A stretch of 64,000 bases of DNA from Lacibacter sp. H375. GTDB lineage: Bacteria > Bacteroidota > Bacteroidia > Chitinophagales > Chitinophagaceae. The stretch covers positions 3,596,001 through 3,660,000 of the forward strand of contig NZ_JBBKTT010000001.1 of the NCBI RefSeq assembly GCF_037892425.1, read 5' to 3'. The notes beneath the pieces are model-generated. The model saw only the letters and a list, made by a program, of their open reading frames with translations. It was not told the DNA's origin and made no database searches. Each line of letters begins with the position of its first letter. The stretch's first letter is position 1. Positions 1 through 64,000 of the stretch are shown here, one piece after another. Both the position numbers and the translations under genes were made by a program.

Positions 1-1725
1 ATTGCTGCTTTCGTCCCATAACAGATCGTTACCTGCCGGAGAGGAGATGAGGATGCCGAAGCGACAGGCATCTGCACCATATTTGTCGATCAACTCAAGC
101 AAATCAGGAGAATTGCCGAGGCTCTTACTCATCTTACGTCCTTGCTTATCTCGCACAATACCTGTGAAGTAAACTTCTTTAAATGGAATTTCTTTTTGGT
201 ATTCCATGCCAGCCATGATCATACGGGCCACCCAGAAAAAGATAATTTCGGGAGCAGTGACCAAGGTATTGGTTGGATAATAATACTGCACATCTGCATT
301 GCCGGGATTGCTGTAACCTTTAAACACTTCAAAAGGCCAGAGCCAGGAAGAGAACCAGGTATCGAGGCAATCTTCATCTTGTGAAAGTGTATTGCCAACA
401 GGAGCTTTACCAAATTTTGTTTGATATTGTTGCAGCGCATCTTCGTGTGTAGCCGCAACAACATAATTTCCATCAGCATCATACCAAGCAGGGATACGAT
501 GTCCCCACCAAAGCTGACGACTGATACACCAATCCTTAATATTCTCCATCCAATGACGATAGAGATTCTTGAATTTGGCGGGGTAGAATTTTATATCATC
601 ATTCATCACCACATCCAGTGCAGGGCCGGAGATCTTTTTCATATCTACCCACCATTGCAAACTCAAACGTGGTTCAACAACTGCATCGGTGCGTTCGCTA
701 TATCCAACTTCACTGGTATAATCTTCTGTTTTAATGAGGTGACCTTTTTCTTCAAGTTCAACAACGATCTTTTTTCTTGCTTCAAAACGGTCTTCGCCAA
801 TTAATATCTGTGCATCATCATTCAATGTTCCATCTTCATTGAAAATATCAACTACTTCCAGGTTGTGCTTTTGACCCAACTGGTAATCGTTCATATCATG
901 CGCAGGCGTAACTTTCAATGCACCTGTACCAAAATCCATTGTTACATATTCATCAGTAATGATGGGTATGCGGCGGTTGATAAGCGGAACAAAGGCAAAC
1001 TTGCCATGCAGGTGTTTGTAGCGCTCGTCTTTTGGATGCACACAAATCGCTGTGTCTCCCATGATGGTTTCAGGTCGAACAGTGGCAATGATGATATGTT
1101 CATCGGTTCCTTCAATTTTATATTGAAGATGATAAAGTTTCTGATTGGTCTCTTTCCGGATCACTTCTTCATCACTCAAAGCAGTTTTTGCTTTCACATC
1201 CCAGTTGATCATGCGCTTGCCACGGTAGAGAAACCCTTTATTATACAGATCAACAAACACATTGATCACAGATTGGTAGTAATCGGGATCCATTGTAAAA
1301 CTGGTACGTTCCCAATCTAAACTGCAACCCATTTTCTTTAACTGCTGTAAAATGATGCCGCCGTATTTTTCTTTCCATTCCCAGGCATAGCCGAGAAATT
1401 CATCCCTGCTGATGGAAGCTTTCTGAATCCCTTTTTCACGGAGCATCTGCACCACTTTTGCTTCGGTTGCAATGGAAGCATGGTCGGTACCCGGCACCCA
1501 ACAGGCATTTTTACCCTGCATACGGGCACGACGAACAAGCACATCCTGGATGGTATTGTTGAGGCAATGGCCCATGTGCAACACGCCTGTCACATTGGGC
1601 GGAGGGATCACGACCGTATAAGGTTCACGATCGTCAGGAGTGCTGTTGAAATACTTCTGTTCGTTCCAGTAGCTGTACCACTTTTCTTCGGATGCCTTAT
1701 GTTCAAAATTCTTGCTCAGTTCCAT
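1..1725 (-). CDS. valS: Valyl-tRNA synthetase, N-terminal 575 residues (runs off the left edge)
   Basis: Charges tRNA-Val with valine in the cytoplasm. My reading of the reverse strand from ATG at 1725 is an uninterrupted class Ia synthetase. It has the HIGH-type motif in [13 protein letters not shown] near residue 45, then the editing-domain region, [13 protein letters not shown], and the KMSKS loop ([10 protein letters not shown]) near the window edge. The C-terminal third (anticodon-binding domain and coiled coil) lies outside the window. The start is supported by the typical N-terminus [10 protein letters not shown] and a -7 box 25 bases upstream. It is transcribed away from the rest of the window. 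The family assignment is certain. Confidence 0.97.
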
Positions 1726-1749
1726 GCAGGATGTATCTTTTTTGGTGGG

Positions 1750-1757
1750 CAAAGTTA
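1750..1757 (-). promoter_or_regulatory. Putative -7 box for valS
   Basis: On the reverse strand this reads TAACTTTG, an exact match to the Bacteroidota consensus TAnnTTTG. It lies 24 bases before the valS ATG. I see no convincing -33 TTG at the usual 19-20 base distance, so only the -7 part is supported. Confidence 0.5.
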
Positions 1758-1816
1758 AGGAAAGCGAGGCTGATTGGCCGAAGGAATCCTCTGGTTGAGA
1801 AGGGGATAGAAATGAA

Positions 1817-1838
1817 AAAGCTCCATTACTGGAGCTTT
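1817..1838 (-). terminator. Intrinsic terminator of the small membrane-protein gene
   Basis: An 8-bp perfect stem (AAAGCTCC / GGAGCTTT) with a 6-base loop. On the reverse strand the stem runs into a T-rich tract. It sits about 75 bases beyond the stop codon of the 34-residue ORF, whose transcript it would end, and it insulates valS. Confidence 0.7.
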
Positions 1839-1912
1839 AAAAAAAGGTGAAAAAGGTACTTAGCTGTTCTTACGAACAGCAATTGAGTAAATTTCTTATC
1901 ATAGGCAATTGA

Positions 1913-2017
1913 TTAACCGAACATTAATAAGGTAATCAATGCAATCGCTGCGAAAAATACAATTACAAAAATTGTAGTTTTCACTGTGTCACTCATTTGT
2001 GATGAATTTGATGCCAT
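1913..2017 (-). CDS. Small single-pass membrane protein, 34 residues
   Basis: Unrecognised. From ATG at 2017 the peptide begins MASNSSQMSDTVK and then has one hydrophobic helix (TIFVIVFFAAIALITLLMF) ending almost at the stop codon. The longer reading from 2146 adds a Cys- and Lys-rich stretch that looks like translated untranslated leader, so I chose the short start. The ORF has its own downstream terminator (1817-1838), which supports a real transcript. The layout of a short polar N-terminus and one C-terminal helix is that of small inner-membrane peptides. The function is unknown and could be structural or regulatory. Confidence 0.5.
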   Translation of the reverse strand: MASNSSQMSDTVKTTIFVIVFFAAIALITLLMFG

Positions 2018-2178
2018 AACTTTTACGTTTAAAAGGTTACAAATTACTTCACAGGAAATACGGAATTCTAATCGTACTGTTGAGTTCTTACAGGAGTGGT
2101 AGAGGTAAATCTTATACGAATTTACTTTAGTTTGAGCAGTCGGCAAAAAATCTGTTGTTTTTATTTTAAATTGCCGAT

Positions 2179-2192
2179 ACGTATATCTACGT
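2179..2192. repeat. Inverted repeat at the start of the exonuclease gene
   Basis: ACGTA-TATC-TACGT, 5-bp arms, ending 4 bases before the preferred ATG (2197) and overlapping the alternative GTG (2191). It could be an operator or a small hairpin at the ribosome entry site. It is short enough to be chance. Confidence 0.3.
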
Positions 2193-2196
2193 GACT

Positions 2197-3561
2197 ATGC
2201 TTTACGCAATAACAGATATTGAGACAACTGGAGGGTATGCGGCTTCAAACGGTATTACTGAAATAGCAGTTTATATCCATGATGGCCAGCATATTGTAGA
2301 TAGTTTTGAAACGCTGGTCAATCCGCATCAACCAATTCCCCGTTTTGTACAATCGTTAACAGGTATCACAGATGATATGGTGCAGCTGGCACCTTCGTTT
2401 GAAGAAATTGCCCCACGTCTGATGGAGCTATTCCAAGGAAAAGTGTTTGTGGCGCATAACGTCAACTTCGATTACTCGTTTGTTAATCACCAATTACAAT
2501 CGCTTGGCTACAATCTGAACTGTAAAAAATTATGTACTGTTCGTTATGCAAGAAAGATCTTTCCAAAACTTGCATCGTACAGCTTAGGCAATCTTTGCAG
2601 GCATTTTGAAATTCCATTGTACAACCGTCACAGGGCAGCGGGTGATGCAAAAGCAACTGTTCAATTACTGGAACTGTTGCGCAAGAATGATGTGAATAAT
2701 CATTTGCAGACAATGATCGGGAAGCAATCGAAAGAACAATATCTGCCGCTACATCTCAATAAAGAAGATATTGATCAATTACCACTCACACCTGGTGTGT
2801 ATTATTTTCATGATGCAAAAGATAAGATCGTTTATGTGGGTAAGGCCCTGCAGTTAAAGAAGCGTGTTACCAGTCATTTTTCCAATAACAAACCTTCCCG
2901 TCAAAAACAGGAATTTCAACGAAACATCCATCGCATCTCTTATCAACAATGTGGCACTGAGTTGATGGCCTCGGTGTTGGAAACGATCGAGATCAAACGA
3001 CTGTGGCCAAAGTATAACCGTGCTATTAAAGGGTACGAAGCAAGTTATGGTTTGTACTTGTATGAAGATGGAAATGGTTACATGCGGTTGGCGGTTGACC
3101 GGAAACATAAACATCTCCCGGCTGTGCATTTGTTTTACAGCAGGTACGAAGGTGTAACAGAATTAAAGAGACTTATCAAGGAGTTTGAATTGTGCAACAA
3201 GCTTTGTTTTATTGATACATCGAATGATCGTGTTTGCAGTGCTGAAGGATGCAAAGGGGCTTGCAATGGAACCGAACCGGCAGCTGCTTACAATGAAAGG
3301 GTGCAAAAAGCTGTGGATCAACTAAAGCAGGAATTACCAAGTTTTGCAATACGGGAGCGATCTTATTTTAATGAAAAAGACAGTTGTATTTTAATGGAAG
3401 GCGGTCGTTTTTATGGAATGGGATATGTGGCACCAGAATTTGATTTCAGTGCAAAAGATGAACTGCGTAATCAATTGCAGGAATACCCGGAATATGATTT
3501 TGTAAGAAACATCATCAAGCGATATGCTTTAGAACAACCCGATAAAGTTGTGTGGTTGTAA
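2197..3561 (+). CDS. DEDDh 3'-5' exonuclease fused to a GIY-YIG nuclease domain
   Basis: A 454-residue DnaQ/UvrC hybrid. Residues 1-165 are a DnaQ-type exonuclease with D7 and E9 in DIETTG, D92 in the Exo II block (HNVNFDYSF), and H145 and D150 in Exo III (HRAAGD). Residues 196-275 are a UvrC/Cho-like GIY-YIG domain (GVYYF, VYVGKA, a later Arg, and Glu in ETIEIKRLWPKYN). The C-terminal part has Cys at 333, 337, 347, 352 and 356, reminiscent of the UvrC iron-sulfur cysteines. Such fusions are often annotated as polymerase III epsilon subunit, but a role in DNA-damage incision is more likely (inference). ATG 2197 gives the standard MLYAITDIETTGG start; a GTG at 2191 is also in frame. Confidence 0.88.
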   Translation: MLYAITDIETTGGYAASNGITEIAVYIHDGQHIVDSFETLVNPHQPIPRFVQSLTGITDDMVQLAPSFEEIAPRLMELFQGKVFVAHNVNFDYSFVNHQLQSLGYNLNCKKLCTVRYARKIFPKLASYSLGNLCRHFEIPLYNRHRAAGDAKATVQLLELLRKNDVNNHLQTMIGKQSKEQYLPLHLNKEDIDQLPLTPGVYYFHDAKDKIVYVGKALQLKKRVTSHFSNNKPSRQKQEFQRNIHRISYQQCGTELMASVLETIEIKRLWPKYNRAIKGYEASYGLYLYEDGNGYMRLAVDRKHKHLPAVHLFYSRYEGVTELKRLIKEFELCNKLCFIDTSNDRVCSAEGCKGACNGTEPAAAYNERVQKAVDQLKQELPSFAIRERSYFNEKDSCILMEGGRFYGMGYVAPEFDFSAKDELRNQLQEYPEYDFVRNIIKRYALEQPDKVVWL

Positions 3562-3568
3562 TATTAAA

Positions 3569-3660
3569 AGCAAGAAAATCCAAAACCCAAATTCCAAAAT
3601 CCAGAAAACCGTTTAAATATTCAAACCGCAAACTTAGAGCTGAAGAACTCAGAACTTATT
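3569..3660. repeat. Degenerate simple-repeat patch
   Basis: Low-complexity sequence built from variations of AAAATCCAAAACCCAAATTCC, followed by GAACTCAGAACTTA. The 13-mer AACTCAGAACTTA (3646-3658) recurs as its exact reverse complement at 19057-19069. A similar AAAATCC phrase occurs inside trpG. No gene is visible in the patch, which separates two convergent genes. Confidence 0.6.
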
Positions 3661-4110
3661 TTATTGCCTCGTCCATGTATCAGTTCTTCCAATAAGTGAA
3701 ACGCCAATGAAGCCACGCACTTTAATGGAGTTGTTATTTTCCATGGTTATTTTGCAGGAATAGGTTTTACCGTTCTTAGGGTCATAGATTTTTCCGCCGG
3801 TCCATTCGTTTTTATCAGTGTATTTAAAGCCCCACATATTTACCAAGCCCAAAACAGATCGTGAATGATTCTTTTCGTCAGGGTGATTGATATCTGTTTT
3901 TGGCTTACCGGTTTTAGGGTCGTTGGGCTCTTTCAACCAGGTGATCTTTCCCTGGTACTTGTCGGCGTTTTTATAAATTTGAATAATGCCAGTACCTTCA
4001 CCATTTTTCCAGCTGCCAACTATAGCATCAGGATTATTTTGTTTTACTGCAAACGAAGAGATCGCCAGAACAAGGCAAAAAGACAAAGTTGCGAGAAGGA
4101 TTTTTTTCAT
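3661..4110 (-). CDS. DUF2147 family exported protein
   Basis: A 149-residue protein from ATG 4110, with a signal peptide (MKKILLATLSFCLVLAISSFA). The mature part has the DUF2147 pattern: a VGSWKNGEGTGIIQIYK start, the K-x-G-K-I-x-W-L strand, the GLVNMWGFKY block, GGKIYDPKNGKTYSCKI and a terminal RGFIGVSLIGRTDTW. The fold is a small lipocalin-like beta-barrel, and the family's role is unknown. An in-frame ATG at 4149 would add residues before the signal peptide, so I rejected it. A TACTTTTG -7 box lies 53 bases upstream of 4110. Confidence 0.85.
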   Translation of the reverse strand: MKKILLATLSFCLVLAISSFAVKQNNPDAIVGSWKNGEGTGIIQIYKNADKYQGKITWLKEPNDPKTGKPKTDINHPDEKNHSRSVLGLVNMWGFKYTDKNEWTGGKIYDPKNGKTYSCKITMENNNSIKVRGFIGVSLIGRTDTWTRQ

Positions 4111-4163
4111 ACGACAAATTTTTACTGATTGATATTGCGGGGTTTTCAAATACTCCGTTTATT

Positions 4164-4171
4164 CAAAAGTA
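4164..4171 (-). promoter_or_regulatory. Putative -7 box for the DUF2147 gene
   Basis: Reverse strand TACTTTTG, an exact TAnnTTTG match in the gap shared with the divergent trp operon. No clear -33 element was seen. It predicts a leader of about 45 bases for the DUF2147 gene and supports the start at 4110. Confidence 0.5.
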
Positions 4172-4220
4172 AACAACCATTAGTATAATTTGTTGCATCT
4201 AATGCCTCTTTGAAAAAAAA

Positions 4221-4252
4221 TTTGATTATTTAACCTTCATACAACATCTTTG
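4221..4252 (+). promoter_or_regulatory. Putative trp operon promoter
   Basis: A -33 TTTG (4221-4224) and a -7 CATCTTTG (4245-4252) separated by 20 bases. The first base of the -7 box deviates from TAnnTTTG. The spacing equals that of the tRNA-Ser promoter at 39159-39190. The predicted start site, about 7 bases downstream, falls at or next to the ATG of the leader peptide (4260), so the leader mRNA would have almost no 5' untranslated region. Confidence 0.5.
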
Positions 4253-4259
4253 CAACTCA

Positions 4260-4319
4260 ATGAACAATGCAATTGTAAATAATCAGTGGTGGTGGCATAC
4301 AACTCTAAGGGGTCTGTAA
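4260..4319 (+). CDS. trpL: trp leader peptide with three consecutive Trp codons
   Basis: The 19-codon ORF MNNAIVNNQWWWHTTLRGL has TGG TGG TGG at 4287-4295 and stops at 4319, 90 bases before trpE. It is the sensor of ribosome-mediated attenuation. With little charged tRNA-Trp the ribosome stalls on the Trp codons and leaves GGGGTCTG (4309-4316) free. With ample Trp the ribosome reaches the stop codon and covers it. Too short for ordinary gene calling. The codon run, the position between the promoter and trpE, and the exactly placed terminator make it convincing. Confidence 0.88.
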   Translation: MNNAIVNNQWWWHTTLRGL

Positions 4320-4377
4320 TGCTATTACTGTGATTGTTCCAATCATATTCAGACCCCGAAGTTTTTCGGGGTTTTTT
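4309..4377 (+). promoter_or_regulatory. trp attenuator (antiterminator/terminator switch)
   Basis: Antiterminator: GGGGTCTG (4309-4316, the last codons of the leader peptide) is perfectly complementary to CAGACCCC (4350-4357). A small TGATTG/CAATCA hairpin (4331-4345) in between shortens the loop. The same CCCC is the 5' arm of the terminator stem (4354-4371), so the two structures exclude each other. This is the classic logic of Trp-controlled ribosome attenuation, read here directly from complementarity. No strong pause hairpin involving the Trp codons was noticed. Confidence 0.85.
4354..4377 (+). terminator. Intrinsic terminator of the trp leader
   Basis: A 7-bp GC-rich stem CCCCGAA/TTCGGGG with a 4-base loop (extendable by A-T), followed by six T. 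It lies 33 bases before the trpE ATG and would abort transcription when Trp is plentiful. Confidence 0.9.
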
Positions 4378-4409
4378 ATTTGCTGAAACTGAAATGAATT
4401 AAACGGATC

Positions 4410-5825
4410 ATGAAGAAAATTAAGATAGAAACGACTTGCAAAAAAATGCTGGCAGATGTGTTTACACCAGTTGGCATTTATCTCAGGCTGAGGGATCGGT
4501 TCCGGGATACCATCCTGCTCGAAAGTACAGATCATCATGCAGCCGAAAACAGTTGGTCGTTTATTGGTATCAATGCCATTGCAGGGATGGAGATCAGCTC
4601 CACAACAAGCATTGAATTTAAATTGCCCGGACAAAAACCTGAACGTATTGCTATTAAACAGCCAACAGAAGTGCCGCAGCAGTTGTTCGATTTCATGAAT
4701 CGGTTTGAAGCAAGCGGCGATTGCAAAGAAGCAAAATTTGCACAAGGTCTTTATGGTTACACAACATACGATGCAGTTCAATTCTTCGATACCATCAAAC
4801 TGAATGCAGAACGAAAAGATCCCGCTGCTATTCCGTTAATGCGTTACCGTTTGTATCAATACCTGATTGCTATCAATCATCATAAAGATGAATTGTTCAT
4901 TTGCGAAAATAAAATAGCAGGGATTGAAAGTGATGTGGCAGTTGTAGAAAGTTTGATCCGCAGCAAAGATGTGCCTGTTTATCCGTTTGCAGTAAAAGGT
5001 GAAGAAAGTTCGAATGTAACCAATGAGGAATATGTGGAGATGGTGAAGAAAGGCATTGCAAGTTGTCACAGAGGCGATGTGTTCCAGATCGTATTGAGCA
5101 GACGATTCCAGCAGTCGTTCAGTGGCGATGAGTTTAATGTGTACCGTGCTTTACGCAGTATCAACCCTTCTCCTTATTTATTCTTTTTTGATTACGGCGA
5201 TTATAAGTTGATGGGTTCATCACCGGAATCACAGATCATCATTAATAATGGTAAAGCTGTTGTTCATCCCATCGCCGGTACATTCAAACGTACTGGTGAT
5301 GATGAAATTGATCAGCAGGAAGCGGAACGTTTGCTGAAAGATGCGAAAGAAAATGCTGAGCATGTAATGTTGGTTGATCTTGCAAGAAATGACCTGAGTC
5401 GTGTGTGTGATGATGTAAGTGTGGCACATTACAGGCAGGTTCAATATTACAGTCATGTGATTCATTTGGTAAGTGAAGTGGTGGCAAAGGTTCGTCCCAA
5501 CTCGAATCCATTTGAATTATTAGCCAAAACATTTCCTGCAGGTACATTGAGTGGTGCGCCAAAAATCAAAGCCATGCAGTTGATCGATGCAAACGAACCA
5601 ACAGCCCGTAGTTATTATGGTGGCGGTATCGGCTTTATGGGTTTTGATGGAAGTTGCAATCATGCCATCATGATCCGTACGTTCATGAGCCGACAAAATA
5701 CGTTGGTGTATCAGGCCGGCGCAGGTGTAGTGGCAGCAAGCAAACCTGAAAGTGAACTACAGGAAGTGAATAATAAATTGGGAGCATTGAAGAAGGCGAT
5801 TGAATTTGCAGTAAGTATTAGTTAA
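4410..5825 (+). CDS. trpE: Anthranilate synthase component I
   Basis: Converts chorismate and ammonia (or glutamine through TrpG) to anthranilate, the first step of Trp synthesis. The 471 residues fit TrpE. The N-terminal allosteric domain carries the LLES tryptophan-binding motif. The C-terminal chorismate-binding domain has PIAGTFKRTG, the DLARNDLSRVC block and GTLSGAPKIKAMQLI. The start MKKIKIETTCKK follows the attenuator directly. It is the first structural gene of the operon. Retention of the LLES feedback site means both transcription and activity are probably Trp-controlled. Confidence 0.97.
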   Translation: MKKIKIETTCKKMLADVFTPVGIYLRLRDRFRDTILLESTDHHAAENSWSFIGINAIAGMEISSTTSIEFKLPGQKPERIAIKQPTEVPQQLFDFMNRFEASGDCKEAKFAQGLYGYTTYDAVQFFDTIKLNAERKDPAAIPLMRYRLYQYLIAINHHKDELFICENKIAGIESDVAVVESLIRSKDVPVYPFAVKGEESSNVTNEEYVEMVKKGIASCHRGDVFQIVLSRRFQQSFSGDEFNVYRALRSINPSPYLFFFDYGDYKLMGSSPESQIIINNGKAVVHPIAGTFKRTGDDEIDQQEAERLLKDAKENAEHVMLVDLARNDLSRVCDDVSVAHYRQVQYYSHVIHLVSEVVAKVRPNSNPFELLAKTFPAGTLSGAPKIKAMQLIDANEPTARSYYGGGIGFMGFDGSCNHAIMIRTFMSRQNTLVYQAGAGVVAASKPESELQEVNNKLGALKKAIEFAVSIS

Positions 5826-5846
5826 TAGTTGATGAACATGACGACA

Positions 5847-6428
5847 ATGAAAATTTTAGTATTCGATAATTACGACAGCTTTACATACAACCTCGTTCAT
5901 TTGGTTGAGAAGATCACACATATAAAAGTTGATGTGCATCGTAACGACCAGATTCCATTAGAGAAAGTGAAGGAGTATGATAAGATTATTTTATCACCTG
6001 GTCCAGGTATTCCTGAAGAAGCAGGTTTGTTGTTGCCATTGATCAAGGAATATGCAGCAACAAAATCTATTCTTGGTGTGTGTTTGGGTCACCAGGCAAT
6101 TGGTGAAGCATTTGGAGGAACGTTGACGAATTTGTCAACTGTATTTCATGGAGTGGCAACGCCTATTAAAATCCAAAATCCAAAGAATCCAAAACCCAAT
6201 GGCGTGTTGAATGGACTTCCTGATACAATTGAAGTTGGTCGTTATCACAGTTGGGTGGTGAATAAAGAAGGTTTCCCTGCTGAATTAGAAATAACTGCCG
6301 AAGATGAAACAGGAATGATCATGGCTTTGCAACATAAAACATATGATGTGCAAGGTGTGCAGTTTCATCCGGAAAGTGTATTGACGCCGGTAGGCGAGGC
6401 CATACTTCGTAATTGGTTGAAGGCTTAA
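5847..6428 (+). CDS. trpG: Anthranilate synthase component II (glutamine amidotransferase)
   Basis: Supplies ammonia from glutamine to TrpE. A class I amidotransferase with the oxyanion loop SPGPGIPEEAG, the nucleophile elbow GVCLGHQAIGE and the His-Glu pair in VQFHPES. I chose ATG 5847 (MKILVFDNYDSFTYN, the usual family start); ATG 5832 and TTG 5829 are in frame upstream. Just after VFHGVATPI comes IKIQNPKNPKPNG, encoded by an AAAATCC-type simple repeat also found between genes. In relatives this is a short surface loop, so a repeat appears to have entered the gene without breaking it. Confidence 0.95.
   Translation: MKILVFDNYDSFTYNLVHLVEKITHIKVDVHRNDQIPLEKVKEYDKIILSPGPGIPEEAGLLLPLIKEYAATKSILGVCLGHQAIGEAFGGTLTNLSTVFHGVATPIKIQNPKNPKPNGVLNGLPDTIEVGRYHSWVVNKEGFPAELEITAEDETGMIMALQHKTYDVQGVQFHPESVLTPVGEAILRNWLKA
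6167..6199. repeat. AAAATCC-type simple repeat inside trpG
   Basis: Repeated AAAATCCAAA phrases within the coding sequence, encoding a Lys/Asn/Pro-rich loop. The same wording occurs in the intergenic patch at 3569-3610. Confidence 0.55.
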
Positions 6429-6466
6429 TTTGAAAATGAGTGAATTTGAAAATTTGAAAATGAAAA
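6429..6466. repeat. TTTGAAAATG simple repeat at the trpG/trpD junction
   Basis: Repeats of TGAATTTGAAAA and TTTGAAAATG fill the gap between trpG and trpD and run into the trpD start region, creating three in-frame possible starts (6430, 6436, 6460). Confidence 0.55.
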
Positions 6467-7452
6467 AGATACTTCAGTTACTGTTTGAACATAAAAGCCT
6501 GGATCGTCAACAGGCGAAAGATGTGCTGCTGAACATTGGCAAGGGCATTTACAACGAACATGAGATCACAGCTTTCATGACAGTGTATCTCATGCGCAGC
6601 ATTACTATCGAAGAGCTGCAAGGCTTCCGTGATGCGTTGCTTGAACTTTGTGTGCCGGTTGATTTGAATGGACATGCAGTACTCGATATTGTCGGCACAG
6701 GTGGTGATGGAAAAAACACCTTCAACATTTCAACGCTCTCTTGTTTTATTGTGGCTGGTGCAGGACAAAAAGTTGCGAAGCATGGTAACTATGGTGCATC
6801 AACCATCAGTGGTGCAAGTAATGTAATGGAACAGCTGGGTTATAAATTCAAGAACAATGTTGATCAGCTGAAACGTGAAGTGGAAGAGGCAAATATTTGT
6901 TTCATGCATGCGCCGATGTTTCACCCGGCATTAAAAACAGTTGGGCCTATCCGTAAGAATCTCGGGATGCGTACCTTCTTTAATATGCTGGGGCCAATGG
7001 TGAATCCTGCAAGTCCGGCGTATCAGTTGGTGGGCGTGTTTAGTTTAGAGATGGCGAGAGTGTATAATTATTTATTGCAACAAGCAGGTGGAGCATTCAC
7101 CATCATTCATAGTTTGGATGGATATGATGAAATATCCTTGACCAACGATACAAAAGTGATCACCAACAAAGGTGAGTTCATTATGACTCCTGAACAGTTG
7201 GGCAAACGCATGGTACAGCAAACTGATATACATGGTGGCAACAGCATTGAAGAAGCAGCAAAGATCTTTACAAAGATCTTAAGCGGCGAAGGAACATGGG
7301 CGCAGAACGCAGTGGTAATGGCGAATGCAGCAATGGGTTTGTATTGCACAGGTGCATATAAAACTTATGATGATGCATTTGCGGCGGCAGTTGAAAGTTT
7401 GGAAAGTGGACGGGCAAATAACTGTTTGAAAAAATTGATTGAATTACAATAA
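6460..7452 (+). CDS. trpD: Anthranilate phosphoribosyltransferase
   Basis: Joins anthranilate to PRPP to give phosphoribosyl-anthranilate. Key motifs are the PRPP loop GTGGDGKNTFNIST, KHGNYGASTISGASNVMEQLG and the R-K-x-L-G-x-R-T block (IRKNLGMRTFFNMLGP). From ATG 6460 it is 330 residues, normal for the family (MKKILQLLFEHKSL). Upstream in-frame starts add MKMSEFENLK, which is translated simple repeat; they cannot be excluded. It lies 31 bases after trpG in the same operon. Confidence 0.95.
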   Translation: MKKILQLLFEHKSLDRQQAKDVLLNIGKGIYNEHEITAFMTVYLMRSITIEELQGFRDALLELCVPVDLNGHAVLDIVGTGGDGKNTFNISTLSCFIVAGAGQKVAKHGNYGASTISGASNVMEQLGYKFKNNVDQLKREVEEANICFMHAPMFHPALKTVGPIRKNLGMRTFFNMLGPMVNPASPAYQLVGVFSLEMARVYNYLLQQAGGAFTIIHSLDGYDEISLTNDTKVITNKGEFIMTPEQLGKRMVQQTDIHGGNSIEEAAKIFTKILSGEGTWAQNAVVMANAAMGLYCTGAYKTYDDAFAAAVESLESGRANNCLKKLIELQ

Positions 7453-7454
7453 GC

Positions 7455-8246
7455 ATGAATATTTTAGATAAGATCATTGTTCAGAAACGAATTGAAGTAG
7501 AGGAGCGTAAAGCAAAAGTGAGTGTAATTGAATTACAGCAGCAACCGTTGTATGCAAGACCGGTTCTTTCGTTGAAACAGTTTCTGCTCGATGATACAAA
7601 GACAGGAATTATTGCAGAGTTTAAACGTCAGTCGCCATCCAAGGGTGTGATCAATGGCAAGGCTGATGTGGTGGAAGTAACAACGGCTTACACAAACAAC
7701 GGTGCATCCTGTTTGAGTGTGTTAACCGATGAACAGTTCTTTGGCGGCAGTACAAACGATCTGCTGAAAGCAAGAGTGAACGAAATCCCTATCTTAAGAA
7801 AAGATTTCATTGTTGATGAATACCAAATCACAGAAGCAAAGGCCATGGGTGCTGATGTGATTTTGCTCATCGCTGCCTGTTTAACCTCTGCAGAAGTAAA
7901 ACGTTTAGCGATCTTTGCTAAATCGCTTGGGCTGGAAGTGTTGCTGGAACTGCATGCAGAAGAAGAACTGGAACATATTTGTGAGGAAACCGAAATTGTT
8001 GGTATCAACAACCGCAATCTTAAAACATTTGAAGTGGATATTGAACGGAGTTTACGCATGGCCAAACAAATTCCGGCGGATAAAATTAAAGTAGCAGAGA
8101 GCGGAATCAGCTCCGTTGAAAATATATTATTGTTCAAAGCAAACGGGTTCAGGGGATTTTTGATCGGTGAAAATTTTATGAAAGAAGAGAATCCCGGAAA
8201 AGCATTTGAACAATTCACCCAACAATTAAAAAAAGCAGAAGCATGA
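7455..8246 (+). CDS. trpC: Indole-3-glycerol-phosphate synthase
   Basis: Closes the indole ring from carboxyphenylamino-deoxyribulose phosphate. A TIM barrel of 263 residues with the family signatures EFKRQSPSKG, SVLTDEQFFGGS, PILRKDFIVDEYQ, the Glu in LLELHAEEELEH, GINNRNLKTFEVD and AESGIS. Monofunctional: the TrpF activity is a separate gene. It starts 2 bases after trpD and overlaps trpF by 4 bases (ATGA), indicating translational coupling. Confidence 0.96.
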   Translation: MNILDKIIVQKRIEVEERKAKVSVIELQQQPLYARPVLSLKQFLLDDTKTGIIAEFKRQSPSKGVINGKADVVEVTTAYTNNGASCLSVLTDEQFFGGSTNDLLKARVNEIPILRKDFIVDEYQITEAKAMGADVILLIAACLTSAEVKRLAIFAKSLGLEVLLELHAEEELEHICEETEIVGINNRNLKTFEVDIERSLRMAKQIPADKIKVAESGISSVENILLFKANGFRGFLIGENFMKEENPGKAFEQFTQQLKKAEA

Positions 8247-8869
8247 ATATTAAAGTTTGCGGTATTACCCAATTGAAACAGGTACAACAGTTAGAAGGAT
8301 TAGATATTGATTTTGTCGGATTTATTTTCGACAAGAATTCTCCCCGTTATGTGGAAGGAAAGCTGGATAAGAAAGAGATCAAGAAAGCGGATTACGACAT
8401 GAAGAAAGTGGGGGTGTTTGTGAATCCATCGTACAGCGATATCCTGGATGCAATTGAAGATTATGGTTTGGATGTGGTGCAACTGCATGGTGAAGAAACG
8501 CCTGAGTTTTGCTCTGATCTCAATGAAGATGTGGAAGTGATCAAAGTATTTCATATTGATGAATCGGTGAAAGATATTGATGGGTTGGTAGCGCCTTATG
8601 ATGAAGCATGTGACTATTATTTGTTTGATACAAAGAGCGGTAATCAGAAAGGTGGCACAGGGAAACAATTCGAATGGGATGTTATTGCAAAAAGTAAAAT
8701 TGAAAAACCGTTTTTCCTGAGTGGTGGTATTGGTATTGAAGATGTTAAACGCATCAAAGCATTTAAGCATCCTGATTTTTATGGTGTGGATGTTAACAGC
8801 AAAGTGGAGAAAGCACCCGGTGAAAAAGATATGAGTTTAGTGTTGCAGTTTAAGTTAGGGATGAAATAG
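8243..8869 (+). CDS. trpF: Phosphoribosylanthranilate isomerase, first copy
   Basis: Catalyses the Amadori rearrangement between the TrpD and TrpC steps. A 208-residue TIM barrel with catalytic Cys6 (KVCGIT), Arg in NSPRYV, VGVFVN, VQLHGEE, catalytic Asp in FDTKSG, the GGTGKQF loop, LSGGI for phosphate and a terminal DVNSKVE in place of the more usual DVSSGVE. The start overlaps trpC. A paralogue follows 86 bases downstream. Its tight coupling to trpC makes this copy the likely housekeeping one. Confidence 0.93.
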   Translation: MNIKVCGITQLKQVQQLEGLDIDFVGFIFDKNSPRYVEGKLDKKEIKKADYDMKKVGVFVNPSYSDILDAIEDYGLDVVQLHGEETPEFCSDLNEDVEVIKVFHIDESVKDIDGLVAPYDEACDYYLFDTKSGNQKGGTGKQFEWDVIAKSKIEKPFFLSGGIGIEDVKRIKAFKHPDFYGVDVNSKVEKAPGEKDMSLVLQFKLGMK

Positions 8870-8917
8870 TCTGAACTGTGATTTGTGAGATGACAGGATT
8901 GTTGGGATGAATAACGA
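8869..8917. repeat. Degenerate simple-repeat patch between the two trpF copies
   Basis: Text-like low-complexity sequence (CTGAACTGTGATTTGTGAG, then GATGACAGGATTGTTGGGATG) with no coding potential on either strand. It resembles the other degenerate patches in this window in style. Confidence 0.4.
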
Positions 8918-8955
8918 TTGCGTTTGCTTACAACCAACCAATTAAGGCAAAGCGT

Positions 8956-9591
8956 ATGAGAATTAAAGTTTGCGGCATGACCGATTTGCAACAGATGCAC
9001 CAATTAGGAGAAATGGGTGTTGAGTTTGCCGGAATGATCTTTTACCACAAATCACCAAGGTTTGTGTTGAAGCATTTAAACGGTGTGCAGGTGAAACGGG
9101 CGAAGCTGAAAGTTTACAAGGTGGGTGTGTTTGTAAATGCGTCGTATGATGAGATCATTAACCATGTAGAGAATTTTGGGTTGGACATGGTACAGTTGCA
9201 TGGTGATGAAACACCGAAGTTCTGTGAAAAGGTATCGGATTATATTTCTGTGATCAAAGCATTCCGTATTACTGATGATGATAATATTCCCTGGAAGATC
9301 AAAGATTATGTGGAAGCGGTGGATATGTATATGTTTGATACGATGGGTGCAGGTTACGGCGGCACGGGAAAAAAGTTTAACTGGAATATGCTCAAAGGCT
9401 TGAACATCGGTAAACCATTTTTCTTAAGTGGAGGCATTGAGCCAACCGATGCAGCAGCCATCAAAGAGTTTGCAAAAGAAGAAGTAGCAAAGGATCTGTT
9501 TGCATTGGATATGAACAGCAAGTTTGAAACAATGCCCGGCATGAAGGATATGGAACTGGTGAAGAAGTTTGTGGGTGAGTTGAGAGGATGA
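8956..9591 (+). CDS. trpF: Phosphoribosylanthranilate isomerase, tandem second copy
   Basis: A second TrpF of 211 residues directly behind the first, roughly 40-50% identical by eye. It keeps catalytic Cys6 (KVCGMT), Arg in KSPRFV, VGVFVN, VQLHGDE, the catalytic Asp (MFDTMG), GGTGKKF and LSGGI, so nothing visible predicts inactivity. It ends DMNSKFE where the first copy has DVNSKVE. The moderate identity argues against a recent duplication. It may have the same activity, act as a backup, or have shifted to a related sugar-phosphate isomerisation. Confidence 0.88.
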   Translation: MRIKVCGMTDLQQMHQLGEMGVEFAGMIFYHKSPRFVLKHLNGVQVKRAKLKVYKVGVFVNASYDEIINHVENFGLDMVQLHGDETPKFCEKVSDYISVIKAFRITDDDNIPWKIKDYVEAVDMYMFDTMGAGYGGTGKKFNWNMLKGLNIGKPFFLSGGIEPTDAAAIKEFAKEEVAKDLFALDMNSKFETMPGMKDMELVKKFVGELRG

Positions 9592-9593
9592 GG

Positions 9594-9622
9594 TTAAGAC
9601 AGAGGCACGGAGACGCAGAAAA
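9594..9622. repeat. AGAGGCACGGAGACGCAGA-type simple repeat
   Basis: A degenerate repeat of GGCACGGAGACGCAG style immediately after the second trpF, in the gap before the propeller gene. No other function is seen. Confidence 0.4.
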
Positions 9623-9652
9623 ATTGAATGTTTTGAAATGATTTTTTGATCA

Positions 9653-10597
9653 ATGAGAGTTGTAGTAATTATTTTATTTAGCCTTTTTACTTTGTTAGCA
9701 AAAGCCCAATCGCCATCTATTCTTGATTTGGTTGTGATTGGTAAGGATACAATTGTTGCATCAACTTATGATATGTCAATAATTGTGTCAAATGATGGCG
9801 GGAAAACGTGGAAGACGACCCAACGTCAATTAATGAAAAAGTTGGGCTTGGATGGTACACGTATTTGGGGTATTGATAGTTGGATCGGAATACACGAGAG
9901 AAGTTATTCCAGACTTTTTTATTCCGATGATATTGGTAAGACATGGAAACAAATCGAGTTAAATACAGGTTTGTTTTTTGCAATGGAGTTTATTGAAATT
10001 GGAGGTAGGCTTTGGATTGTTGATGATCGGGGAAATTTGTGGGAACATAGGAATACAAATGTTGAAACAAGTTTTAGCTGGAAAAAAAGAACAAACTTCG
10101 AAGAATACAATGGAGGATTCGATGTTTATGCTGTAGGGGATACTTATAGCAAAATAACGAGAGATACAATTTGCTTGTTCAATGTTAAAAGCAAGAAGTA
10201 TAGAAAGTATATTAACCCTGTCGAATCTACAAGATTGTCTTTGCATTTGGATAGTACTACTGTCTTTCAGGTGACAAATTCAGGGGCAATGGTTAAAGTT
10301 GACTTGAAAACATTAAAGATTTCTTTGGTTACAAGAATCGAAGATGTAAAATGGCTACAATCGCTGTTATATGTGAACTCTAATTTTTACATTTTAGGGA
10401 GTGAGAGTAAAGGAAATTATGAAGATGCAGTTCTAACTAGGATAAATTCAAAATTTGAGCCTAAAAAAATTGAAGGGCTGAAAGGATTAGATCATGATTT
10501 CTGTTTTATTGATAAATATAAACGGATATGGATTGGCACAACTAAGGGAATGTTTGTACTTGAACCTGGCAGTGATAAATGTAGACAGATTCTATAA
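9653..10597 (+). CDS. Secreted beta-propeller protein with Asp-box repeats, inserted in the trp operon
   Basis: Function unknown. A 314-residue protein with a signal peptide (cleavage likely after LLAKA). It has two clear Asp-box/BNR motifs, SNDGGKTW near residue 46 and SDDIGKTW near 89, typical of sialidase- or sortilin-like propellers. Later strand pairs such as RIWIGTTKGMFVLE suggest more blades. No catalytic sialidase residues were recognised. It lies on the same strand between trpF and trpB, flanked by 61- and 87-base gaps, and looks more AT-rich than its neighbours. An exported protein has no obvious place in Trp synthesis, so it is probably a later insertion. Confidence 0.75.
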   Translation: MRVVVIILFSLFTLLAKAQSPSILDLVVIGKDTIVASTYDMSIIVSNDGGKTWKTTQRQLMKKLGLDGTRIWGIDSWIGIHERSYSRLFYSDDIGKTWKQIELNTGLFFAMEFIEIGGRLWIVDDRGNLWEHRNTNVETSFSWKKRTNFEEYNGGFDVYAVGDTYSKITRDTICLFNVKSKKYRKYINPVESTRLSLHLDSTTVFQVTNSGAMVKVDLKTLKISLVTRIEDVKWLQSLLYVNSNFYILGSESKGNYEDAVLTRINSKFEPKKIEGLKGLDHDFCFIDKYKRIWIGTTKGMFVLEPGSDKCRQIL

Positions 10598-10684
10598 AGA
10601 TGACTAGAATTACAATTCGTACAAGTGTGCGACGCAACAAAAGTTAAATAGTAGCAAAGTAGTTGACTACATAAAGAAATATAT

Positions 10685-11881
10685 ATGGAAACAACATATC
10701 AAAAACCTTCTTCGCAAGGTTATTACGGAAAATTCGGTGGAGCATATATTCCTGAAATGCTGCATCGGAATGTGGAGGAATTGCAGAGCCGATACCTCGA
10801 TATTATGAGCGATGCTGCTTTTCAAAAAGAGTTCAGGGGGTTGCTGAAAGATTATGTCGGTCGTCCTACACCGTTATTTTATGCAAAGCGGTTGAGCAAA
10901 CAATTCAACACAAATATCTGGCTGAAGCGGGAAGATCTTTGTCATACCGGAGCACATAAGATCAATAACACGGTGGGACAAATTTTGCTGGCTGAACGTC
11001 TCGGTAAAAAACGCATCATTGCAGAAACTGGTGCAGGACAACATGGTGTGGCAACTGCAACAGTGTGTGCGTTGAAGGGCGTGGAGTGTATTGTGTACAT
11101 GGGCGAAAAAGATATTGAACGCCAGGCGCCTAATGTGGCTCGTATGAAAATGTTGGGTGCAACAGTGGTGCCTGCAACAAGCGGCAGTAAAACATTAAAA
11201 GATGCAACGAATGAAGCCATTCGTGACTGGATCAATAATCCTAACGATACGCATTACATCATTGGCAGTGTGGTAGGTCCGCATCCTTATCCTGATATGG
11301 TAGCGAAATTTCAAAGTGTGATCAGCGAAGAAATGCGTTGGCAGTTGAAGGAACATACAGGCAACGATTTGCCAACGCATGTAATGGCATGTGTGGGTGG
11401 TGGCAGTAATGCAGCCGGTGCGTTCTATCATTTCTTAGATGAGTTGAGTGTGAAGTTGATCGCCGTTGAAGCAGCAGGCCATGGTGTAAACAGTGGCATG
11501 AGTGCTGCAACAACACAACTTGGTAAACCCGGTGTGTTGCATGGCAGTAAAAGTTTGTTGATGCAAACAGCAGATGGACAGGTGGTGGAGCCGCATAGTA
11601 TTTCGGCCGGTTTGGATTACCCGGGTATTGGTCCAATGCATGCGAATTTGTTTGAAAGTGGACGTGGTATATTTTTAAGTGCAACAGATGAAGAAGCGTT
11701 GGCTGCTGCATTTGAAGTGAGTAAGTTGGAAGGGATTATTCCGGCGTTGGAAACAGCGCATGCGTTTGCAGTGTTGCATAATTATAAGTTTAAAGAAGAC
11801 GACCAGGTGATCATTTGTTTGAGTGGAAGAGGGGATAAGGATCTGGCGACGTATATGAAGGCAATGGAAGGAAGAGTATAG
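10685..11881 (+). CDS. trpB: Tryptophan synthase beta chain
   Basis: Condenses indole with serine to form Trp, using PLP. 398 residues, the standard TrpB length. The PLP lysine is in HTGAHKINNTVGQ. Other signatures are GRPTPLFYA, AETGAGQHGVATA, GSVVGPHPYPDMVA, the phosphate-binding GGGSNAAG and the C-terminal CLSGRGDKDL. The start METTYQKPSSQGYYGKFGG is typical. It is separated from trpF2 by the propeller gene but from trpA by only 26 bases. Confidence 0.97.
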   Translation: METTYQKPSSQGYYGKFGGAYIPEMLHRNVEELQSRYLDIMSDAAFQKEFRGLLKDYVGRPTPLFYAKRLSKQFNTNIWLKREDLCHTGAHKINNTVGQILLAERLGKKRIIAETGAGQHGVATATVCALKGVECIVYMGEKDIERQAPNVARMKMLGATVVPATSGSKTLKDATNEAIRDWINNPNDTHYIIGSVVGPHPYPDMVAKFQSVISEEMRWQLKEHTGNDLPTHVMACVGGGSNAAGAFYHFLDELSVKLIAVEAAGHGVNSGMSAATTQLGKPGVLHGSKSLLMQTADGQVVEPHSISAGLDYPGIGPMHANLFESGRGIFLSATDEEALAAAFEVSKLEGIIPALETAHAFAVLHNYKFKEDDQVIICLSGRGDKDLATYMKAMEGRV

Positions 11882-11907
11882 AATCAAGAACATAGAAGTT
11901 AGAATTT

Positions 11908-12678
11908 ATGAGCAGAATAAAGGATTTGTTTGAACGCAAAAGCAAAAATTTACTGAATGTATATTGTACAGCAGGCTATCCGCAGTTGAACAGTACCGTT
12001 GAAGTAATGAAAGCGCTGCAAGAAAATGGTGCAGATCTCATTGAATTGGGTATGCCGTACAGTGATCCATTAGCTGACGGTCCTGTGATTCAACATAGCA
12101 GTACCATTGCATTAGCAAATGGCATGACCATTGAAACGTTGTTTGCGCAACTGAAAGATGCACGGAAAGAAATTACTGTACCGATCATTTTAATGGGTTA
12201 TATGAATCCTGTGTTGCAGTATGGCTTTGAACGTTTTTGTAAAGATGCGGCGGCTGTTGGTGTGGATGGATTGATCTTGCCTGATCTTCCGGAATATGAA
12301 TTTGAAACGGAGTATGGTGCTGTCATCAAAGCCAATGGTCTGGATTTTATTTTCTTAGTTACTCCTGAAACAAGTGATGAGCGAATTAAACGATTAGATA
12401 GTTTAAGTACAGGTTTTTTATATGCCGTTTCATCTTCATCTACAACAGGTAGTGATAAGAACATGACTGATGTAAATGCTTATCTGCAAAAGTTAAAGGC
12501 AATGCAGTTGAAGAACCCTGTGTTGGTGGGATTTGGTATTAAAGACAAACAGACTTTTGAAACTGCCTGTGCAAATGCTAATGGAGCAATTATTGGTACA
12601 GCATATATCAAGGCTTTGGAAGGAAAGGTTGATGTGGCAGGAACAACAAAAAAGTTTCTGTCCGGAGTGTTAAGTTGA
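11908..12678 (+). CDS. trpA: Tryptophan synthase alpha chain
   Basis: Cleaves indole-3-glycerol phosphate to indole, which tunnels to TrpB. A 256-residue TIM barrel. The catalytic Glu and Asp are in LIELGMPYSDPLADGP. Further signatures are PIILMGYMNPVLQYG, GLILPDLPEYE, FLVTPETSDERI, SSSSTTGSDKN and VGFGIKDKQT. The last base of its stop codon is the first base of the tRNA-Gly gene on the opposite strand, so trpA transcription necessarily runs against that tRNA unless it stops within the gene. Confidence 0.96.
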   Translation: MSRIKDLFERKSKNLLNVYCTAGYPQLNSTVEVMKALQENGADLIELGMPYSDPLADGPVIQHSSTIALANGMTIETLFAQLKDARKEITVPIILMGYMNPVLQYGFERFCKDAAAVGVDGLILPDLPEYEFETEYGAVIKANGLDFIFLVTPETSDERIKRLDSLSTGFLYAVSSSSTTGSDKNMTDVNAYLQKLKAMQLKNPVLVGFGIKDKQTFETACANANGAIIGTAYIKALEGKVDVAGTTKKFLSGVLS

Positions 12679-12750
12679 GCGACAAACGGGACTCGAACCC
12701 GCCACCTCGAGTTTGGGAAACTCGCACTCTACCGGATGAGCTATTGTCGC
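12678..12750 (-). tRNA. tRNA-Gly(CCC)
   Basis: A full 73-base cloverleaf on the reverse strand. The acceptor stem GCGACAA/TTGTCGC has discriminator T. The D arm is GCTC/GAGT, the anticodon stem CGAGT/ACTCG with loop TTCCCAA (anticodon CCC), and the T arm GCGGG-TTCGAGT-CCCGT. It decodes GGG. CCA is not encoded. It lies head-on to trpA (1-base overlap) and 23 bases before hisH on the other strand, so its promoter must lie inside the hisH start region. Confidence 0.95.
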
Positions 12751-12773
12751 TTAAATGATAAAAGAAAGTTACT

Positions 12774-13376
12774 ATGAATTTGGCAATTGTAAAATACAAC
12801 GCAGGAAATATTCAGTCGGTGCTGTTTGCATTGGAACGATTAGGCGTTGATGCAAAAGTGACGGATGATCAGGATGAATTGTTTGCTGCTGATAAAGTGA
12901 TCTTCCCGGGTGTGGGTGCTGCACGAAGTGCTATGGATAGTTTGAAAGAGAAAGGGTTGGATGCTGTTATTAAACAACTGAAGCAACCTGTGCTCGGTAT
13001 TTGTGTGGGTATGCAGTTGCTGTTTGAACATTCGGAGGAAAGTGATACAGCATGTTTGGGAATTATTCCGGCAAAGGTGAAACTGTTCAAGAGTGAAGAG
13101 ATCAGCCCTGACATTCCTATTAAAGTGCCGCAGGTTGGATGGAATGACATTTATAATCTGAAAACCGATCTGTTCAAAGATGTGCCGGAACATAGTTATA
13201 TCTACTACGTACATAGTTATTACGCAGAAATGAATCCGTATTGCATAGCAACATCTAACTACGGATTGGAGTATGCGGGGGCTGTGCAGAAAGATAATTT
13301 TTATGGTGTGCAGTTTCACACTGAGAAGAGTGCTAAAGTTGGCGACCAGATCTTAAAAAATTTTATAGAAAAATAG
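12774..13376 (+). CDS. hisH: Imidazole glycerol phosphate synthase, glutaminase subunit
   Basis: Provides ammonia to HisF for the imidazole ring. A class I amidotransferase of 200 residues with an N-terminus MNLAIVKYNAGNIQSVLFAL, FPGVGAARSAM (oxyanion strand), the Cys nucleophile in GICVGMQLLF, YYVHSYY and the His-Glu pair in VQFHTEKS. It begins 24 bases after the antisense tRNA-Gly and 1 base before hisA. HisF is not in the window, so the partner must be encoded elsewhere. No promoter is obvious, and it may be read from the trp operon. Confidence 0.95.
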   Translation: MNLAIVKYNAGNIQSVLFALERLGVDAKVTDDQDELFAADKVIFPGVGAARSAMDSLKEKGLDAVIKQLKQPVLGICVGMQLLFEHSEESDTACLGIIPAKVKLFKSEEISPDIPIKVPQVGWNDIYNLKTDLFKDVPEHSYIYYVHSYYAEMNPYCIATSNYGLEYAGAVQKDNFYGVQFHTEKSAKVGDQILKNFIEK

Positions 13377-13377
13377 T

Positions 13378-14094
13378 ATGCAGATTATACCAGCCATTGA
13401 CATTATTGACGGGAAATGTGTGCGATTAACAGAAGGAGACTATTCACAAAAGAAAATTTACAACGAACATCCTTTAGAAGTTGCAAAGGAATTTGAAGGT
13501 GCAGGATTACAACGTTTACATTTGGTTGATCTCGATGGCGCAAAAGCAGGCGCCGTTAAGAATTGGAAAGTATTGGAAACAATTACTTCTAAAACTTCAC
13601 TCATTATTGATTTTGGTGGTGGTATTAAACAGGAAGAAGATGTAAAGATAGTTCTCAATTCTGGTGCGGCATTGGCAACAGTTGGAAGTATTGCTGTGAA
13701 AGATGAAACGAAGTTTGTAAGCTGGTTGCAACAATTTGGCGCAGAGAAATTTTTATTAGGTGCTGATGTAAAGAATGAAAAAATTGCTGTAGGCGGTTGG
13801 CTGGAAACAACGGATATCTGGATCTACGATTTCATTGAAAAATATATCAATCATGGTGTGCAGCAGATCTTCTGCACCGATGTAAGTAAAGATGGCCGAC
13901 TCGAAGGGCCATCAACTGAACTCTACAAAAATATCATTCAAAAATTTCCTCATCTGCATTTCATTGCCAGCGGCGGCGTAAGCTCAATGAAAGATCTGGA
14001 TGAATTAGCTGAGATCGGTTGTAATGGTGCTATTGTTGGCAAAGCCATTTATGAAGGCAGAGTAACATTGAATGAATTGAAGAAGTTCAGTTAA
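13378..14094 (+). CDS. hisA: Phosphoribosylformimino-5-aminoimidazole carboxamide ribotide isomerase
   Basis: Amadori isomerase of His synthesis, mechanistically the partner of TrpF. 238 residues. The half-barrel signatures PAIDIIDGKCVRLTEGDY, VDLDGAKAG, FGGGIK, the second catalytic Asp in FCTDVSKDGRLEGPS and the phosphate-binding ASGGVSS all fit HisA. The partial TrpF-like barrel is single-function here because two trpF genes are present. The stop is 1 base from the end of the convergent flippase gene, leaving no room for a terminator. Confidence 0.95.
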   Translation: MQIIPAIDIIDGKCVRLTEGDYSQKKIYNEHPLEVAKEFEGAGLQRLHLVDLDGAKAGAVKNWKVLETITSKTSLIIDFGGGIKQEEDVKIVLNSGAALATVGSIAVKDETKFVSWLQQFGAEKFLLGADVKNEKIAVGGWLETTDIWIYDFIEKYINHGVQQIFCTDVSKDGRLEGPSTELYKNIIQKFPHLHFIASGGVSSMKDLDELAEIGCNGAIVGKAIYEGRVTLNELKKFS

Positions 14095-14095
14095 A

Positions 14096-15589
14096 CTATT
14101 TTCTTCCGAAACGGTTCTTCACAATATCTACAAGCTGCAAAGCATCGGGTGTAAGCTTGAGTGCAAAAACGCCGGCAATAAATATTGCTGCAAACAGACT
14201 GCTGCGAAGAATAATTCCCATCCAGCCAGTCATTTCCTTAAGCAAATAATAACTGATAAAATAGGAGGCAATTCCTGTCAACACAGCAAGAATTGTTTTA
14301 TAGCTGAATGGCTGCAGATTATATCGCTTCCATAAAAATGTATAGCGAACAGCGTTGTAAATAATAAATGCAACCAGGTTTGCGTAGGCACTTCCCTCAA
14401 TACCAAACTTCTTGATCAGTACATAGTTCAATGGTAAACTGATCGACAATAACAAGACACCTGTAAGAAATTCAAACTTCCATTGTGTAGAGGTCATAAT
14501 GATCTGCGAGTTAACACCTGTGCCTGCATCAATAATTCTCGATATACCAAGAATAAAAATAACAGCAAGTCCCGTGCTGTATTGTGATTGAATATCGAGT
14601 AAACGGAATGCATCTCCAATGTTAAGCCATATTCCTCCAAAAATAAAGAGAGCAGCCACTAAGAGGTTAATGGAAGATCGCTGATAGATCCGGTTGATCT
14701 CCTGCATATTTTTATCTTTCCATGCCTGAGATAAAGCAGGCAAAGTAATCGAGATCATGCTGCGTTGTGGTATCTGTATAAGATTCGCAATGTAGGATGA
14801 TAGGGCATAGATGCCTGTTGGTACCAGCCCCATTAAGCTGGCAATAAAAATGCTATCCATCACCTGCGATAAAATAAAAATCACCTGCCCGGAAAAAACG
14901 AACGCTGCAAGTGTCAGCATTTTAGTTTTGAACTTCTTTGTTACACGGCTTACATTAAATGTAAAATGAAGCTGTCCGTTCTTTTTCATTGAAATTGCCA
15001 GCAACACAGCGGTAATCAAAAAACTAAACGAAAACAGTTTGATAAACAGATCAAATTCGAGAAGATTGAATAGGTATAACGCAATCAGTATTGTGGTAAG
15101 TAACCTGAATCCTGTTTCACGGAGAAAAGCCGGGTAAATGGTTTTCCGTGCATTGTTGCTCAATGTTTCAAGAATGGTAAACAACAAAAGCCCCAAACCA
15201 AAAGGGAATACCCATTTGTAATAATCAACAAACAATGGAGAGCGACCGGAAAATTTACGTACGATCAGTGGTTCAAAAACAAGACCTCCGATTACAACTA
15301 AAACAAAACCTGCAAGTACTGTTATTAGAACCCACGTTGCCAAGTCATTTTCTTTTGGAGCAAGATTGTCTTTATAGTAAGGGAAAAATTTATAGATCAC
15401 TGAAATGGTTCCAAGACTTGCAACAGCATACATCAGCTGTCCAACATCAAAGAACAAACGTGTAAGCGCATACTCATCCGGATTAAAAATTCCATTCTTT
15501 GTAAAAAGCCACGTATTAATAAAACCAACAAAAAAGCCTATGTAGATAACAATGCTGGAGATAATGGCTTGTTTCCTGATTTGTCCCAT
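14096..15589 (-). CDS. Polysaccharide/lipid-linked oligosaccharide flippase (Wzx/MATE-like)
   Basis: A 497-residue polytopic protein, about 14 hydrophobic segments, with the arrangement of MATE-superfamily polysaccharide exporters. It begins with QAIISSIVIYIGFFVGFINTW, and each half has a long loop after the fourth helix. Such proteins flip undecaprenyl-linked glycans across the inner membrane, but the substrate cannot be read from sequence. It is encoded 15 bases downstream of the M1 peptidase, so likely co-transcribed. No glycosyltransferases are nearby. Confidence 0.8.
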   Translation of the reverse strand: MGQIRKQAIISSIVIYIGFFVGFINTWLFTKNGIFNPDEYALTRLFFDVGQLMYAVASLGTISVIYKFFPYYKDNLAPKENDLATWVLITVLAGFVLVVIGGLVFEPLIVRKFSGRSPLFVDYYKWVFPFGLGLLLFTILETLSNNARKTIYPAFLRETGFRLLTTILIALYLFNLLEFDLFIKLFSFSFLITAVLLAISMKKNGQLHFTFNVSRVTKKFKTKMLTLAAFVFSGQVIFILSQVMDSIFIASLMGLVPTGIYALSSYIANLIQIPQRSMISITLPALSQAWKDKNMQEINRIYQRSSINLLVAALFIFGGIWLNIGDAFRLLDIQSQYSTGLAVIFILGISRIIDAGTGVNSQIIMTSTQWKFEFLTGVLLLSISLPLNYVLIKKFGIEGSAYANLVAFIIYNAVRYTFLWKRYNLQPFSYKTILAVLTGIASYFISYYLLKEMTGWMGIILRSSLFAAIFIAGVFALKLTPDALQLVDIVKNRFGRK

Positions 15590-15604
15590 ACGTGGCCGAA
15601 GATA

Positions 15605-17317
15605 TTATTTTACCTTTTTATAAGTCACATAAAAGTTCTTATCCATCAGTTTGCTGATGTCTTCACCTGCTTTAAAGTTGGTGCGGTATTTCTGCCAGTT
15701 TTCTGTAGCCAGTAATTGGCCATATTTGCCATTGCTGTTGCCGGGTAAGCGGATGGGCATGTTAAAGCCTTTTACACAATTTGCCCAGCGATAATTTAAC
15801 ACCTGGCTGTTGTTTTCAGTATTGAGATAATATTCCAGCGTTGGTACTTGTGTTGTGCGCAGGTATTGATCAAACATTTTACTGAGGTTATATCCTGTAC
15901 GTTTCGAAATGAAATCTTCGATCTCTGCACCTGTAACAGTTTTGTGATAATATTTTTCGTTCATATCACGTAACAACATCCGGAATGTGCTTTTATTGTC
16001 AATGATCTGGCGCACCATATGGATCATGTTAGCAGCTTTCGGATACATATCACCGCTTCCCTCTTTGTTCACGTTGTATTTGCCAACAATAGGAATATCG
16101 TTCCTGATATTTCGCCGCACACCTTGCACATAGGCATCGCCTGCTTCAGTACCAAAAATATAATCAGTGTAAAGTGTTTCGCTGTAGTTGGTAAAACCTT
16201 CATGCACCCACATATCGGCAATGTCTTTGCTGCTGATGTTGTTGCCATACCACTCATGACCACTTTCATGAATGATGATGAAATCAAATTTCAATCCCCA
16301 GCCTGAACCACTAAGATCTGTGCCTTTGTAACCATTTTGGTATTCGTTACCGTAAGCCACTGCACTTTGGTGTTCCATTCCAAGATGATTGCTTTCCACC
16401 AGCTTGTATCCGTCCTCATAAAAAGGATAAGGACCAAACCAATATTCAAATGCACGAAGCATTGGCTTCACCTGTTCAAATTGCTTTTTTGCTTTTTCAA
16501 GATTGTAATCGAGCACATAATAGTCCAGATCGAGTTTGCCCTTTTCCCCTTGCAGTGTATCACCGAAATGTACATACTTGCCCACGTTCATTGTAACATC
16601 ATACAGGTTGATCGGGTTAGTTACAACCCATGTCCACACTTTGTTTCCTTTTCCATCAGCAACTACATTTTGCAATCTGCCATTAGAAACATTCATCAAC
16701 GTATCAGGAGCAGTTATACTGATGCTAACGCCATTATCAGGTTCATCGCTCTGGTGATCTTTACAGGGCCACCATACACTTGCACCTAAACCCTGACAAG
16801 CAACGTTGATCCATGGATTACCGTTCTTATCTTTTTTCCAAACAACACCACCATCCCAAGGCGCACGTAAAGCCGGCTTAGGTACACCATGATAAACAAG
16901 ATAGAGTTGATGCAGATCTTTATCAGCAGTAAGCGGTTTCGGCATTCTTCGTTTTGGCATTTCAATATACCACGCATGCCCATCACGGGTAAAACTCACC
17001 GGCACACCATTTAATACAGCACTGTCAATGATCAACGGATCCTGCAAATCGATCTGCATGCGATTTCCTTTTCTCTTTACAAGTCTGAATGAGATAGTAT
17101 TGCTGCCACTGATGGTGAAATTCTTAAAATTTGGTGTTACAGCTAAGTCATATTTCACCACATCCCACCAGACACGTTCAGGAGTTATTGAACCACGCAA
17201 TGTATCTTGTCTCGTAAGTTTTTCATTGTTATGAAAAGATTGCGATTGAACAAGTACGGATTGAAACAGGAGGATCAGGAATAAGCTAAGGAAGGTTGGT
17301 AAATTCTTTTTTTGCAC
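15605..17317 (-). CDS. M1 family zinc aminopeptidase, exported
   Basis: A 570-residue peptidase with a signal peptide (LSLFLILLFQSVLVQSQ). The zinc site is HESGHEWYG (HExxH) followed, 18 residues on, by the Glu of WVHEGFTNYSETLY. The exopeptidase loop reads LGMEHQSAVAYGN in place of GAMEN. The N-terminal beta domain holds VWWDVVKYDLAVTPNF. It would trim N-terminal residues of peptides in the periplasm or outside the cell. The start is GTG at 17317; an AT-rich 39-base gap separates it from the divergent peptide-binding lipoprotein, suggesting shared control of peptide use. Confidence 0.92.
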   Translation of the reverse strand: MQKKNLPTFLSLFLILLFQSVLVQSQSFHNNEKLTRQDTLRGSITPERVWWDVVKYDLAVTPNFKNFTISGSNTISFRLVKRKGNRMQIDLQDPLIIDSAVLNGVPVSFTRDGHAWYIEMPKRRMPKPLTADKDLHQLYLVYHGVPKPALRAPWDGGVVWKKDKNGNPWINVACQGLGASVWWPCKDHQSDEPDNGVSISITAPDTLMNVSNGRLQNVVADGKGNKVWTWVVTNPINLYDVTMNVGKYVHFGDTLQGEKGKLDLDYYVLDYNLEKAKKQFEQVKPMLRAFEYWFGPYPFYEDGYKLVESNHLGMEHQSAVAYGNEYQNGYKGTDLSGSGWGLKFDFIIIHESGHEWYGNNISSKDIADMWVHEGFTNYSETLYTDYIFGTEAGDAYVQGVRRNIRNDIPIVGKYNVNKEGSGDMYPKAANMIHMVRQIIDNKSTFRMLLRDMNEKYYHKTVTGAEIEDFISKRTGYNLSKMFDQYLRTTQVPTLEYYLNTENNSQVLNYRWANCVKGFNMPIRLPGNSNGKYGQLLATENWQKYRTNFKAGEDISKLMDKNFYVTYKKVK

Positions 17318-17356
17318 CGGATTTGTATTTGAGCCTAAATTTAGCAGTAATTCTTT

Positions 17357-19039
17357 ATGCAGAAAGCGAAAATTATATTAATGGGAGTGATGAGGTGTCT
17401 ACTCCAGTTAAGGCAATATCGTATTACTCATTACTCATTATTCATCATTCATCTGGCAATACTCCTTTCCTGTGGTAAAGCCAAAAAGAATGAGCAGAAT
17501 ATTTTTCGATACAATGAAGTAAGTGGTATCAGTTCGCTTGATCCAGCATTTGCCAAAAGTCAGTCAGTTATTTGGGCAACCCACCAACTATACAATACAC
17601 TTGTTGAAACAGATGATCAACTGCATATTGTTCCTTCACTTGCAAAAAGCTGGGGGGTCAGTGATGATCGTTTGCAGATCACTTTTTATTTACGGAATGA
17701 TGTGTTCTTTCATGATCACGCTGCATTCCCGAATGGCAAAGGACGAAAGATGACGGCATCAGACGTTGTGTATAGTTTTCAACGGCTGATGGATAAAAAC
17801 ACCGCCAGCCCCGGTGCTTGGATATTCAATAACAGGGTTGATGCAGCATCAGGTTTTACTGCCGTTGATGACACAACCTTTCGTATTACGTTATTACGAC
17901 CTTTTGTGCAGATACTTGGTGTGTTGAGTAATGTGTATTGTTCGATTGTGCCAAAAGAAGTGGTGGAGAAATACGGGCCTGATTTCAGACGCAATCCTTG
18001 CGGCACCGGTCCATTTCAATTTAAAGCATGGGAAGAAGGACAAGCATTGATACTGGTGAAAAATAAAAACTATTTTGAAAAGGATAGTGCAGGTGAACGT
18101 TTACCTTATGTAGACGGCGTTAAAGTGAGCTTTCTTGACAATAAGGCGAGTGAGTTTATGGAATTCAGGCAAGGGAATCTTCATTTCATTAATGATATTG
18201 ATGCTTCGTTTAAAGATGAAGTGCTGAATAAAAAAGGAGAGTTGCGCAGTGAATGGAAAGATAAAGTTGTGCTCAATAAAAATCCATATCTCAATATTGA
18301 ATACATCGGAATACTGGTTGATTCAACGAATCCATTGGTGAAGAATTCTCCATTGCGGTTGAAAGCAATCCGGCAGGCGATCAATTATGGATTTGATCGA
18401 AGAAAAATGATGCTGTACCTGCGTAACTCCATTGGTACTGCTGCTGAAAGTGGCTTTGTGCCAACAGGTTTGCCCAGCTTTGATTCAACCATTGTAAAAG
18501 GTTATTCGTATGATCCTGAAAAAGCAAAAGCATTGTTGCAGCAAGCTGGTTTTAATTCTATGAAAGATGTGCCGGAGATAAAACTGCTCACTATTCCTAT
18601 CTATGCAGATCTTGGCAGTTATATTGCCCGCCAGTTGCAGGATATTGGGTTGAATGTAAAAGTGGAAGCTGTGCAGAAAAGTTTATTGCTTACGCAAACA
18701 TCAAAAAGTGAAGCATTGTTTTTTCGTGCGAGCTGGATTGCTGATTATCCTGATGCAGAAAATTACCTGAGTGTGTTCTATGGAAAAAATCCTGCACCAC
18801 CCAATTATACCCGATATAAAAATGCAGCGTATGATGCGTTGTATGAACAATCAACAAGAGAACCAAACGATTCTATCCGTTACAAACTATACCAGCAAAT
18901 GGATCAAATGCTTATGAACGACGCACCGATTGTTCCGTTGTGGTATGACATGGTGATTCATCTTGTGCAACCAACGGTAAAAGGGTTTAAACCAAATGCG
19001 TTAAACTGGTTAGAACTGCGAAGAGTCAAGTTGAAGTAA
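17357..19039 (+). CDS. Family 5 solute-binding lipoprotein (peptide ABC transporter)
   Basis: A 560-residue OppA/DppA-like binding protein with lipobox Cys in LLSC near residue 39. Family signatures are RYNEVSGISSLDPAFAKSQ, LAKSWGVSDD, the SDVVYSFQRLMD helix, NPCGTGPFQFKAWE and RQAINYGFDRRKM. It binds peptides or similar solutes outside the inner membrane. No permease or ATPase genes are adjacent. The signal peptide is encoded partly by a run of ATTACTCATT repeats (17421-17453), suggesting it arose from a simple repeat. Alternative starts exist, for example ATG 17381. Confidence 0.9.
   Translation: MQKAKIILMGVMRCLLQLRQYRITHYSLFIIHLAILLSCGKAKKNEQNIFRYNEVSGISSLDPAFAKSQSVIWATHQLYNTLVETDDQLHIVPSLAKSWGVSDDRLQITFYLRNDVFFHDHAAFPNGKGRKMTASDVVYSFQRLMDKNTASPGAWIFNNRVDAASGFTAVDDTTFRITLLRPFVQILGVLSNVYCSIVPKEVVEKYGPDFRRNPCGTGPFQFKAWEEGQALILVKNKNYFEKDSAGERLPYVDGVKVSFLDNKASEFMEFRQGNLHFINDIDASFKDEVLNKKGELRSEWKDKVVLNKNPYLNIEYIGILVDSTNPLVKNSPLRLKAIRQAINYGFDRRKMMLYLRNSIGTAAESGFVPTGLPSFDSTIVKGYSYDPEKAKALLQQAGFNSMKDVPEIKLLTIPIYADLGSYIARQLQDIGLNVKVEAVQKSLLLTQTSKSEALFFRASWIADYPDAENYLSVFYGKNPAPPNYTRYKNAAYDALYEQSTREPNDSIRYKLYQQMDQMLMNDAPIVPLWYDMVIHLVQPTVKGFKPNALNWLELRRVKLK
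17421..17453. repeat. ATTACTCATT/ATTCATC simple repeat inside a signal peptide
   Basis: Repeats of ATTACTC, ATTATTC and ATCATTC in frame with the solute-binding protein gene. They encode ITHYSLFIIH, the hydrophobic segment before the lipobox. Confidence 0.55.
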
Positions 19040-19040
19040 A

Positions 19041-19135
19041 TCCAGTTCTAAAGTTCTAAGTTCTGAGTTGCTGATTGAAGTTTCTTCTTATTTTTTGGAT
19101 ATTGGATTTTCGCTTGTGCCTTGTTCCTTAACTTT
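19041..19135. repeat. Degenerate simple-repeat patch
   Basis: Mixed low-complexity phrases: TTCTAAAGTTCTAAGTTCTGAGTT, then TTTTTTGGATATTGGATTTT, then CTTGTGCCTTGTTCCTT. It includes a 13-base exact inverted copy of 3646-3658, and CTTGTGCCTT (19113-19122), which recurs twice near 42190. It fills the gap between two convergent genes and slightly enters the 3' end of msrA. Confidence 0.6.
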
Positions 19136-19814
19136 TTCTTTTCTTATCCTTAAACACTTTTTCAAACTTATCCAGTTTGGGTTTAATCACATAGTAGCAA
19201 TAAGGATTTGAATTCTTGTTGAGATTGTAATAATTCTGGTGATAGTTTTCTGCTTCGCTGTAGTTTTTGTAAGCTTCAACAGTTGTAACAATAGGAGCGC
19301 TGAAAGCACCACTCTTGTTTAATTCCTCTTTATATTTTTCTGCTTTTGCCTTTTGTTCTGCATTATGATAAAACACTGCACTACGGTACTGCGGACCAAC
19401 ATCATTTCCCTGGCGGTTTAACGTTGTAGGGTCATGTGTTTGCCAGAAAATTTCCAGTAATTCATCAAATGAAATTTTCTTAGGATCAAATACGATCTGT
19501 GCAACTTCTGCATGACCGGTGGTTTTTGTGTTCACCTGCTCATACGTTGGGTTTTTAACATGTCCGCCGCAGTAACCACTCGTTACTTTTAACACACCTT
19601 CCACTTGTTGAAAAACAGCTTCTACGCACCAGAAACAACCTGCGCCAAAAGTGGCTGTATCAGTAACAGCTCCTTCATTGCCTGTGCTTCCTGCAAAGGC
19701 AACACTTGATAAATTATCGCTCATAGTTTTATTATTCGGTTCACTTGTAACACAGGAAAAAAAATGAAACGATCCGGTTACAGTGAAAATGCTCAAAAGT
19801 AATTTACTCCACAT
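19128..19814 (-). CDS. msrA: Peptide methionine sulfoxide reductase MsrA, lipoprotein form
   Basis: Reduces the S-epimer of methionine sulfoxide in proteins. The catalytic motif GCFWC is present, with GVLKVTSGYCGGHVKNPTYEQV, TGHAEVAQIVFDP, FWQTHDPTTLNRQGNDVGPQYRS and a terminal YYNLNKNSNPYC. From ATG 19814 (MWSKLLLSIFTVTG) it has a hydrophobic N-terminus ending in FFSC, a plausible lipobox, so it probably repairs envelope proteins. An in-frame ATG at 19895 precedes this signal and is unlikely. A linker of about 35 residues separates the lipobox from the enzyme. Confidence 0.93.
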   Translation of the reverse strand: MWSKLLLSIFTVTGSFHFFSCVTSEPNNKTMSDNLSSVAFAGSTGNEGAVTDTATFGAGCFWCVEAVFQQVEGVLKVTSGYCGGHVKNPTYEQVNTKTTGHAEVAQIVFDPKKISFDELLEIFWQTHDPTTLNRQGNDVGPQYRSAVFYHNAEQKAKAEKYKEELNKSGAFSAPIVTTVEAYKNYSEAENYHQNYYNLNKNSNPYCYYVIKPKLDKFEKVFKDKKRKS

Positions 19815-19992
19815 ATCGTTCTCGTTTTTTGCAATATGCAATGTACGTGCAAAATTGTGCCAGAGGTTTTCACCGGCATGTAGTACAGACGACAATTTAA
19901 GGATTTTAGAATCGCTTTAACGTTTCCTTTTAAGATTAGCCTTCTTTTGCTATCTTCAAATTAAACAGTGTTGACTTACCAGCTTTTTACTA

Positions 19993-20646
19993 ATGGATAA
20001 GAATACAATTATTACTTTACTCATATTAGCCACACTTGGTATATCATGGAGCATCGTTTATCTGATGATTATTTACCGTTCCTTTAAAGATCAAATGTGC
20101 GGTATGCCGTCAATTGTATTGGCCTTTAATATGTTTTGGGAATTTTTGTACTCGTTTGTTTTTTTGAACGAAGGGCAACAAATTCAAATATGGGTCAACA
20201 GGGTTTGGTTCTTGTTTGATGTTGTTATTTTTATCTCTTTCATAATGTACGGGGCCAGGGGTTGGCAAACAGAGAAGCGCCGGTTTTTTGTACCGTATGT
20301 GTTGTTTACTTTAATTTCTGCTTTTAGCATACTCTATTTAATGCAGTTAGATTTTGGCGAAAAAGCAATTACATATTCAGCCTTTCTCATTAATGTGCTG
20401 ATGTCTGCCTCTTTTATTGATCTGTTATTGAAACACGAGGATTTAAAGGGACAATCCTTTGGCATTGCCTTTTTTAAAATGCTGGGCACACTTGCGGCAA
20501 CCATTGTGTTATTTCAACGATATAGCCAGCTTTTGCAATTGCTGGGTATTTTATGTTTTGTGTTAGACCTTATCTATATCTTCATGATTGCTGACCTATA
20601 CAAAAAAGCAAACCTTCACCTGGTAACCCGCCGTGTAAAAGTCTGA
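19993..20646 (+). CDS. Seven-helix membrane protein resembling transmembrane terpene cyclases (Pyr4/PaxB-like)
   Basis: 217 residues, almost entirely hydrophobic, with about six or seven helices and no signal peptide. Helix 2 contains FNMFWEF and the last helix FVLDLIYIF. In the fungal and bacterial transmembrane terpene cyclases an essential Glu in an N-x-x-W-E-F-type motif and an Asp near the C-terminus protonate the terpene epoxide; both positions seem present here. No prenyltransferase or terpene genes are nearby, so the substrate is unknown. It could instead be an uncharacterised membrane family of the same shape. The assignment comes from motif memory only. Confidence 0.5.
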   Translation: MDKNTIITLLILATLGISWSIVYLMIIYRSFKDQMCGMPSIVLAFNMFWEFLYSFVFLNEGQQIQIWVNRVWFLFDVVIFISFIMYGARGWQTEKRRFFVPYVLFTLISAFSILYLMQLDFGEKAITYSAFLINVLMSASFIDLLLKHEDLKGQSFGIAFFKMLGTLAATIVLFQRYSQLLQLLGILCFVLDLIYIFMIADLYKKANLHLVTRRVKV

Positions 20647-21225
20647 TTATTTTATGTAATTCATTTCTCCGGCTTTAATTGCCACAGCCAGATCGTTTTC
20701 TTTTGGTGGAATGGGACAATTGTAGCCAGTAGTGTAAGCGCAATAAGGATTGTAGGCTTTGTTAAAATCGATCACATAAGTATTGTTACTAATGTCAGAA
20801 ATATTCAGATCAATATAACGGCCGCCTCCGTACGTTTCTCTGCCCGATGTAAAATCGGTGAAGGGAATAAATAAATGTTCCTTGTATTTTTCAGAACTCA
20901 TGAGTGAGCGTGATTGATAGATATGCAGTGTAACTGCTGTATCGTGAATGCTGAAACGGATAATTCCATACACACGGTATTGTTGTTTGGTATTTCCAGA
21001 TGTACTCATCATAAACCATGGGCTGTTTTCTTTTCGCACAAAAACAGCGGTAATGCGGTATTGCTGCTGCACGGGGTAAAACTTCATTTTTTGCTTGTCG
21101 TTGCCCGTTACCACTTCATGATCGGTAACATATTTTTTCAAGAATAGGTTGAGTGAATCTTCATAGCTGATTTGTGCAAATGCAAAAAAGGGAAAGGAAA
21201 TAAGAAACAGGAAGCATAGTTTCAT
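20647..21225 (-). CDS. DUF1684 family exported protein
   Basis: About 192 residues with a signal peptide (MKLCFLFLISFPFFAFAQ). The C-terminal half has the DUF1684 hallmark: YGGGRYIDLNI, DFNKAYNPYCAY, then CPIPPKENDLAVAIKAGE. Two Cys are near the C-terminus. The family is widespread and uncharacterised. ATG 21225 gives the cleanest signal peptide; ATG 21234 adds three residues. Its stop codon abuts the stop of the convergent membrane-protein gene with no bases between. Confidence 0.87.
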   Translation of the reverse strand: MKLCFLFLISFPFFAFAQISYEDSLNLFLKKYVTDHEVVTGNDKQKMKFYPVQQQYRITAVFVRKENSPWFMMSTSGNTKQQYRVYGIIRFSIHDTAVTLHIYQSRSLMSSEKYKEHLFIPFTDFTSGRETYGGGRYIDLNISDISNNTYVIDFNKAYNPYCAYTTGYNCPIPPKENDLAVAIKAGEMNYIK

Positions 21226-21338
21226 AAGTGGCATTATTTAAGGCAATTTAAGAAACCGGTCGGAAAACTGAACAAAAGATAGTTGCTGCCGTGGGCATTG
21301 TGGCAAAAGAGTGCGACGCAAGGAACGCTGAATAGATT

Positions 21339-21346
21339 TACCTTTG
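21339..21346 (+). promoter_or_regulatory. Putative -7 box for mutS2
   Basis: TACCTTTG, an exact TAnnTTTG match, 24 bases before GTG 21371. It overlaps the TTG codon at 21344, which therefore cannot be the start of a transcript made from this promoter. No -33 TTG at the expected distance. Confidence 0.5.
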
Positions 21347-21370
21347 CCGGCAACAAAAAAGTGGTTTTCT

Positions 21371-23479
21371 GTGATTAAATTTTTTCCCGATTCGGCCCTC
21401 GTGCAGTTGGAGTTTGATAAAGTGAAGGCGTTGTTACATGAGCATTGCAAAACGGAGTATGCAAAAAACAAGGCAGAGGAGCTTCGTATACATACAAAAA
21501 AGGAATATATAAAACTTGAGTTGCAGCAGAGTTATGAGTTTATGCTGTTGCTGCAGCAGGGACAGTATTTTCCAACCGATTATATTCTCAATCTTTCACG
21601 TGAACTGAAATTATTATCGATACCCGGTGCGGTGTTAACGGAAGAACAATTGGTGCAGATCCGCAAGCTTACTGTTAATGCACAAAGTATTTTTCGTTGG
21701 TTTGATGCAGAACGCAGACTGGCTTATCCTGCCTTAACAGAGGTGATTGAAGGAACCTATTATGAAAAAGTAATTCTTGAACTGATCAATGATGTGCTGG
21801 ATGATAGTGGAGTGGTGAAAGATGATGCGAGTGAAGAGTTGGGTAATATCCGCATGAGTTTATACCGCAAACGAAATGAATTACGCAGGGAGTTTGAAAA
21901 AGTGTTGAAGCGTTTACAGAAGCAGGGTTATGTTGCTGATATTGAAGAGTCGTTTTTAAGTGGCAGGAGAGTGGTAGCGCTGTTTGCAGAACAGAAGCGA
22001 CAAGTGAAAGGTATTTTACATGGCGAAAGTGAAACAAGGAGAACGGTGTTTGTTGAACCTGAAGAAACGATTGAACTCAACAATGATATTTTCAGTTTAG
22101 AGAATGAAGAGCGCAGGGAAGTATATCGTATACTGAGGCAACTGACTGAACAACTTTCAGTTTATGCATCCTTACTTACAACTTACCACGGCATTTTAGG
22201 CGAATACGATTTCATTAGAGCCAAAGCGAAGTTGGGTGTTGACATGCAGGCGAATTTTCCAATGCTTACAGATAAGGCAGTGATTGATCTAAGAGAAGCA
22301 TATCATCCGTTATTGCTGTTGTACAATAAGAAAAATCAAAAGCCAACAATACCAACAAATATCCGCCTTGATGAAAAGAGCAGGATATTAGTGATCTCCG
22401 GACCAAACGCCGGTGGTAAAACCGTTACCATGAAAACAGTTGGGCTCATGCAATTGATGGTGCAGAGTGGTTTGCTTGTGCCGGTGCATCCTGATAGTGA
22501 ATTCGGCATTTTTAAACAGGTGATGATCCATATTGGTGATACACAAAGCATCGAATATGATTTGAGTACATACAGCAGTCATTTGCTGCACATGAAACAT
22601 TTCATGGAGACAGCAAACGGACGAACATTATTTTTCATAGATGAATTGGGCAGTGGCAGTGATCCGAATCTTGGAGGTGCATTTGCAGAAGTGATCTTAC
22701 AGGAATTGGTGAAAAAGCATTCGCTTGGCATTGTTACCACGCACTATCTCAACCTGAAAGTAATGGCGAACCATACGCCGGGTATTGTAAACGGTGCCAT
22801 GAGTTTTGATGAAAAGAGTTTGCAGCCGTTGTATAAACTGATATTCGGTAAGCCAGGCAGTTCATACACCTTTGCTATTGCAGAACGTATTGGATTAAGC
22901 AAGCAATTGATCGATCGTGCAAGAGCACTGGTGGATGAAGATCATTTCAGGTTAGATAAATTGTTAAATACGGCTGAAAGCGATCTCCGCCAAATTGAAA
23001 AGAAAGAAAAGGAGCTGCATCGTTTGCTGAAAGAAAATGAACGGTTAAAAAAGGAAATGGAGCAGGTGATCAATAAAGAAAAACATCAGCAGCAGGTTGA
23101 ATTGTTGAAGCAGCAGAATAAGATCACGGAAGACCGCATTGCTTATCTTAAGGATATGGATCGCAAACTGAAAGCTATAGTGCAGGAGTGGAGGAGAAGT
23201 GATAATAAGGCTGAGGTAATGAAGCAGATCAATGCCTTGCTGTTTGATCAGAAACAAAAACAGGTGGCTGAGAAAAAAGATAAAAAGCTCAACGAAAAGT
23301 TTAAAGAAGTGGGTGGTGAGATCAAACCGGGCGTTAAAGTAAAGATGATGAAAAACCGCCAGGTGGGTATTGTAAAAGAGCTGCGGGGTAAGAATGCGGT
23401 GGTGCAGTTGGGGGCTATTCCGATTACAGTAAGTTTAAACGATTTGGTAGTTGTAGTAGATAAAGTTGAAGAAGCGTAA
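21371..23479 (+). CDS. MutS2-family ATPase lacking the Smr domain
   Basis: 702 residues. The N-terminal clamp and core helices are followed by the MutS ATPase: Walker A GPNAGGKTVTMKT, Walker B TLFFIDELGSGSDP, TTHYLNLK, then a long Lys/Glu coiled coil and a C-terminal KOW-like segment (PGVKVKMMKNRQVGIV). Usual MutS2 proteins end in an Smr nuclease domain; here the ORF stops right after the KOW segment and none follows. MutS2 proteins are linked to suppression of recombination and to splitting of collided ribosomes. GTG 21371 (MIKFFPDSALVQLEFDKVK) is preferred because the -7 box lies over the upstream TTG. Confidence 0.88.
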   Translation: MIKFFPDSALVQLEFDKVKALLHEHCKTEYAKNKAEELRIHTKKEYIKLELQQSYEFMLLLQQGQYFPTDYILNLSRELKLLSIPGAVLTEEQLVQIRKLTVNAQSIFRWFDAERRLAYPALTEVIEGTYYEKVILELINDVLDDSGVVKDDASEELGNIRMSLYRKRNELRREFEKVLKRLQKQGYVADIEESFLSGRRVVALFAEQKRQVKGILHGESETRRTVFVEPEETIELNNDIFSLENEERREVYRILRQLTEQLSVYASLLTTYHGILGEYDFIRAKAKLGVDMQANFPMLTDKAVIDLREAYHPLLLLYNKKNQKPTIPTNIRLDEKSRILVISGPNAGGKTVTMKTVGLMQLMVQSGLLVPVHPDSEFGIFKQVMIHIGDTQSIEYDLSTYSSHLLHMKHFMETANGRTLFFIDELGSGSDPNLGGAFAEVILQELVKKHSLGIVTTHYLNLKVMANHTPGIVNGAMSFDEKSLQPLYKLIFGKPGSSYTFAIAERIGLSKQLIDRARALVDEDHFRLDKLLNTAESDLRQIEKKEKELHRLLKENERLKKEMEQVINKEKHQQQVELLKQQNKITEDRIAYLKDMDRKLKAIVQEWRRSDNKAEVMKQINALLFDQKQKQVAEKKDKKLNEKFKEVGGEIKPGVKVKMMKNRQVGIVKELRGKNAVVQLGAIPITVSLNDLVVVVDKVEEA

Positions 23480-23509
23480 AACAACAGGAGGGAGGAATGG
23501 TACAACAGT

Positions 23510-24796
23510 TTATATAGTTGTAACCGCTGTGGCCCTTTCTGGCAAATAGATGGTGAAAACAGAGCCTTCTCCGGGGCGTGATGATGCGGAGATAAGACCA
23601 TTGTGTTTATCTACAATCTTTTTACAAATTGATAATCCTACACCCGTTCCTTCAAACTCATGATGGCTGTGCAGTCGTTTAAAAACAAGGAATATTTCTT
23701 CAGCAAAGTTGGGATCAAAGCCAATTCCATTATCGGTAATTAGGATCTTGTGATAGTCTGTGTTTGCATTTTGTAATTTAACCGGGAGTTTTTCTTTTTT
23801 AATCTTTTCTGATGAAATATAAATATCAGGAGGTCTGCCATTTTTTTTGAATTTTAATGCATTGCTGAGAAGGTTATAAAACAACTGGCGCATTAATACA
23901 GGAGCAGCATAAATAGCCGGCAACGCATCCGCTCTTATATTTGCATTTGTTTTTTCGATCTCAAGATCAAGATCGCCAACTACTTCTTTTATGATAATGT
24001 TTAGATCGGAAAGTTGAAAATCAGAGATACTAAGTGATTGTCTTGAGAAACTCAGCAAGTCATTGATGAGTGACTGCATTCTTTTTGACGAGTTGATTAT
24101 TTTTTCAAAGTACTTTTGTGTTTCTGCTTTGCCGTCTTTGCTGTTTAAAATTTTGTCACTGAATATCATAATCTTTCGCAGCGGCTCCTGCAAATCATGA
24201 GAAGCCATATAGGCAAACCGATCGAGCTCTTCATTTGCAAGTTGCAGTTGATGATTATTTTGAAGAAGTTGCGCATTTAGCAGTTTTACTTTTTGTTCAG
24301 ATGCTTTTCTCTCTTCTATTTCTTTTTGTAACGAACGGTTAGCAGCAAGTAGCTTTTTTTCCTGCTGAACCAATTGATGAGTTTTCCTGTAGAGCTCCAC
24401 AAACACTTCCACTTTTACTCTCAATAGTTCCGGATTGATAGGTTTGTATATATAATCAACACCACCCATCTTATAACCTTTGAAAAGATAATCTTCATCA
24501 TAGTTATGAGCCGTGATAAAAATAATTGGGATGTTTTTTAGTTTCTCTCTTTCATAGATCATAGTGGCAGTTTCCAGTCCATTGATATCGGGCATTTGCA
24601 CATCCATCAGGATAAGCGAAAAGTCATGCTCATGCAACAGGATTTTTAATGCCGCCCTGCCTGAATTCGCTTTTACGATCGTATAATTGTCTTTTTCAAG
24701 GATTGCTTCAATAGAAAATAGATTGTCCTCCCTGTCATCTACTACAAGTATTTTAATATCAGCTTTAGAAGATACGTTTATGGGTTTTGTATCCAT
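23510..24796 (-). CDS. Response regulator-histidine kinase hybrid (REC-coiled coil-HisKA-HATPase)
   Basis: 428 residues, cytoplasmic, no membrane segment. Residues 13-130 are a receiver (ILVVDDRED, phospho-Asp in LILMDVQMPDINGLE, Lys in YIYKPINP). Then a coiled coil, HisKA with the phospho-His in MASHDLQEPLRKI, and an ATPase with LLSNALKFKKNG, ITDNGIGFDP and GTGVGLSICKKIV. Reversed domain order (receiver first) suggests that its kinase output is controlled by phosphorylation from another kinase. It begins 3 bases after the poly-HAMP kinase, the likely phosphate donor. Confidence 0.93.
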   Translation of the reverse strand: MDTKPINVSSKADIKILVVDDREDNLFSIEAILEKDNYTIVKANSGRAALKILLHEHDFSLILMDVQMPDINGLETATMIYEREKLKNIPIIFITAHNYDEDYLFKGYKMGGVDYIYKPINPELLRVKVEVFVELYRKTHQLVQQEKKLLAANRSLQKEIEERKASEQKVKLLNAQLLQNNHQLQLANEELDRFAYMASHDLQEPLRKIMIFSDKILNSKDGKAETQKYFEKIINSSKRMQSLINDLLSFSRQSLSISDFQLSDLNIIIKEVVGDLDLEIEKTNANIRADALPAIYAAPVLMRQLFYNLLSNALKFKKNGRPPDIYISSEKIKKEKLPVKLQNANTDYHKILITDNGIGFDPNFAEEIFLVFKRLHSHHEFEGTGVGLSICKKIVDKHNGLISASSRPGEGSVFTIYLPERATAVTTI

Positions 24797-24799
24797 ACG

Positions 24800-27700
24800 T
24801 TATTTGTATAGCCATACTCTCATCAAAGAAAGTAATTGGTCTATTTTTACAGGTTTCGTAATGTAATCCGACGCCCCGGCTTCAATACATTTTTCACGAT
24901 CGCCCTTCATTGCTTTTGCTGTAACAGCAATAATTGGAAGGGCACTATTTTTATGTTCTCTTCGTATCTTTTGAGTGGTTTCATATCCATCCATTTCCGG
25001 CATCATGATATCCATTAAAACCATGTCAATATTAGTATTCAGATCTAGTATTTCCATAGCTTCTTTACCACTTTCTGCTGTAATGGTATTGATCTTGTAT
25101 CGTTCAAAAGCTGTGGTCAATGCAAACAGGTTTCTAACATCATCATCCACTACAAGTACTTTTTTATTGGTCAACACATCACTCTTTGATCGAAGATTTT
25201 CAATCAGCCGTTTCTTTTCAGGAACAAGATTCTTGTGATCAATGTGAAGGAGTAACACTGTTTCTTCAAGCAATAGCTCAAGTGAAGTGATATCTTTAAG
25301 TAAGATCCTGTTGGCATATTGCTTCAGCTGGGTTTTTTCTTTTGGAGAAAAATCTTTGGCTGAATAAATAAGAACCGGTGTTGTTTGCAATTTTTTTAAT
25401 GATGCAATTTCTGTTACCATGTCCAGACCATTAATGTCAGGAAGCATATAGTCCACAATGATGCAGTCGTATTCTTGTTCCCTGATCTTTTGCAAAGCCT
25501 TTTTGCCATTGTCCACGATCTCAAGATGAATGAGATCGTTATTGTCCAGCATTTTACTTATTTGCGAAGAATCGATCTCATTATCTTCTACCAGTAGTAC
25601 ATTACGCTGGTAGCGTTCATTATAATTGATAATATCGCTGAATATTTCATTTAAAACTTCGGAGTTTAATGGCTTTAAATTGAAACTCCTTGCACCTCGT
25701 TGCATGGCAAGTAAACGGTTCTCTTCACCAGATATTAAATGAACAGGGATGTGACGGAAATTAATATCATTTTTAAAGAGATCAAGTATTCTCCATCCAC
25801 TTGCATCAGGTAGTTTCACATCCAACGTAACAGCTATTGGATTGTATTTGTTTACAAGGTCAAACACTTCGCCGAAATGAGTGGCCACCACTACTTTAAG
25901 ATCGGCTTCATGTGCTTTATCAATCATGATTTTGCCAAACCTTATATCATCCTCTATCACCAATACTGTTTTATCGCCTCCGGCAATATTGTTTCTGTCA
26001 TCACCTAGTTCATTAATGATCTCGTTTAAAGCGTCCAGATCTTTTGTGTCACTTACTTTGATCGTAGGCACTGATTGTAAAAGCGCATCGGCTGAATCGC
26101 CTTCGGCCAGTTTATACTCGCTCACCTGCAGGCTGCTTTGTTTTTCACGTTTAATATTTGCTGAATCATAATCTATTGGGAGGAATAACGTGAAGCTGCT
26201 GCCGTAACCAATTTCGCTTTTTAGTTCAATAGAACCACCCAGCAGGTCAGCAAGGCCACGGCTGATGGATAAGCCTAAACCGGTGCCACCATATTTTCTA
26301 CTGGTAGAACCTTCTGCTTGTTGAAATGCCTCAAAGATGATATTCTGTTTGTCTTTTGAAATTCCAATTCCAGTGTCTTTTATTTCAAATGCAACAACAC
26401 GTTGTGCATTGTCTAAACTTTTATGTCCCGGCTTCCAGTTGTGATCCGCTTCGTAAATACGAAGTTTCACTTCGCCTTTCTCTGTAAACTTAAAGGCGTT
26501 TGATAAAAGATTTTTCAAGATCTGGTTAAGACGTTGAGCATCTGTTTCGAGACTTGCCGGCAATTTGTCATCCACTTCAATACTAAAGCGGAGATTCTTA
26601 TTTTCAGAAATGTGTTTAAATGTTGTTTCAACAAAAGTGGTAATATCATGGAACTGTAACTTGATGAAATCAGTTGAGATATAGCCAGATTCAATTTTCG
26701 AAAGATCAAGAATATCATTGATCAATTGAATGAGATCATCACCACAGCTGTGAATGGTTTTAGCATAACTTACCTGTTTCTCGTTGAGATTGCCATCATG
26801 GTTTTCATACAACTGTTGGGCAAGAATCAATAGCGAGTTTAATGGCGTTCTTAACTCATGCGACATGTTTGCAAGAAACTCTGATTTATATTTTGATGTT
26901 AATTGCAACTGCTCTGCTTTTTCTTCCAACGACAGTCTTGCTTCTTCAACCTCTCGGTTCTTATCTTCAACCTCTTCCTTTTGTTTTGCCAGCAGATGGG
27001 CTTTGTCCTGTAATTCTTCATTTGTTCTGCCCAATTCATCGGCAAGAGATTGCGATTGCACCAATAATCCCTCTGTTCTTGTATTCGCTTCAATTGTATT
27101 TAAAACTATACCGATACTTTCTGTTAACTGACTTAAGAAGTCGAGGTGAGTTTCGCTGAATGAATCAAAAGAAGCCAGTTCAATTACGGCTTTAATTTCT
27201 TTTTCAAACAACACCGGCAAAACGATGAGATTTAGTGGAGAAGCTTTACCAAGACCCGAACCTATCTTGATATAATTTTTCGGAACATTGGATAACAGTA
27301 TTCTTTCCTTATCCAAAGCGCACTGACCAACCAACCCTTCACCCAATGCAAATTCTTTTGACGTTTTTACTTCTTCACCATAAGCATAGGCTGCAAATAA
27401 TTTTAGTTTTGGAATTTTGATATTCTCATCTTGTTCCAGAATGTAGAACATGCCTTTTTGTGCATTTACTACCTGTGCCAATTCGGAAAGAATTCTGCGT
27501 GTTACAGTATTCAGATCTTTTTGTCCCTGCAACATCTGTGTAAACTTTGCAAGGTTTGACTTCAGCCAATCCTGTTCGTGATTTCGTAGCGTTGTTTCTT
27601 TCAGGTTTGCGATCATCTGGTTAATGGTGTCTTTCAATTCTTCCACTTCACCTTTTGCTTCTACACGAATCATTTGTGTAAGGTCACCTTTCGTTACAGC

Positions 27701-30700
27701 AGATGCTACATCAGCAATGTTACGAACCTGTGTGGTTAAGTTTTCTGCAAGCTGGTTCACATTCTCAGTCAAGTTTTTCCAGATACCTGATGCACCCGGT
27801 ACAGATGCTTGTCCACCTAATCTACCTTCAACACCCACTTCTCTTGCAACGTTTGTTACCTGGTCAGCAAATACTGCCAGTGTATCAATCATTTCATTGA
27901 TCGTATCGATCAGCTGTGCAACTTCACCCCGTGATACAATTGATAATTTTTGTTTGAGATTACCTGTTGCCACCGCAGTTACAACTTTAGCAATACCACG
28001 TACCTGGTTGGTAAGATTCGATGCCATCATGTTCACGGAGTCGGTCAGATCTTTCCAGGTACCTGCTACACCTTGCACCTCAGCTTGTCCGCCAAGTTTT
28101 CCTTCGGTACCAACTTCTCTTGCCACCCTTGTTACCTCAAATGCAAATGAGTTCAACTGATCTACCATGGTATTGATAGTATTCTTCAGATCAAATATTT
28201 CACCCTTTACATCAATGGTTACTTTTTTCGTTAAGTCGCCCGATGCAACCGCTTTCGTTACTTCCGCAATATTTCTTACTTGTGATGTAAGATTACCAGT
28301 CATTTGATTCACGGAGTCTGTTAAGTCTTTCCATGTTCCTGCAACACCGGGTACAAAGGCCTGTCCTCCGAGTTTACCATCAGTACCTACTTCACGGGCG
28401 ACCCTTGTTACTTCTGATGCAAATGCTCGAAGCTGATCCACCATGGTGTTCAGCGTTTCTTTCAATTGCAATATTTCTCCACGAACGTCAACGGTAATTT
28501 TTCTCGACATATCTCCATTCGCCACAGCAATCGCCACATCAGCAATGTTCCTTACCTGTGCGGTAAGGTTGCCTGCCATCTGGTTTACCGAATCTGTTAA
28601 GTCTTTCCATGTACCACCAACACCTGGTACGTTTGCCTGTCCACCAAGTTTTCCATCCGTACCTACTTCTCTTGCAACACGGGTTACTTCCGATGCAAAT
28701 GAACGAAGCTGTTCCACCATCGTGTTGATGGTATTCTTCAATTCAAGAATTTCGCCTTTTACATCCACTTCAATTTTTCTTGACAAATCACCGTTTGCCA
28801 CGGCGGTTGTTACTTCGGCAATATTTCTTACTTGTGATGTAAGATTCGAAGCCATTTTATTTACTGAGTCAGTTAAATCTTTCCAAAGTCCTTCCACACC
28901 CGGCACATCAGCCTGTCCTCCGAGTTTACCTTCACTACCCACTTCACGGGCCACACGGAATACCTCTGAACCAAATGAGTTCAACTGATCCACCATGGTG
29001 TTGATGGTGTTTTTCAATTCCAGGATTTCACCTTTAACATCCACGGTGATTTTTCTTGAAAGATCACCTTTCGCAACCGCCGTTGTTACATCGGCAATGT
29101 TGCGCACCTGCGATGTAAGATTCGATCCCATCTGGTTTACCGAATCGGTTAAGTCTTTCCATGTACCACCTACACCTTGCACTTTCGCCTGTCCGCCGAG
29201 TTTACCTTCGGTACCTACCTCAAGTGCCACACGAGTTACTTCCGATGCAAATGAGTTCAACTGATCCACCATTGTATTGATGGTGTCTTTTAGTTCAAGA
29301 ATTTCACCGGCAACATTTACAGTGATTTTTTTAGATAAATCACCTTTAGCCACCGCTGTTGTTACATCAGCAATATTTCTCACCTGTGCAGTAAGGTTAG
29401 ATGCCATGAGATTAACTGATTCTGTTAAGTCTTTCCAGGTACCACCCACATCCTGCACTTTTGCCTGTCCACCCAGTTTACCTTCTGTACCTACCTCAAG
29501 TGCCACACGTGTTACTTCCGATGCAAATGAGTTCAACTGATCCACCATGGTATTGATGGTGTCTTTTAATTCGAGAATTTCTCCTCTTACATCCACTGTA
29601 ATTTTTCTTGACAGGTCACCTTTTGCTACTGCTGTTGTTACCTCTGCAATGTTGCGCACCTGTGCAGTAAGATTTGATCCCATCTGGTTTACTGAATCAG
29701 TAAGATCTTTCCATACACCGCCAATTCCTTTTACTGTTGCCTGTCCGCCGAGTTTACCTTCGCTACCCACTTCACGTGCCACCCTGGTTACCTCCGCAGA
29801 GAAAGAATTCAATTGATCCACCATGGTATTGATGGTGTTTTTCAATTCAAGAATTTCTCCTTTTACATCCACGGTAATTTTTCTCGACAGATCACCTCTT
29901 GCTACAGCAGTTGTTACTTCTGCAATATTTCTTACCTGTCCGGTCAGGTTAGAAGCCATCTGGTTTACCGAGTCGGTAAGATCTTTCCATGTACCTCCAA
30001 TACCTTGTACCTCTGCCTGTCCGCCAAGTTTACCTTCAGTACCTACTTCTCTTGCCACACGAGTTACTTCAGATGAGAAGGAGTTCAACTGATCCACCAT
30101 GGTATTGATGGTGTTTTTTAATTCGAGGATCTCTCCCTGAACATCCACAGTAATTTTTTTCCGGAGATCACCTTTGGCCACGGCAGTTGTTACTTCTGCA
30201 ATACTTCTTACCTGTGCCGTAAGATTCCCTGCCATTTGGTTTACAGAATCGGTCAGGTCTTTCCATACACCTGCCACACCTTTTACTTTTGCCTGGCCGC
30301 CCAGTTTACCTTCACTACCCACTTCTCTTGCCACACGGGTTACTTCCATGGAGAAGAGGTTTAACTGCTTCACCATGTCATTTACTTCAGCAGCAATCTT
30401 TGCAAATTCACCCTGTAAAACATGATCGCCGATTTTTAGTGGCATTTCCTGCGACAAATTTCCTTTGGCCACAGAGCTGATAACATGTGCTATTTCAATA
30501 GTGGGGTGAACAAGATCAGAAATAAGGCTATTAATAGAATCAACACTGGTACTCCACGATCCCCTGGCGGAGCGGGGTAGTTCTACCCGGTGATTAAGAT
30601 GTCCTTTTTTGCCAATGGTATTGCGGGCCAGCGAAAGTTCTTCCACCAAAGACTCATTGAGCGATATAATGGCGTTGAGTGTATCACAAATTTTTCCGCC

Positions 30701-30970
30701 AAGACCAAGTTTGTCAATCGGCATACGCACGTTGAAGTTTCCTTCCTTTACTTCAGTAAGAACAAGTAATAATTCACGGGCATCCAATTCATCGGAATAT
30801 TCTTCTTTTGACTTTAAAGAAGTTCGAAGTAAACCGGTTGCAGATGAGGAATCAGCAACTTTTGATGAGTTAGTTTTTTTGATCTTGGTTGCTACAACTT
30901 TTTTCACAACACCATTTACTTCTTTACCTGTTTTTGTACTAGCAGCAGTTTGGTTGCGGCTTTTTCTCAT
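24800..30970 (-). CDS. Giant hybrid histidine kinase: poly-HAMP array, GAF, HisKA, HATPase, three receivers
   Basis: 2056 residues, no membrane segment or signal peptide. A Lys-rich tail (1-55) is followed by HAMP-like units to about 250, then ten near-identical 92-residue units (250 to about 1140), each apparently two HAMPs ([18 protein letters not shown]-type and [19 protein letters not shown]-type). Next come a GAF-like domain, a coiled coil, HisKA ([13 protein letters not shown]), HATPase ([17 protein letters not shown]) and three receivers with phospho-Asp in [25 protein letters not shown] and [13 protein letters not shown]. Poly-HAMP kinases include fungal osmosensors of the Nik1 type. 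The signal is unknown. It is the upstream gene of the receiver-kinase pair. Confidence 0.95.
27551..30223. repeat. In-frame tandem repeat, about 10 units of 276 bp (poly-HAMP)
   Basis: Each unit encodes 92 residues, beginning [16 protein letters not shown] and ending [12 protein letters not shown]. Units 1-8 differ at only a few positions; units 9-10 (nearest the kinase) are more diverged and the last is partial. The high similarity at DNA level marks recent duplication or gene conversion and would allow slippage in copy number without frameshift, since 276 is a multiple of 3. Confidence 0.95.
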
Positions 30971-30974
30971 ATTG

Positions 30975-30990
30975 CTTAATATGTATTAAG
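30975..30990. promoter_or_regulatory. Inverted repeat just upstream of the poly-HAMP kinase
   Basis: CTTAATA-tg-TATTAAG, two perfect 7-bp arms with a 2-base centre, lying 5 bases before the ATG at 30970. It has the form of a dimeric operator or start-site hairpin. AT-rich, so chance is possible. Confidence 0.35.
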
Positions 30991-31110
30991 GGTAAACAAT
31001 TATATTTCGATGATTTATCTGAATAATCAAAAGAAGAAATCAATTACCGTTTTAGTTGATTTTGAAAAAGAATAAGAAATTATTTATCTTGGGTAAAAGG
31101 TTCAGAAACA

Positions 31111-31127
31111 GGCATAAAAATTATGCC
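31111..31127. promoter_or_regulatory. Inverted repeat upstream of a response-regulator gene
   Basis: GGCATAA-AAA-TTATGCC, perfect 7-bp arms, ending 15 bases before ATG 31143. It could be an operator or an mRNA hairpin at the translation start. Not followed by a T-run, so not a terminator. Confidence 0.4.
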
Positions 31128-31142
31128 ACATAAAATATAAAC

Positions 31143-31556
31143 ATGAGTTCCACCCAAACCAAATTTATACTGGTAGGAGAAGATGATAAAGATGACCAGG
31201 AATTACTTGCCGAGATATTTACTTCCATCGATGATTCTTACAGGCTAATGTTTGTGGATACTGGTAATGAAGCAATGAGTTTACTTCACAAGTTGAATGA
31301 CGATCAGAGACCTTGCCTTATCCTTTTGGATTTTAATATGCCTCAGGTGAGTGGGGCAGACATACTGAAGGAGATTAACCGTCTTGAGATATATGGAGAT
31401 ATCCCGAAAATAATCTGGAGTACATCTGGTTCTGACTATTACAAAAAAATATGCCTTGACTTGGGTGCCACCGATTACCTGATTAAGCCCTCCAACTTAA
31501 AGGAGCTGCAAAATGCTGTAAGGTATATGCTTTCGTTCTGCGAAAATCCTGCTTAA
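31143..31556 (+). CDS. Single-domain response regulator (Rcp1-like)
   Basis: 137 residues, receiver only. Acidic pair in VGEDDKDDQELL, phospho-Asp in LILLDFNMPQVSG, switch Ser/Thr in IIWSTSG, and Lys in YLIKPSNL. The FNMP signature and the slightly long N-terminus are those of receivers that serve phytochrome-like or hybrid kinases in a phosphorelay. No output domain, so it acts through protein contact or phosphotransfer. It is divergent from the poly-HAMP kinase, a plausible partner. Confidence 0.9.
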   Translation: MSSTQTKFILVGEDDKDDQELLAEIFTSIDDSYRLMFVDTGNEAMSLLHKLNDDQRPCLILLDFNMPQVSGADILKEINRLEIYGDIPKIIWSTSGSDYYKKICLDLGATDYLIKPSNLKELQNAVRYMLSFCENPA

Positions 31557-31560
31557 AAAA

Positions 31561-31905
31561 TCAGGCAATAACATTGTTGAGCAAGCTTAAGGAAATTGGT
31601 TTCTCCCAAACAGTAATATTTGGACAATTTGTAGAAAAATCTGATTTGGCCCGGTGGGCGCTTATAAGAAAAATTTTTAAGTGGGGAAATTTTTCTACAA
31701 TCTCATCCACACTTTCCCATCCTTTGCCATCCGGTAAATTATTATCTAACAATAATATCTCCGGTTTCTCCCTATTTAACAACTCAACTCCCTCCTTCAA
31801 ATTGTGGGCCACCAGCACTTCCTGTTTTCGGGATTGGAAGTAACTTTTTATGATCGTGCAGTAATCAACTTCATCATCAACGATTAAAATTTTTTGCTTA
31901 CTCAT
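31561..31905 (-). CDS. Single-domain response regulator
   Basis: 114 residues, receiver only: ILIVDDEVDYC, phospho-Asp in ILLLDNNLPDGKGW, Ser in FLISAH and Lys in VWEKPISL. The C-terminal helix is short, and the end of the domain may be trimmed. Convergent with the preceding regulator, 4 bases apart, with no terminator between them. No DNA-binding domain. Confidence 0.87.
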   Translation of the reverse strand: MSKQKILIVDDEVDYCTIIKSYFQSRKQEVLVAHNLKEGVELLNREKPEILLLDNNLPDGKGWESVDEIVEKFPHLKIFLISAHRAKSDFSTNCPNITVWEKPISLSLLNNVIA

Positions 31906-32217
31906 TTGGTAATAATCATTATAAACTCATTAGTAAATCAAACGAATCCGGGGTAAACCAATAGAAATTTTAAACGCCGAGGATCACAATTTTTAAAATA
32001 ACTTTTAAGAAGTCAAAACTGAAGGCATTTTAAGTTAAATGTATTGACTGAAATATCCTCGATATTATTATTAATGCGAAATACAGATCAATTTAGAATC
32101 CCAAAAAACATTCCAGAGTTAAATTAGGAACTTTATTTGCTTCAACTAGAAAATATAAGTCTCGCACAATAATGACCGGAAATTACTTTTAGAAATCTTA
32201 AACTAATATGTTCCACC
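31906..32217. other. Intergenic region without a recognisable gene
   Basis: AT-rich 312 bases between divergent genes. No ORF of note and no stable hairpin seen. TACTTTTA at 32184-32191 is a near match to the -7 consensus for the following kinase gene. Confidence 0.4.
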
Positions 32218-32973
32218 ATGCAAGACCGGCGCCTGAAGACTGAAACAGCTAAAGATGAATATAAACAGATGTATAATGAGCTTGTTGAAATTGCAGCCCA
32301 TGATCTGAAAGCTCCATTGAGAAAATTAGCTGTTTTTACTGATCGTTTAACCGCAAAATTTTCTGCTCAGGGAAACGATGAGGTAAATGAATATGTACAT
32401 CGCATTCATTCCTGCATTAATGAAATGAATGAGTTGATTGATGCAATGACCGAGTATGCCGGCCTAACACCTGGTAGTATGACAATTGAAAAATGTGAAC
32501 TTACATTGATAAATGAAAAAGTGTTTAAGCTATTGGGATCAGAAATAAACGAAGCTGAAACAAATTTAGAAATAAGTGACTTGCCGCAAATTGAAGCTGA
32601 CGAAAATCAGCTTGTACGTCTTTTTCGAAGTTTGCTAGAAAATGCATTAAAATTCAGAAGACCGGGCAGCTTGTTGAAGATTAAAATATTTTCAGAAGTA
32701 GTTACAAACGATGAAAAAAACAAATTCCATCTTGAAGAGAAAGGGGAGTATCATAAAATTTCAATTAAGGATAATGGCATTGGTTTTAAACAAGAACATG
32801 CCGAAAAGATTTTTCACCCACTCGTTCGTTTAAATGGCAAATCAAGTTACCCCGGAAATGGCCTCGGCCTGGCCATGTGTGAGAGGATCGTAACCAATCA
32901 TAAAGGGATTATGTACGGTGAAAGTAATGAAGAAGGTACACAGTTTTCAATAATATTTCCTGAAAAGAACTAG
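32218..32973 (+). CDS. Histidine kinase (HisKA-HATPase), cytoplasmic
   Basis: 251 residues with no sensor domain beyond a short N-terminal helix. Phospho-His in IAAHDLKAPLRKL, N box in LLENALKFRRPG, G1 IKDNGIGF and G2 NGLGLAMCERIV. The DLKAPLR form is typical of phytochrome-type and hybrid kinases in this phylum. Without a sensor it probably receives its input through a partner, such as one of the single receivers nearby. It lies 9 bases before the next kinase gene, so the two are co-transcribed. Confidence 0.9.
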   Translation: MQDRRLKTETAKDEYKQMYNELVEIAAHDLKAPLRKLAVFTDRLTAKFSAQGNDEVNEYVHRIHSCINEMNELIDAMTEYAGLTPGSMTIEKCELTLINEKVFKLLGSEINEAETNLEISDLPQIEADENQLVRLFRSLLENALKFRRPGSLLKIKIFSEVVTNDEKNKFHLEEKGEYHKISIKDNGIGFKQEHAEKIFHPLVRLNGKSSYPGNGLGLAMCERIVTNHKGIMYGESNEEGTQFSIIFPEKN

Positions 32974-32982
32974 CGAATTACC

Positions 32983-34422
32983 ATGCCCCAGTCAGATAAG
33001 ATCCGCATTGCAATTGTAGATGATGATCAAGATGATTATTACATTATCAATGACTATATAAGTGATATAGATGGGAAAGATTTTATAGTGCATTGGTATA
33101 AAGATTATTCTACAGCTTTGCAAAAAATCAGAGAAAGGGATTACCACCTTTATTTCATTGACTATCGCCTCGGCAGCCAAACCGGACTTGATCTTTTGCA
33201 TGAAGCTACGGCAATGGGTTGTGATGAACCAATTGTATTGCTCACCGGTAATGGAAATAAAGCCATTGATATTATGGCCATGGAAAGTGGGGCCACTGAT
33301 TATCTTGTAAAATCTGAATTGAACACGGAAAAACTAGAACGTTGTATTCGTTACTCTCTTGACAGGGCAAGATTTTTGAAAGAATTAAAAGCAAGAGAAA
33401 ACAAGTATCGTAATCTTTTTGAAAACTCTAAGGATGCTGTTTTCATTGCCGATGAACATCTCCGTTTTGTTGAAGTAAATAATTCAGCTTCGCTATTACT
33501 GGGATTTGCTGTAAATGATCTTTATAGCCGCAGCTTAAATGATTTTATTAAAGAAGGAACGCAAAAGAACAGGATCTCGCAAATACTCAAGAATGGAAAA
33601 AATACAAATGATTTCGAAATACGCATTCATCCACGTGATGAGCCGGTAAAAGTTTGTCTGCTTTCTTTATCGTTTCATGAAAATGAAAATGACGAAATGG
33701 TTGTGCATGGTATTTTGCACGACATCACTAATATTAAAAAAGCAGAACTATCTAACCTGCAATCAGAAAAATTGGCGGCAAACGAAAGATTGGTTCGTAT
33801 GCTGGCGCATGAAATAAGAAATCCTCTCAATAATATAATTCTTACAACAGAACATCTGTTGCTTAGAAAAGAGGACGATGATGTTGAGCGAAATTTTCTG
33901 TCCATTTTACAACGAAATGGAAGTCGCATTAACCAGATCATAACTGAATTGCTGAACCTTACCAAACCACCTGAACTCGTTTTTGATAATTATTCATTAC
34001 AGGAAATTTTAAATGAAAGTCTTGCTGTGGCACACGACAGGATAGAATTGGAGAAAGCAGTAGTTGAAAAAATATATCCCGATGAGCCACTTGATATTAA
34101 AGCAGATAAGCCAAGGCTTGTGATGGCTATTACCAATATCCTGATCAATGCAATTGAATCGATGGAAACAGGTAAGGGTAAACTGGATGTGGTGTTGGCC
34201 GATGCGCCTGAACACTTCAGCGTGTCAATAAAAGATAACGGCGTGGGTATATCCGAAGAATACATCTCAAAATTGTTCGATCCTTTTTTTACGCTCAAAA
34301 AAAATGGAACGGGTCTTGGACTTGCGGTTTCTTACTCCATTATACAATCGCACCGAGGGGCAATAGTGGTAGATACGGCTGTTGGAAAAGGCACGAATTT
34401 TATCATCAATTTCAAAAAATAG
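32983..34422 (+). CDS. Receiver-PAS-histidine kinase
   Basis: 479 residues. The N-terminal receiver has the acidic cluster IVDDDQDD, phospho-Asp in YFIDYRLGSQTG, Thr in LLTGNGN and Lys in LVKSELN. Next come a PAS domain (about 145-260), HisKA with the phospho-His in LAHEIRNPLNNI, and an ATPase with NILINAIESM, IKDNGVGIS and NGTGLGLAVS. It is the second gene of an operon with the sensorless kinase, so the pair may exchange phosphate through the receiver. No membrane segment. Confidence 0.92.
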   Translation: MPQSDKIRIAIVDDDQDDYYIINDYISDIDGKDFIVHWYKDYSTALQKIRERDYHLYFIDYRLGSQTGLDLLHEATAMGCDEPIVLLTGNGNKAIDIMAMESGATDYLVKSELNTEKLERCIRYSLDRARFLKELKARENKYRNLFENSKDAVFIADEHLRFVEVNNSASLLLGFAVNDLYSRSLNDFIKEGTQKNRISQILKNGKNTNDFEIRIHPRDEPVKVCLLSLSFHENENDEMVVHGILHDITNIKKAELSNLQSEKLAANERLVRMLAHEIRNPLNNIILTTEHLLLRKEDDDVERNFLSILQRNGSRINQIITELLNLTKPPELVFDNYSLQEILNESLAVAHDRIELEKAVVEKIYPDEPLDIKADKPRLVMAITNILINAIESMETGKGKLDVVLADAPEHFSVSIKDNGVGISEEYISKLFDPFFTLKKNGTGLGLAVSYSIIQSHRGAIVVDTAVGKGTNFIINFKK

Positions 34423-34780
34423 ATTTTAGCAACTGTGATACATTTCAACGAAAGTTTGACCAATTTGCTGGTTGCAGGGGATAAAACTGACTAATCTGAA
34501 ACGAATTTGAACTGTTGTTGATTAAACTATTTCCAATTCATTTTCCTTAATTAGTTCACTGTCTAAAATCTTAATGCAGTTTATTTTCTCTCCTTTTTTG
34601 CAGAATCATTTTTGCGGTATGAATTGGCGCACTGCTGTTTTCCGGCAAATAAATTCTTGTAGTTGACAATAAGCGGCTATTGCTATTGTTATTATTGACG
34701 GATATTAATTGTAGTATGCTCATACATCGTGCTGAGATGCACGGCTGTGCGTCGGATTTTTTATTCCCAAAAAATTAAAG
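34423..34780. other. Intergenic region without a recognisable gene
   Basis: 358 AT-rich bases between the kinase operon and the MBL-fold gene. No credible ORF and no T-tailed hairpin found. A small GCAC-GGCT-GTGC hairpin lies near 34739-34751, close to the next gene. Confidence 0.4.
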
Positions 34781-35638
34781 ATGAACAGGAGAGATTTTTT
34801 TGTAAACACATCGTTGTTTGCTGGTGCATTACTTGCAGAGCAGTTTGCTGCAAAGGCAAGCATAACTGCTGAACCTAAATCGGAGATCCGGTTGCTTCGC
34901 AACGCAACCGTTGTTATTAAGACTTGCGGGTTGCAGATTCTTGTTGATCCTATGCTGAGTGAAAAGGGGCAGTTGGATCCTATACCTTGGTCAAACGATC
35001 AACGAAATCCTTTAATTGATTTACCTGTCAGTTCAGATGAGTTGCAAAATATTATTGATACTACAGATATTGTTCTGTCTACTCATTTGCATCCTGATCA
35101 TTGGGATATAACAGCAACTGAGCTTCTTCCAAAATCAAAACTGATTATATGCCAACCGACGGATGAAACAGTTCTTCTAAATGCGGGATTTAAAAATATT
35201 GTTTCTGATGAAAATTTATTTCAACATCCCATAGTTATTCATCGGGTGCCGGCACAACATGGTCATGGCGAGTTACTTGAAAAAATGTCGCCGACAAGCG
35301 GTTATATCATTAAAACAAATGGACAGACAATTTATATAACGGGCGACACCGTATGGAGCGAGTCATTACATAATAACCTGATCAAATATTTACCGGATAT
35401 AGTTATAGCAAACGCTTGCGCTGCTAGGTTCAATTTCGGTGAAGCTATTACATTAACGGCCGATGACATTGTTCATATCGCTGATTCCTGTAAGACGAAT
35501 TCTAAGATTATTGTTGTGCATATGGAGGCCATAAATCATTGTTTGTTGCAACGAAAGGAATTGGATACTGTTCTTACGAAATATCATCTACATGATAAAG
35601 TACTTGTGCCAAACGATGGAGATGCGATAATCATTTAG
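34781..35638 (+). CDS. MBL-fold metal-dependent hydrolase (UlaG-like), exported
   Basis: 285 residues. The N-terminus MNRRDFFVNTSLFAGALLA has a twin-arginine-style RRDFF followed by a hydrophobic stretch, so export through Tat is likely. The metal motif is THLHPDHWD (HxHxDH), with a further His in PAQHGHG and the Asp in YITGDTVW. The arrangement resembles UlaG/RomA-type hydrolases such as lactonases and phosphodiesterases. The substrate is unknown. It stands alone upstream of a truncated transporter gene. Confidence 0.82.
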   Translation: MNRRDFFVNTSLFAGALLAEQFAAKASITAEPKSEIRLLRNATVVIKTCGLQILVDPMLSEKGQLDPIPWSNDQRNPLIDLPVSSDELQNIIDTTDIVLSTHLHPDHWDITATELLPKSKLIICQPTDETVLLNAGFKNIVSDENLFQHPIVIHRVPAQHGHGELLEKMSPTSGYIIKTNGQTIYITGDTVWSESLHNNLIKYLPDIVIANACAARFNFGEAITLTADDIVHIADSCKTNSKIIVVHMEAINHCLLQRKELDTVLTKYHLHDKVLVPNDGDAIII

Positions 35639-35663
35639 GGTTTGTAATACTCATACTCTGGTT

Positions 35664-35927
35664 ATGACATTCATCGATTTAATGAAATTGATTTTGGTAG
35701 GCGCAATTTGGGGTAGCTCATACCTGCTTATGAAACTGGCTGTTCCACTAACAGGCGCAACATTTACAACCGCAGCCCGCATATCGGTTGCTGCGGTTGC
35801 GATCCCATTCATTGCCGTGGTACGCAAACAGTTTCCGGATATAAGGACAAAATATAAGTATTACGCCGTACTGGGATTACTAAATCTCGTTATTACCTAC
35901 ATCTGGATTACCTGGATGAGAAAATAA
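35664..35927 (+). pseudogene. EamA (drug/metabolite) transporter, N-terminal fragment
   Basis: 87 residues match the beginning of an EamA-family permease: MTFIDLMKLILVGAIWGSSY, the first helix with its W-G-S-S motif, then ARISVAAVAIPF and GLLNLV. Normal proteins have about 10 helices and 290-300 residues. Here the ORF ends after roughly three helices, and the following 168 bases contain no recognisable continuation in any frame. A deletion remnant is the simplest reading; a functional mini-transporter of dimerising SMR type is less likely. Confidence 0.6.
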
Positions 35928-36060
35928 CGAATACATCTGTTTTAAGTTTTTTTGTCATCACAGTCAGTTTATTTTTTGTGTTGAAGCCCACTGACAAATA
36001 AAATCCTCGGTGTATATATTAATAACTTCCTTCGTTAAATATTTTTTTGACAATCCTACT

Positions 36061-36077
36061 GGTTCATATTTAGAACC
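36061..36077. promoter_or_regulatory. Inverted repeat upstream of the Crp/Fnr gene
   Basis: GGTTC-ATATTTA-GAACC, 5-bp arms. It precedes a TATTTTTA -7-like box (36084-36091), which is 4 bases before the ATG at 36096. The position fits autoregulation by the Crp-like protein. It is short and may be chance. Confidence 0.3.
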
Positions 36078-36095
36078 TTTTCTTATTTTTAGGAT

Positions 36096-36704
36096 ATGAG
36101 CTATCAACTGCTTCTTGATAATTTCAAAAAATTTATCAACCTCACGCAGACGGAGGAAGAGTTGGTATTACAGCACACTATTGAAAGACGTTTTAAGCGG
36201 GGTGATTTTCTAAACAGTGAAGGGGAGGTTAACCGATTTACCAATTTCATTACAAAAGGAAGTGCCCGTGTTTATTATATTGAACCAAACGGTCATGAGC
36301 ACGTTGTTCAGTTAGGCATCTGCAAATGGTGGATAGGTGATTTTCCCAGTTTCATTGCACAAACCAAGGCAGACATGTATACGGAAGCTCTCGAAACAAC
36401 TGAGGTGCTGGCATTTTCACATGATCAGTTGCAGCTTGTTTATGAAGCTGTGCCTAAAATGGAACGCTTCTTTCGGCTGTTGATACAAAATGCTTATGGC
36501 GCCTTTCACAAGCGTGTCCTGCAGTCGCTCAGCCTTGATGCAGAGCAACGTTACATTGCTTTCAGAAATGCATATCCTGAAATGGACTTGCAAATCCCTC
36601 AAAAGCATATTGCTTCTTATTTAGGTATGTCGCCGGAGTTTCTAAGTACGATAAAGAAACGTATCGTAGAAAAAGAAAGAGAAGGCAAACGACAAAAAAA
36701 CTAA
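36096..36704 (+). CDS. Crp/Fnr family transcriptional regulator
   Basis: 202 residues: a cyclic-nucleotide-binding-type beta-roll (about 20-125, with FLNSEGEVNRFTNFITKGSARVYY) and a C-terminal helix-turn-helix (QIPQKHIASYLGMSPEFLSTIKKR). The canonical cAMP-contact motif is not recognised, as usual for the many Bacteroidota Crp-like proteins whose ligand is unknown. Its 3' end overlaps the convergent barrel-protein gene by 4 bases. A possible operator lies upstream. Confidence 0.88.
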   Translation: MSYQLLLDNFKKFINLTQTEEELVLQHTIERRFKRGDFLNSEGEVNRFTNFITKGSARVYYIEPNGHEHVVQLGICKWWIGDFPSFIAQTKADMYTEALETTEVLAFSHDQLQLVYEAVPKMERFFRLLIQNAYGAFHKRVLQSLSLDAEQRYIAFRNAYPEMDLQIPQKHIASYLGMSPEFLSTIKKRIVEKEREGKRQKN

Positions 36705-37336
36705 AATAATCTCCGCAAAAAAATACCGGTGTTAACTTTCATTGTTCCAGGATAACCGTATTCATTTACGTTAACTGCAATACCCATCTGGAATTTCTTT
36801 ACATACATACCTATTCTTGCACGCTGATAACTTCTGTTGTGGTGATAGGGACCTGTGTTAGTCATGAACTGCAAGCGAGAATATAATTTTGTTTTCTGTG
36901 TTAACTGCGGTTCATATTCAATCATTCCCATCAATTCAACACTTCCGCCATTTATTACATCAGCCCGGGGTACCAGAACAACCAGTCCATTTTTAAATTG
37001 ATGTGCAAACTGCACAGCAACTGCAGGTCTGATGCCGGTAACATTTGTATAGAATATTCCTCCCATAAATGTAATACTACGCCCGGCCTGCAGACTGATA
37101 TAGGCCTGGTTCATTATTTCATTACTCATGCCTCCTTTACCCGGATCATGTTCATACCAGTTGCTGATGTTCGCAATGTGTACGATGCCGGTCTTCCCGT
37201 TTTCTTTGAACTTTTGATGAAAAAGATGCTGATAGAATAAGTAGCGGTTGCCAGGCATAATTTCTGAAGTATAAATTTGTGCCGACAGATGATTGCATAC
37301 CTGAAGGAAAAGTATAAAAAGTAAACAGGTTCTCAT
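36701..37336 (-). CDS. Exported outer-membrane-like protein, unknown function
   Basis: 211 residues, not recognised. A signal peptide (MRTCLLFILFLQVCNHLSAQ) is followed by alternating hydrophobic strands (SITFMGGIFYTNVTG, VAVQFAHQFKNGLVVLVPRA, KLYSRLQFMTNTGPY) ending in an aromatic terminal FLRRLF, the pattern of an outer-membrane beta-barrel of 8-10 strands. Convergent with the Crp-like gene by a 4-base overlap. Confidence 0.6.
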   Translation of the reverse strand: MRTCLLFILFLQVCNHLSAQIYTSEIMPGNRYLFYQHLFHQKFKENGKTGIVHIANISNWYEHDPGKGGMSNEIMNQAYISLQAGRSITFMGGIFYTNVTGIRPAVAVQFAHQFKNGLVVLVPRADVINGGSVELMGMIEYEPQLTQKTKLYSRLQFMTNTGPYHHNRSYQRARIGMYVKKFQMGIAVNVNEYGYPGTMKVNTGIFLRRLF

Positions 37337-37521
37337 TTCTTTTTTGTTTAGTTGTGATGATGATCATTATTGTTTGCAAAGTTTTACCTGTAAACCTTGG
37401 CGAAAAATAAACTGTATTAAGAAATACAAACTGCCGATGATGTTGATGAGATCTTTTTTGAAAAAACTTAAACTGCATTATTTTTTAAAGGAAGGGCGCA
37501 GATCATTTTTGCAATTAAAAA

Positions 37522-37986
37522 ATGGAAAAAATGAATTGGTTATTTCAATCCGGTGATCATGCAAGAGGTTTGATTGCCCGACTTACACTAGGTATGGTTA
37601 TTTTACCGCACGGACTTCAATTACTGTTTGGTTGGTTTGGCGGCTACGGCTTTAGCGGAAGTATGCAATACTTTACCGACACGGCAGGCCTTCCATGGAT
37701 CGTTGGTTTTATGGTCATCCTGCTACAGTCTTTTGGATCGTTACTGCTTATTGCCGGAGCTGCAGCAAGACCTTTGGCATTAGCGATCATTTTTTTATTT
37801 TCAGGTATGATCATTACAGCACATCTCGATTATGGCTTTTTTATGAACTGGTACGGAACGCAAAAGGGTGAAGGTTTTGAGTATCATTTGCTGGTGATTG
37901 GTCTTTCATTTTTGCTGATGGTTGATGGTGCTGGAAAATATTCTATTGATTACCTTTTGTTAAAGAAGGCAAATGCTCAAAAGTAA
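37522..37986 (+). CDS. DoxX family membrane protein
   Basis: 154 residues with four hydrophobic helices. It has the DoxX pattern: RLTLGMVILPHGLQLLFGWF, PWIVGFMVILLQSFGSLLLI and FLFSGMIITAH. The family is linked to quinone- or thiol-dependent membrane redox reactions. Two start codons are possible (37522, 37531). A CATTTTTG -7-like box lies 10 bases upstream. It leads a small set with a VOC protein and an FMN reductase, suggesting a redox or detoxification role (inference). Confidence 0.87.
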   Translation: MEKMNWLFQSGDHARGLIARLTLGMVILPHGLQLLFGWFGGYGFSGSMQYFTDTAGLPWIVGFMVILLQSFGSLLLIAGAAARPLALAIIFLFSGMIITAHLDYGFFMNWYGTQKGEGFEYHLLVIGLSFLLMVDGAGKYSIDYLLLKKANAQK

Positions 37987-38004
37987 CTTCTAAAGCGATA
38001 GTTT

Positions 38005-38460
38005 ATGATCAAGGGATTGTTCGAAACACATTTGTATGTAAAGGACCTTGAACGTTCTGTAAAATTTTATAAAAATGTTCTCGGGCTGGAGGAATGTCAC
38101 AGAGATGAAAAACGAAACATCGTCTTTTTCTGGGTGGGTGCACCGCAGAAATTTATGTTAGGTATCTGGCAAATGCCCGAGGCAGAAGTGATGCCACGAC
38201 ATTTTGCATTTGAATGTGAACCGGAATGGGTTCTAAATAATTCGGTGCGTTTCCTGCACAATAAGAATCTATCGTGTTATAATTTTTTAAACGATGGACC
38301 AGATCGTCCAATGGTATTTGCATGGATGCCGGCAGTGTCTATTTACTTTAATGATCCCGATGGTCATGTGCTTGAATTTATTGGTATACTCGATGGAACA
38401 GCAAAGCCCGAACTGGGCGTTATCTCCTATGAGGATTGGATCAGTGCTGCATCCAGCTAA
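38005..38460 (+). CDS. VOC/glyoxalase-fold protein
   Basis: 151 residues. Starts with the beta-alpha unit MIKGLFETHLYVKDLERSVKF and the NVLGLEE turn. The metal-binding His of the N-terminal strand (THLYV) and a Glu near the C-terminus (GHVLEFIG) fit the vicinal-oxygen-chelate superfamily. The substrate is unknown; members include glyoxalase I, dioxygenases and antibiotic-modifying proteins. 18 bases after doxX and probably co-transcribed. Confidence 0.85.
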   Translation: MIKGLFETHLYVKDLERSVKFYKNVLGLEECHRDEKRNIVFFWVGAPQKFMLGIWQMPEAEVMPRHFAFECEPEWVLNNSVRFLHNKNLSCYNFLNDGPDRPMVFAWMPAVSIYFNDPDGHVLEFIGILDGTAKPELGVISYEDWISAASS

Positions 38461-38583
38461 GTAGTGCACTGTATTTTGTTTTTTGATAGTTGTGGCCGGG
38501 TTTCTACCTGGCCTTTTTCTTAATCTGGATTATTTTATTCGGCCTCCGTTCAACTCAATTTTGAACTCTAAAAAAAAAGATGT

Positions 38584-39141
38584 ATGAAAAACGTATTGGC
38601 AATTGCGGCAAGTAACAAAAAGGTTTCGATCAATAAGATACTATTACTTTATGCTGCAAAAAAACTAAAACATGTGACGGTAAATTTATTGTCTCTTTCA
38701 GAAATTGAACTTCCCGTTTATAATGAAGAAACAGAAAAGCAAACAGGTATACCTGCAGCTGTAGAAACAATCTATGATAGGTTTTCTGAAGCCGATGCAT
38801 TTATCCTTGCTTGTCCTGAACATAACGGGTTGCCTCCCGCAGGATTTAAAAACTTATACGACTGGCTTTCCCGTATTAACCCGCAGGTGTTTCAGCAAAA
38901 ACCTGTATTGCTGTTGAGTACTTCATCAGGAATGAATGGCGGCGCAGCCAATCTGCAGTTGCTGAAGGGGCTGCTGCCAAGATGGGGTGGTGAGCCTGCA
39001 GGTATGTTTTCGTTGGGGGATTTCTATGAGAACTTTAATTGTACTGATATTAAAATCAAAGACCCTTTACTTGAACTGCAGCTTACAGAACAAGTTCAGA
39101 GCTTTGAAGCAGGGTTGCTTCAGGATTTGCAGATAGCTTAG
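38584..39141 (+). CDS. NADPH-dependent FMN reductase family protein
   Basis: 185 residues with a flavodoxin-like fold. The phosphate loop of FMN is at the start (AIAASNKKVSINK, slightly unusual for lacking the common GS-x-R), followed by LPVYNEE, the CPEHNGLPPAGFKNLYDWLSR signature and LLLSTSSGMNGG. Predicted to reduce FMN, quinones or azo compounds with NAD(P)H. It follows the VOC gene after 123 bases, and the tRNA-Ser promoter starts 17 bases beyond its stop. Confidence 0.88.
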   Translation: MKNVLAIAASNKKVSINKILLLYAAKKLKHVTVNLLSLSEIELPVYNEETEKQTGIPAAVETIYDRFSEADAFILACPEHNGLPPAGFKNLYDWLSRINPQVFQQKPVLLLSTSSGMNGGAANLQLLKGLLPRWGGEPAGMFSLGDFYENFNCTDIKIKDPLLELQLTEQVQSFEAGLLQDLQIA

Positions 39142-39158
39142 TTTTTATTTTAAAAAAT

Positions 39159-39190
39159 TTTGGCTTGGAAAACTTGTAACCTTACTTTTG
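39159..39190 (+). promoter_or_regulatory. tRNA-Ser promoter
   Basis: A -33 TTTG (39159-39162) and a -7 TACTTTTG (39183-39190) with 20 bases between them, a full Bacteroidota-type promoter 4 bases before the tRNA. Confidence 0.7.
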
Positions 39191-39194
39191 CGCC

Positions 39195-39279
39195 GGAGAG
39201 ATGGCAGAGCGGTCGAATGCGGCGGTCTTGAAAACCGTTGACTGTCAAAGGTCCGGGGGTTCGAATCCCTCTCTCTCCG
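39195..39279 (+). tRNA. tRNA-Ser(TGA)
   Basis: 85 bases. Acceptor stem GGAGAGA/TCTCTCC with discriminator G. The anticodon stem CGGT/ACCG has loop CTTGAAA (anticodon TGA), followed by a long variable arm (GTTGACTGTCAAAGGTC region) as in class II tRNAs. T arm GGGGG-TTCGAAT-CCCTC. It decodes UCA/UCG/UCU. CCA is not encoded. It has its own promoter and terminator. Confidence 0.97.
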
Positions 39280-39289
39280 CTCATGGATA

Positions 39290-39323
39290 AACCGATCGGT
39301 GAATAAAACCGGTCGGTTTTTTT
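39290..39323 (+). terminator. Intrinsic terminator after tRNA-Ser
   Basis: An 11-bp stem AACCGATCGGT/ACCGGTCGGTT with one G-T pair and a 7-base loop, followed by a run of T. It ends the single-tRNA transcript. Confidence 0.9.
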
Positions 39324-39438
39324 GTACGTCTTAATGCAAACGTTTGCTTTAATTGCTTTCGTAAATCGCAGTTTTTTTTGTTAAGTCTTTTCCCGATAAA
39401 CCTCAGAATTTCACTATTTTACCGCCCAATTGTTGATT

Positions 39439-42129
39439 ATGAAGATTCAATTCTATCTGCGTTTTTTTACGCAGTATGGCCAAAGCCTCTTTGTTTCTGG
39501 AAATTGTGAGGCTCTTGGCAATAACGATCCTGCTGCTGCTTTGCCCATGCAATACTTAACAGATGAATTCTGGACGGTGAGTATTGAGCTTGGAAAGGAT
39601 TTCGAAAACGAACTTCAGTATAACTATATTCTCAAAAGCGATAAAGGTGAAGAGGTTGTTGAATGGGGCAACGATCGTGAAGTGGAGGTGATGAAATTAG
39701 GAGTGGAAGAACTAACGCTCATTGATACATGGAACCACGCAGGTGAATTTGAAAATGCATTTTACACACAGCCATTCCTGAATGTGTTGTTGCCGAAACA
39801 TAAAGAAGCGAAATCAAGATCGTTTAAAGCAGTAACCCATGTGTTTAAAGTAAAAGCACCATTATTGAAAGAAGACGAGGTACTGTTTATCTCTGGCAGT
39901 AATGATACGCTCTCCAAATGGAGTACTACAGAACCAGTGCTCATGCATATGGAAGACAACTGGTGGACTGCCCGGTTAAATTTTTCGTCGGAAAGTTTTC
40001 CTGTTGCGTATAAGTATGGCGTGTTCAATACAAAAACAAAAAGCTTTGTTGCATTTGAGAGCGGTAATAACCGTATTCTTTACGACAGTTATGGCAGGAA
40101 GAAGATCACCATATTACACGATGGATTTGCTCTGCTGCCCAACAATACATGGAAAGGAACCGGTGTTGCCATTCCTGTTTTCAGTTTGCGTACACAAAAG
40201 AGTTTAGGTGTTGGTGAGTTTACTGATATAAAAGCATTGGTTGATTGGTCGAAGAAGGTGAATATAAAACTTATTCAGATTCTGCCGATCAATGATACAA
40301 CTGCCACACATACGTGGATGGATTCTTATCCCTATGCAGCTATCTCTGCATTTGCATTGCATCCCATCTATCTCAATATTGAGGCAGTTGCAGGCAACGC
40401 CAATCATCCTGTAGTGAAATCGCTTAAGAAGAAACAAAAAGAACTAAACGGATTAGTCGATATCGATTACGAGGCGGTGATGAAAGTAAAATGGGCTTCC
40501 GCAAAAGAATTATATGCAGAACAAAAGAAAGCGATGCATGAAGATGCGCTGTTCTTTGAGTTCTTTGAATTGAATCGTCATTGGTTGGTACCCTATGCGG
40601 CATTCAGTTATTTGCGTGATAAATACAAGACGCCAGATTTCGGCCAATGGAAATCGCATAGTGTGTATGATGAACATGCTATACAGGAGTTTGTCGATCC
40701 CACAAAAAGGCACTACGATGAAATAGGTCTTTATTATTTCATTCAATATCATTTGCATTTACAATTACAATCTGCAACTGCCTACGCACATGCAAACGGT
40801 ATTGTCGTGAAAGGAGATATTCCTATAGGTATTTACCGTAACAGTTGCGATGCATGGGTTGAACCTGAGCTCTATAACATGAGTATGCAGGCAGGTGCAC
40901 CGCCAGATGATTTTGCAGTGAAGGGACAGAACTGGGGATTCCCAACCTATAACTGGCAACGCATGGCGCAGGATGGTTTTAAATGGTGGCGTCAGCGGTT
41001 TGAGCAAATGAGCAATTACTTTGATGCATTCCGCATTGATCACATTCTTGGTTTCTTCCGCATCTGGAGTATTCCAATGCATGCTGTAGAAGGTATACTT
41101 GGATACTTTGTTCCTGCAACACCTGTTCACATAAACGAATTTGGTTCACGTGGTTTACAGTTCGATTATCAACGTTTTTGTCGTCCTTTTATAAATGATG
41201 ATGTGTTACGTGAATTAATGAACGGTGATACAGAAGTGCTGAAGCCATACCTCAATCATATTGGTAATGGTCAGTTTGAATTAAAAGAAGAATTCAATAC
41301 ACAACGAAAAGTAGAAACACATTTTGCAAAGCTTGAAGCAAACGATCATAACGATTGGATAAAACATGGTTTGTATGATTGTATCAGCAATATGATCTTC
41401 TTTGAAGTGGAAGGCAGTCAATCGCAGCAGTTTCATTTCCGCATCAGCATGAGTTCAACTTCATCGTTCCGTTATCTTGATGGAGCAACGAAAAATAATC
41501 TTGATGATCTGTATGTAAATTATTTTTACCGCAGGCAGGATGATTTCTGGCGCAAAGAAGCAATGGCGAAATTGCCTTACCTGAAACGATCTACAAATAT
41601 GCTGGTGTGTGGCGAAGATCTTGGCATGGTGCCGGATTGTGTGCCTGATGTAATGAATCAATTAGGTATGCTGAGTTTGGAAATTCAACGCATGCCGAAA
41701 GATCCATCTAAACAATTCTTTCATCCTTCAACAGCTCCATACTTAAGTGTTGTTACACCAAGTACACATGATATGAGTACGATACGTGGATGGTGGGAAG
41801 AAGATCGTATGCTGACTCAAAAATTTTTCACACACGAACTGGGACAATTTGGCGAAGCACCTTACTATTGCGAGCCATGGATCGTACAGAAAATAATTTC
41901 ACAGCATTTACATTCACCTGCTATGTGGAGTATTTTCCAGATACAGGAATTGCTGGGTATGAGTGGCGAACTGCGCAGAGAGAATCCACATGATGAACGC
42001 ATTAATGTGCCTGCTAATCCCAAAAATTACTGGCGTTACAGGATGCACATCAATCTTGAAGATCTGGTACACGAAGAAAAATTTAATGAAGAGTTGAAGG
42101 GACTTATTGTGGCAAGTGGGAGAGGATAA
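39439..42129 (+). CDS. malQ: 4-alpha-glucanotransferase (amylomaltase) with N-terminal CBM20 modules
   Basis: 896 residues. Two starch-binding CBM20-like modules come first (about 1-110, MKIQFYLRFFTQYGQSLFVSG, and 130-235, VFKVKAPLLKEDEVLFISGS). The GH77 domain has the nucleophile Asp in FDAFRIDHILGFFRIW, acid/base Glu in CGEDLGMVP and the transition-state Asp in PSTHDMSTIRGWW. This layout matches plant DPE2-type amylomaltase more than the short E. coli MalQ. It disproportionates maltodextrins in the cytoplasm. ATG 39439 is preferred over TTG 39430. Confidence 0.95.
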   Translation: MKIQFYLRFFTQYGQSLFVSGNCEALGNNDPAAALPMQYLTDEFWTVSIELGKDFENELQYNYILKSDKGEEVVEWGNDREVEVMKLGVEELTLIDTWNHAGEFENAFYTQPFLNVLLPKHKEAKSRSFKAVTHVFKVKAPLLKEDEVLFISGSNDTLSKWSTTEPVLMHMEDNWWTARLNFSSESFPVAYKYGVFNTKTKSFVAFESGNNRILYDSYGRKKITILHDGFALLPNNTWKGTGVAIPVFSLRTQKSLGVGEFTDIKALVDWSKKVNIKLIQILPINDTTATHTWMDSYPYAAISAFALHPIYLNIEAVAGNANHPVVKSLKKKQKELNGLVDIDYEAVMKVKWASAKELYAEQKKAMHEDALFFEFFELNRHWLVPYAAFSYLRDKYKTPDFGQWKSHSVYDEHAIQEFVDPTKRHYDEIGLYYFIQYHLHLQLQSATAYAHANGIVVKGDIPIGIYRNSCDAWVEPELYNMSMQAGAPPDDFAVKGQNWGFPTYNWQRMAQDGFKWWRQRFEQMSNYFDAFRIDHILGFFRIWSIPMHAVEGILGYFVPATPVHINEFGSRGLQFDYQRFCRPFINDDVLRELMNGDTEVLKPYLNHIGNGQFELKEEFNTQRKVETHFAKLEANDHNDWIKHGLYDCISNMIFFEVEGSQSQQFHFRISMSSTSSFRYLDGATKNNLDDLYVNYFYRRQDDFWRKEAMAKLPYLKRSTNMLVCGEDLGMVPDCVPDVMNQLGMLSLEIQRMPKDPSKQFFHPSTAPYLSVVTPSTHDMSTIRGWWEEDRMLTQKFFTHELGQFGEAPYYCEPWIVQKIISQHLHSPAMWSIFQIQELLGMSGELRRENPHDERINVPANPKNYWRYRMHINLEDLVHEEKFNEELKGLIVASGRG

Positions 42130-42270
42130 GGGTCATAAGTTTTAAGTTCTTCGATTTGCGTGTTCATGTTTGTTGCAAATTGTTTTCTTGTGCCTTTTGT
42201 TTTGGTTTTTGCTTTTCTTCTTGTGCCTTATACCGTGTGCCTTCTATCTTGTAACTTGTATCCTTATTAA
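42130..42270. repeat. Degenerate simple-repeat patch before the epimerase gene
   Basis: Low-complexity T-rich phrases (CTTGTGCCTT at 42187-42196 and 42220-42229, and variants CGTGTGCCTTCT and CTTGTAACTTGTATCC). CTTGTGCCTT also occurs at 19113-19122. The patch stays open in frame with the following gene and would encode an artificial hydrophobic N-terminus. Confidence 0.6.
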
Positions 42271-42283
42271 AAGTTTTCTCTCG

Positions 42284-43309
42284 ATGCCTTTACAAGTCCG
42301 TTATAAAAAAACAGAACTTCCGTTTCGTTATCCGTTTACTATTTCTAAAGGAACGAAAACACATCAGCCTGCATTAGTTGTTGAACTTGAGCATCGTGGT
42401 GCAAGAGGTTATGGCGAAGCGCCGGCCATTGCCTATTACAATTTACCGGTTGATAAAATGGTGGAAGATCTCGAACGAAAAAAAATGTTCGTAGAGAAAT
42501 TTGCTTACACAGATCCCGAGCGTTACTGGCATTACCTGCATCATTTATTTCCGCAGAATAATTTTCTTGTTTGTGCATTGGATATTGCCAGTTGGGATAT
42601 GTATGGCAAACTAAGAAACAAGCCCTTGTATCAACTCTGGAATTTAGATTACAGCAAAGCGCCAATTTGCGATTATACTATTGGCATTGATAGTGTAGAG
42701 AAGATGGTAGAGAAGATGAATGAAAAGCCGTGGCCGATTTACAAGATCAAAGTAGGAGTGCCCGGTGATGTAGAATTGGTAGCTGCATTAAGAAAACACA
42801 CTGATGCTGTTTTTCGTGTTGATGCAAATGCAGGCTGGACGCTGGAAGAAGCATTAGAAAAAATTCCGCAATTAAAAGACCTAGGGGTTGAGTTTATTGA
42901 ACAACCACTTGCAAAAGACAATTGGGAAGGGATGAAAGTTTTGTATAATGAATCGCCTTTGCCGTTGATAGCAGATGAAGCTTGTGTGTTCGAAAGTGAT
43001 GTGCAGAAATGTTATCGTCATTTTCATGGCATCAACATCAAGCTTACAAAATGCAGTGGTATTACACCTGCAAAACGAATGATCGATAAAGCGAGAGCGT
43101 TGGAAATGAAGATCATGATCGGTTGTATGAATGAATCAACCATTGGTTCAGCAGCCATTGCACATCTTGCGCCATTGGTCGACTATGTTGATATGGATGG
43201 ACCGTTGTTATTGGCGGAAGATATTGCAACCGGTTTAACGTATGATCATGGAAAAGTTACTGTGAGTGAGAAACCAGGTTTAGGTATTCAATTGCTCGAA
43301 GATTTTTGA
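42284..43309 (+). CDS. Dipeptide epimerase (enolase superfamily)
   Basis: 341 residues from ATG 42284 (MPLQVRYKKTELPFRYPF). An L-Ala-D/L-Glu epimerase-like enzyme. The base lysines are in YKIKVG. The metal ligands are DANAGW, FIEQPL and ADEAC. The second-barrel lysine is in NIKLTKCSG, and the loop DYVDMDGPLLL determines dipeptide specificity. It works in peptidoglycan turnover or use of other dipeptides. The ORF is open upstream to 42170, but that part is translated simple repeat, so I reject it. It lies within the amylolytic island without an obvious metabolic link. A bidirectional terminator follows. Confidence 0.9.
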   Translation: MPLQVRYKKTELPFRYPFTISKGTKTHQPALVVELEHRGARGYGEAPAIAYYNLPVDKMVEDLERKKMFVEKFAYTDPERYWHYLHHLFPQNNFLVCALDIASWDMYGKLRNKPLYQLWNLDYSKAPICDYTIGIDSVEKMVEKMNEKPWPIYKIKVGVPGDVELVAALRKHTDAVFRVDANAGWTLEEALEKIPQLKDLGVEFIEQPLAKDNWEGMKVLYNESPLPLIADEACVFESDVQKCYRHFHGINIKLTKCSGITPAKRMIDKARALEMKIMIGCMNESTIGSAAIAHLAPLVDYVDMDGPLLLAEDIATGLTYDHGKVTVSEKPGLGIQLLEDF

Positions 43310-43334
43310 TCTTACATAAACAGGTTGATCAATA

Positions 43335-43360
43335 AAAAAGGAGCCAGATAGCTCCTTTTT
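43335..43360. terminator. Bidirectional terminator between epimerase and sugar kinase genes
   Basis: A 10-bp stem AAAAAGGAGC/GCTCCTTTTT, 6-base loop, with A and T runs on both sides. It serves the epimerase gene (+) and the convergent ROK gene (-). Confidence 0.88.
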
Positions 43361-43385
43361 TATTTTATTCGATTTTAAACGTCAG

Positions 43386-44345
43386 TTAAGCATCCCAAAC
43401 CAATGCGCTGGCACCAAGAATTGCAGCATCTGCTTCCTTGAGATCGCTGTACAGTATCTTTACTTTGTTTTTAAATATTTGAATCAAATTTGCCTCCATC
43501 GCCTGAATAGTTGGATTCAATATCAGGTCGCCTGCTTTTGTTAATCCACCAAACAAAACAATTGCTTCAGGCGAAGAGAACATTACAAAATTGGCTAAGG
43601 CTTCTCCTAAAATTTGTCCGGTAAATTCAAAAATCTGGTTAGCGATAGCATCGCCTTGTTCAGCGCATTTGAATACGGTTTCACTCGTTAAATCATCAAT
43701 GGCGTAGTTGCGTAAAAGACTCGGTGCGCCGGGATTTTCGCTCAGCATTTCAATGGCAGTTTCACGTACGCCTGTTGCAGATGCATACGATTCCAATGAA
43801 CCACGTATGCCTGTTCCTTTGTGCAAGCGTCCGCCTGGACGTATCACGGTATGTCCTAATTCACCTGCAAAACCATCATGGCCCAAAACAATTTTCCCAT
43901 CAATCACAATGCCGCTTCCCACGCCGGTACCCAATGTAATAGTGATGAAATGTTTCATGCCTTTGGCTACACCATACATCATTTCACCAACCGCTGCAGC
44001 ATTTGCATCGTTGGTAAGTTTAGTTGGGATCCCAAACTTTTTCTCTATCAAGTCAGCTACCGGAATAATGCCTTTCCATTTAAGATTTGGTGCATATTCA
44101 ATGGTGCCTGTGTAGTAGTTTCCATTCGGTGCGCCCACACCAATACCTTTAAAATAATCGTTGCCGCCGTGGTTGGCAATCATTAAACGTAACTTACCAT
44201 ACAATCCTTCAATGAAATCTTCTGCATTTTCATATGCATCCGTACGTATACGGTCCTGTTCAAGAATAATTCCATGTCGGTCAACAATTCCGAATTTGGT
44301 ATTTGTTCCGCCAATGTCAATTCCTACTGCATAATCTTTGATCAT
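43386..44345 (-). CDS. ROK family sugar kinase without the zinc-binding cysteines
   Basis: 319 residues. It has the ATP-binding GIDIGGTNTKFGIV, the catalytic Asp in LTNDANAAAVGE, GTGVGSGIVIDG and the ExGH motif ELGHTVIRPGG. In most ROK kinases a CxCGxxGCxE motif then binds zinc; here it reads LHKGTGIRGSLESYASATG, with all three Cys replaced. The Glu and the fold-defining residues remain, so sugar binding may persist. The probable substrate is glucose or a related hexose. It is encoded 41 bases downstream of a FucP-like permease, consistent with uptake followed by phosphorylation. Confidence 0.88.
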   Translation of the reverse strand: MIKDYAVGIDIGGTNTKFGIVDRHGIILEQDRIRTDAYENAEDFIEGLYGKLRLMIANHGGNDYFKGIGVGAPNGNYYTGTIEYAPNLKWKGIIPVADLIEKKFGIPTKLTNDANAAAVGEMMYGVAKGMKHFITITLGTGVGSGIVIDGKIVLGHDGFAGELGHTVIRPGGRLHKGTGIRGSLESYASATGVRETAIEMLSENPGAPSLLRNYAIDDLTSETVFKCAEQGDAIANQIFEFTGQILGEALANFVMFSSPEAIVLFGGLTKAGDLILNPTIQAMEANLIQIFKNKVKILYSDLKEADAAILGASALVWDA

Positions 44346-44386
44346 AGTTCGTTATTCGTTTATAACAATTAAATTTTTACGATTCA

Positions 44387-45835
44387 TTAATGTGCGCCGC
44401 CACCTTCTAGTTTATCGTAGTCGATGCCTTGTGCTTTTAAAATTGATTTAGCTTTAATAGCATAAAATGCGAGGTAAGCAAAACATGCTACCCCAACAAG
44501 ATAAGACCACTGAATACCAAGTATAGCATCATCGGCCACAACACCTTGCACAAGACTGATGATACCACCACCCATGATCATCATGATCAAAAAGCTAGCA
44601 CCTTCATTGGTATGTTTGCCCAAGCCTGCAATTGCCAATGTAAATATACAAGGCCATAATGTACTGCAGAACAAGCCAACACTAATGAATGCATACACAC
44701 TCAACATGCCATCGGCCAACATGCCAATAAATAAAGCAGCAATGCCCATGAGCGAATAAATAAGGAGTAAACGGGCAGGGCTTCCTTTACTCATGATATC
44801 ACCGGCGATCATAAAAATAATGACAACTGCGTAGATATAGAATTTAGAAAGATCGTGTTGTGCAATAGCATTTACCAATAGAAACACACCGAACGCAATG
44901 TAGGGCATTAAGAAACGAAGTATCTGTGCTGTACTTTTGTTTACGCCAAAAGCGCCTGTTGCAGATGTCCAGCGACCAATCATTAAACTTGCCCAGAACA
45001 ACGATACATAAGGAGCTATCTGATCCGTAGGAGTATTCAGATGCTGTTTCATAAATTCCGGAAGGTTTGACGCTGTTGAAACTTCAACACCAACGTAAAC
45101 AAAAATGCCGATCATACCCAATACCAATTGAGGGTATTGTAGCACGCTTTTCTTATGCACCACTTTCGATGTGTCTTCTGCTTCAGAGCTTGCAACTGCA
45201 TCAAGATCGATCTTGTTAGGAACAGATGACATTCTGAATATCACAGCTGCAATAAGAAAAGCAGCGCCTAATATCAAATAAGGTGTTTTGATACTTTCCA
45301 CACTTGCAACATTCGATGCACCAACAGAACCAAAAATGGCAAAGCTTACGATCAAAGGTCCAATGGTTGTACCGAAGTTGTTTACACCACCCGCCATACT
45401 TAAACGTTGTGAACCTGTTTTAGGATCGCCCATTACAATGGCAAGCGGATTGGCTGCTGTTTGTTGTAAAGAAAATCCAAGACCAACAATAAACAAACCT
45501 GTAATCATTAATCCAAACGATGCAGTTTCTGCAGCAGGGTAGAACAAAAGTGTTCCTAATGCAGAAATGATAAGACCTAACGAGATGCCATTTTTATAGC
45601 CTATCTTATTCAATACATCACCTCCTAGTGCTTTTGACACTACGAAATAGATAATTGAACCAACAGTGTAGGCAACATAAAATGCAAATGAAACCATTTG
45701 CGACTGCCATTGTTCAAGGTTGAGTTTTTCTTTAAAAACGGGGATTAAGATGTCATTTGAAGCTGCTACAAATCCCCAGAAAAAGAAAACGGAGATCAGG
45801 ACCCCAAATTGAGACCATTTTGTTTGCTGAGACAT
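44387..45835 (-). CDS. MFS sugar:proton symporter (FucP/GluP type)
   Basis: 482 residues, 12 predicted helices. The start FFFWGFVAASNDILIPVFKE matches the FucP/glucose-galactose porter subgroup, with GLGFSLQQTAANPLAIVMG in helix 4-5 and a long acidic central loop (EAEDTSKVVHKK). It imports monosaccharides across the inner membrane. First gene of an operon with the ROK kinase, so the imported sugar is likely phosphorylated by it. Confidence 0.9.
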   Translation of the reverse strand: MSQQTKWSQFGVLISVFFFWGFVAASNDILIPVFKEKLNLEQWQSQMVSFAFYVAYTVGSIIYFVVSKALGGDVLNKIGYKNGISLGLIISALGTLLFYPAAETASFGLMITGLFIVGLGFSLQQTAANPLAIVMGDPKTGSQRLSMAGGVNNFGTTIGPLIVSFAIFGSVGASNVASVESIKTPYLILGAAFLIAAVIFRMSSVPNKIDLDAVASSEAEDTSKVVHKKSVLQYPQLVLGMIGIFVYVGVEVSTASNLPEFMKQHLNTPTDQIAPYVSLFWASLMIGRWTSATGAFGVNKSTAQILRFLMPYIAFGVFLLVNAIAQHDLSKFYIYAVVIIFMIAGDIMSKGSPARLLLIYSLMGIAALFIGMLADGMLSVYAFISVGLFCSTLWPCIFTLAIAGLGKHTNEGASFLIMMIMGGGIISLVQGVVADDAILGIQWSYLVGVACFAYLAFYAIKAKSILKAQGIDYDKLEGGGAH

Positions 45836-45969
45836 AAATCAAATAGTAGTTGTTTGTAAAGGCTGAAAGTATGCAAGAAATTGCTTTATGAAAAATTATT
45901 TATTGTTTTTTGGTGCAAGCAAAAGTCCTTCCTATATTCAATGCAACAAATAGTTATAATTTCTTGCCA

Positions 45970-47385
45970 ATGGAAATTCTTCATGTGAGTGCCGAATGTT
46001 ACCCGGTTGCTAAAGCAGGCGGTTTGGGTGATGTGGTTGGCGCTCTACCTAAATACCAACAAGACGCAGGTCACCAGGCAAAAGTGGTAATGCCAATGTA
46101 TCGTACCAAATTCCTGATGAATAATGAATGGGATGTGGTGCACAAGGGTTACACGAATATCGGCGACTACTTCTTCGATTATACCATCATCAAAGAAAAA
46201 ACCAATGTGCTTGGTTTTGGTCTTTATTTAGTTGATGTGAACGGCTTACTCGACAGGGATAAGATCTACGGCTACGACGACGATGTACAACGCTTCGCTG
46301 CTTTCCAGGTTTGTGTCGTTGATTGGATCGCATCCTGGCAGTTTAAGCCGGATGTTGTTCACGTGCACGACTATCATGCAGGATTGATTCCGTTCATGAT
46401 GCAACATTGCTATCGTTACAACCAGTTGGCAACAATACCAACTGTGTTAACCATTCATAATGCACAATACCAGGGTTGGATGACTTGGGAGCAAAGTACG
46501 CTGCTTCCTCCCTATGATGAATGGAAGCGTGGTATGCTGGAGTGGGGCACAAGTATCAATCCTTTGGCGAGTGCTATAAAATGTGCAACCAAGGTAACAA
46601 CCGTAAGCAACAGCTACCTCGAGGAACTCAAATACATGAGCAATGGACTTGAAGCATTGTTTGAATATGAGAAAGGCAAGTGCAGTGGTATATTAAACGG
46701 TATTGATACAGATGTTTGGAATCCCGAATCAGATAAATACATCAAACACGATTATTCGCTGGCAACGGTTGAAGAAGGCAAAGCAAAAAATAAAGCACAG
46801 TTATGTGAAACATTCGGACTTGATATGAACAAGCCGTTGTTTGTTTTCATTGGCCGGTTGGTTGGTGAAAAAGCTGCTGACCTGTTACCGGGGGTAATTG
46901 GCGATTCATTTTATTACATAGGCAGGCGTATGAACTTCCTCATTCTTGGAAGTGGTGAGCCTGATGTCGAAGCAAAACTAAATGGCATGTCGCCCATTTC
47001 ACAAGGCGATTACAGTTGTTACATCGGTTATAATGAAGGGTTGAGTCACCTGATGTATGCAGGTGCTGATTTCTTATTGATGCCCAGCCGGGTTGAGCCT
47101 TGCGGTTTAAACCAGATGTATTCCATGCGTTACGGAACAGTGCCATTGGTTCGTAATACGGGTGGATTGAAAGATACAGTGAAAGATGTTCTGTTGCCGG
47201 GGGGGTACGGACTTGTGTTTGATAATGCATCTGTAGGTGATGTATGTAATGCTGTGTGGCGTGCCTGTGAATTATACAGTAACAAAGAAAAATTTACTGC
47301 TGCACGTGAACGAATGATGCAGCTTGATTTCAGCTGGGAATCCAGCGTTCAACAATATCTTGCTTTATACCAAAGTTTGCGATAA
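45970..47385 (+). CDS. glgA: Glycogen synthase (GT5)
   Basis: Transfers glucose from ADP-glucose to glycogen. From ATG 45970 it is 471 residues and begins MEILHVSAECYPVAKAGGLG, the GT5 signature (K-x-G-G-L). The C-terminal domain has FIGRLVGEKAADLL and the PSRVEPCGLNQMYSMRYG block with the catalytic Glu, then NTGGLKDTV. The upstream reading from 45910 adds residues not typical of GlgA. It is followed by glgC after 35 bases. Confidence 0.95.
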   Translation: MEILHVSAECYPVAKAGGLGDVVGALPKYQQDAGHQAKVVMPMYRTKFLMNNEWDVVHKGYTNIGDYFFDYTIIKEKTNVLGFGLYLVDVNGLLDRDKIYGYDDDVQRFAAFQVCVVDWIASWQFKPDVVHVHDYHAGLIPFMMQHCYRYNQLATIPTVLTIHNAQYQGWMTWEQSTLLPPYDEWKRGMLEWGTSINPLASAIKCATKVTTVSNSYLEELKYMSNGLEALFEYEKGKCSGILNGIDTDVWNPESDKYIKHDYSLATVEEGKAKNKAQLCETFGLDMNKPLFVFIGRLVGEKAADLLPGVIGDSFYYIGRRMNFLILGSGEPDVEAKLNGMSPISQGDYSCYIGYNEGLSHLMYAGADFLLMPSRVEPCGLNQMYSMRYGTVPLVRNTGGLKDTVKDVLLPGGYGLVFDNASVGDVCNAVWRACELYSNKEKFTAARERMMQLDFSWESSVQQYLALYQSLR

Positions 47386-47420
47386 TTTTAGAATAAGACC
47401 CTAACACTTAAATTGTTCAT

Positions 47421-48707
47421 ATGAGTAAATCAGCTGCAAAAAGTACATTGGCCGTTATCCTTGGTGGTGGCGCCGGTACACGTTTATACCCGTTAACAGC
47501 AAGCCGCAGTAAACCCGCAGTGCCCATTGCAGGTAAATACAGGTTAGTTGATATTCCCATTTCAAACTGTATCAACTCTGGCATTAACCGGATGTTTGTA
47601 TTAACTCAGTTTAATTCTGCTTCGCTTAATAAACACATTAAGAACACCTATCACTTCAGCATGTTCAGCAATGCGTTTGTTGATATTCTTGCGGCAGAGC
47701 AAACACCCGACAATTCGGGTTGGTACCAGGGAACGGCAGATGCTGTTCGCCAGTGTATCCGTCACGTGCAGCAACATGAAGCTGATTATGTGTTGATCCT
47801 CTCTGGTGATCAATTATACCAAATGGATTTTCAGCAAATGATCGAAGATCATGTTGCTGGCGGTGCAGATATCAGCATTGCCACTATTCCCGTTGCAGAA
47901 CGTGAAGCACCTGAGTTTGGTATTTTGAAAGCAGATGATAAGAGCTGCATCACCTCCTTCATTGAAAAACCTAAGAAAGAAATATTAGGAGAGTGGGTGA
48001 GTGATACGGGTGATGAAATGCGTAATATGGGTCGTGTTTATCTCGCATCAATGGGTATTTATATTTTCAATAAGCAATTGTTGATTGATCTTTTACAGGA
48101 AGAATATAAAGATGCAACTGACTTTGGTAAAGAGATCATGCCGAAGTCGATTGAAAAATACAAAGTAGTAAGCTATCAATATGATGGTTACTGGACAGAT
48201 ATTGGAAATATTTATTCCTTCTTTGAAGCGAATCTTGCGTTAACACAAGAGATACCTGATTTCAATTTATTTGACAATACGAAACCTGTTTACACACGTG
48301 CACGTATGTTGCCGCCGGCAAAGATCAGCGGCACAACACTCGAGAAAACAATTATCGCAGAAGGTTCCATCATTCTTGCAAGCAGGATCGAGAATAGTGT
48401 GATAGGCATTCGTTCACGTATTGGTCATGGCACTACTGTTGTAAGCTGCTATATCATGGGTGGTGATTATTTTGAAACACTCGATGAAATGAATCACGCA
48501 GCTTCACGTGGCATTCCAAAGATCGGAATTGGCGAACGTTGCTATATTAAGAATACAATTATTGACAAGAACTGTCGCATAGGTAATGATGTTCGCATTA
48601 ACGGTGGTCATCATTTGCCAAACACTGATCATTCGTTATACACGGTGAAAGATGGCATTGTGGTGATCAAGAAGGGCGCAATAATTCCTGATGGATTCGT
48701 GATCTAA
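47421..48707 (+). CDS. glgC: Glucose-1-phosphate adenylyltransferase
   Basis: Makes ADP-glucose for GlgA. 428 residues with the nucleotidyl loop GGGAGTRLYPLTASRSKPAVP, GSADAVR-like GTADAVRQ, IEKPK, FGKEIMP and YWTDIGN. The C-terminal left-handed beta-helix holds the allosteric sites. The stop codon lies in a 7-bp inverted repeat (TAACCTT...AAGGTTA, 48705-48731) with no T-run, so transcription probably continues to the permease gene. Confidence 0.96.
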   Translation: MSKSAAKSTLAVILGGGAGTRLYPLTASRSKPAVPIAGKYRLVDIPISNCINSGINRMFVLTQFNSASLNKHIKNTYHFSMFSNAFVDILAAEQTPDNSGWYQGTADAVRQCIRHVQQHEADYVLILSGDQLYQMDFQQMIEDHVAGGADISIATIPVAEREAPEFGILKADDKSCITSFIEKPKKEILGEWVSDTGDEMRNMGRVYLASMGIYIFNKQLLIDLLQEEYKDATDFGKEIMPKSIEKYKVVSYQYDGYWTDIGNIYSFFEANLALTQEIPDFNLFDNTKPVYTRARMLPPAKISGTTLEKTIIAEGSIILASRIENSVIGIRSRIGHGTTVVSCYIMGGDYFETLDEMNHAASRGIPKIGIGERCYIKNTIIDKNCRIGNDVRINGGHHLPNTDHSLYTVKDGIVVIKKGAIIPDGFVI

Positions 48708-48764
48708 CCTTTTCTCCCCGGGACAAGGTTAGCATATACTACTATTGATTATGAACTTAAACAT

Positions 48765-48790
48765 GATCTTCTTTCAGGGGGAAGAAGGTC
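48765..48790 (+). promoter_or_regulatory. Hairpin between glgC and the permease gene
   Basis: GATCTTCTT/AAGAAGGTC, a 9-bp stem with one G-T pair and loop TCAGGGGG. It ends 10 bases before the ATG at 48801. No T-run follows. Possibly an mRNA processing, stability or translation-control element within the glg operon. Confidence 0.4.
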
Positions 48791-48800
48791 ATTGATTGCT

Positions 48801-50189
48801 ATGGCTGCAGGTACTTCCATGGGCTCTTCTTCTACGGGATTGGTGCCCAAACCGAAACTCTCTTTTTGGCAGATCTTTAATATGAGTTTCGGGTTTCTCG
48901 GAATTCAGTTTGGCTTTGCTTTACAAAACTCAAATGCAAGTGGTATTCTCCGAAACTATGGTGCAGACGTTGAACATCTTTCATGGTTTTGGCTGGCTGC
49001 ACCCGTGGTTGGTTTAATTGTGCAACCTATCGTAGGTCATTACAGCGATAATACCTGGACGAGACTTGGCCGCAGAAGACCTTACTTTTTAGTAGGTGCA
49101 ATTTTATCATCAGGTGCATTAACGTTAATGCCTAATGCAGGAATATTAGGAACCATTGCTCCTTTGGTAATTATTGGCGCAGGTTTTCTTATGATCATGG
49201 ATGCGTGCTTCAATCTTTCAATGGAACCTTTCCGTGCATTGGTTGCTGATAATCTTCCCGATTCACAACGTACTGCGGGTTTTTCTATTCAAACATTTTT
49301 GATTGGTATTGGTGCAGTGTTGGGTTCATGGTTGCCTGCTATACTTGCTTACTTTGGTGTATCAGAAAGTGCGCCTGATGGTGTAGTGGCAGATAATGTG
49401 AAGTATGGTTTTTACATTGGCGCTGCAGTTTTCATCACAAGTATTCTTATTACTGTATTTAAAACAAAAGAATACCCACCTGCTGAATATGAAAAGTATC
49501 ATGGCAAATCAGAATCGCATAATGCCGGGTTAGGCAGCATTTTTACAGATCTGAAAAAGATGCCGAAGACCATGAAACAGCTTGGTCTTGTGCAATTTTT
49601 CAGTTGGTTTGCTTTATTTGGTATGTGGGTGTTTACAACAGATACCATTGCTACGCATATAATGGGTTTGCCGATAGAAGACCGCAGTTCAGATATGTAT
49701 CGTAAAGCGCAAAGCTGGACGGGCGTGATCTTTGGAGTTTATAATCTTGTATCAGCTATCTATGCTTTATGTCTGCCGTTTATTGCAAATAAGATCGGTC
49801 GAAAACAAACGCATGCATTGTCGTTGGTAATTGGTGGTATTGGTTTGATCTCGATTTTCTTTGCGCCCAATAAAGAATTTCTCATCTTCTCCATGGTATG
49901 TGTTGGTATTGCATGGGCGAGTATTCTTGCAATGCCCTATGTAATTTTATCCAGTTCTATCCCTGCCGGCAAGATGGGTATTTATATGGGCATCTTTAAT
50001 TTCTTTATTACACTTCCACAAATTCTCAATGGAATCATTGGTGGTCCAATGGTGAAGAACGTTTATAATAATCAACCTGTGTATGCAATTATTCTGGCAG
50101 GTGCTTTTATGATCTGTGCAGCTATAAGTGTGATCTATGTTTACGATCCCGGTGCAATCATCATCAAGCAGGAGAAAGCAGCGTCCTGA
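48801..50189 (+). CDS. GPH/SLC45-type MFS sugar permease
   Basis: About 463 residues, 12 helices. Begins with a polar tail, then LSFWQIFNMSFGFLGIQFGF, ILRNYGADVEHLSWFWLAAPVVGLIVQPIVGHYSD and RLGRRRPYF, the typical loop of the maltose/sucrose-proton symporter group. In this operon (glgA-glgC-permease-GH13) the likely cargo is maltose or maltodextrin. ATG 48801 is chosen; TTG 48792 and ATG 48819 are alternatives. Confidence 0.9.
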   Translation: MAAGTSMGSSSTGLVPKPKLSFWQIFNMSFGFLGIQFGFALQNSNASGILRNYGADVEHLSWFWLAAPVVGLIVQPIVGHYSDNTWTRLGRRRPYFLVGAILSSGALTLMPNAGILGTIAPLVIIGAGFLMIMDACFNLSMEPFRALVADNLPDSQRTAGFSIQTFLIGIGAVLGSWLPAILAYFGVSESAPDGVVADNVKYGFYIGAAVFITSILITVFKTKEYPPAEYEKYHGKSESHNAGLGSIFTDLKKMPKTMKQLGLVQFFSWFALFGMWVFTTDTIATHIMGLPIEDRSSDMYRKAQSWTGVIFGVYNLVSAIYALCLPFIANKIGRKQTHALSLVIGGIGLISIFFAPNKEFLIFSMVCVGIAWASILAMPYVILSSSIPAGKMGIYMGIFNFFITLPQILNGIIGGPMVKNVYNNQPVYAIILAGAFMICAAISVIYVYDPGAIIIKQEKAAS

Positions 50190-50223
50190 CCTTTAGTATT
50201 ATTCTTGCTGAAAAATTTATAAT

Positions 50224-52080
50224 ATGAAAAAAATAATTATAACCTTCAAGTTACTGCTCCTTGCAGTAACTTTTTCGTTTGCACAAAACATATACAATCT
50301 TTATCCGGCTAATTGGTGGGTTGGTATGAAGTATAACAAACTTCAGGTGATGATAAATGGTATTGATGTTGGAAAACAGGCAGGCTTTTCTATCAATTAC
50401 CCGGGTGTTACGTTAACAAAGGTGAATAAATTTCAGAGTAAGAATTATGTTATATTGGATGTTACCATAGCGCCCACTGCAAAACCCGGAACTGTTGGTA
50501 TACGTTCAAAATCAGCAGATGGTAAAGCTGTGAATTTTGAATTCTCATTGCAGGCAAGAAGGTCAGGTAGGGGAACAGTGTTTGCCAATGGTGCTACTTC
50601 TTCTGATCTGATGTATCTCATCATGCCCGATCGTTTCAGTAATGGCGATCCTTCAAATGATCGTGTGCCGGGTATGCTCGATCAAACACTTCGTCGTGAT
50701 ACAGTTTTCAATCGTCATGGCGGTGATCTGAAGGGCATTGAAAATAAACTCGATTACCTAAGTGATCTTGGCGTAACTGCCTTGTGGTTAAATCCCATTA
50801 TTGAAAATGATATGCACGAACGTACCGAGCATGGTTATGCATTTACCAATCATTATCGTGTTGATCGTCGTTTAGGTGGCGATGAAGCATACAAGCAACT
50901 TATTAAAGCTGCGCATGCAAAGGGATTGAAAGTGATTCAGGATGCCGTGTATAATCATATTGGTTTACAACATTTCTTATTTAAAGATCAGCCAGACAGT
51001 ACGTGGTTTCATCGCTGGCCAAAGTTTACGCAAACTAATTATAAAGACCAGGTGTTATTTGATCCCTATGCAGCAACAGAAGATAAACGAATTATGAGTG
51101 ATGGATGGTTTGTGCCATCCATGCCCGATTGGGATCAAACTAATCCCTTTGTTGCAAACTTTTTAATTCAGCATGCTATATGGACAGTTGAAGAATATGG
51201 TATTGATGGTTGGCGCATTGATACCTATGCTTATAATGATCTTGCATTCATGAACCGTTGTAATAAAGCATTGTATGATGAATATCCCAAGATCAGCATC
51301 TTTGGTGAAACATGGGTGCATGGTGTTCCTAACCAAAGTTTCTTTTGTGAGAATAATTATACCACTAAGTACAAAAGCAATTTACAGGCAACAACGGATT
51401 TTCAAACACTGTTCTATGGTATACAGCCCGCATGCAATGAAAAATTCGGCTGGACCGAAGGTGTAAACAAACTCTACACAACAACAGCGCAGGATTTTCT
51501 TTATAAAGATCCCATGCGCCAGGTGATCTTTTTAGATAATCATGATCTGCCACGTTTTTATTCAGTCGTGGGTGAAGATACTTCGAAATACAAAATGGCA
51601 TTTTCATGGATGCTTACGTTCCGTGGTATTCCGCAAATGTATTATGGTAATGAAATACTCATGACCGGTTTAACATCGCCAAACGATGGTTACGTGCGCC
51701 AGGATTTTCCGGGTGGTTGGGAAGGAGATAAGGATAACAAGTTTACAGCGGCAGGACGTACAGAAAAGGAGAACAGGATATTTAACTATATAAAGCGACT
51801 GGCAAATTTTCGTAAAACTTCATCTGCAATTAAAACAGGTAAGTTGATGCAATTCCTGCCCATTGATGGTGTGTATGTTTACTTCCGTTATGATGCAAAG
51901 CAAACCGTGATGTGCATTATGAACACTAATGCTGAACCAAAAACTATTGATCTTAATCGCTTCATGGAACGGATCAAAGGTTTTCAAACAGCAGTTGATG
52001 TAGCTGCAGGTGTAGAGTTCCGGTTAGAAAAGAACCTGCAGTTAATGCCGGTATCTAATTTGGTATTGGAGTTGAAATAA
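50224..52080 (+). CDS. GH13 alpha-amylase/neopullulanase (SusA-like), exported
   Basis: 618 residues with a signal peptide (MKKIIITFKLLLLAVTFSFA). Residues about 22-115 form an N-terminal beta-sandwich, then a GH13 barrel. The nucleophile Asp is in GWRIDTYAY, acid/base Glu in IFGETWVHG and the third Asp in FLDNHDLPR. The C-terminal domain follows. It matches periplasmic cyclomaltodextrinase/SusA proteins, which trim maltodextrins for the permease encoded just upstream (34 bases). No SusC or SusD is present in the window. Confidence 0.93.
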   Translation: MKKIIITFKLLLLAVTFSFAQNIYNLYPANWWVGMKYNKLQVMINGIDVGKQAGFSINYPGVTLTKVNKFQSKNYVILDVTIAPTAKPGTVGIRSKSADGKAVNFEFSLQARRSGRGTVFANGATSSDLMYLIMPDRFSNGDPSNDRVPGMLDQTLRRDTVFNRHGGDLKGIENKLDYLSDLGVTALWLNPIIENDMHERTEHGYAFTNHYRVDRRLGGDEAYKQLIKAAHAKGLKVIQDAVYNHIGLQHFLFKDQPDSTWFHRWPKFTQTNYKDQVLFDPYAATEDKRIMSDGWFVPSMPDWDQTNPFVANFLIQHAIWTVEEYGIDGWRIDTYAYNDLAFMNRCNKALYDEYPKISIFGETWVHGVPNQSFFCENNYTTKYKSNLQATTDFQTLFYGIQPACNEKFGWTEGVNKLYTTTAQDFLYKDPMRQVIFLDNHDLPRFYSVVGEDTSKYKMAFSWMLTFRGIPQMYYGNEILMTGLTSPNDGYVRQDFPGGWEGDKDNKFTAAGRTEKENRIFNYIKRLANFRKTSSAIKTGKLMQFLPIDGVYVYFRYDAKQTVMCIMNTNAEPKTIDLNRFMERIKGFQTAVDVAAGVEFRLEKNLQLMPVSNLVLELK

Positions 52081-52103
52081 TTAATATGATTCATGTAAAT
52101 AAA

Positions 52104-52141
52104 AAAAGAGGTGATTGCTACAACGGCAATCACCTCTTTTT
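52104..52141. terminator. Bidirectional terminator of the glg/amylase operon
   Basis: A perfect 15-bp stem (AAAAGAGGTGATTGC / GCAATCACCTCTTTT) with a 7-base loop and flanking A/T runs. It ends the operon (+) and the convergent GLPGLI gene (-). Confidence 0.92.
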
Positions 52142-52161
52142 GTTAATGCTATTAATTTTTT

Positions 52162-52905
52162 TTACAACAAACTATTCCACATCACTTTTGAACCATATTT
52201 ACCCCATTCGCTCATTGCTTTTGTAAGGTCTTTTTGATAAACGCTCCATGTAACTGTCTTCCCTTTCTGCTTTGGTGTAAGTGAAGTTGGTGTTGGGTCT
52301 TTTAATTCCACTTTGGTAGCAAACCAGGTCATTTGTAGACGAGGAACTGCTAGGCCGAGGATCATACCTGGCAAACCGCCAAAACTTTCCGGACCACTGC
52401 TTACAGTAATTTCATCGGTATAAAAAGCAACAATATAAACTGAATCGCAAATAATAGTAACAGCTTTTCTGCATTCAAATCCAGCAATGGTTCTTGTTTC
52501 GTTTGTGATGCGCCATTTGTATTGCTGCAAGCTATCTTTTACAAGGTATGTTTGTTCAAAAATATCTCTCTGTAAAGCGATCTGTCCGTTGCGTATATCT
52601 TTTACAGTTACATCGCTCTCACTTGGCTTCCGTCCCCAAACATATTTTCCTGCAGCATCTTCTTTCAGCATTTTGTATACTGTTTTATCTTCTGTGAACT
52701 CCATAACATAGGTTTCGCTTACCATTTTCGGGAATGCTTTTTTCATTTCTATGATCCAGGTGTTTTCTTCTTCTTCCTGATCGTAATACGAAAACTGGTT
52801 GCTTCGCTTTTCAAATTCAATACGTCCACTGTTGATGAATTTTACCTGTGCTACCGCAATTGCTGCGGTTGCGAGAAAAAACAAACTGATAAATATATGT
52901 TTCAT
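52162..52905 (-). CDS. GLPGLI family protein
   Basis: 247 residues with a signal peptide (MKHIFISLFFLATAAIAVAQ) and the family hallmark GPESFGGLPGMILGL about two thirds in. One Cys in CRKAV. These periplasmic proteins are found next to beta-barrel receptors in Bacteroidota; the role is unknown. It follows the receptor gene by 26 bases in the same direction, which fits the usual pairing. Confidence 0.92.
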   Translation of the reverse strand: MKHIFISLFFLATAAIAVAQVKFINSGRIEFEKRSNQFSYYDQEEEENTWIIEMKKAFPKMVSETYVMEFTEDKTVYKMLKEDAAGKYVWGRKPSESDVTVKDIRNGQIALQRDIFEQTYLVKDSLQQYKWRITNETRTIAGFECRKAVTIICDSVYIVAFYTDEITVSSGPESFGGLPGMILGLAVPRLQMTWFATKVELKDPTPTSLTPKQKGKTVTWSVYQKDLTKAMSEWGKYGSKVMWNSLL

Positions 52906-52931
52906 GATAATTTGCTTGTGTTGATGAAGAT

Positions 52932-55709
52932 TTAAAATTCAGCAGGTTTACCGTTTTTAGTAAAGTTCCAGGTGAATGAAAGCAACCAGAAGCGACGTAT
53001 ATTCTGGAACGTATTCTCTGAAATAATATTACTGGTTATGTTACGCCTTATTCCCAGGTTTTGATTTAATAGATCGTTCACGGAAAGTTTTACTTCAAAA
53101 GCATCTGTTTTACTAAACGTACGACGGATGGAGCTGTTTAGTAGAAACACATTTCGTTGATTAGCAAAAGTTGATGTTTTTTGATAAACGTTCAGCTCAC
53201 CATTGAGATTAAAGTATAGCTTTTGCTTTTTGAATTTTGTTTCGATATAAGGGTAGGCATTTAAGCTCCAGTATTTTGTAACAACACCTTTGTTAATGGA
53301 AGATCGGGAATTGTTATACCTCGGTTCAATATTCACATTAAAATTAAGCCACTTATCACTCCACTTACCAAGACCAAGTCCTGCTCCAACACTATAATTG
53401 TCACTTACGTTACGAATTCCATTTACTTCATTTATAAATCTGCTCACGTTACCACTGGCATTAAAGTGAAGGTTTACACCCTTAAATACTTCAAACCCAT
53501 ACATGGTCCATACATTGCCGTTATAGTTTCCGTTTGTGTTGATGGTTTTATTGGTTCGTTCGCCTGTAAGAATGTTAAGTGTATTTGAATTGGTAATGGC
53601 TCTATTAACAAATGAAAAATTTCCTGACAGATAAAAATTCCTGCTTTTGATGATCTTGTAATCATTCATGTTAATGGAGAAATTATGCCGGAACGCCTGC
53701 TTCAGGTCGGGATTACCCACGGTAATATTCAGCGGATCAATATTGTCAATGATCGGGTTGATCTGTTGCAGCGTTGGGTTTTGCGTACTGCCGTTATACG
53801 ATAATGTAAAGCTCTTTTGTTTTTTCGGCGTGAACCTGATGGTTGCTCTTGGTAACAGATTTGTAAATGCAATTGTTCTCACATCTCCTTTGTTCAATTC
53901 TTCAAGATTGAAATTGGTTCGTCCAACAGCTGTACCAAATGAGGCCACAATTTTTTTACCGTTGTATCTGAACGAAACACCTCCATTATGATCGGTTGTG
54001 CGGAATAGGAAGTGATTACTAAGTGTATCGACGATGTCTTTATAACTGTCATTAGTAGTAGGGCGCTCAAAAGTGTTACGCTCGGCGTTATTGCGGCTGA
54101 AATTATTCTTGTAAGTCAATTCAAGGTTCCAGGTTTTGCTGATGGGCTCAGTATAAATTATACTATTCTGTATCGTTTGCTGGCGTTCGTTATTTGTTTT
54201 TTTCTGATCTACATCATCTTCATCAACCAACAGGCCATTGTTGTCATAAAATTTATTGTTCGAAAAAAGAAAGCCATCGCCGAGTCGGGTATTGTTACTA
54301 TAGTTTCCTGTATAGCTGATTGTACGACCCGCTTTTTTCAAGCGCTTACGGAAACTTAACTCAGACGTGAAATCACGGTTCTCCGTATCAGTTGCTGTGC
54401 TTCTTGTTTGCTCATTGATCAATTGTCCATCATCGCCAGTGCTACTTCCGGTGAAATGGTTTTCTCGTTGGCCCGTTACAAGCGAGCCATTTGCTTTTAG
54501 TTTAATGCTGCTGCTTGAATCAATTGTCCAGTCGTACAAAGCATTCAGTTTGTTTCTGCGTCGGTAAGTATTAAATATTTCAGATGTTGTGTTGGTGAAA
54601 CTGCTGTTTTCTAAAATGCTTTGGGTAATGCTTCCATTGCGACCTGTTACCGTTTGGTCGTTAAATTGGTAACTGCCGTTTATGCTGTTCTTGTCTTTAT
54701 TCCATTTATTTATGTAAGATAAACCACCTGTTGTTGCTGTAGGCAATCCCTGGCCATTTGCAAAATCATCACCTCCATCACTCCACATCATAATGCCCCC
54801 ATCTTCCATTATCTGCATGTTTTCATTAGAAGAACTTCCGAAGTTGCGTTGCTCATTCCAATTCAAACCTTCAAAGCTGGTGTTGTTGTGCGTAACATAA
54901 GCAGCTATCTTTTGTTTTTTCTTAAAAGAGTTGATCATTGCTTTACCGGTTCGATAATTGTCGAAATCGCTTCCCAGTTCAATTTTTCCAAAATATCCTT
55001 TCTTCTTATCATCCTTCAATTCAAGATTGATGGTTTTTGTTTTTTGTCCGTCATCCACACCAGTAAATTCAGCTTGTTCACTTTTCTTATCAAACACCTG
55101 TACCTTGTCTACAATGTTTGCACGAAGATTTTGTGTAACCACAGCAGGGTCGTCACTGAAAAATTCTTCCCCATCAACCAATATCTTTTCAACTTTTTGT
55201 CCTTGTGCAGTTATTTCTCCTTTGGAATTCACTTGTAAACCAGGTAAGCGTTTCAATAATTCCTGTACGTTGGCATTTGCATCAACTTTGAAACTGTCTG
55301 CTTTGTATTCGGTAGTGTCACCTTTTATACGGATTGCACTTACTTTCTGTTGAATAATAATTTCTTCCAAGAGTTTACTCCTGGGAATAATGGTGACTGT
55401 CTTGTTTAACGTAGCATCCCCACTAATATCAATTTCGTCAACATACTCAGCATATCCAGGGTAGCTGATCATGAAAATATACTTCCCTTGTGGAATATTT
55501 TTAATTTCAAAAAAGCCTTCGTCGTTTGTACGTGTAAATTTTGACAGAATTGAGTCCTGTGTTCTTATCAGGCTCACAACGGCCTGACTCAGTTTCTTCC
55601 CTGAACTGGTATCGGTTATGTAACCGGAGATTTTGTTTTGCTGACTAAAAGACTGGAAAGAACAGAACAAGCAGATACTGATAAACAGTAAGAGTTTGGG
55701 TGATCGCAT
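52932..55709 (-). CDS. Outer-membrane beta-barrel receptor (TonB-receptor-like) with carboxypeptidase-like N-terminal domain
   Basis: 925 residues: a signal peptide, then a carboxypeptidase-regulatory-like domain (KISGYITDTSSGKKLSQAVV, about 25-110), a plug domain (DANANVQELLKRLPGLQV, ILVDGEEFF), and a long barrel ending in an aromatic stretch (FWLLSFTWNFTKNGK). A canonical TonB box was not recognised. It belongs to the family partnered with GLPGLI proteins rather than to the SusC family, although it lies between amylolytic genes. The cargo is unknown. Confidence 0.9.
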   Translation of the reverse strand: MRSPKLLLFISICLFCSFQSFSQQNKISGYITDTSSGKKLSQAVVSLIRTQDSILSKFTRTNDEGFFEIKNIPQGKYIFMISYPGYAEYVDEIDISGDATLNKTVTIIPRSKLLEEIIIQQKVSAIRIKGDTTEYKADSFKVDANANVQELLKRLPGLQVNSKGEITAQGQKVEKILVDGEEFFSDDPAVVTQNLRANIVDKVQVFDKKSEQAEFTGVDDGQKTKTINLELKDDKKKGYFGKIELGSDFDNYRTGKAMINSFKKKQKIAAYVTHNNTSFEGLNWNEQRNFGSSSNENMQIMEDGGIMMWSDGGDDFANGQGLPTATTGGLSYINKWNKDKNSINGSYQFNDQTVTGRNGSITQSILENSSFTNTTSEIFNTYRRRNKLNALYDWTIDSSSSIKLKANGSLVTGQRENHFTGSSTGDDGQLINEQTRSTATDTENRDFTSELSFRKRLKKAGRTISYTGNYSNNTRLGDGFLFSNNKFYDNNGLLVDEDDVDQKKTNNERQQTIQNSIIYTEPISKTWNLELTYKNNFSRNNAERNTFERPTTNDSYKDIVDTLSNHFLFRTTDHNGGVSFRYNGKKIVASFGTAVGRTNFNLEELNKGDVRTIAFTNLLPRATIRFTPKKQKSFTLSYNGSTQNPTLQQINPIIDNIDPLNITVGNPDLKQAFRHNFSINMNDYKIIKSRNFYLSGNFSFVNRAITNSNTLNILTGERTNKTINTNGNYNGNVWTMYGFEVFKGVNLHFNASGNVSRFINEVNGIRNVSDNYSVGAGLGLGKWSDKWLNFNVNIEPRYNNSRSSINKGVVTKYWSLNAYPYIETKFKKQKLYFNLNGELNVYQKTSTFANQRNVFLLNSSIRRTFSKTDAFEVKLSVNDLLNQNLGIRRNITSNIISENTFQNIRRFWLLSFTWNFTKNGKPAEF

Positions 55710-55891
55710 GGTGTTGGTTATGGGATGATGAAGGTTTTGGTTGATAATTGAGCGCTATATTAAAATCTTTTTGTTGCACATTATGTATGAAAGATGTTAA
55801 AGTGTTATATTTCCATACAAACGGTATTGCACTTTTTTATAAGTGTGCAATTAGCGAAATAAGTGTTTGCGTTCAACTAAAAACTAAGCAA

Positions 55892-57841
55892 ATGGGAACT
55901 GCCAAAAAATACGAGGACTATCATTTCGTTGATACTACAAAACCCGTCTGGAATTACTCCCGTTTTGAGGGAGATGATATTGCCAATTTTCAAAATGGAA
56001 CGAACTATCGGTGCGATGAATTATTTGGCTCGCATGTAATGGAAGTATTGGGAACAACGGGTTATTACTTTGCCGTGTGGGCACCAAACGCCACTTTTGT
56101 TTCAGTCTTCGGAAATTTTAATGAGTGGAACAAAGAGAGTCATCCATTATTCGTTCGTCTTGATAATTCTGGAATATGGGAAGGGTTTATTCCAAATCTT
56201 CCTCAGGGTTCTTCTTACAAATATCATATACATGGATATGCCGGTCAGAAATTAGATAAGGGTGATCCTTATGCAAATTATTGGGAAGTGCGGCCAAATA
56301 CTGCATCAAGAACATGGCAACTTGAATACGAATGGCAGGATGTAGGATGGATGGAGAAACGAAAAGAACATAACAAACTTGATGCGCCGTGGAGTGTGTA
56401 TGAAGTGCACCTTGCAAGCTGGATGCGTCCTGATAAAAACAACGAAGAAGTTTATCATACCTATGATTTCTTCCGTGATAAATTGGTGAACTATGTAAAG
56501 GAGCTTGGCTTCACACATGTGGAGTTAATGCCGATTATGGAACATCCGTTTGATGGAAGCTGGGGTTATCAAGGTGCAGGTTATTTTGCACCAACATCAC
56601 GCTATGGAACTCCTCAAGAGTTTATGAAACTGGTAGAGGCTTTTCATAACGAAGGTATTGGCGTGGTGCTTGATTGGGTGCCTTCGCATTTCCCTTACGA
56701 TGCACATGGACTTTTTATGTTCGATGGGACACATACCTACGAGTATGCCGATATGCGGAAAGGCTATCATCCCGATTGGAACAGTTATATCTTCAACTAT
56801 AAACGTGGTGAAGTAAAATCATTCCTCATCAGCAGTGCCATGCATTGGTTCCGGAAATATCATATTGATGGCATTCGGGTTGATGCTGTATCGTCCATGT
56901 TGAAACTGAATTATTCCCGCACAGCAGGGCAGTGGGAGCCAAATGAATTTGGCGGCGACGGAAACCTGGAAGCCATTGCTTTCATCAAAGATCTGAACGA
57001 AACCATCTTCCGTGATTTCCCCGACGTACAAACAATTGCTGAAGAAGCCACTGACTGGCCTGGTGTGAGCAAGCCAACTTTTGGTGATGGTCTTGGCTTT
57101 GGAATGAAATGGATGATGGGTTGGATGCACGACACACTTAAGTACTTTAAGCAGGATCCGGTGTATCGTCAGTTTCAGCAAGATCAGTTCACTTTCAGTA
57201 TGATGTATTATTATGACGAAAATTTTATGTTACCTCTCAGTCATGATGAAGTGGTGCATGGAAAGAGTCCGATGTTGTACAAAATGCCGGGTGATGAATG
57301 GCAAAAATTTGCCAATCTGAGACTGATGTACAGCTATATGTTTACCCATCCCGGCGGAAAACTTTTGTTCATGGGTAATGAATTCGGAGCCACGAGTGAA
57401 TGGAATTACAAAAGCGAGTTACAGTGGGAGCTGCTTCAGTTCGATTCGCACAATGGGGTGCTGGAATGTGTAAAGACCCTTGCCAGTCTACTCAAATCAG
57501 AACCAGCCTTGTACGAGAATCAATTTAATAAATTCGGTTTCGAATGGGTTGATCTGAATCGAGGAGCAGAATCAGTAATGGTTTACAAGCGAAAAGGTAA
57601 AAAACCTGAAGACGATATTGTGGTGGTTTTGAATATGACTCCGGTTGTGCGGAGAGATTGGAAGTTACATGTACAAGGAAAACAGAATTGGACTGAATTA
57701 TTCAATAGTAATGATCGTAAATACTGGGGCACAGGTGATGTGTTTAACCCTGAAATAGGCATAAGAGTAGTGGATGGCGAGTCCGACTGGTACGAACTAA
57801 ATCTACATTTGCCTCCTTTGGGTGCAATTTTGCTAAAGTAA
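55892..57841 (+). CDS. glgB: 1,4-alpha-glucan branching enzyme
   Basis: 649 residues from ATG 55892 (MGTAKKYEDYHFVD). An N-terminal CBM48 domain (FAVWAPNATFVSVFGNFNEW) precedes a GH13 barrel. Signatures are HVELMPIMEHPFDGSWGYQ, the nucleophile Asp in GIRVDAVSSML, the Glu in IAEEATDWPGV and the third Asp in LSHDEVVHGKSP. It introduces alpha-1,6 branches into glycogen. An in-frame ATG at 55748 would give a 48-residue extension rich in Cys, atypical for GlgB and rejected. It is separated from glgA and glgC by the receptor/GLPGLI pair on the other strand. Confidence 0.95.
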   Translation: MGTAKKYEDYHFVDTTKPVWNYSRFEGDDIANFQNGTNYRCDELFGSHVMEVLGTTGYYFAVWAPNATFVSVFGNFNEWNKESHPLFVRLDNSGIWEGFIPNLPQGSSYKYHIHGYAGQKLDKGDPYANYWEVRPNTASRTWQLEYEWQDVGWMEKRKEHNKLDAPWSVYEVHLASWMRPDKNNEEVYHTYDFFRDKLVNYVKELGFTHVELMPIMEHPFDGSWGYQGAGYFAPTSRYGTPQEFMKLVEAFHNEGIGVVLDWVPSHFPYDAHGLFMFDGTHTYEYADMRKGYHPDWNSYIFNYKRGEVKSFLISSAMHWFRKYHIDGIRVDAVSSMLKLNYSRTAGQWEPNEFGGDGNLEAIAFIKDLNETIFRDFPDVQTIAEEATDWPGVSKPTFGDGLGFGMKWMMGWMHDTLKYFKQDPVYRQFQQDQFTFSMMYYYDENFMLPLSHDEVVHGKSPMLYKMPGDEWQKFANLRLMYSYMFTHPGGKLLFMGNEFGATSEWNYKSELQWELLQFDSHNGVLECVKTLASLLKSEPALYENQFNKFGFEWVDLNRGAESVMVYKRKGKKPEDDIVVVLNMTPVVRRDWKLHVQGKQNWTELFNSNDRKYWGTGDVFNPEIGIRVVDGESDWYELNLHLPPLGAILLK

Positions 57842-57890
57842 ACACCTAAAAATGTAAAAAATGGCAAGATTTATGCGAGTAGAATTACGC

Positions 57891-57920
57891 TTGTAACTAA
57901 ATTTATAATCTCTAATTTTA
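57891..57920 (+). promoter_or_regulatory. Putative promoter for the TPR-protein gene
   Basis: A -33 TTG (57891-57893) and a -7-like TAATTTTA (57913-57920) with a 19-base spacer, just upstream of the TPR gene. One mismatch from TAnnTTTG. Confidence 0.4.
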
Positions 57921-57944
57921 CACAATATCCAAAATAGAAATCCC

Positions 57945-58976
57945 ATGAAAACCCGGTTGTTCATCGCCGCTACTATTTCCCTCTTCTCACTGGGGGCTTT
58001 TGCACAAAACAGAGACAGTTCCAACGCCGTTTTACAAAGGGCTATTACTGCCAAACAGGAGCGTCGTATCCAGTTGGCAATTAATCTTTTTGAAACAGCG
58101 GTAAAGTATGATACCACCAATATCGAAGCCCTGAAAGCAATGGGTGAATATGGTATTGAAAGTAAGAACTACCGGCAGGCAGTTGATGCTTACACCCGTT
58201 GGTACAGGTTAGAGCCAAACAACGAAGCAACTTTTCAACAATTAGCAAATTTGTATTTCAATCTTGGTCGTCATAAAGATGCATTGGAATTTACTTCTAA
58301 ATGGGAGAAACTGCATAAGGATAAACCCATGCACTACATTTCAGGCATGTGTCATTATTATTTAGAAGATTATCCGCAAGCCATAAACCGTTTGTTGCAT
58401 GCTGCAGAAACAGATACAGCAAATGCAGTAATGTTTTACACAATTGGCCGTAGCTATCTGGAAATGGAGCGTTATAAGCAAGCAATTCCATATTACCAGA
58501 AAGCAGCGAATGCCGATCAAAAGAATGCACGTTATCTCTATGAAATGGCAATGGTGTATTACGCCATTCCTGACGATAAGAACGCCATTGCAACATTTGA
58601 GCTTGCCGCACAACGTGGCTGGCAACAAAATGCTGATTTCTTTGAAAGCTTAGCTTATTGCTATATGAATCTTGGCAACTTTGCTAAGTCCACCGAGAAT
58701 CTGGAGAAGTCATTGGAAAAACGCCCTCATAGCTTAACTGTTCGTTATGCATTGGCTGAGTCTCTCTATAAAGGTGGCCGTTATAAAGATGCCATTGACA
58801 ATTGGGATATGGTGTTACAAACTGATAATAAAAATGCAAGAGCCTTATATATGATCGGAATGGCATATCAAAAAATGGGTCAGAAAGACAAAGGCATGGC
58901 GCTTTGCGATAAAGCCATTGAAATGGATCCATCTTTAAACAGCTTAAAGCAGAAGAAAATGGACATGGGCATGTAA
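57945..58976 (+). CDS. Exported TPR-repeat protein
   Basis: 343 residues: a signal peptide (MKTRLFIAATISLFSLGAFA) followed by about eight or nine tetratricopeptide repeats, for example AINLFETAVKYDTTNIEALK, AIPYYQKAANADQKNARYLY and AIDNWDMVLQTDNKNARALY. It probably acts as a periplasmic or outer-membrane scaffold. The conserved TPR positions (W/L-G-Y-A-F-A-P) are only partly kept. It is the last gene before the amidoligase cluster and ends with its own hairpin. Confidence 0.9.
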   Translation: MKTRLFIAATISLFSLGAFAQNRDSSNAVLQRAITAKQERRIQLAINLFETAVKYDTTNIEALKAMGEYGIESKNYRQAVDAYTRWYRLEPNNEATFQQLANLYFNLGRHKDALEFTSKWEKLHKDKPMHYISGMCHYYLEDYPQAINRLLHAAETDTANAVMFYTIGRSYLEMERYKQAIPYYQKAANADQKNARYLYEMAMVYYAIPDDKNAIATFELAAQRGWQQNADFFESLAYCYMNLGNFAKSTENLEKSLEKRPHSLTVRYALAESLYKGGRYKDAIDNWDMVLQTDNKNARALYMIGMAYQKMGQKDKGMALCDKAIEMDPSLNSLKQKKMDMGM

Positions 58977-59001
58977 GATTTTTTGCGATTCCTTATACGT
59001 T

Positions 59002-59027
59002 ACGGGCTGCAATTTTTTGCGGCCCGT
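59002..59027 (+). terminator. Hairpin after the TPR gene
   Basis: An 11-bp stem ACGGGCTGCAA/TTGCGGCCCGT with one G-T pair and a 4-base loop. The following sequence (TTCATTTT) is a weak T tract. Confidence 0.65.
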
Positions 59028-59082
59028 TTCATTTTACACATTTGTGGATAGATGAACGACAGTTTAAACATCAAAAAATCAA

Positions 59083-59090
59083 TAAATTTG
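59083..59090 (+). promoter_or_regulatory. Putative -7 box for the amidotransferase gene
   Basis: TAAATTTG, an exact TAnnTTTG match ending 6 bases before ATG 59097. The start site would fall on or beside the ATG, giving a leaderless or nearly leaderless mRNA. No -33 TTG at the normal distance. Confidence 0.5.
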
Positions 59091-59096
59091 CCGTTT

Positions 59097-59939
59097 ATGG
59101 CAGAAGTAAAACAGGTGCGTGTTGCAATATTGGATATGTATGATGGCGTTGCCAACCAGGGCATGCGCTGTATACGTGAAATACTCAACAGCTTCGCCGA
59201 TATAAACGTATTGGATCTTACCTGGGATGAGTTTGATGTGCGTGGTAAATGTGCCGTACCGGATTTATCTTCTTATGATGTGTTTATTTCATCGGGCGGC
59301 CCCGGCAGTCCTTTGGAAAGTGAAGGAACTGATTGGGAGAGTACATTCTTCAAATGGGTAGGCGATGTAAAAGCTTGGAATGACAATCCTTTGAACGAAC
59401 AGAAGAAGCCGGTGTTTTTTATTTGCCATTCCTTTCAATTAGCCTGCAGGTATTTTAATGTTGGTAATGTTTGTGTACGCAAGTCGACTGCGTTTGGTGT
59501 GTTCCCTGTTCATTTTATTGGTAATGCTTCCGATGAAGTGGTATTTGGCGGATTGAAAGATCCATTCTATGCCGTTGATAGTCGGGATTACCAGGTGATA
59601 CAACCCGATCATAAACATCTTCGTGAAATAGGAGCTACACTGCTCTGCATTGAAAAGGAACGACCACATGTTCCGTTTGAACGTGCAATTATGGGTGTGC
59701 GTTTCAACCAATACATGATCGGTACACAATTTCATCCCGAAGCTGATGCTATTGGTATGAGTATGTACCTGCAAAAAGAAGATAAAAAGAAAACGGTGAT
59801 CGATAACCATGGGTTTGAAAAATGGAAGAGTATGATCGAACACCTGGAAGATCCTGATAAAATTTTGTTGACTTACTCTCACATATTGCCCAACTTCCTG
59901 CATCATGCAGTTTTTTCGATGGATACCGTTGAAGCATAA
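59097..59939 (+). CDS. Class I glutamine amidotransferase
   Basis: 280 residues from ATG 59097 (MAEVKQVRVAILDMYDG). The oxyanion loop is SSGGPGSPLESEG. The nucleophile Cys110 is in FICHSFQLA, where the common G-x-C-x-G-H is replaced. The His213-Glu215 pair is in TQFHPEAD. So the triad is intact with an unusual elbow. It would release ammonia from glutamine or hydrolyse a gamma-glutamyl bond. It is not a TrpG, HisH or GuaA. It precedes the ATP-grasp-like gene by 53 bases. ATG 59052 is rejected because the -7 box lies between it and 59097. Confidence 0.85.
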   Translation: MAEVKQVRVAILDMYDGVANQGMRCIREILNSFADINVLDLTWDEFDVRGKCAVPDLSSYDVFISSGGPGSPLESEGTDWESTFFKWVGDVKAWNDNPLNEQKKPVFFICHSFQLACRYFNVGNVCVRKSTAFGVFPVHFIGNASDEVVFGGLKDPFYAVDSRDYQVIQPDHKHLREIGATLLCIEKERPHVPFERAIMGVRFNQYMIGTQFHPEADAIGMSMYLQKEDKKKTVIDNHGFEKWKSMIEHLEDPDKILLTYSHILPNFLHHAVFSMDTVEA

Positions 59940-59992
59940 AGTCTTTCTCAAGTAAATAAAATCTGATACTTTTAGAAGACAAAATATCTTCT

Positions 59993-61186
59993 ATGATTCC
60001 TTCAATCCGAAAGGCGTTTAACGGCAGTTTTACTATTGAAAAATATGAAGCATTCTTAAAAGATCTTCATAGCAAACATCCGGGAGATATTGAGTTCCGT
60101 GTAAGCGAAACCCCTGTATTTGTTGATAAAGCTTTCAAACAAAAAATGATTGACGCATGTGAAAGCATAGTTGATGTTATTTGTAGTGAAAAGTTTTTAG
60201 CGATGACGGAGCGTGCAATTCCTGCAGGCGAAAAAGTGCCTAGTGAAAATAAGCAGTCGCACATGATCGCTTTCGATTTTGGTGTGTGTATGAATGAAAA
60301 AGGAGAACTGGAACCACAATTGATCGAGATGCAGGGCTTCCCAACTTTATTTGGTTTCCAGGTATATTATCCTGAAGTGGTTGAACGGCATTTTCCAATT
60401 CCATCAAACTACAGTCAATACCTGAATGGTTATACAAAAGAAACTTACATTGAGATGTTACGCAAATTACTCATTGGAAATTTGCCAACAGAAAATGTAA
60501 TACTCCTTGAAATAAAACCTGAAGAACAAAAAACACGTATCGATTTTTCCTGCACAAAAGATTACACAGGTATTGAAGTAGTTTGTTTAACCAAACTTAT
60601 TCAGGAAGGAAGAAAACTTTACTATTTGAAAAACGGTGTAAAAACAGAGATCAAACGTATTTATAACCGCATCATCTTTGATGATCTTAAAGCAAACAAA
60701 GAAAAGCTGGGCAATGTGGTTGATATAACTCAGGATCTTGATGTAGAGTGGGTGCCTCATCCCAACTGGTTCTATCGCATCAGCAAGTTTACACTTCCGT
60801 TTATTGATCATCCTTATGTACCTGAAACATTTTTCCTGAATGAGATCAAACAATTACCTGCTGATCTTTCTAATTATGTACTGAAGCCTTTGTTTTCTTT
60901 TGCGGGACAAGGAGTGATCATTGATGTTACACAGAACGATATTGATGCAATTAAAGACCCTGAGAATTTTATTCTTCAACGCAAAGTAAAGTATGCTGAT
61001 GTAGTTGAAACACCTGATGATCATGCAAAGGTTGAGATACGCATGATGTATGTTTGGCCAGATGGTGATGAACGTCCTCATGCAGCCATTAACCTGGCAC
61101 GCTTGAGCAAGGGAAAGATGATTGGAGTGCGCTACAACAAGGATAAAACCTGGGTAGGAGGAAGTGTGGCGTTCATGGAAAAATAA
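59993..61186 (+). CDS. ATP-grasp-like protein, unknown function
   Basis: 397 residues, no signal peptide. Motifs suggestive of a divergent or rearranged ATP-grasp: PQLIEMQGFPTLFGFQ near 105, YVLKPLFSFAGQGVIID near 295 (Lys and glycine-rich loop), ILQRKV and VEIRMMYVW, then AAINLARLSKGK near the end. These recall glutathionylspermidine synthase-like or circularly permuted ligases. No family could be named with certainty. Its pairing with a glutamine amidotransferase on the same strand, and with two further ligases opposite, supports a role in forming an amide or peptide bond. Confidence 0.6.
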   Translation: MIPSIRKAFNGSFTIEKYEAFLKDLHSKHPGDIEFRVSETPVFVDKAFKQKMIDACESIVDVICSEKFLAMTERAIPAGEKVPSENKQSHMIAFDFGVCMNEKGELEPQLIEMQGFPTLFGFQVYYPEVVERHFPIPSNYSQYLNGYTKETYIEMLRKLLIGNLPTENVILLEIKPEEQKTRIDFSCTKDYTGIEVVCLTKLIQEGRKLYYLKNGVKTEIKRIYNRIIFDDLKANKEKLGNVVDITQDLDVEWVPHPNWFYRISKFTLPFIDHPYVPETFFLNEIKQLPADLSNYVLKPLFSFAGQGVIIDVTQNDIDAIKDPENFILQRKVKYADVVETPDDHAKVEIRMMYVWPDGDERPHAAINLARLSKGKMIGVRYNKDKTWVGGSVAFMEK

Positions 61187-61199
61187 AACGGTGTTTGTG

Positions 61200-61601
61200 T
61201 TACAGCTTTCGGTATTTTAAATAGCCCCCATCTGTGTAGCAATTAGGTGTGCTTAAGTGAAGTGTGCCTTCTTCTATAGAGATGTACATATCGATCGGGT
61301 TAGGATCAGTTGTAGAGAGAAAAGTATTTCTGCCAGTATTGAGGCAATCATTTTTAATTTGAATTGAAAAGTTACCCTCGAAAATTATCATATTATTCTT
61401 TTTACGCTTATGGACATTACCTTTTTCAAATAACAAAATATTTCCGTTGCCGGGTGCGAAAAGAGTAGAACCGTTCATATTACTCATTGCTTCAAGCTCC
61501 CATTCGCCAATTAATTGAGATTCGATTTTAGAGGTTGCTGAATCCTTTTTACATGATACGAATGCAATTGCAAGTAGAAATAAAATGAGAATTCTTTTCA
61601 T
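61200..61601 (-). CDS. Small lipoprotein (lipocalin-like), unknown function
   Basis: 133 residues. Lipobox Cys in FVSCKK after LLAIA, then GEWELEAMSNMNGS, a pattern of short beta-strands and NPIDMYISIEEGTLHLSTPNCYTDG. It resembles the lipocalin-like lipoproteins common in this phylum. Convergent with the ATP-grasp-like gene, 13 bases apart. It lies 51 bases after the GCS2 ligase and may be co-transcribed with it. Confidence 0.65.
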   Translation of the reverse strand: MKRILILFLLAIAFVSCKKDSATSKIESQLIGEWELEAMSNMNGSTLFAPGNGNILLFEKGNVHKRKKNNMIIFEGNFSIQIKNDCLNTGRNTFLSTTDPNPIDMYISIEEGTLHLSTPNCYTDGGYLKYRKL

Positions 61602-61652
61602 CTTGTTTTATGTGGTTGACAACTCCAACGAAATTTTCGTTGCATATATAAA

Positions 61653-62765
61653 TTAAGTACCACTCAAAAACTCTCCACCAATATAATCTACAACAGCTGG
61701 AAGACTTTTTGTTTCCTCATATATTTTCAATTGTCTGTCGGCACCGGTGCCTTTATTCAATATTTCAGGAATATAATTAATGGCATGTCGGCAACCTAAC
61801 TCATCAACAACATCATCAACAAAGTCGAGTAATTCATAGATAAGTGCACGTGTGTTTGTTTCTTCTTCCTTACCAAAATCGATCAGGTAGCCATCAATTC
61901 CGTAGCGGCTGGCCCGCCATTTATTTTCATTGATCAGTGCCCGTTGATATTGTATGAAATTCAGATTTTTATTACGGAGTTTGTAAAGCTTGGCAGTAAT
62001 TGCCTGAAACAATGCGGTGATAGCGATGGTTTCCGCAACAGTCATAGGTACATCGCAAATTCGAAACTCAATAGTGTTGAAGAAAGGATGCACACGCAAA
62101 TCCCACCATATTTTTTTTGCATTGTCAATGCAGTTGGTTTTTATCAACAATGAAACATAATTCTCATACGCCTCAATACTGTCGAATGATTCAGGAATAC
62201 CTGTACGAGGGAACTTGTCAAACACTTTTGTACGGAATGATTTATACCCAGTCATCCGTCCTTCCCAAAAAGGAGAGTTGGTGCTGAGTGCATACACATG
62301 CGGTAAAAAATAACGGGCAGAGTTGGCTAGGTGAATAGCCATCTTCCTGTTCTCCATTCCAACGTGTACATGCAAACCAAAAATGAGGTTACTCCGTGCA
62401 GCTTCCTGCAGTTCATTTACAATTTGATTATATCGTACATGATCTGTAATTAACTGATCCTGCCAATGGCTGAAGGGGTGTGTTCCACTTGCGCCTACCG
62501 CTAAACCAAGATTGCCTGCAATACCGCTGATGGTTTTACGCAGTAATGAAACATCAGTAATAGCTTCATCAATGTCCTGGCAAATATCAGTGCCAACTTC
62601 CACCACGGCCTGGTGCATCTCAGCTTTCACTTTGTCTTTAATTACTTTTTGGCCTTCGCTTACAATTTTCTGTTCATGGCTTTTTAATTCCCTTGTTGTG
62701 GGATCATACACCATGTATTCTTCTTCAACACCTAATGTGAATTGTTTGAAATTAATGTTACCCAT
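61653..62765 (-). CDS. Carboxylate-amine ligase, GCS2 family (YbdK-like)
   Basis: 370 residues of the glutamate-cysteine ligase 2 family. Starts TLGVEEEYMVYDPTTRELKS (metal/substrate EEE), followed by SGTHPFSHWQDQ, FGLHVHVGMENR and the RVHPFFNTIEFRICDVPMTV block. The C-terminal part has GCRHAINYI. YbdK-type enzymes can make gamma-glutamyl-cysteine weakly, but their natural substrates are unknown. It is encoded 14 bases after the ATP-grasp ligase, clearly in one operon. Confidence 0.93.
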   Translation of the reverse strand: MGNINFKQFTLGVEEEYMVYDPTTRELKSHEQKIVSEGQKVIKDKVKAEMHQAVVEVGTDICQDIDEAITDVSLLRKTISGIAGNLGLAVGASGTHPFSHWQDQLITDHVRYNQIVNELQEAARSNLIFGLHVHVGMENRKMAIHLANSARYFLPHVYALSTNSPFWEGRMTGYKSFRTKVFDKFPRTGIPESFDSIEAYENYVSLLIKTNCIDNAKKIWWDLRVHPFFNTIEFRICDVPMTVAETIAITALFQAITAKLYKLRNKNLNFIQYQRALINENKWRASRYGIDGYLIDFGKEEETNTRALIYELLDFVDDVVDELGCRHAINYIPEILNKGTGADRQLKIYEETKSLPAVVDYIGGEFLSGT

Positions 62766-62779
62766 TGTCGTTAATCAAA

Positions 62780-63733
62780 TTAATAAAGCGGTTGTTTATT
62801 CGCACCACGTTTTACATATTCTCCCCAGGTTAAATTATCAGCACCATCTTTCTGTTCAAGAGCCCTTTCAATTGCATAGCTGGCAGATGCTTCAACTACC
62901 CAATCAAAATTTTCCTGGCCTACACTTGCAAGATCGGCATCAGGGGCAGGGTTGCAAAAATCAATGGCATAAGGAACACCATCTCTTAATGCCAATTCAA
63001 CTGTATTAAAATCGTAACCAAGATAATTGTTGATACGGAGTACAATATCTGTCATCATGTTTAACTTCTCTGCGGATGGTTGAAAATCGGCAACGTAACG
63101 TAAATGATGTGGGTTGCGTGGTTCATAACTCATAATACGCACATGCTTACGTCCAATGCAATAACAACGATAGTATTCTTCAAACACAATTTCTTCCTGC
63201 AACAACATCACCAACTGATTTGTTTCTGCATGCTTTTCAAAAAACTCTTCCGCATTACGCAGCTTATAAACATTTTTCCATCCACCACCGGCAAATGGTT
63301 TCATGTAAGCAGGAAAACCAATATAATTGAACATGCCTTCCCAATCCATTGGATAAGCAAGGTTGCTGAACGATTCGTCGCTTGTATCATCGGGTCGTTC
63401 TTTTGAAGGAAGGATCACAGTTTTGGGAACAGGTACATCGATCTTTGTTGCGAGACAGTTATTAAAAAACTTATCATCAGCACTCCACCAAAACGGATTG
63501 TTGATCACAGCAGTTCCGGTAATGGCTTCGTTTTTTAGATATGCACGGTAATGCGGTACATCCTGCGAAATACGATCGATGATCACAGCATACCCGTTGT
63601 TTACGCCTTGCACCACTTTGTCTATAAGCACAGGTTCGGCCACAATGCCGGGAATATTTTTACTGTTGATCCTTTCAACAAAAGCAGTAGGAAAGGAGCG
63701 TTCTTTGCCATGAAGAATACCGATCTTTTTCAT
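62780..63733 (-). CDS. ATP-grasp ligase (RimK/D-Ala-D-Ala ligase-like)
   Basis: 317 residues. An N-terminal pre-ATP-grasp domain (MKKIGILHGKERSFPTAF), then the ATP-grasp fold with nucleotide Lys in PAYMKPFAGGGWKNV, QEEIVFEEYYRCYCIG, and magnesium ligands in VELALRDG and YAIDFCNPAPDAD. It joins a carboxylate to an amine through an acyl phosphate; the substrate is unknown. First gene of the leftward operon with the GCS2 ligase. The pair suggests two successive ligation steps. Confidence 0.9.
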   Translation of the reverse strand: MKKIGILHGKERSFPTAFVERINSKNIPGIVAEPVLIDKVVQGVNNGYAVIIDRISQDVPHYRAYLKNEAITGTAVINNPFWWSADDKFFNNCLATKIDVPVPKTVILPSKERPDDTSDESFSNLAYPMDWEGMFNYIGFPAYMKPFAGGGWKNVYKLRNAEEFFEKHAETNQLVMLLQEEIVFEEYYRCYCIGRKHVRIMSYEPRNPHHLRYVADFQPSAEKLNMMTDIVLRINNYLGYDFNTVELALRDGVPYAIDFCNPAPDADLASVGQENFDWVVEASASYAIERALEQKDGADNLTWGEYVKRGANKQPLY

Positions 63734-63862
63734 ATTTAATGTTTATGGTCTTGAAAATGATGTTGAAGTTGCAGGCAATGTTGCGGTTAATTATTGCTTT
63801 AATATAGTACACAATTCGCTAACATTAACTTGCACCGTAAAATAATTTTACCTGCATTTCCT

Positions 63863-63870
63863 TATTTTTG
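63863..63870 (+). promoter_or_regulatory. Putative -7 box for the terminal esterase gene
   Basis: TATTTTTG, an exact TAnnTTTG match ending 5 bases before ATG 63876. It again predicts an mRNA with almost no leader. No clear -33 TTG. Confidence 0.5.
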
Positions 63871-63875
63871 AAAAT

Positions 63876-64000
63876 ATGCTTATGGAGAAATTGAAGCACA
63901 TGGTATTTGAATCGGTGCTGTTGAAGTCGGAGTTGCTTGAACGGGATATGAAAATTGATATGTATCTACCTACATCTGTACACGATCCTTCCGAGATGAG
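63876..64000 (+). CDS. Esterase / alpha-beta hydrolase family protein, N-terminal fragment (runs off the right edge)
   Basis: Only 41 residues are visible. FESVLLKSELLERDMKID and MYLPTSVHDPSE match the N-terminal strands of putative esterases (esterase D/Fes-like alpha-beta hydrolases). The catalytic Ser, Asp and His lie beyond the window. Two start codons are possible, 63876 and 63882. It diverges from the ATP-grasp/GCS2 operon and may be part of the same functional cluster. Confidence 0.6.
   Translation, partial: MLMEKLKHMVFESVLLKSELLERDMKIDMYLPTSVHDPSEM

Follow-up and report, generated by a model that had tools for sequence, protein, structure and literature searches.

The window, a stretch of 64,000 nucleotides from contig NZ_JBBKTT010000001.1 of Lacibacter sp. 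H375, contains a trp operon preceded by a short ORF with three adjacent Trp codons (Table 1). The top NCBIfam match of the first gene controlled, trpE, was TIGR00564 (trpE_most; E-value 5.1e-122) with a score of 408.1 bits, under the curated cut-off of 517.7. The downstream genes trpG, trpD, trpC, trpB and trpA each passed the curated cut-off of at least one family profile, and both trpF copies matched trpF models with scores below the cut-offs of those models. The two trpF-like genes lie adjacent within the operon at 8243-8869 and 8956-9591 with a mutual identity of 46%. The translation of the ORF between trpF and trpB, as read, was unlike a pathway gene. Genes resembling hisH and hisA are apparently located 3' of trpA at 12774-14094, as judged by their translations only. 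A search of the whole window with Rfam at the gathering threshold returned two tRNAs only; none of its families, including T-box and Trp_leader (RF00513), matched at 4221-4377.

An earlier note on this DNA described a 19-codon leader with three adjacent Trp codons, a stretch at the end of the ORF perfectly complementary to a second stretch further downstream, and a CCCC doubling as one arm of a T-tailed terminator before trpE. All three were present as described: the complementarity of GGGGTCTG and CAGACCCC is perfect, and the CCCC closing the latter opens the terminator stem. The antiterminator had also been said to overlap the leader stop; instead, the last base of GGGGTCTG, 4316, lies immediately before the stop codon. 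Elements added here are a protector hairpin formed by TGGCATACAACTCT and 4309-4324 and a promoter box, CATCTTTG, separated from the leader ATG by 7 nt.

Table 1. Elements of the trp leader region and genes of the operon, with positions in the window.
Feature	Position	Strand	Remarks
-33 promoter element TTTG	4221..4224	+	sequence
-7 promoter element CATCTTTG	4245..4252	+	5/6 of Bacteroidota consensus TAnnTTTG
Predicted transcription start (+1)	4257	+	inferred from box position in F. psychrophilum; 3-nt 5' UTR
trp leader peptide ORF MNNAIVNNQWWWHTTLRGL	4260..4319	+	19 codons plus TAA stop (4317-4319)
Three adjacent Trp codons (TGG TGG TGG), regulatory codons	4287..4295	+	sequence
Protector 5' arm TGGCATACAACTCT	4293..4306	+	predicted pairing with 4309-4324
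GGGGTCTG, antiterminator 5' arm and part of protector 3' arm	4309..4316	+	sequence
CAGACCCC, antiterminator 3' arm	4350..4357	+	CCCC (4354-4357) common to terminator
Intrinsic terminator CCCCGAA-GTTT-TTCGGGG plus six T	4354..4377	+	stem 4354-4371, T 4372-4377
trpE	4410..5825	+	first gene controlled; NCBIfam profile match
trpG, trpD, trpC, two trpF copies, ORF 9653-10597, trpB, trpA	5850..12678	+	3' of trpE

Predicted folding of the leader RNA

The RNA of 4240-4400 was predicted to fold with an energy of -46.5 kcal/mol (z = -4.45), and none of 200 dinucleotide shuffles folded as well. The ribosome-free predicted fold consisted of the long protector hairpin together with the terminator. Ribosomes were represented by masking all RNA as far as 15 nt 3' of the first P-site base, a toeprint value. 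With the last Trp codon in the A site, GGGGTCTG was free and the RNA up to the terminator 5' arm folded as the antiterminator with -19.7 kcal/mol; with the ribosome at the stop codon, only unrelated structure of -4.8 kcal/mol was left and the terminator 5' arm was free. The pairing of the terminator 5' arm with upstream RNA was 0.67 in the Trp stall, 0.11 at the stop codon and 0.05 without a ribosome. When both terminator arms were present in the Trp stall, the terminator fold (-21.4 kcal/mol) was favored over the antiterminator, the energy of which was obtained with the terminator 3' arm not yet made. Since completion of the terminator 3' arm favors the terminator even in the stalled state, the choice must be a kinetic one, made during RNA synthesis.

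We infer a start site, a ribosome footprint, an order of folding and a response to Trp that would together follow the usual logic of ribosome-mediated attenuators. RNA polymerase would start approximately 3 nt before the leader ATG, so that a ribosome could load once the 5' end emerges, independent of a Shine-Dalgarno sequence. When charged tRNA-Trp is scarce, the ribosome would stall at the Trp codons and cover the protector 5' arm, leaving GGGGTCTG free to pair with the emerging CAGACCCC; the antiterminator thus formed would block the terminator, and trpE and the genes beyond it would be transcribed. When Trp is plentiful, the ribosome would reach the stop codon and cover GGGGTCTG, allowing the terminator to form. 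If no ribosome loads, the protector hairpin would sequester GGGGTCTG and the terminator would form as well.

Conservation and distribution of the leader

Close relatives were represented by 110 loci comprised of the best 80 of 581 candidates (on named contigs) and 30 loci from genomes of the same family, a set that for this reason leans to near kin. Loci were assigned to the set by trpE similarity, and other groups appear in some of the 80 titles. Enough upstream DNA was present at 109 of the 110 loci (L080, at a contig end, was left out), yielding 103 distinct regions that include the window itself (L001, the same as L082). A Trp leader, the conservation of which had been set beforehand as a test of the attenuator, was found in 102 of the 103 distinct regions. 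Two or three adjacent Trp codons were present in 96, six (L053, L055, L064, L065, L066 and L068) contained a single Trp codon in the context GWH, and L016 was the sole exception in which no Trp leader was found. The leaders of the close relatives resemble MKQITNKYWWWHTNSLRGL. The six leaders with a single Trp codon have GGGG near the stop codon.

A terminator with a dG of -5 or lower was located in 98 of the 102 loci with a leader, the four scored as lacking one (L075-L078) having a visible hairpin outside the T-tail rule. Masked folding of the 98 gave mean pairing values for the terminator 5' arm of 0.71, 0.22 and 0.35 with the ribosome stalled at the last Trp codon, positioned at the stop codon and absent, respectively. 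The difference between stall and stop exceeded 0.3 in 86 of the 98 and was 0.3 or less in 12, while 61 passed both strict cut-offs.

Conservation of the stem complementarity was evaluated by a swap test, used in place of covariation, in which pairing in cis was compared with pairing to partners from sequences less than 85% identical. Mean energies in cis and after swapping were -14.3 and -12.9 kcal/mol for the antiterminator (p = 2e-6), -11.1 and -10.0 kcal/mol for the protector (p = 7e-8) and -16.7 and -13.2 kcal/mol for the terminator (p = 1e-17), all p values being uncorrected for ancestry. The native pairing surpassed more than half of its own swaps in 65 of 98 loci for the antiterminator, 64 for the protector and 87 for the terminator, so that about a third of the loci count against the first two. 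On average, pairing between leader and terminator is stronger in cis than between species, and the attenuator withstood the conservation test set by the earlier note for leader ORF and complementarity. A median of 13 nt separates the last Trp codon from the start of the antiterminator arm in the close relatives, a spacing that places the arm just past the assumed leading edge of a stalled ribosome. In the Chitinophaga relatives (L074-L081) the stem sequences were quite different and, by inspection, still apparently complementary.

The trp operon is very probably controlled at this locus by a transcription attenuator of the classical, ribosome-mediated type, since the features testable here fit that class: a conserved short ORF with adjacent Trp codons 5' of trpE, an intrinsic terminator between leader and trpE and, by folding prediction, mutually exclusive protector, antiterminator and terminator structures placed for choice by the ribosome. 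The complete attenuator proposed by the earlier note is therefore supported by its parts, by their conservation and by the folding alternatives.

The distribution in the phylum was investigated with a first draw of 128 trpE upstream regions outside the family, obtained from the full-length trpE sequences among the matches listed, of which only family f16 was sub-sampled (nine taken). A leader was scored when the final 480 nt of a region held an ATG-initiated ORF of 6-50 codons encoding WW or WxW (a Trp doublet). Such an ORF was present in 102 of the 128 regions, compared with 2-10 in ten rounds of dinucleotide shuffling, 1 on the reverse strand and 11 in DNA further upstream; doublets of seven other codons, scored in the same way, gave 4-20 of 128. 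Trp leaders were found in 39 of 39 regions from the class to which the window belongs and in 63 of 89 beyond it. A second draw from the class comprised 30 of 34 new trpE-like matches, the others being without upstream DNA or partial (G385 and G342) or weak (G432 and G457), and 20 of the 30 contained a Trp leader, with L256 (211 nt) counted as lacking one. Both draws together gave a Trp leader in 122 of 158 sampled loci, a few of the counted ORFs being doubtful (for example, L217). A T-tailed hairpin was located within 130 nt of the leader in 121 of the 122, a raw count without shuffle control. Given 122 of 158 loci against 2-10 of 128 in the shuffles, the predicted trp attenuator is common in the sampled phylum rather than an exception. 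No Trp leader was found at 36 of the 158 loci. The search 5' of trpE was negative for the nine loci of family f16 (L176, L237-L239 and L242-L246), in which the attenuator may have been lost or never gained or trpE may not be first in the operon, and for 14 loci together from families f17, f11, f27, f14, f29 and f25. Families of the phylum are given here as numbers, with Bacteroides and its kin not set apart.

Start site and constraint on the leader

In Flavobacterium psychrophilum the TAnnTTTG promoter box is reported to span -12 to -5 (PMC9723704), a position that places +1 at 4257, 3 nt before the leader ATG of the window. This start site is predicted from the position of the motif alone, and an otherwise genuine attenuator could have its start elsewhere if the box were a chance match in AT-rich DNA; of 584 other ATGs in the close-relative DNA, 28 indeed had a box 4-10 nt upstream. 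Against such an origin, the box was present at that distance before 95 of 102 leaders and 3 of 102 trpE starts, the commonest gap was exactly 7 nt (60 of the 95), as in the window, and 87 of the 95 had a TTTG around the -33 position, 26-12 nt upstream of the -7 box (a raw count, without control). The corresponding figures for the box in the remainder of the class were 29 of 58 leaders and 15 of 298 other ATGs. Leaders outside the class, scored for a different promoter type (-35/-10) with a gap of 5-11 nt, gave 31 of 62 compared with 3 of 372 other ATGs; L272, with its leader ATG at the contig edge, and one leader outside the class were left out of the promoter counts. These criteria leave 29 of the 58 and 31 of the 62 leaders without a box, in favor of a start elsewhere, whereas a looser score detected promoters before 19 of 39 leaders in the class (shuffled upstream DNA, mean 1.8, maximum 4) and 37 of 62 in other classes (mean 5.4, maximum 11). 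Also in favor of a start elsewhere, 12 of 18 leaders of family f5 had gaps of 16-20 nt, predicting 5' UTRs of 12-16 nt. Weighed together, the counts make a chance match improbable as the explanation for the box. The results are more consistent with a near-leaderless leader, and many relatives within the phylum have similar devices whose leader ORF apparently lies almost at the 5' end of the transcript. Such a leader may allow a phylum lacking Shine-Dalgarno sequences to couple the ribosome to the polymerase.

The conservation of WWWHTNSxRGL in the close relatives raises the question of whether the peptide itself acts as a sequence-specific, TnaC-like arrest peptide. The Trp run was followed by His in 81 and then by Thr in 69 of the 88 close-relative leaders with WWW, and the Thr codon showed no contrast, with ACA at 64 of 68 positions after the run and 37 of 48 before it. 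However, the Asn third after the run was encoded by AAC in 62 of 62, compared with 133 AAT and 53 AAC for Asn before the run in the same leaders. Those AAC bases lie in the protector 5' arm, with the reservation that shared ancestry may inflate the contrast. Moreover, the residue following the Trp run varies outside the close relatives (P, H, L, S, F, N, Q and others). An arrest peptide is judged very unlikely, the conservation looking nucleotide-level at the Asn codon while the Thr codon favors neither reading, and a constraint on the RNA, although not proved, is the better reading. As an alternative to the predicted Trp-dependent read-through, a constitutive terminator that merely keeps basal expression low, its Trp codons being incidental, is scarcely credible in light of the conserved geometry and alternative pairing and the excess of Trp-doublet ORFs in the 128 phylum loci over shuffled and reverse-strand DNA.

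Related leaders and known attenuators

The complementarity of the leader end to the terminator 5' arm was also scored against shuffles, with a mean z of -2.9 in the window's family (88 of 98 below -1) and -1.72 outside the close relatives (75 of 121 below -1). The leader ends of families f22 and f12 likewise pair with the terminator 5' arm. Those of families f5 and f15 have no pairing to the 5' arm and pair with the terminator loop plus the 3' arm, with z below -1.5 in 12 of 18 and 8 of 13 leaders, respectively. The loop and 3' arm pairing, seen for example in L128 and L162, represents a second antiterminator topology.

The genome of the window was also scanned for a second copy with TTTG-ATG-TGGTGG; this gave 153 matches on the two strands compared with 75 for the reversed pattern and was rejected as too unspecific. 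Four other upstream regions were compared, those of hisG, ilvD, aspartate kinase and pheA, and a near-leaderless leader was found for hisG and pheA only; none was seen upstream of ilvD. The hisG leader MILNAHTHHHHTCPNR (L247, 1287-1337) has a promoter box 4 nt before the ATG, and its stop codon lies inside a 7-bp pairing, GTAAGCC/GGCTTAC, with the terminator 5' arm. The same region contains one chance ORF with TTTG 9 nt before its ATG. On the reverse strand of L250, approximately 170 nt before the PDT (pheA) match, a Phe/Tyr-rich ORF, MTINKGYRFFYFSFFYFRMKPGLLLLNAN, is preceded by a box 5 nt before the ATG and followed 3' by a hairpin with a T-rich tail, as recognized by eye; the region is a probable Phe attenuator. 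Upstream of aspartate kinase (L251) lies a Thr-rich ORF, MKKTVVHIHSSSIASSATGTTTFTTTIR, translated by eye and without a clear near-leaderless promoter, a possible Thr attenuator.

In the literature searched, neither a Bacteroidota-wide account of trp attenuation nor a report of near-leaderless leaders at attenuators of that phylum was found. The older comparative studies of Lopatovskaya (2010), Vitreschak (2004) and Merino (2008) may already report Bacteroidota trp leaders; the novelty of such leaders is uncertain. The leader resembles trpL of E. coli, which has a 5' UTR with a Shine-Dalgarno sequence, in its adjacent Trp codons, in the protector, antiterminator and terminator logic, and in the terminator before trpE. 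It differs from trpL in having three Trp codons, a stop codon abutting the antiterminator arm and no Rfam match at the gathering score. Attenuators have also been considered together with leaderless initiation in two members of other phyla, Sinorhizobium meliloti, of the Alphaproteobacteria, and Corynebacterium glutamicum, of the Actinobacteria.

The trpL/trpE(G) attenuator of S. meliloti has a leaderless trpL, transcribed from the leader ATG, and shares with the window a Trp leader peptide and ribosome-dependent termination before trpE, which is predicted for the window (PMC7298713). The S. meliloti leader has 14 codons compared with 19 here and a mapped 5' UTR of zero compared with the predicted 3 nt (PMC7298713). 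The ilvBNC operon of C. glutamicum has a three-hairpin attenuator discussed together with leaderless initiation, a combination predicted in similar form for the window, but responds to branched-chain amino acids (PMC11857589). A 2010 survey states that no leader-peptide system had been shown outside Proteobacteria and Actinobacteria except the atypical ermC leader and the authors' own case in bacilli (PMC2965389). Within the phylum, leader-peptide attenuation of amino-acid operons is put forward, on 'strong clues', in a transcriptome study of F. psychrophilum, which describes structured 5' regions, family-conserved elements at pheA and hisG and no Rfam hits; in the parts of that account available, trp is unnamed, no mechanism is drawn and the position of the leader start is undiscussed (PMC9723704). 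The available parts of PMC4833913, PMC1262725, PMC8305728 and PMC8632094 likewise hold nothing on trp attenuation in Bacteroidota. That such attenuators are less documented in Bacteroidota, as had been supposed in the earlier note, is in agreement with the few sources located, of which the F. psychrophilum study is an example.

For attenuation to work, a ribosome has to reach the leader in time. The phylum is described as lacking Shine-Dalgarno sequences (PMC9723704), and leaderless mRNAs are rare in it. They account for 5.5% of mapped mRNAs in F. psychrophilum (PMC9723704), and a 2011 survey detected leaderless genes in 1 of 37 Bacteroidetes/Chlorobi genomes, which its authors consider a likely underestimate (PMC3160421). 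In B. thetaiotaomicron about 3.7% of 5' UTRs are under 10 nt. A joint reading, which we judge to have an even chance of being correct, is that the trp operon of Bacteroidota was ancestrally under ribosome-mediated attenuation with a leaderless or near-leaderless leader ORF, likewise for his and phe leaders, and that leaderless initiation would have been kept preferentially for attenuators, where it would synchronize loading of the first ribosome with the advance of RNA polymerase in a phylum with no Shine-Dalgarno sequences and few leaderless mRNAs. The antiterminator would then occur in two topologies, capture of the terminator 5' arm (the window's family, f22 and f12) and capture of the loop and 3' arm (f5 and f15).

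If near-leaderless starts do recur at attenuators throughout the phylum, they would explain in functional terms why leaderless initiation is kept and would offer a simple reporter of it. Annotation would profit from a phylum-wide set of trp attenuators, the one in the window having no match in Rfam. Overall, for the organism, translation of the tiny Trp-rich gene before the trp genes probably decides whether the trp genes are read.
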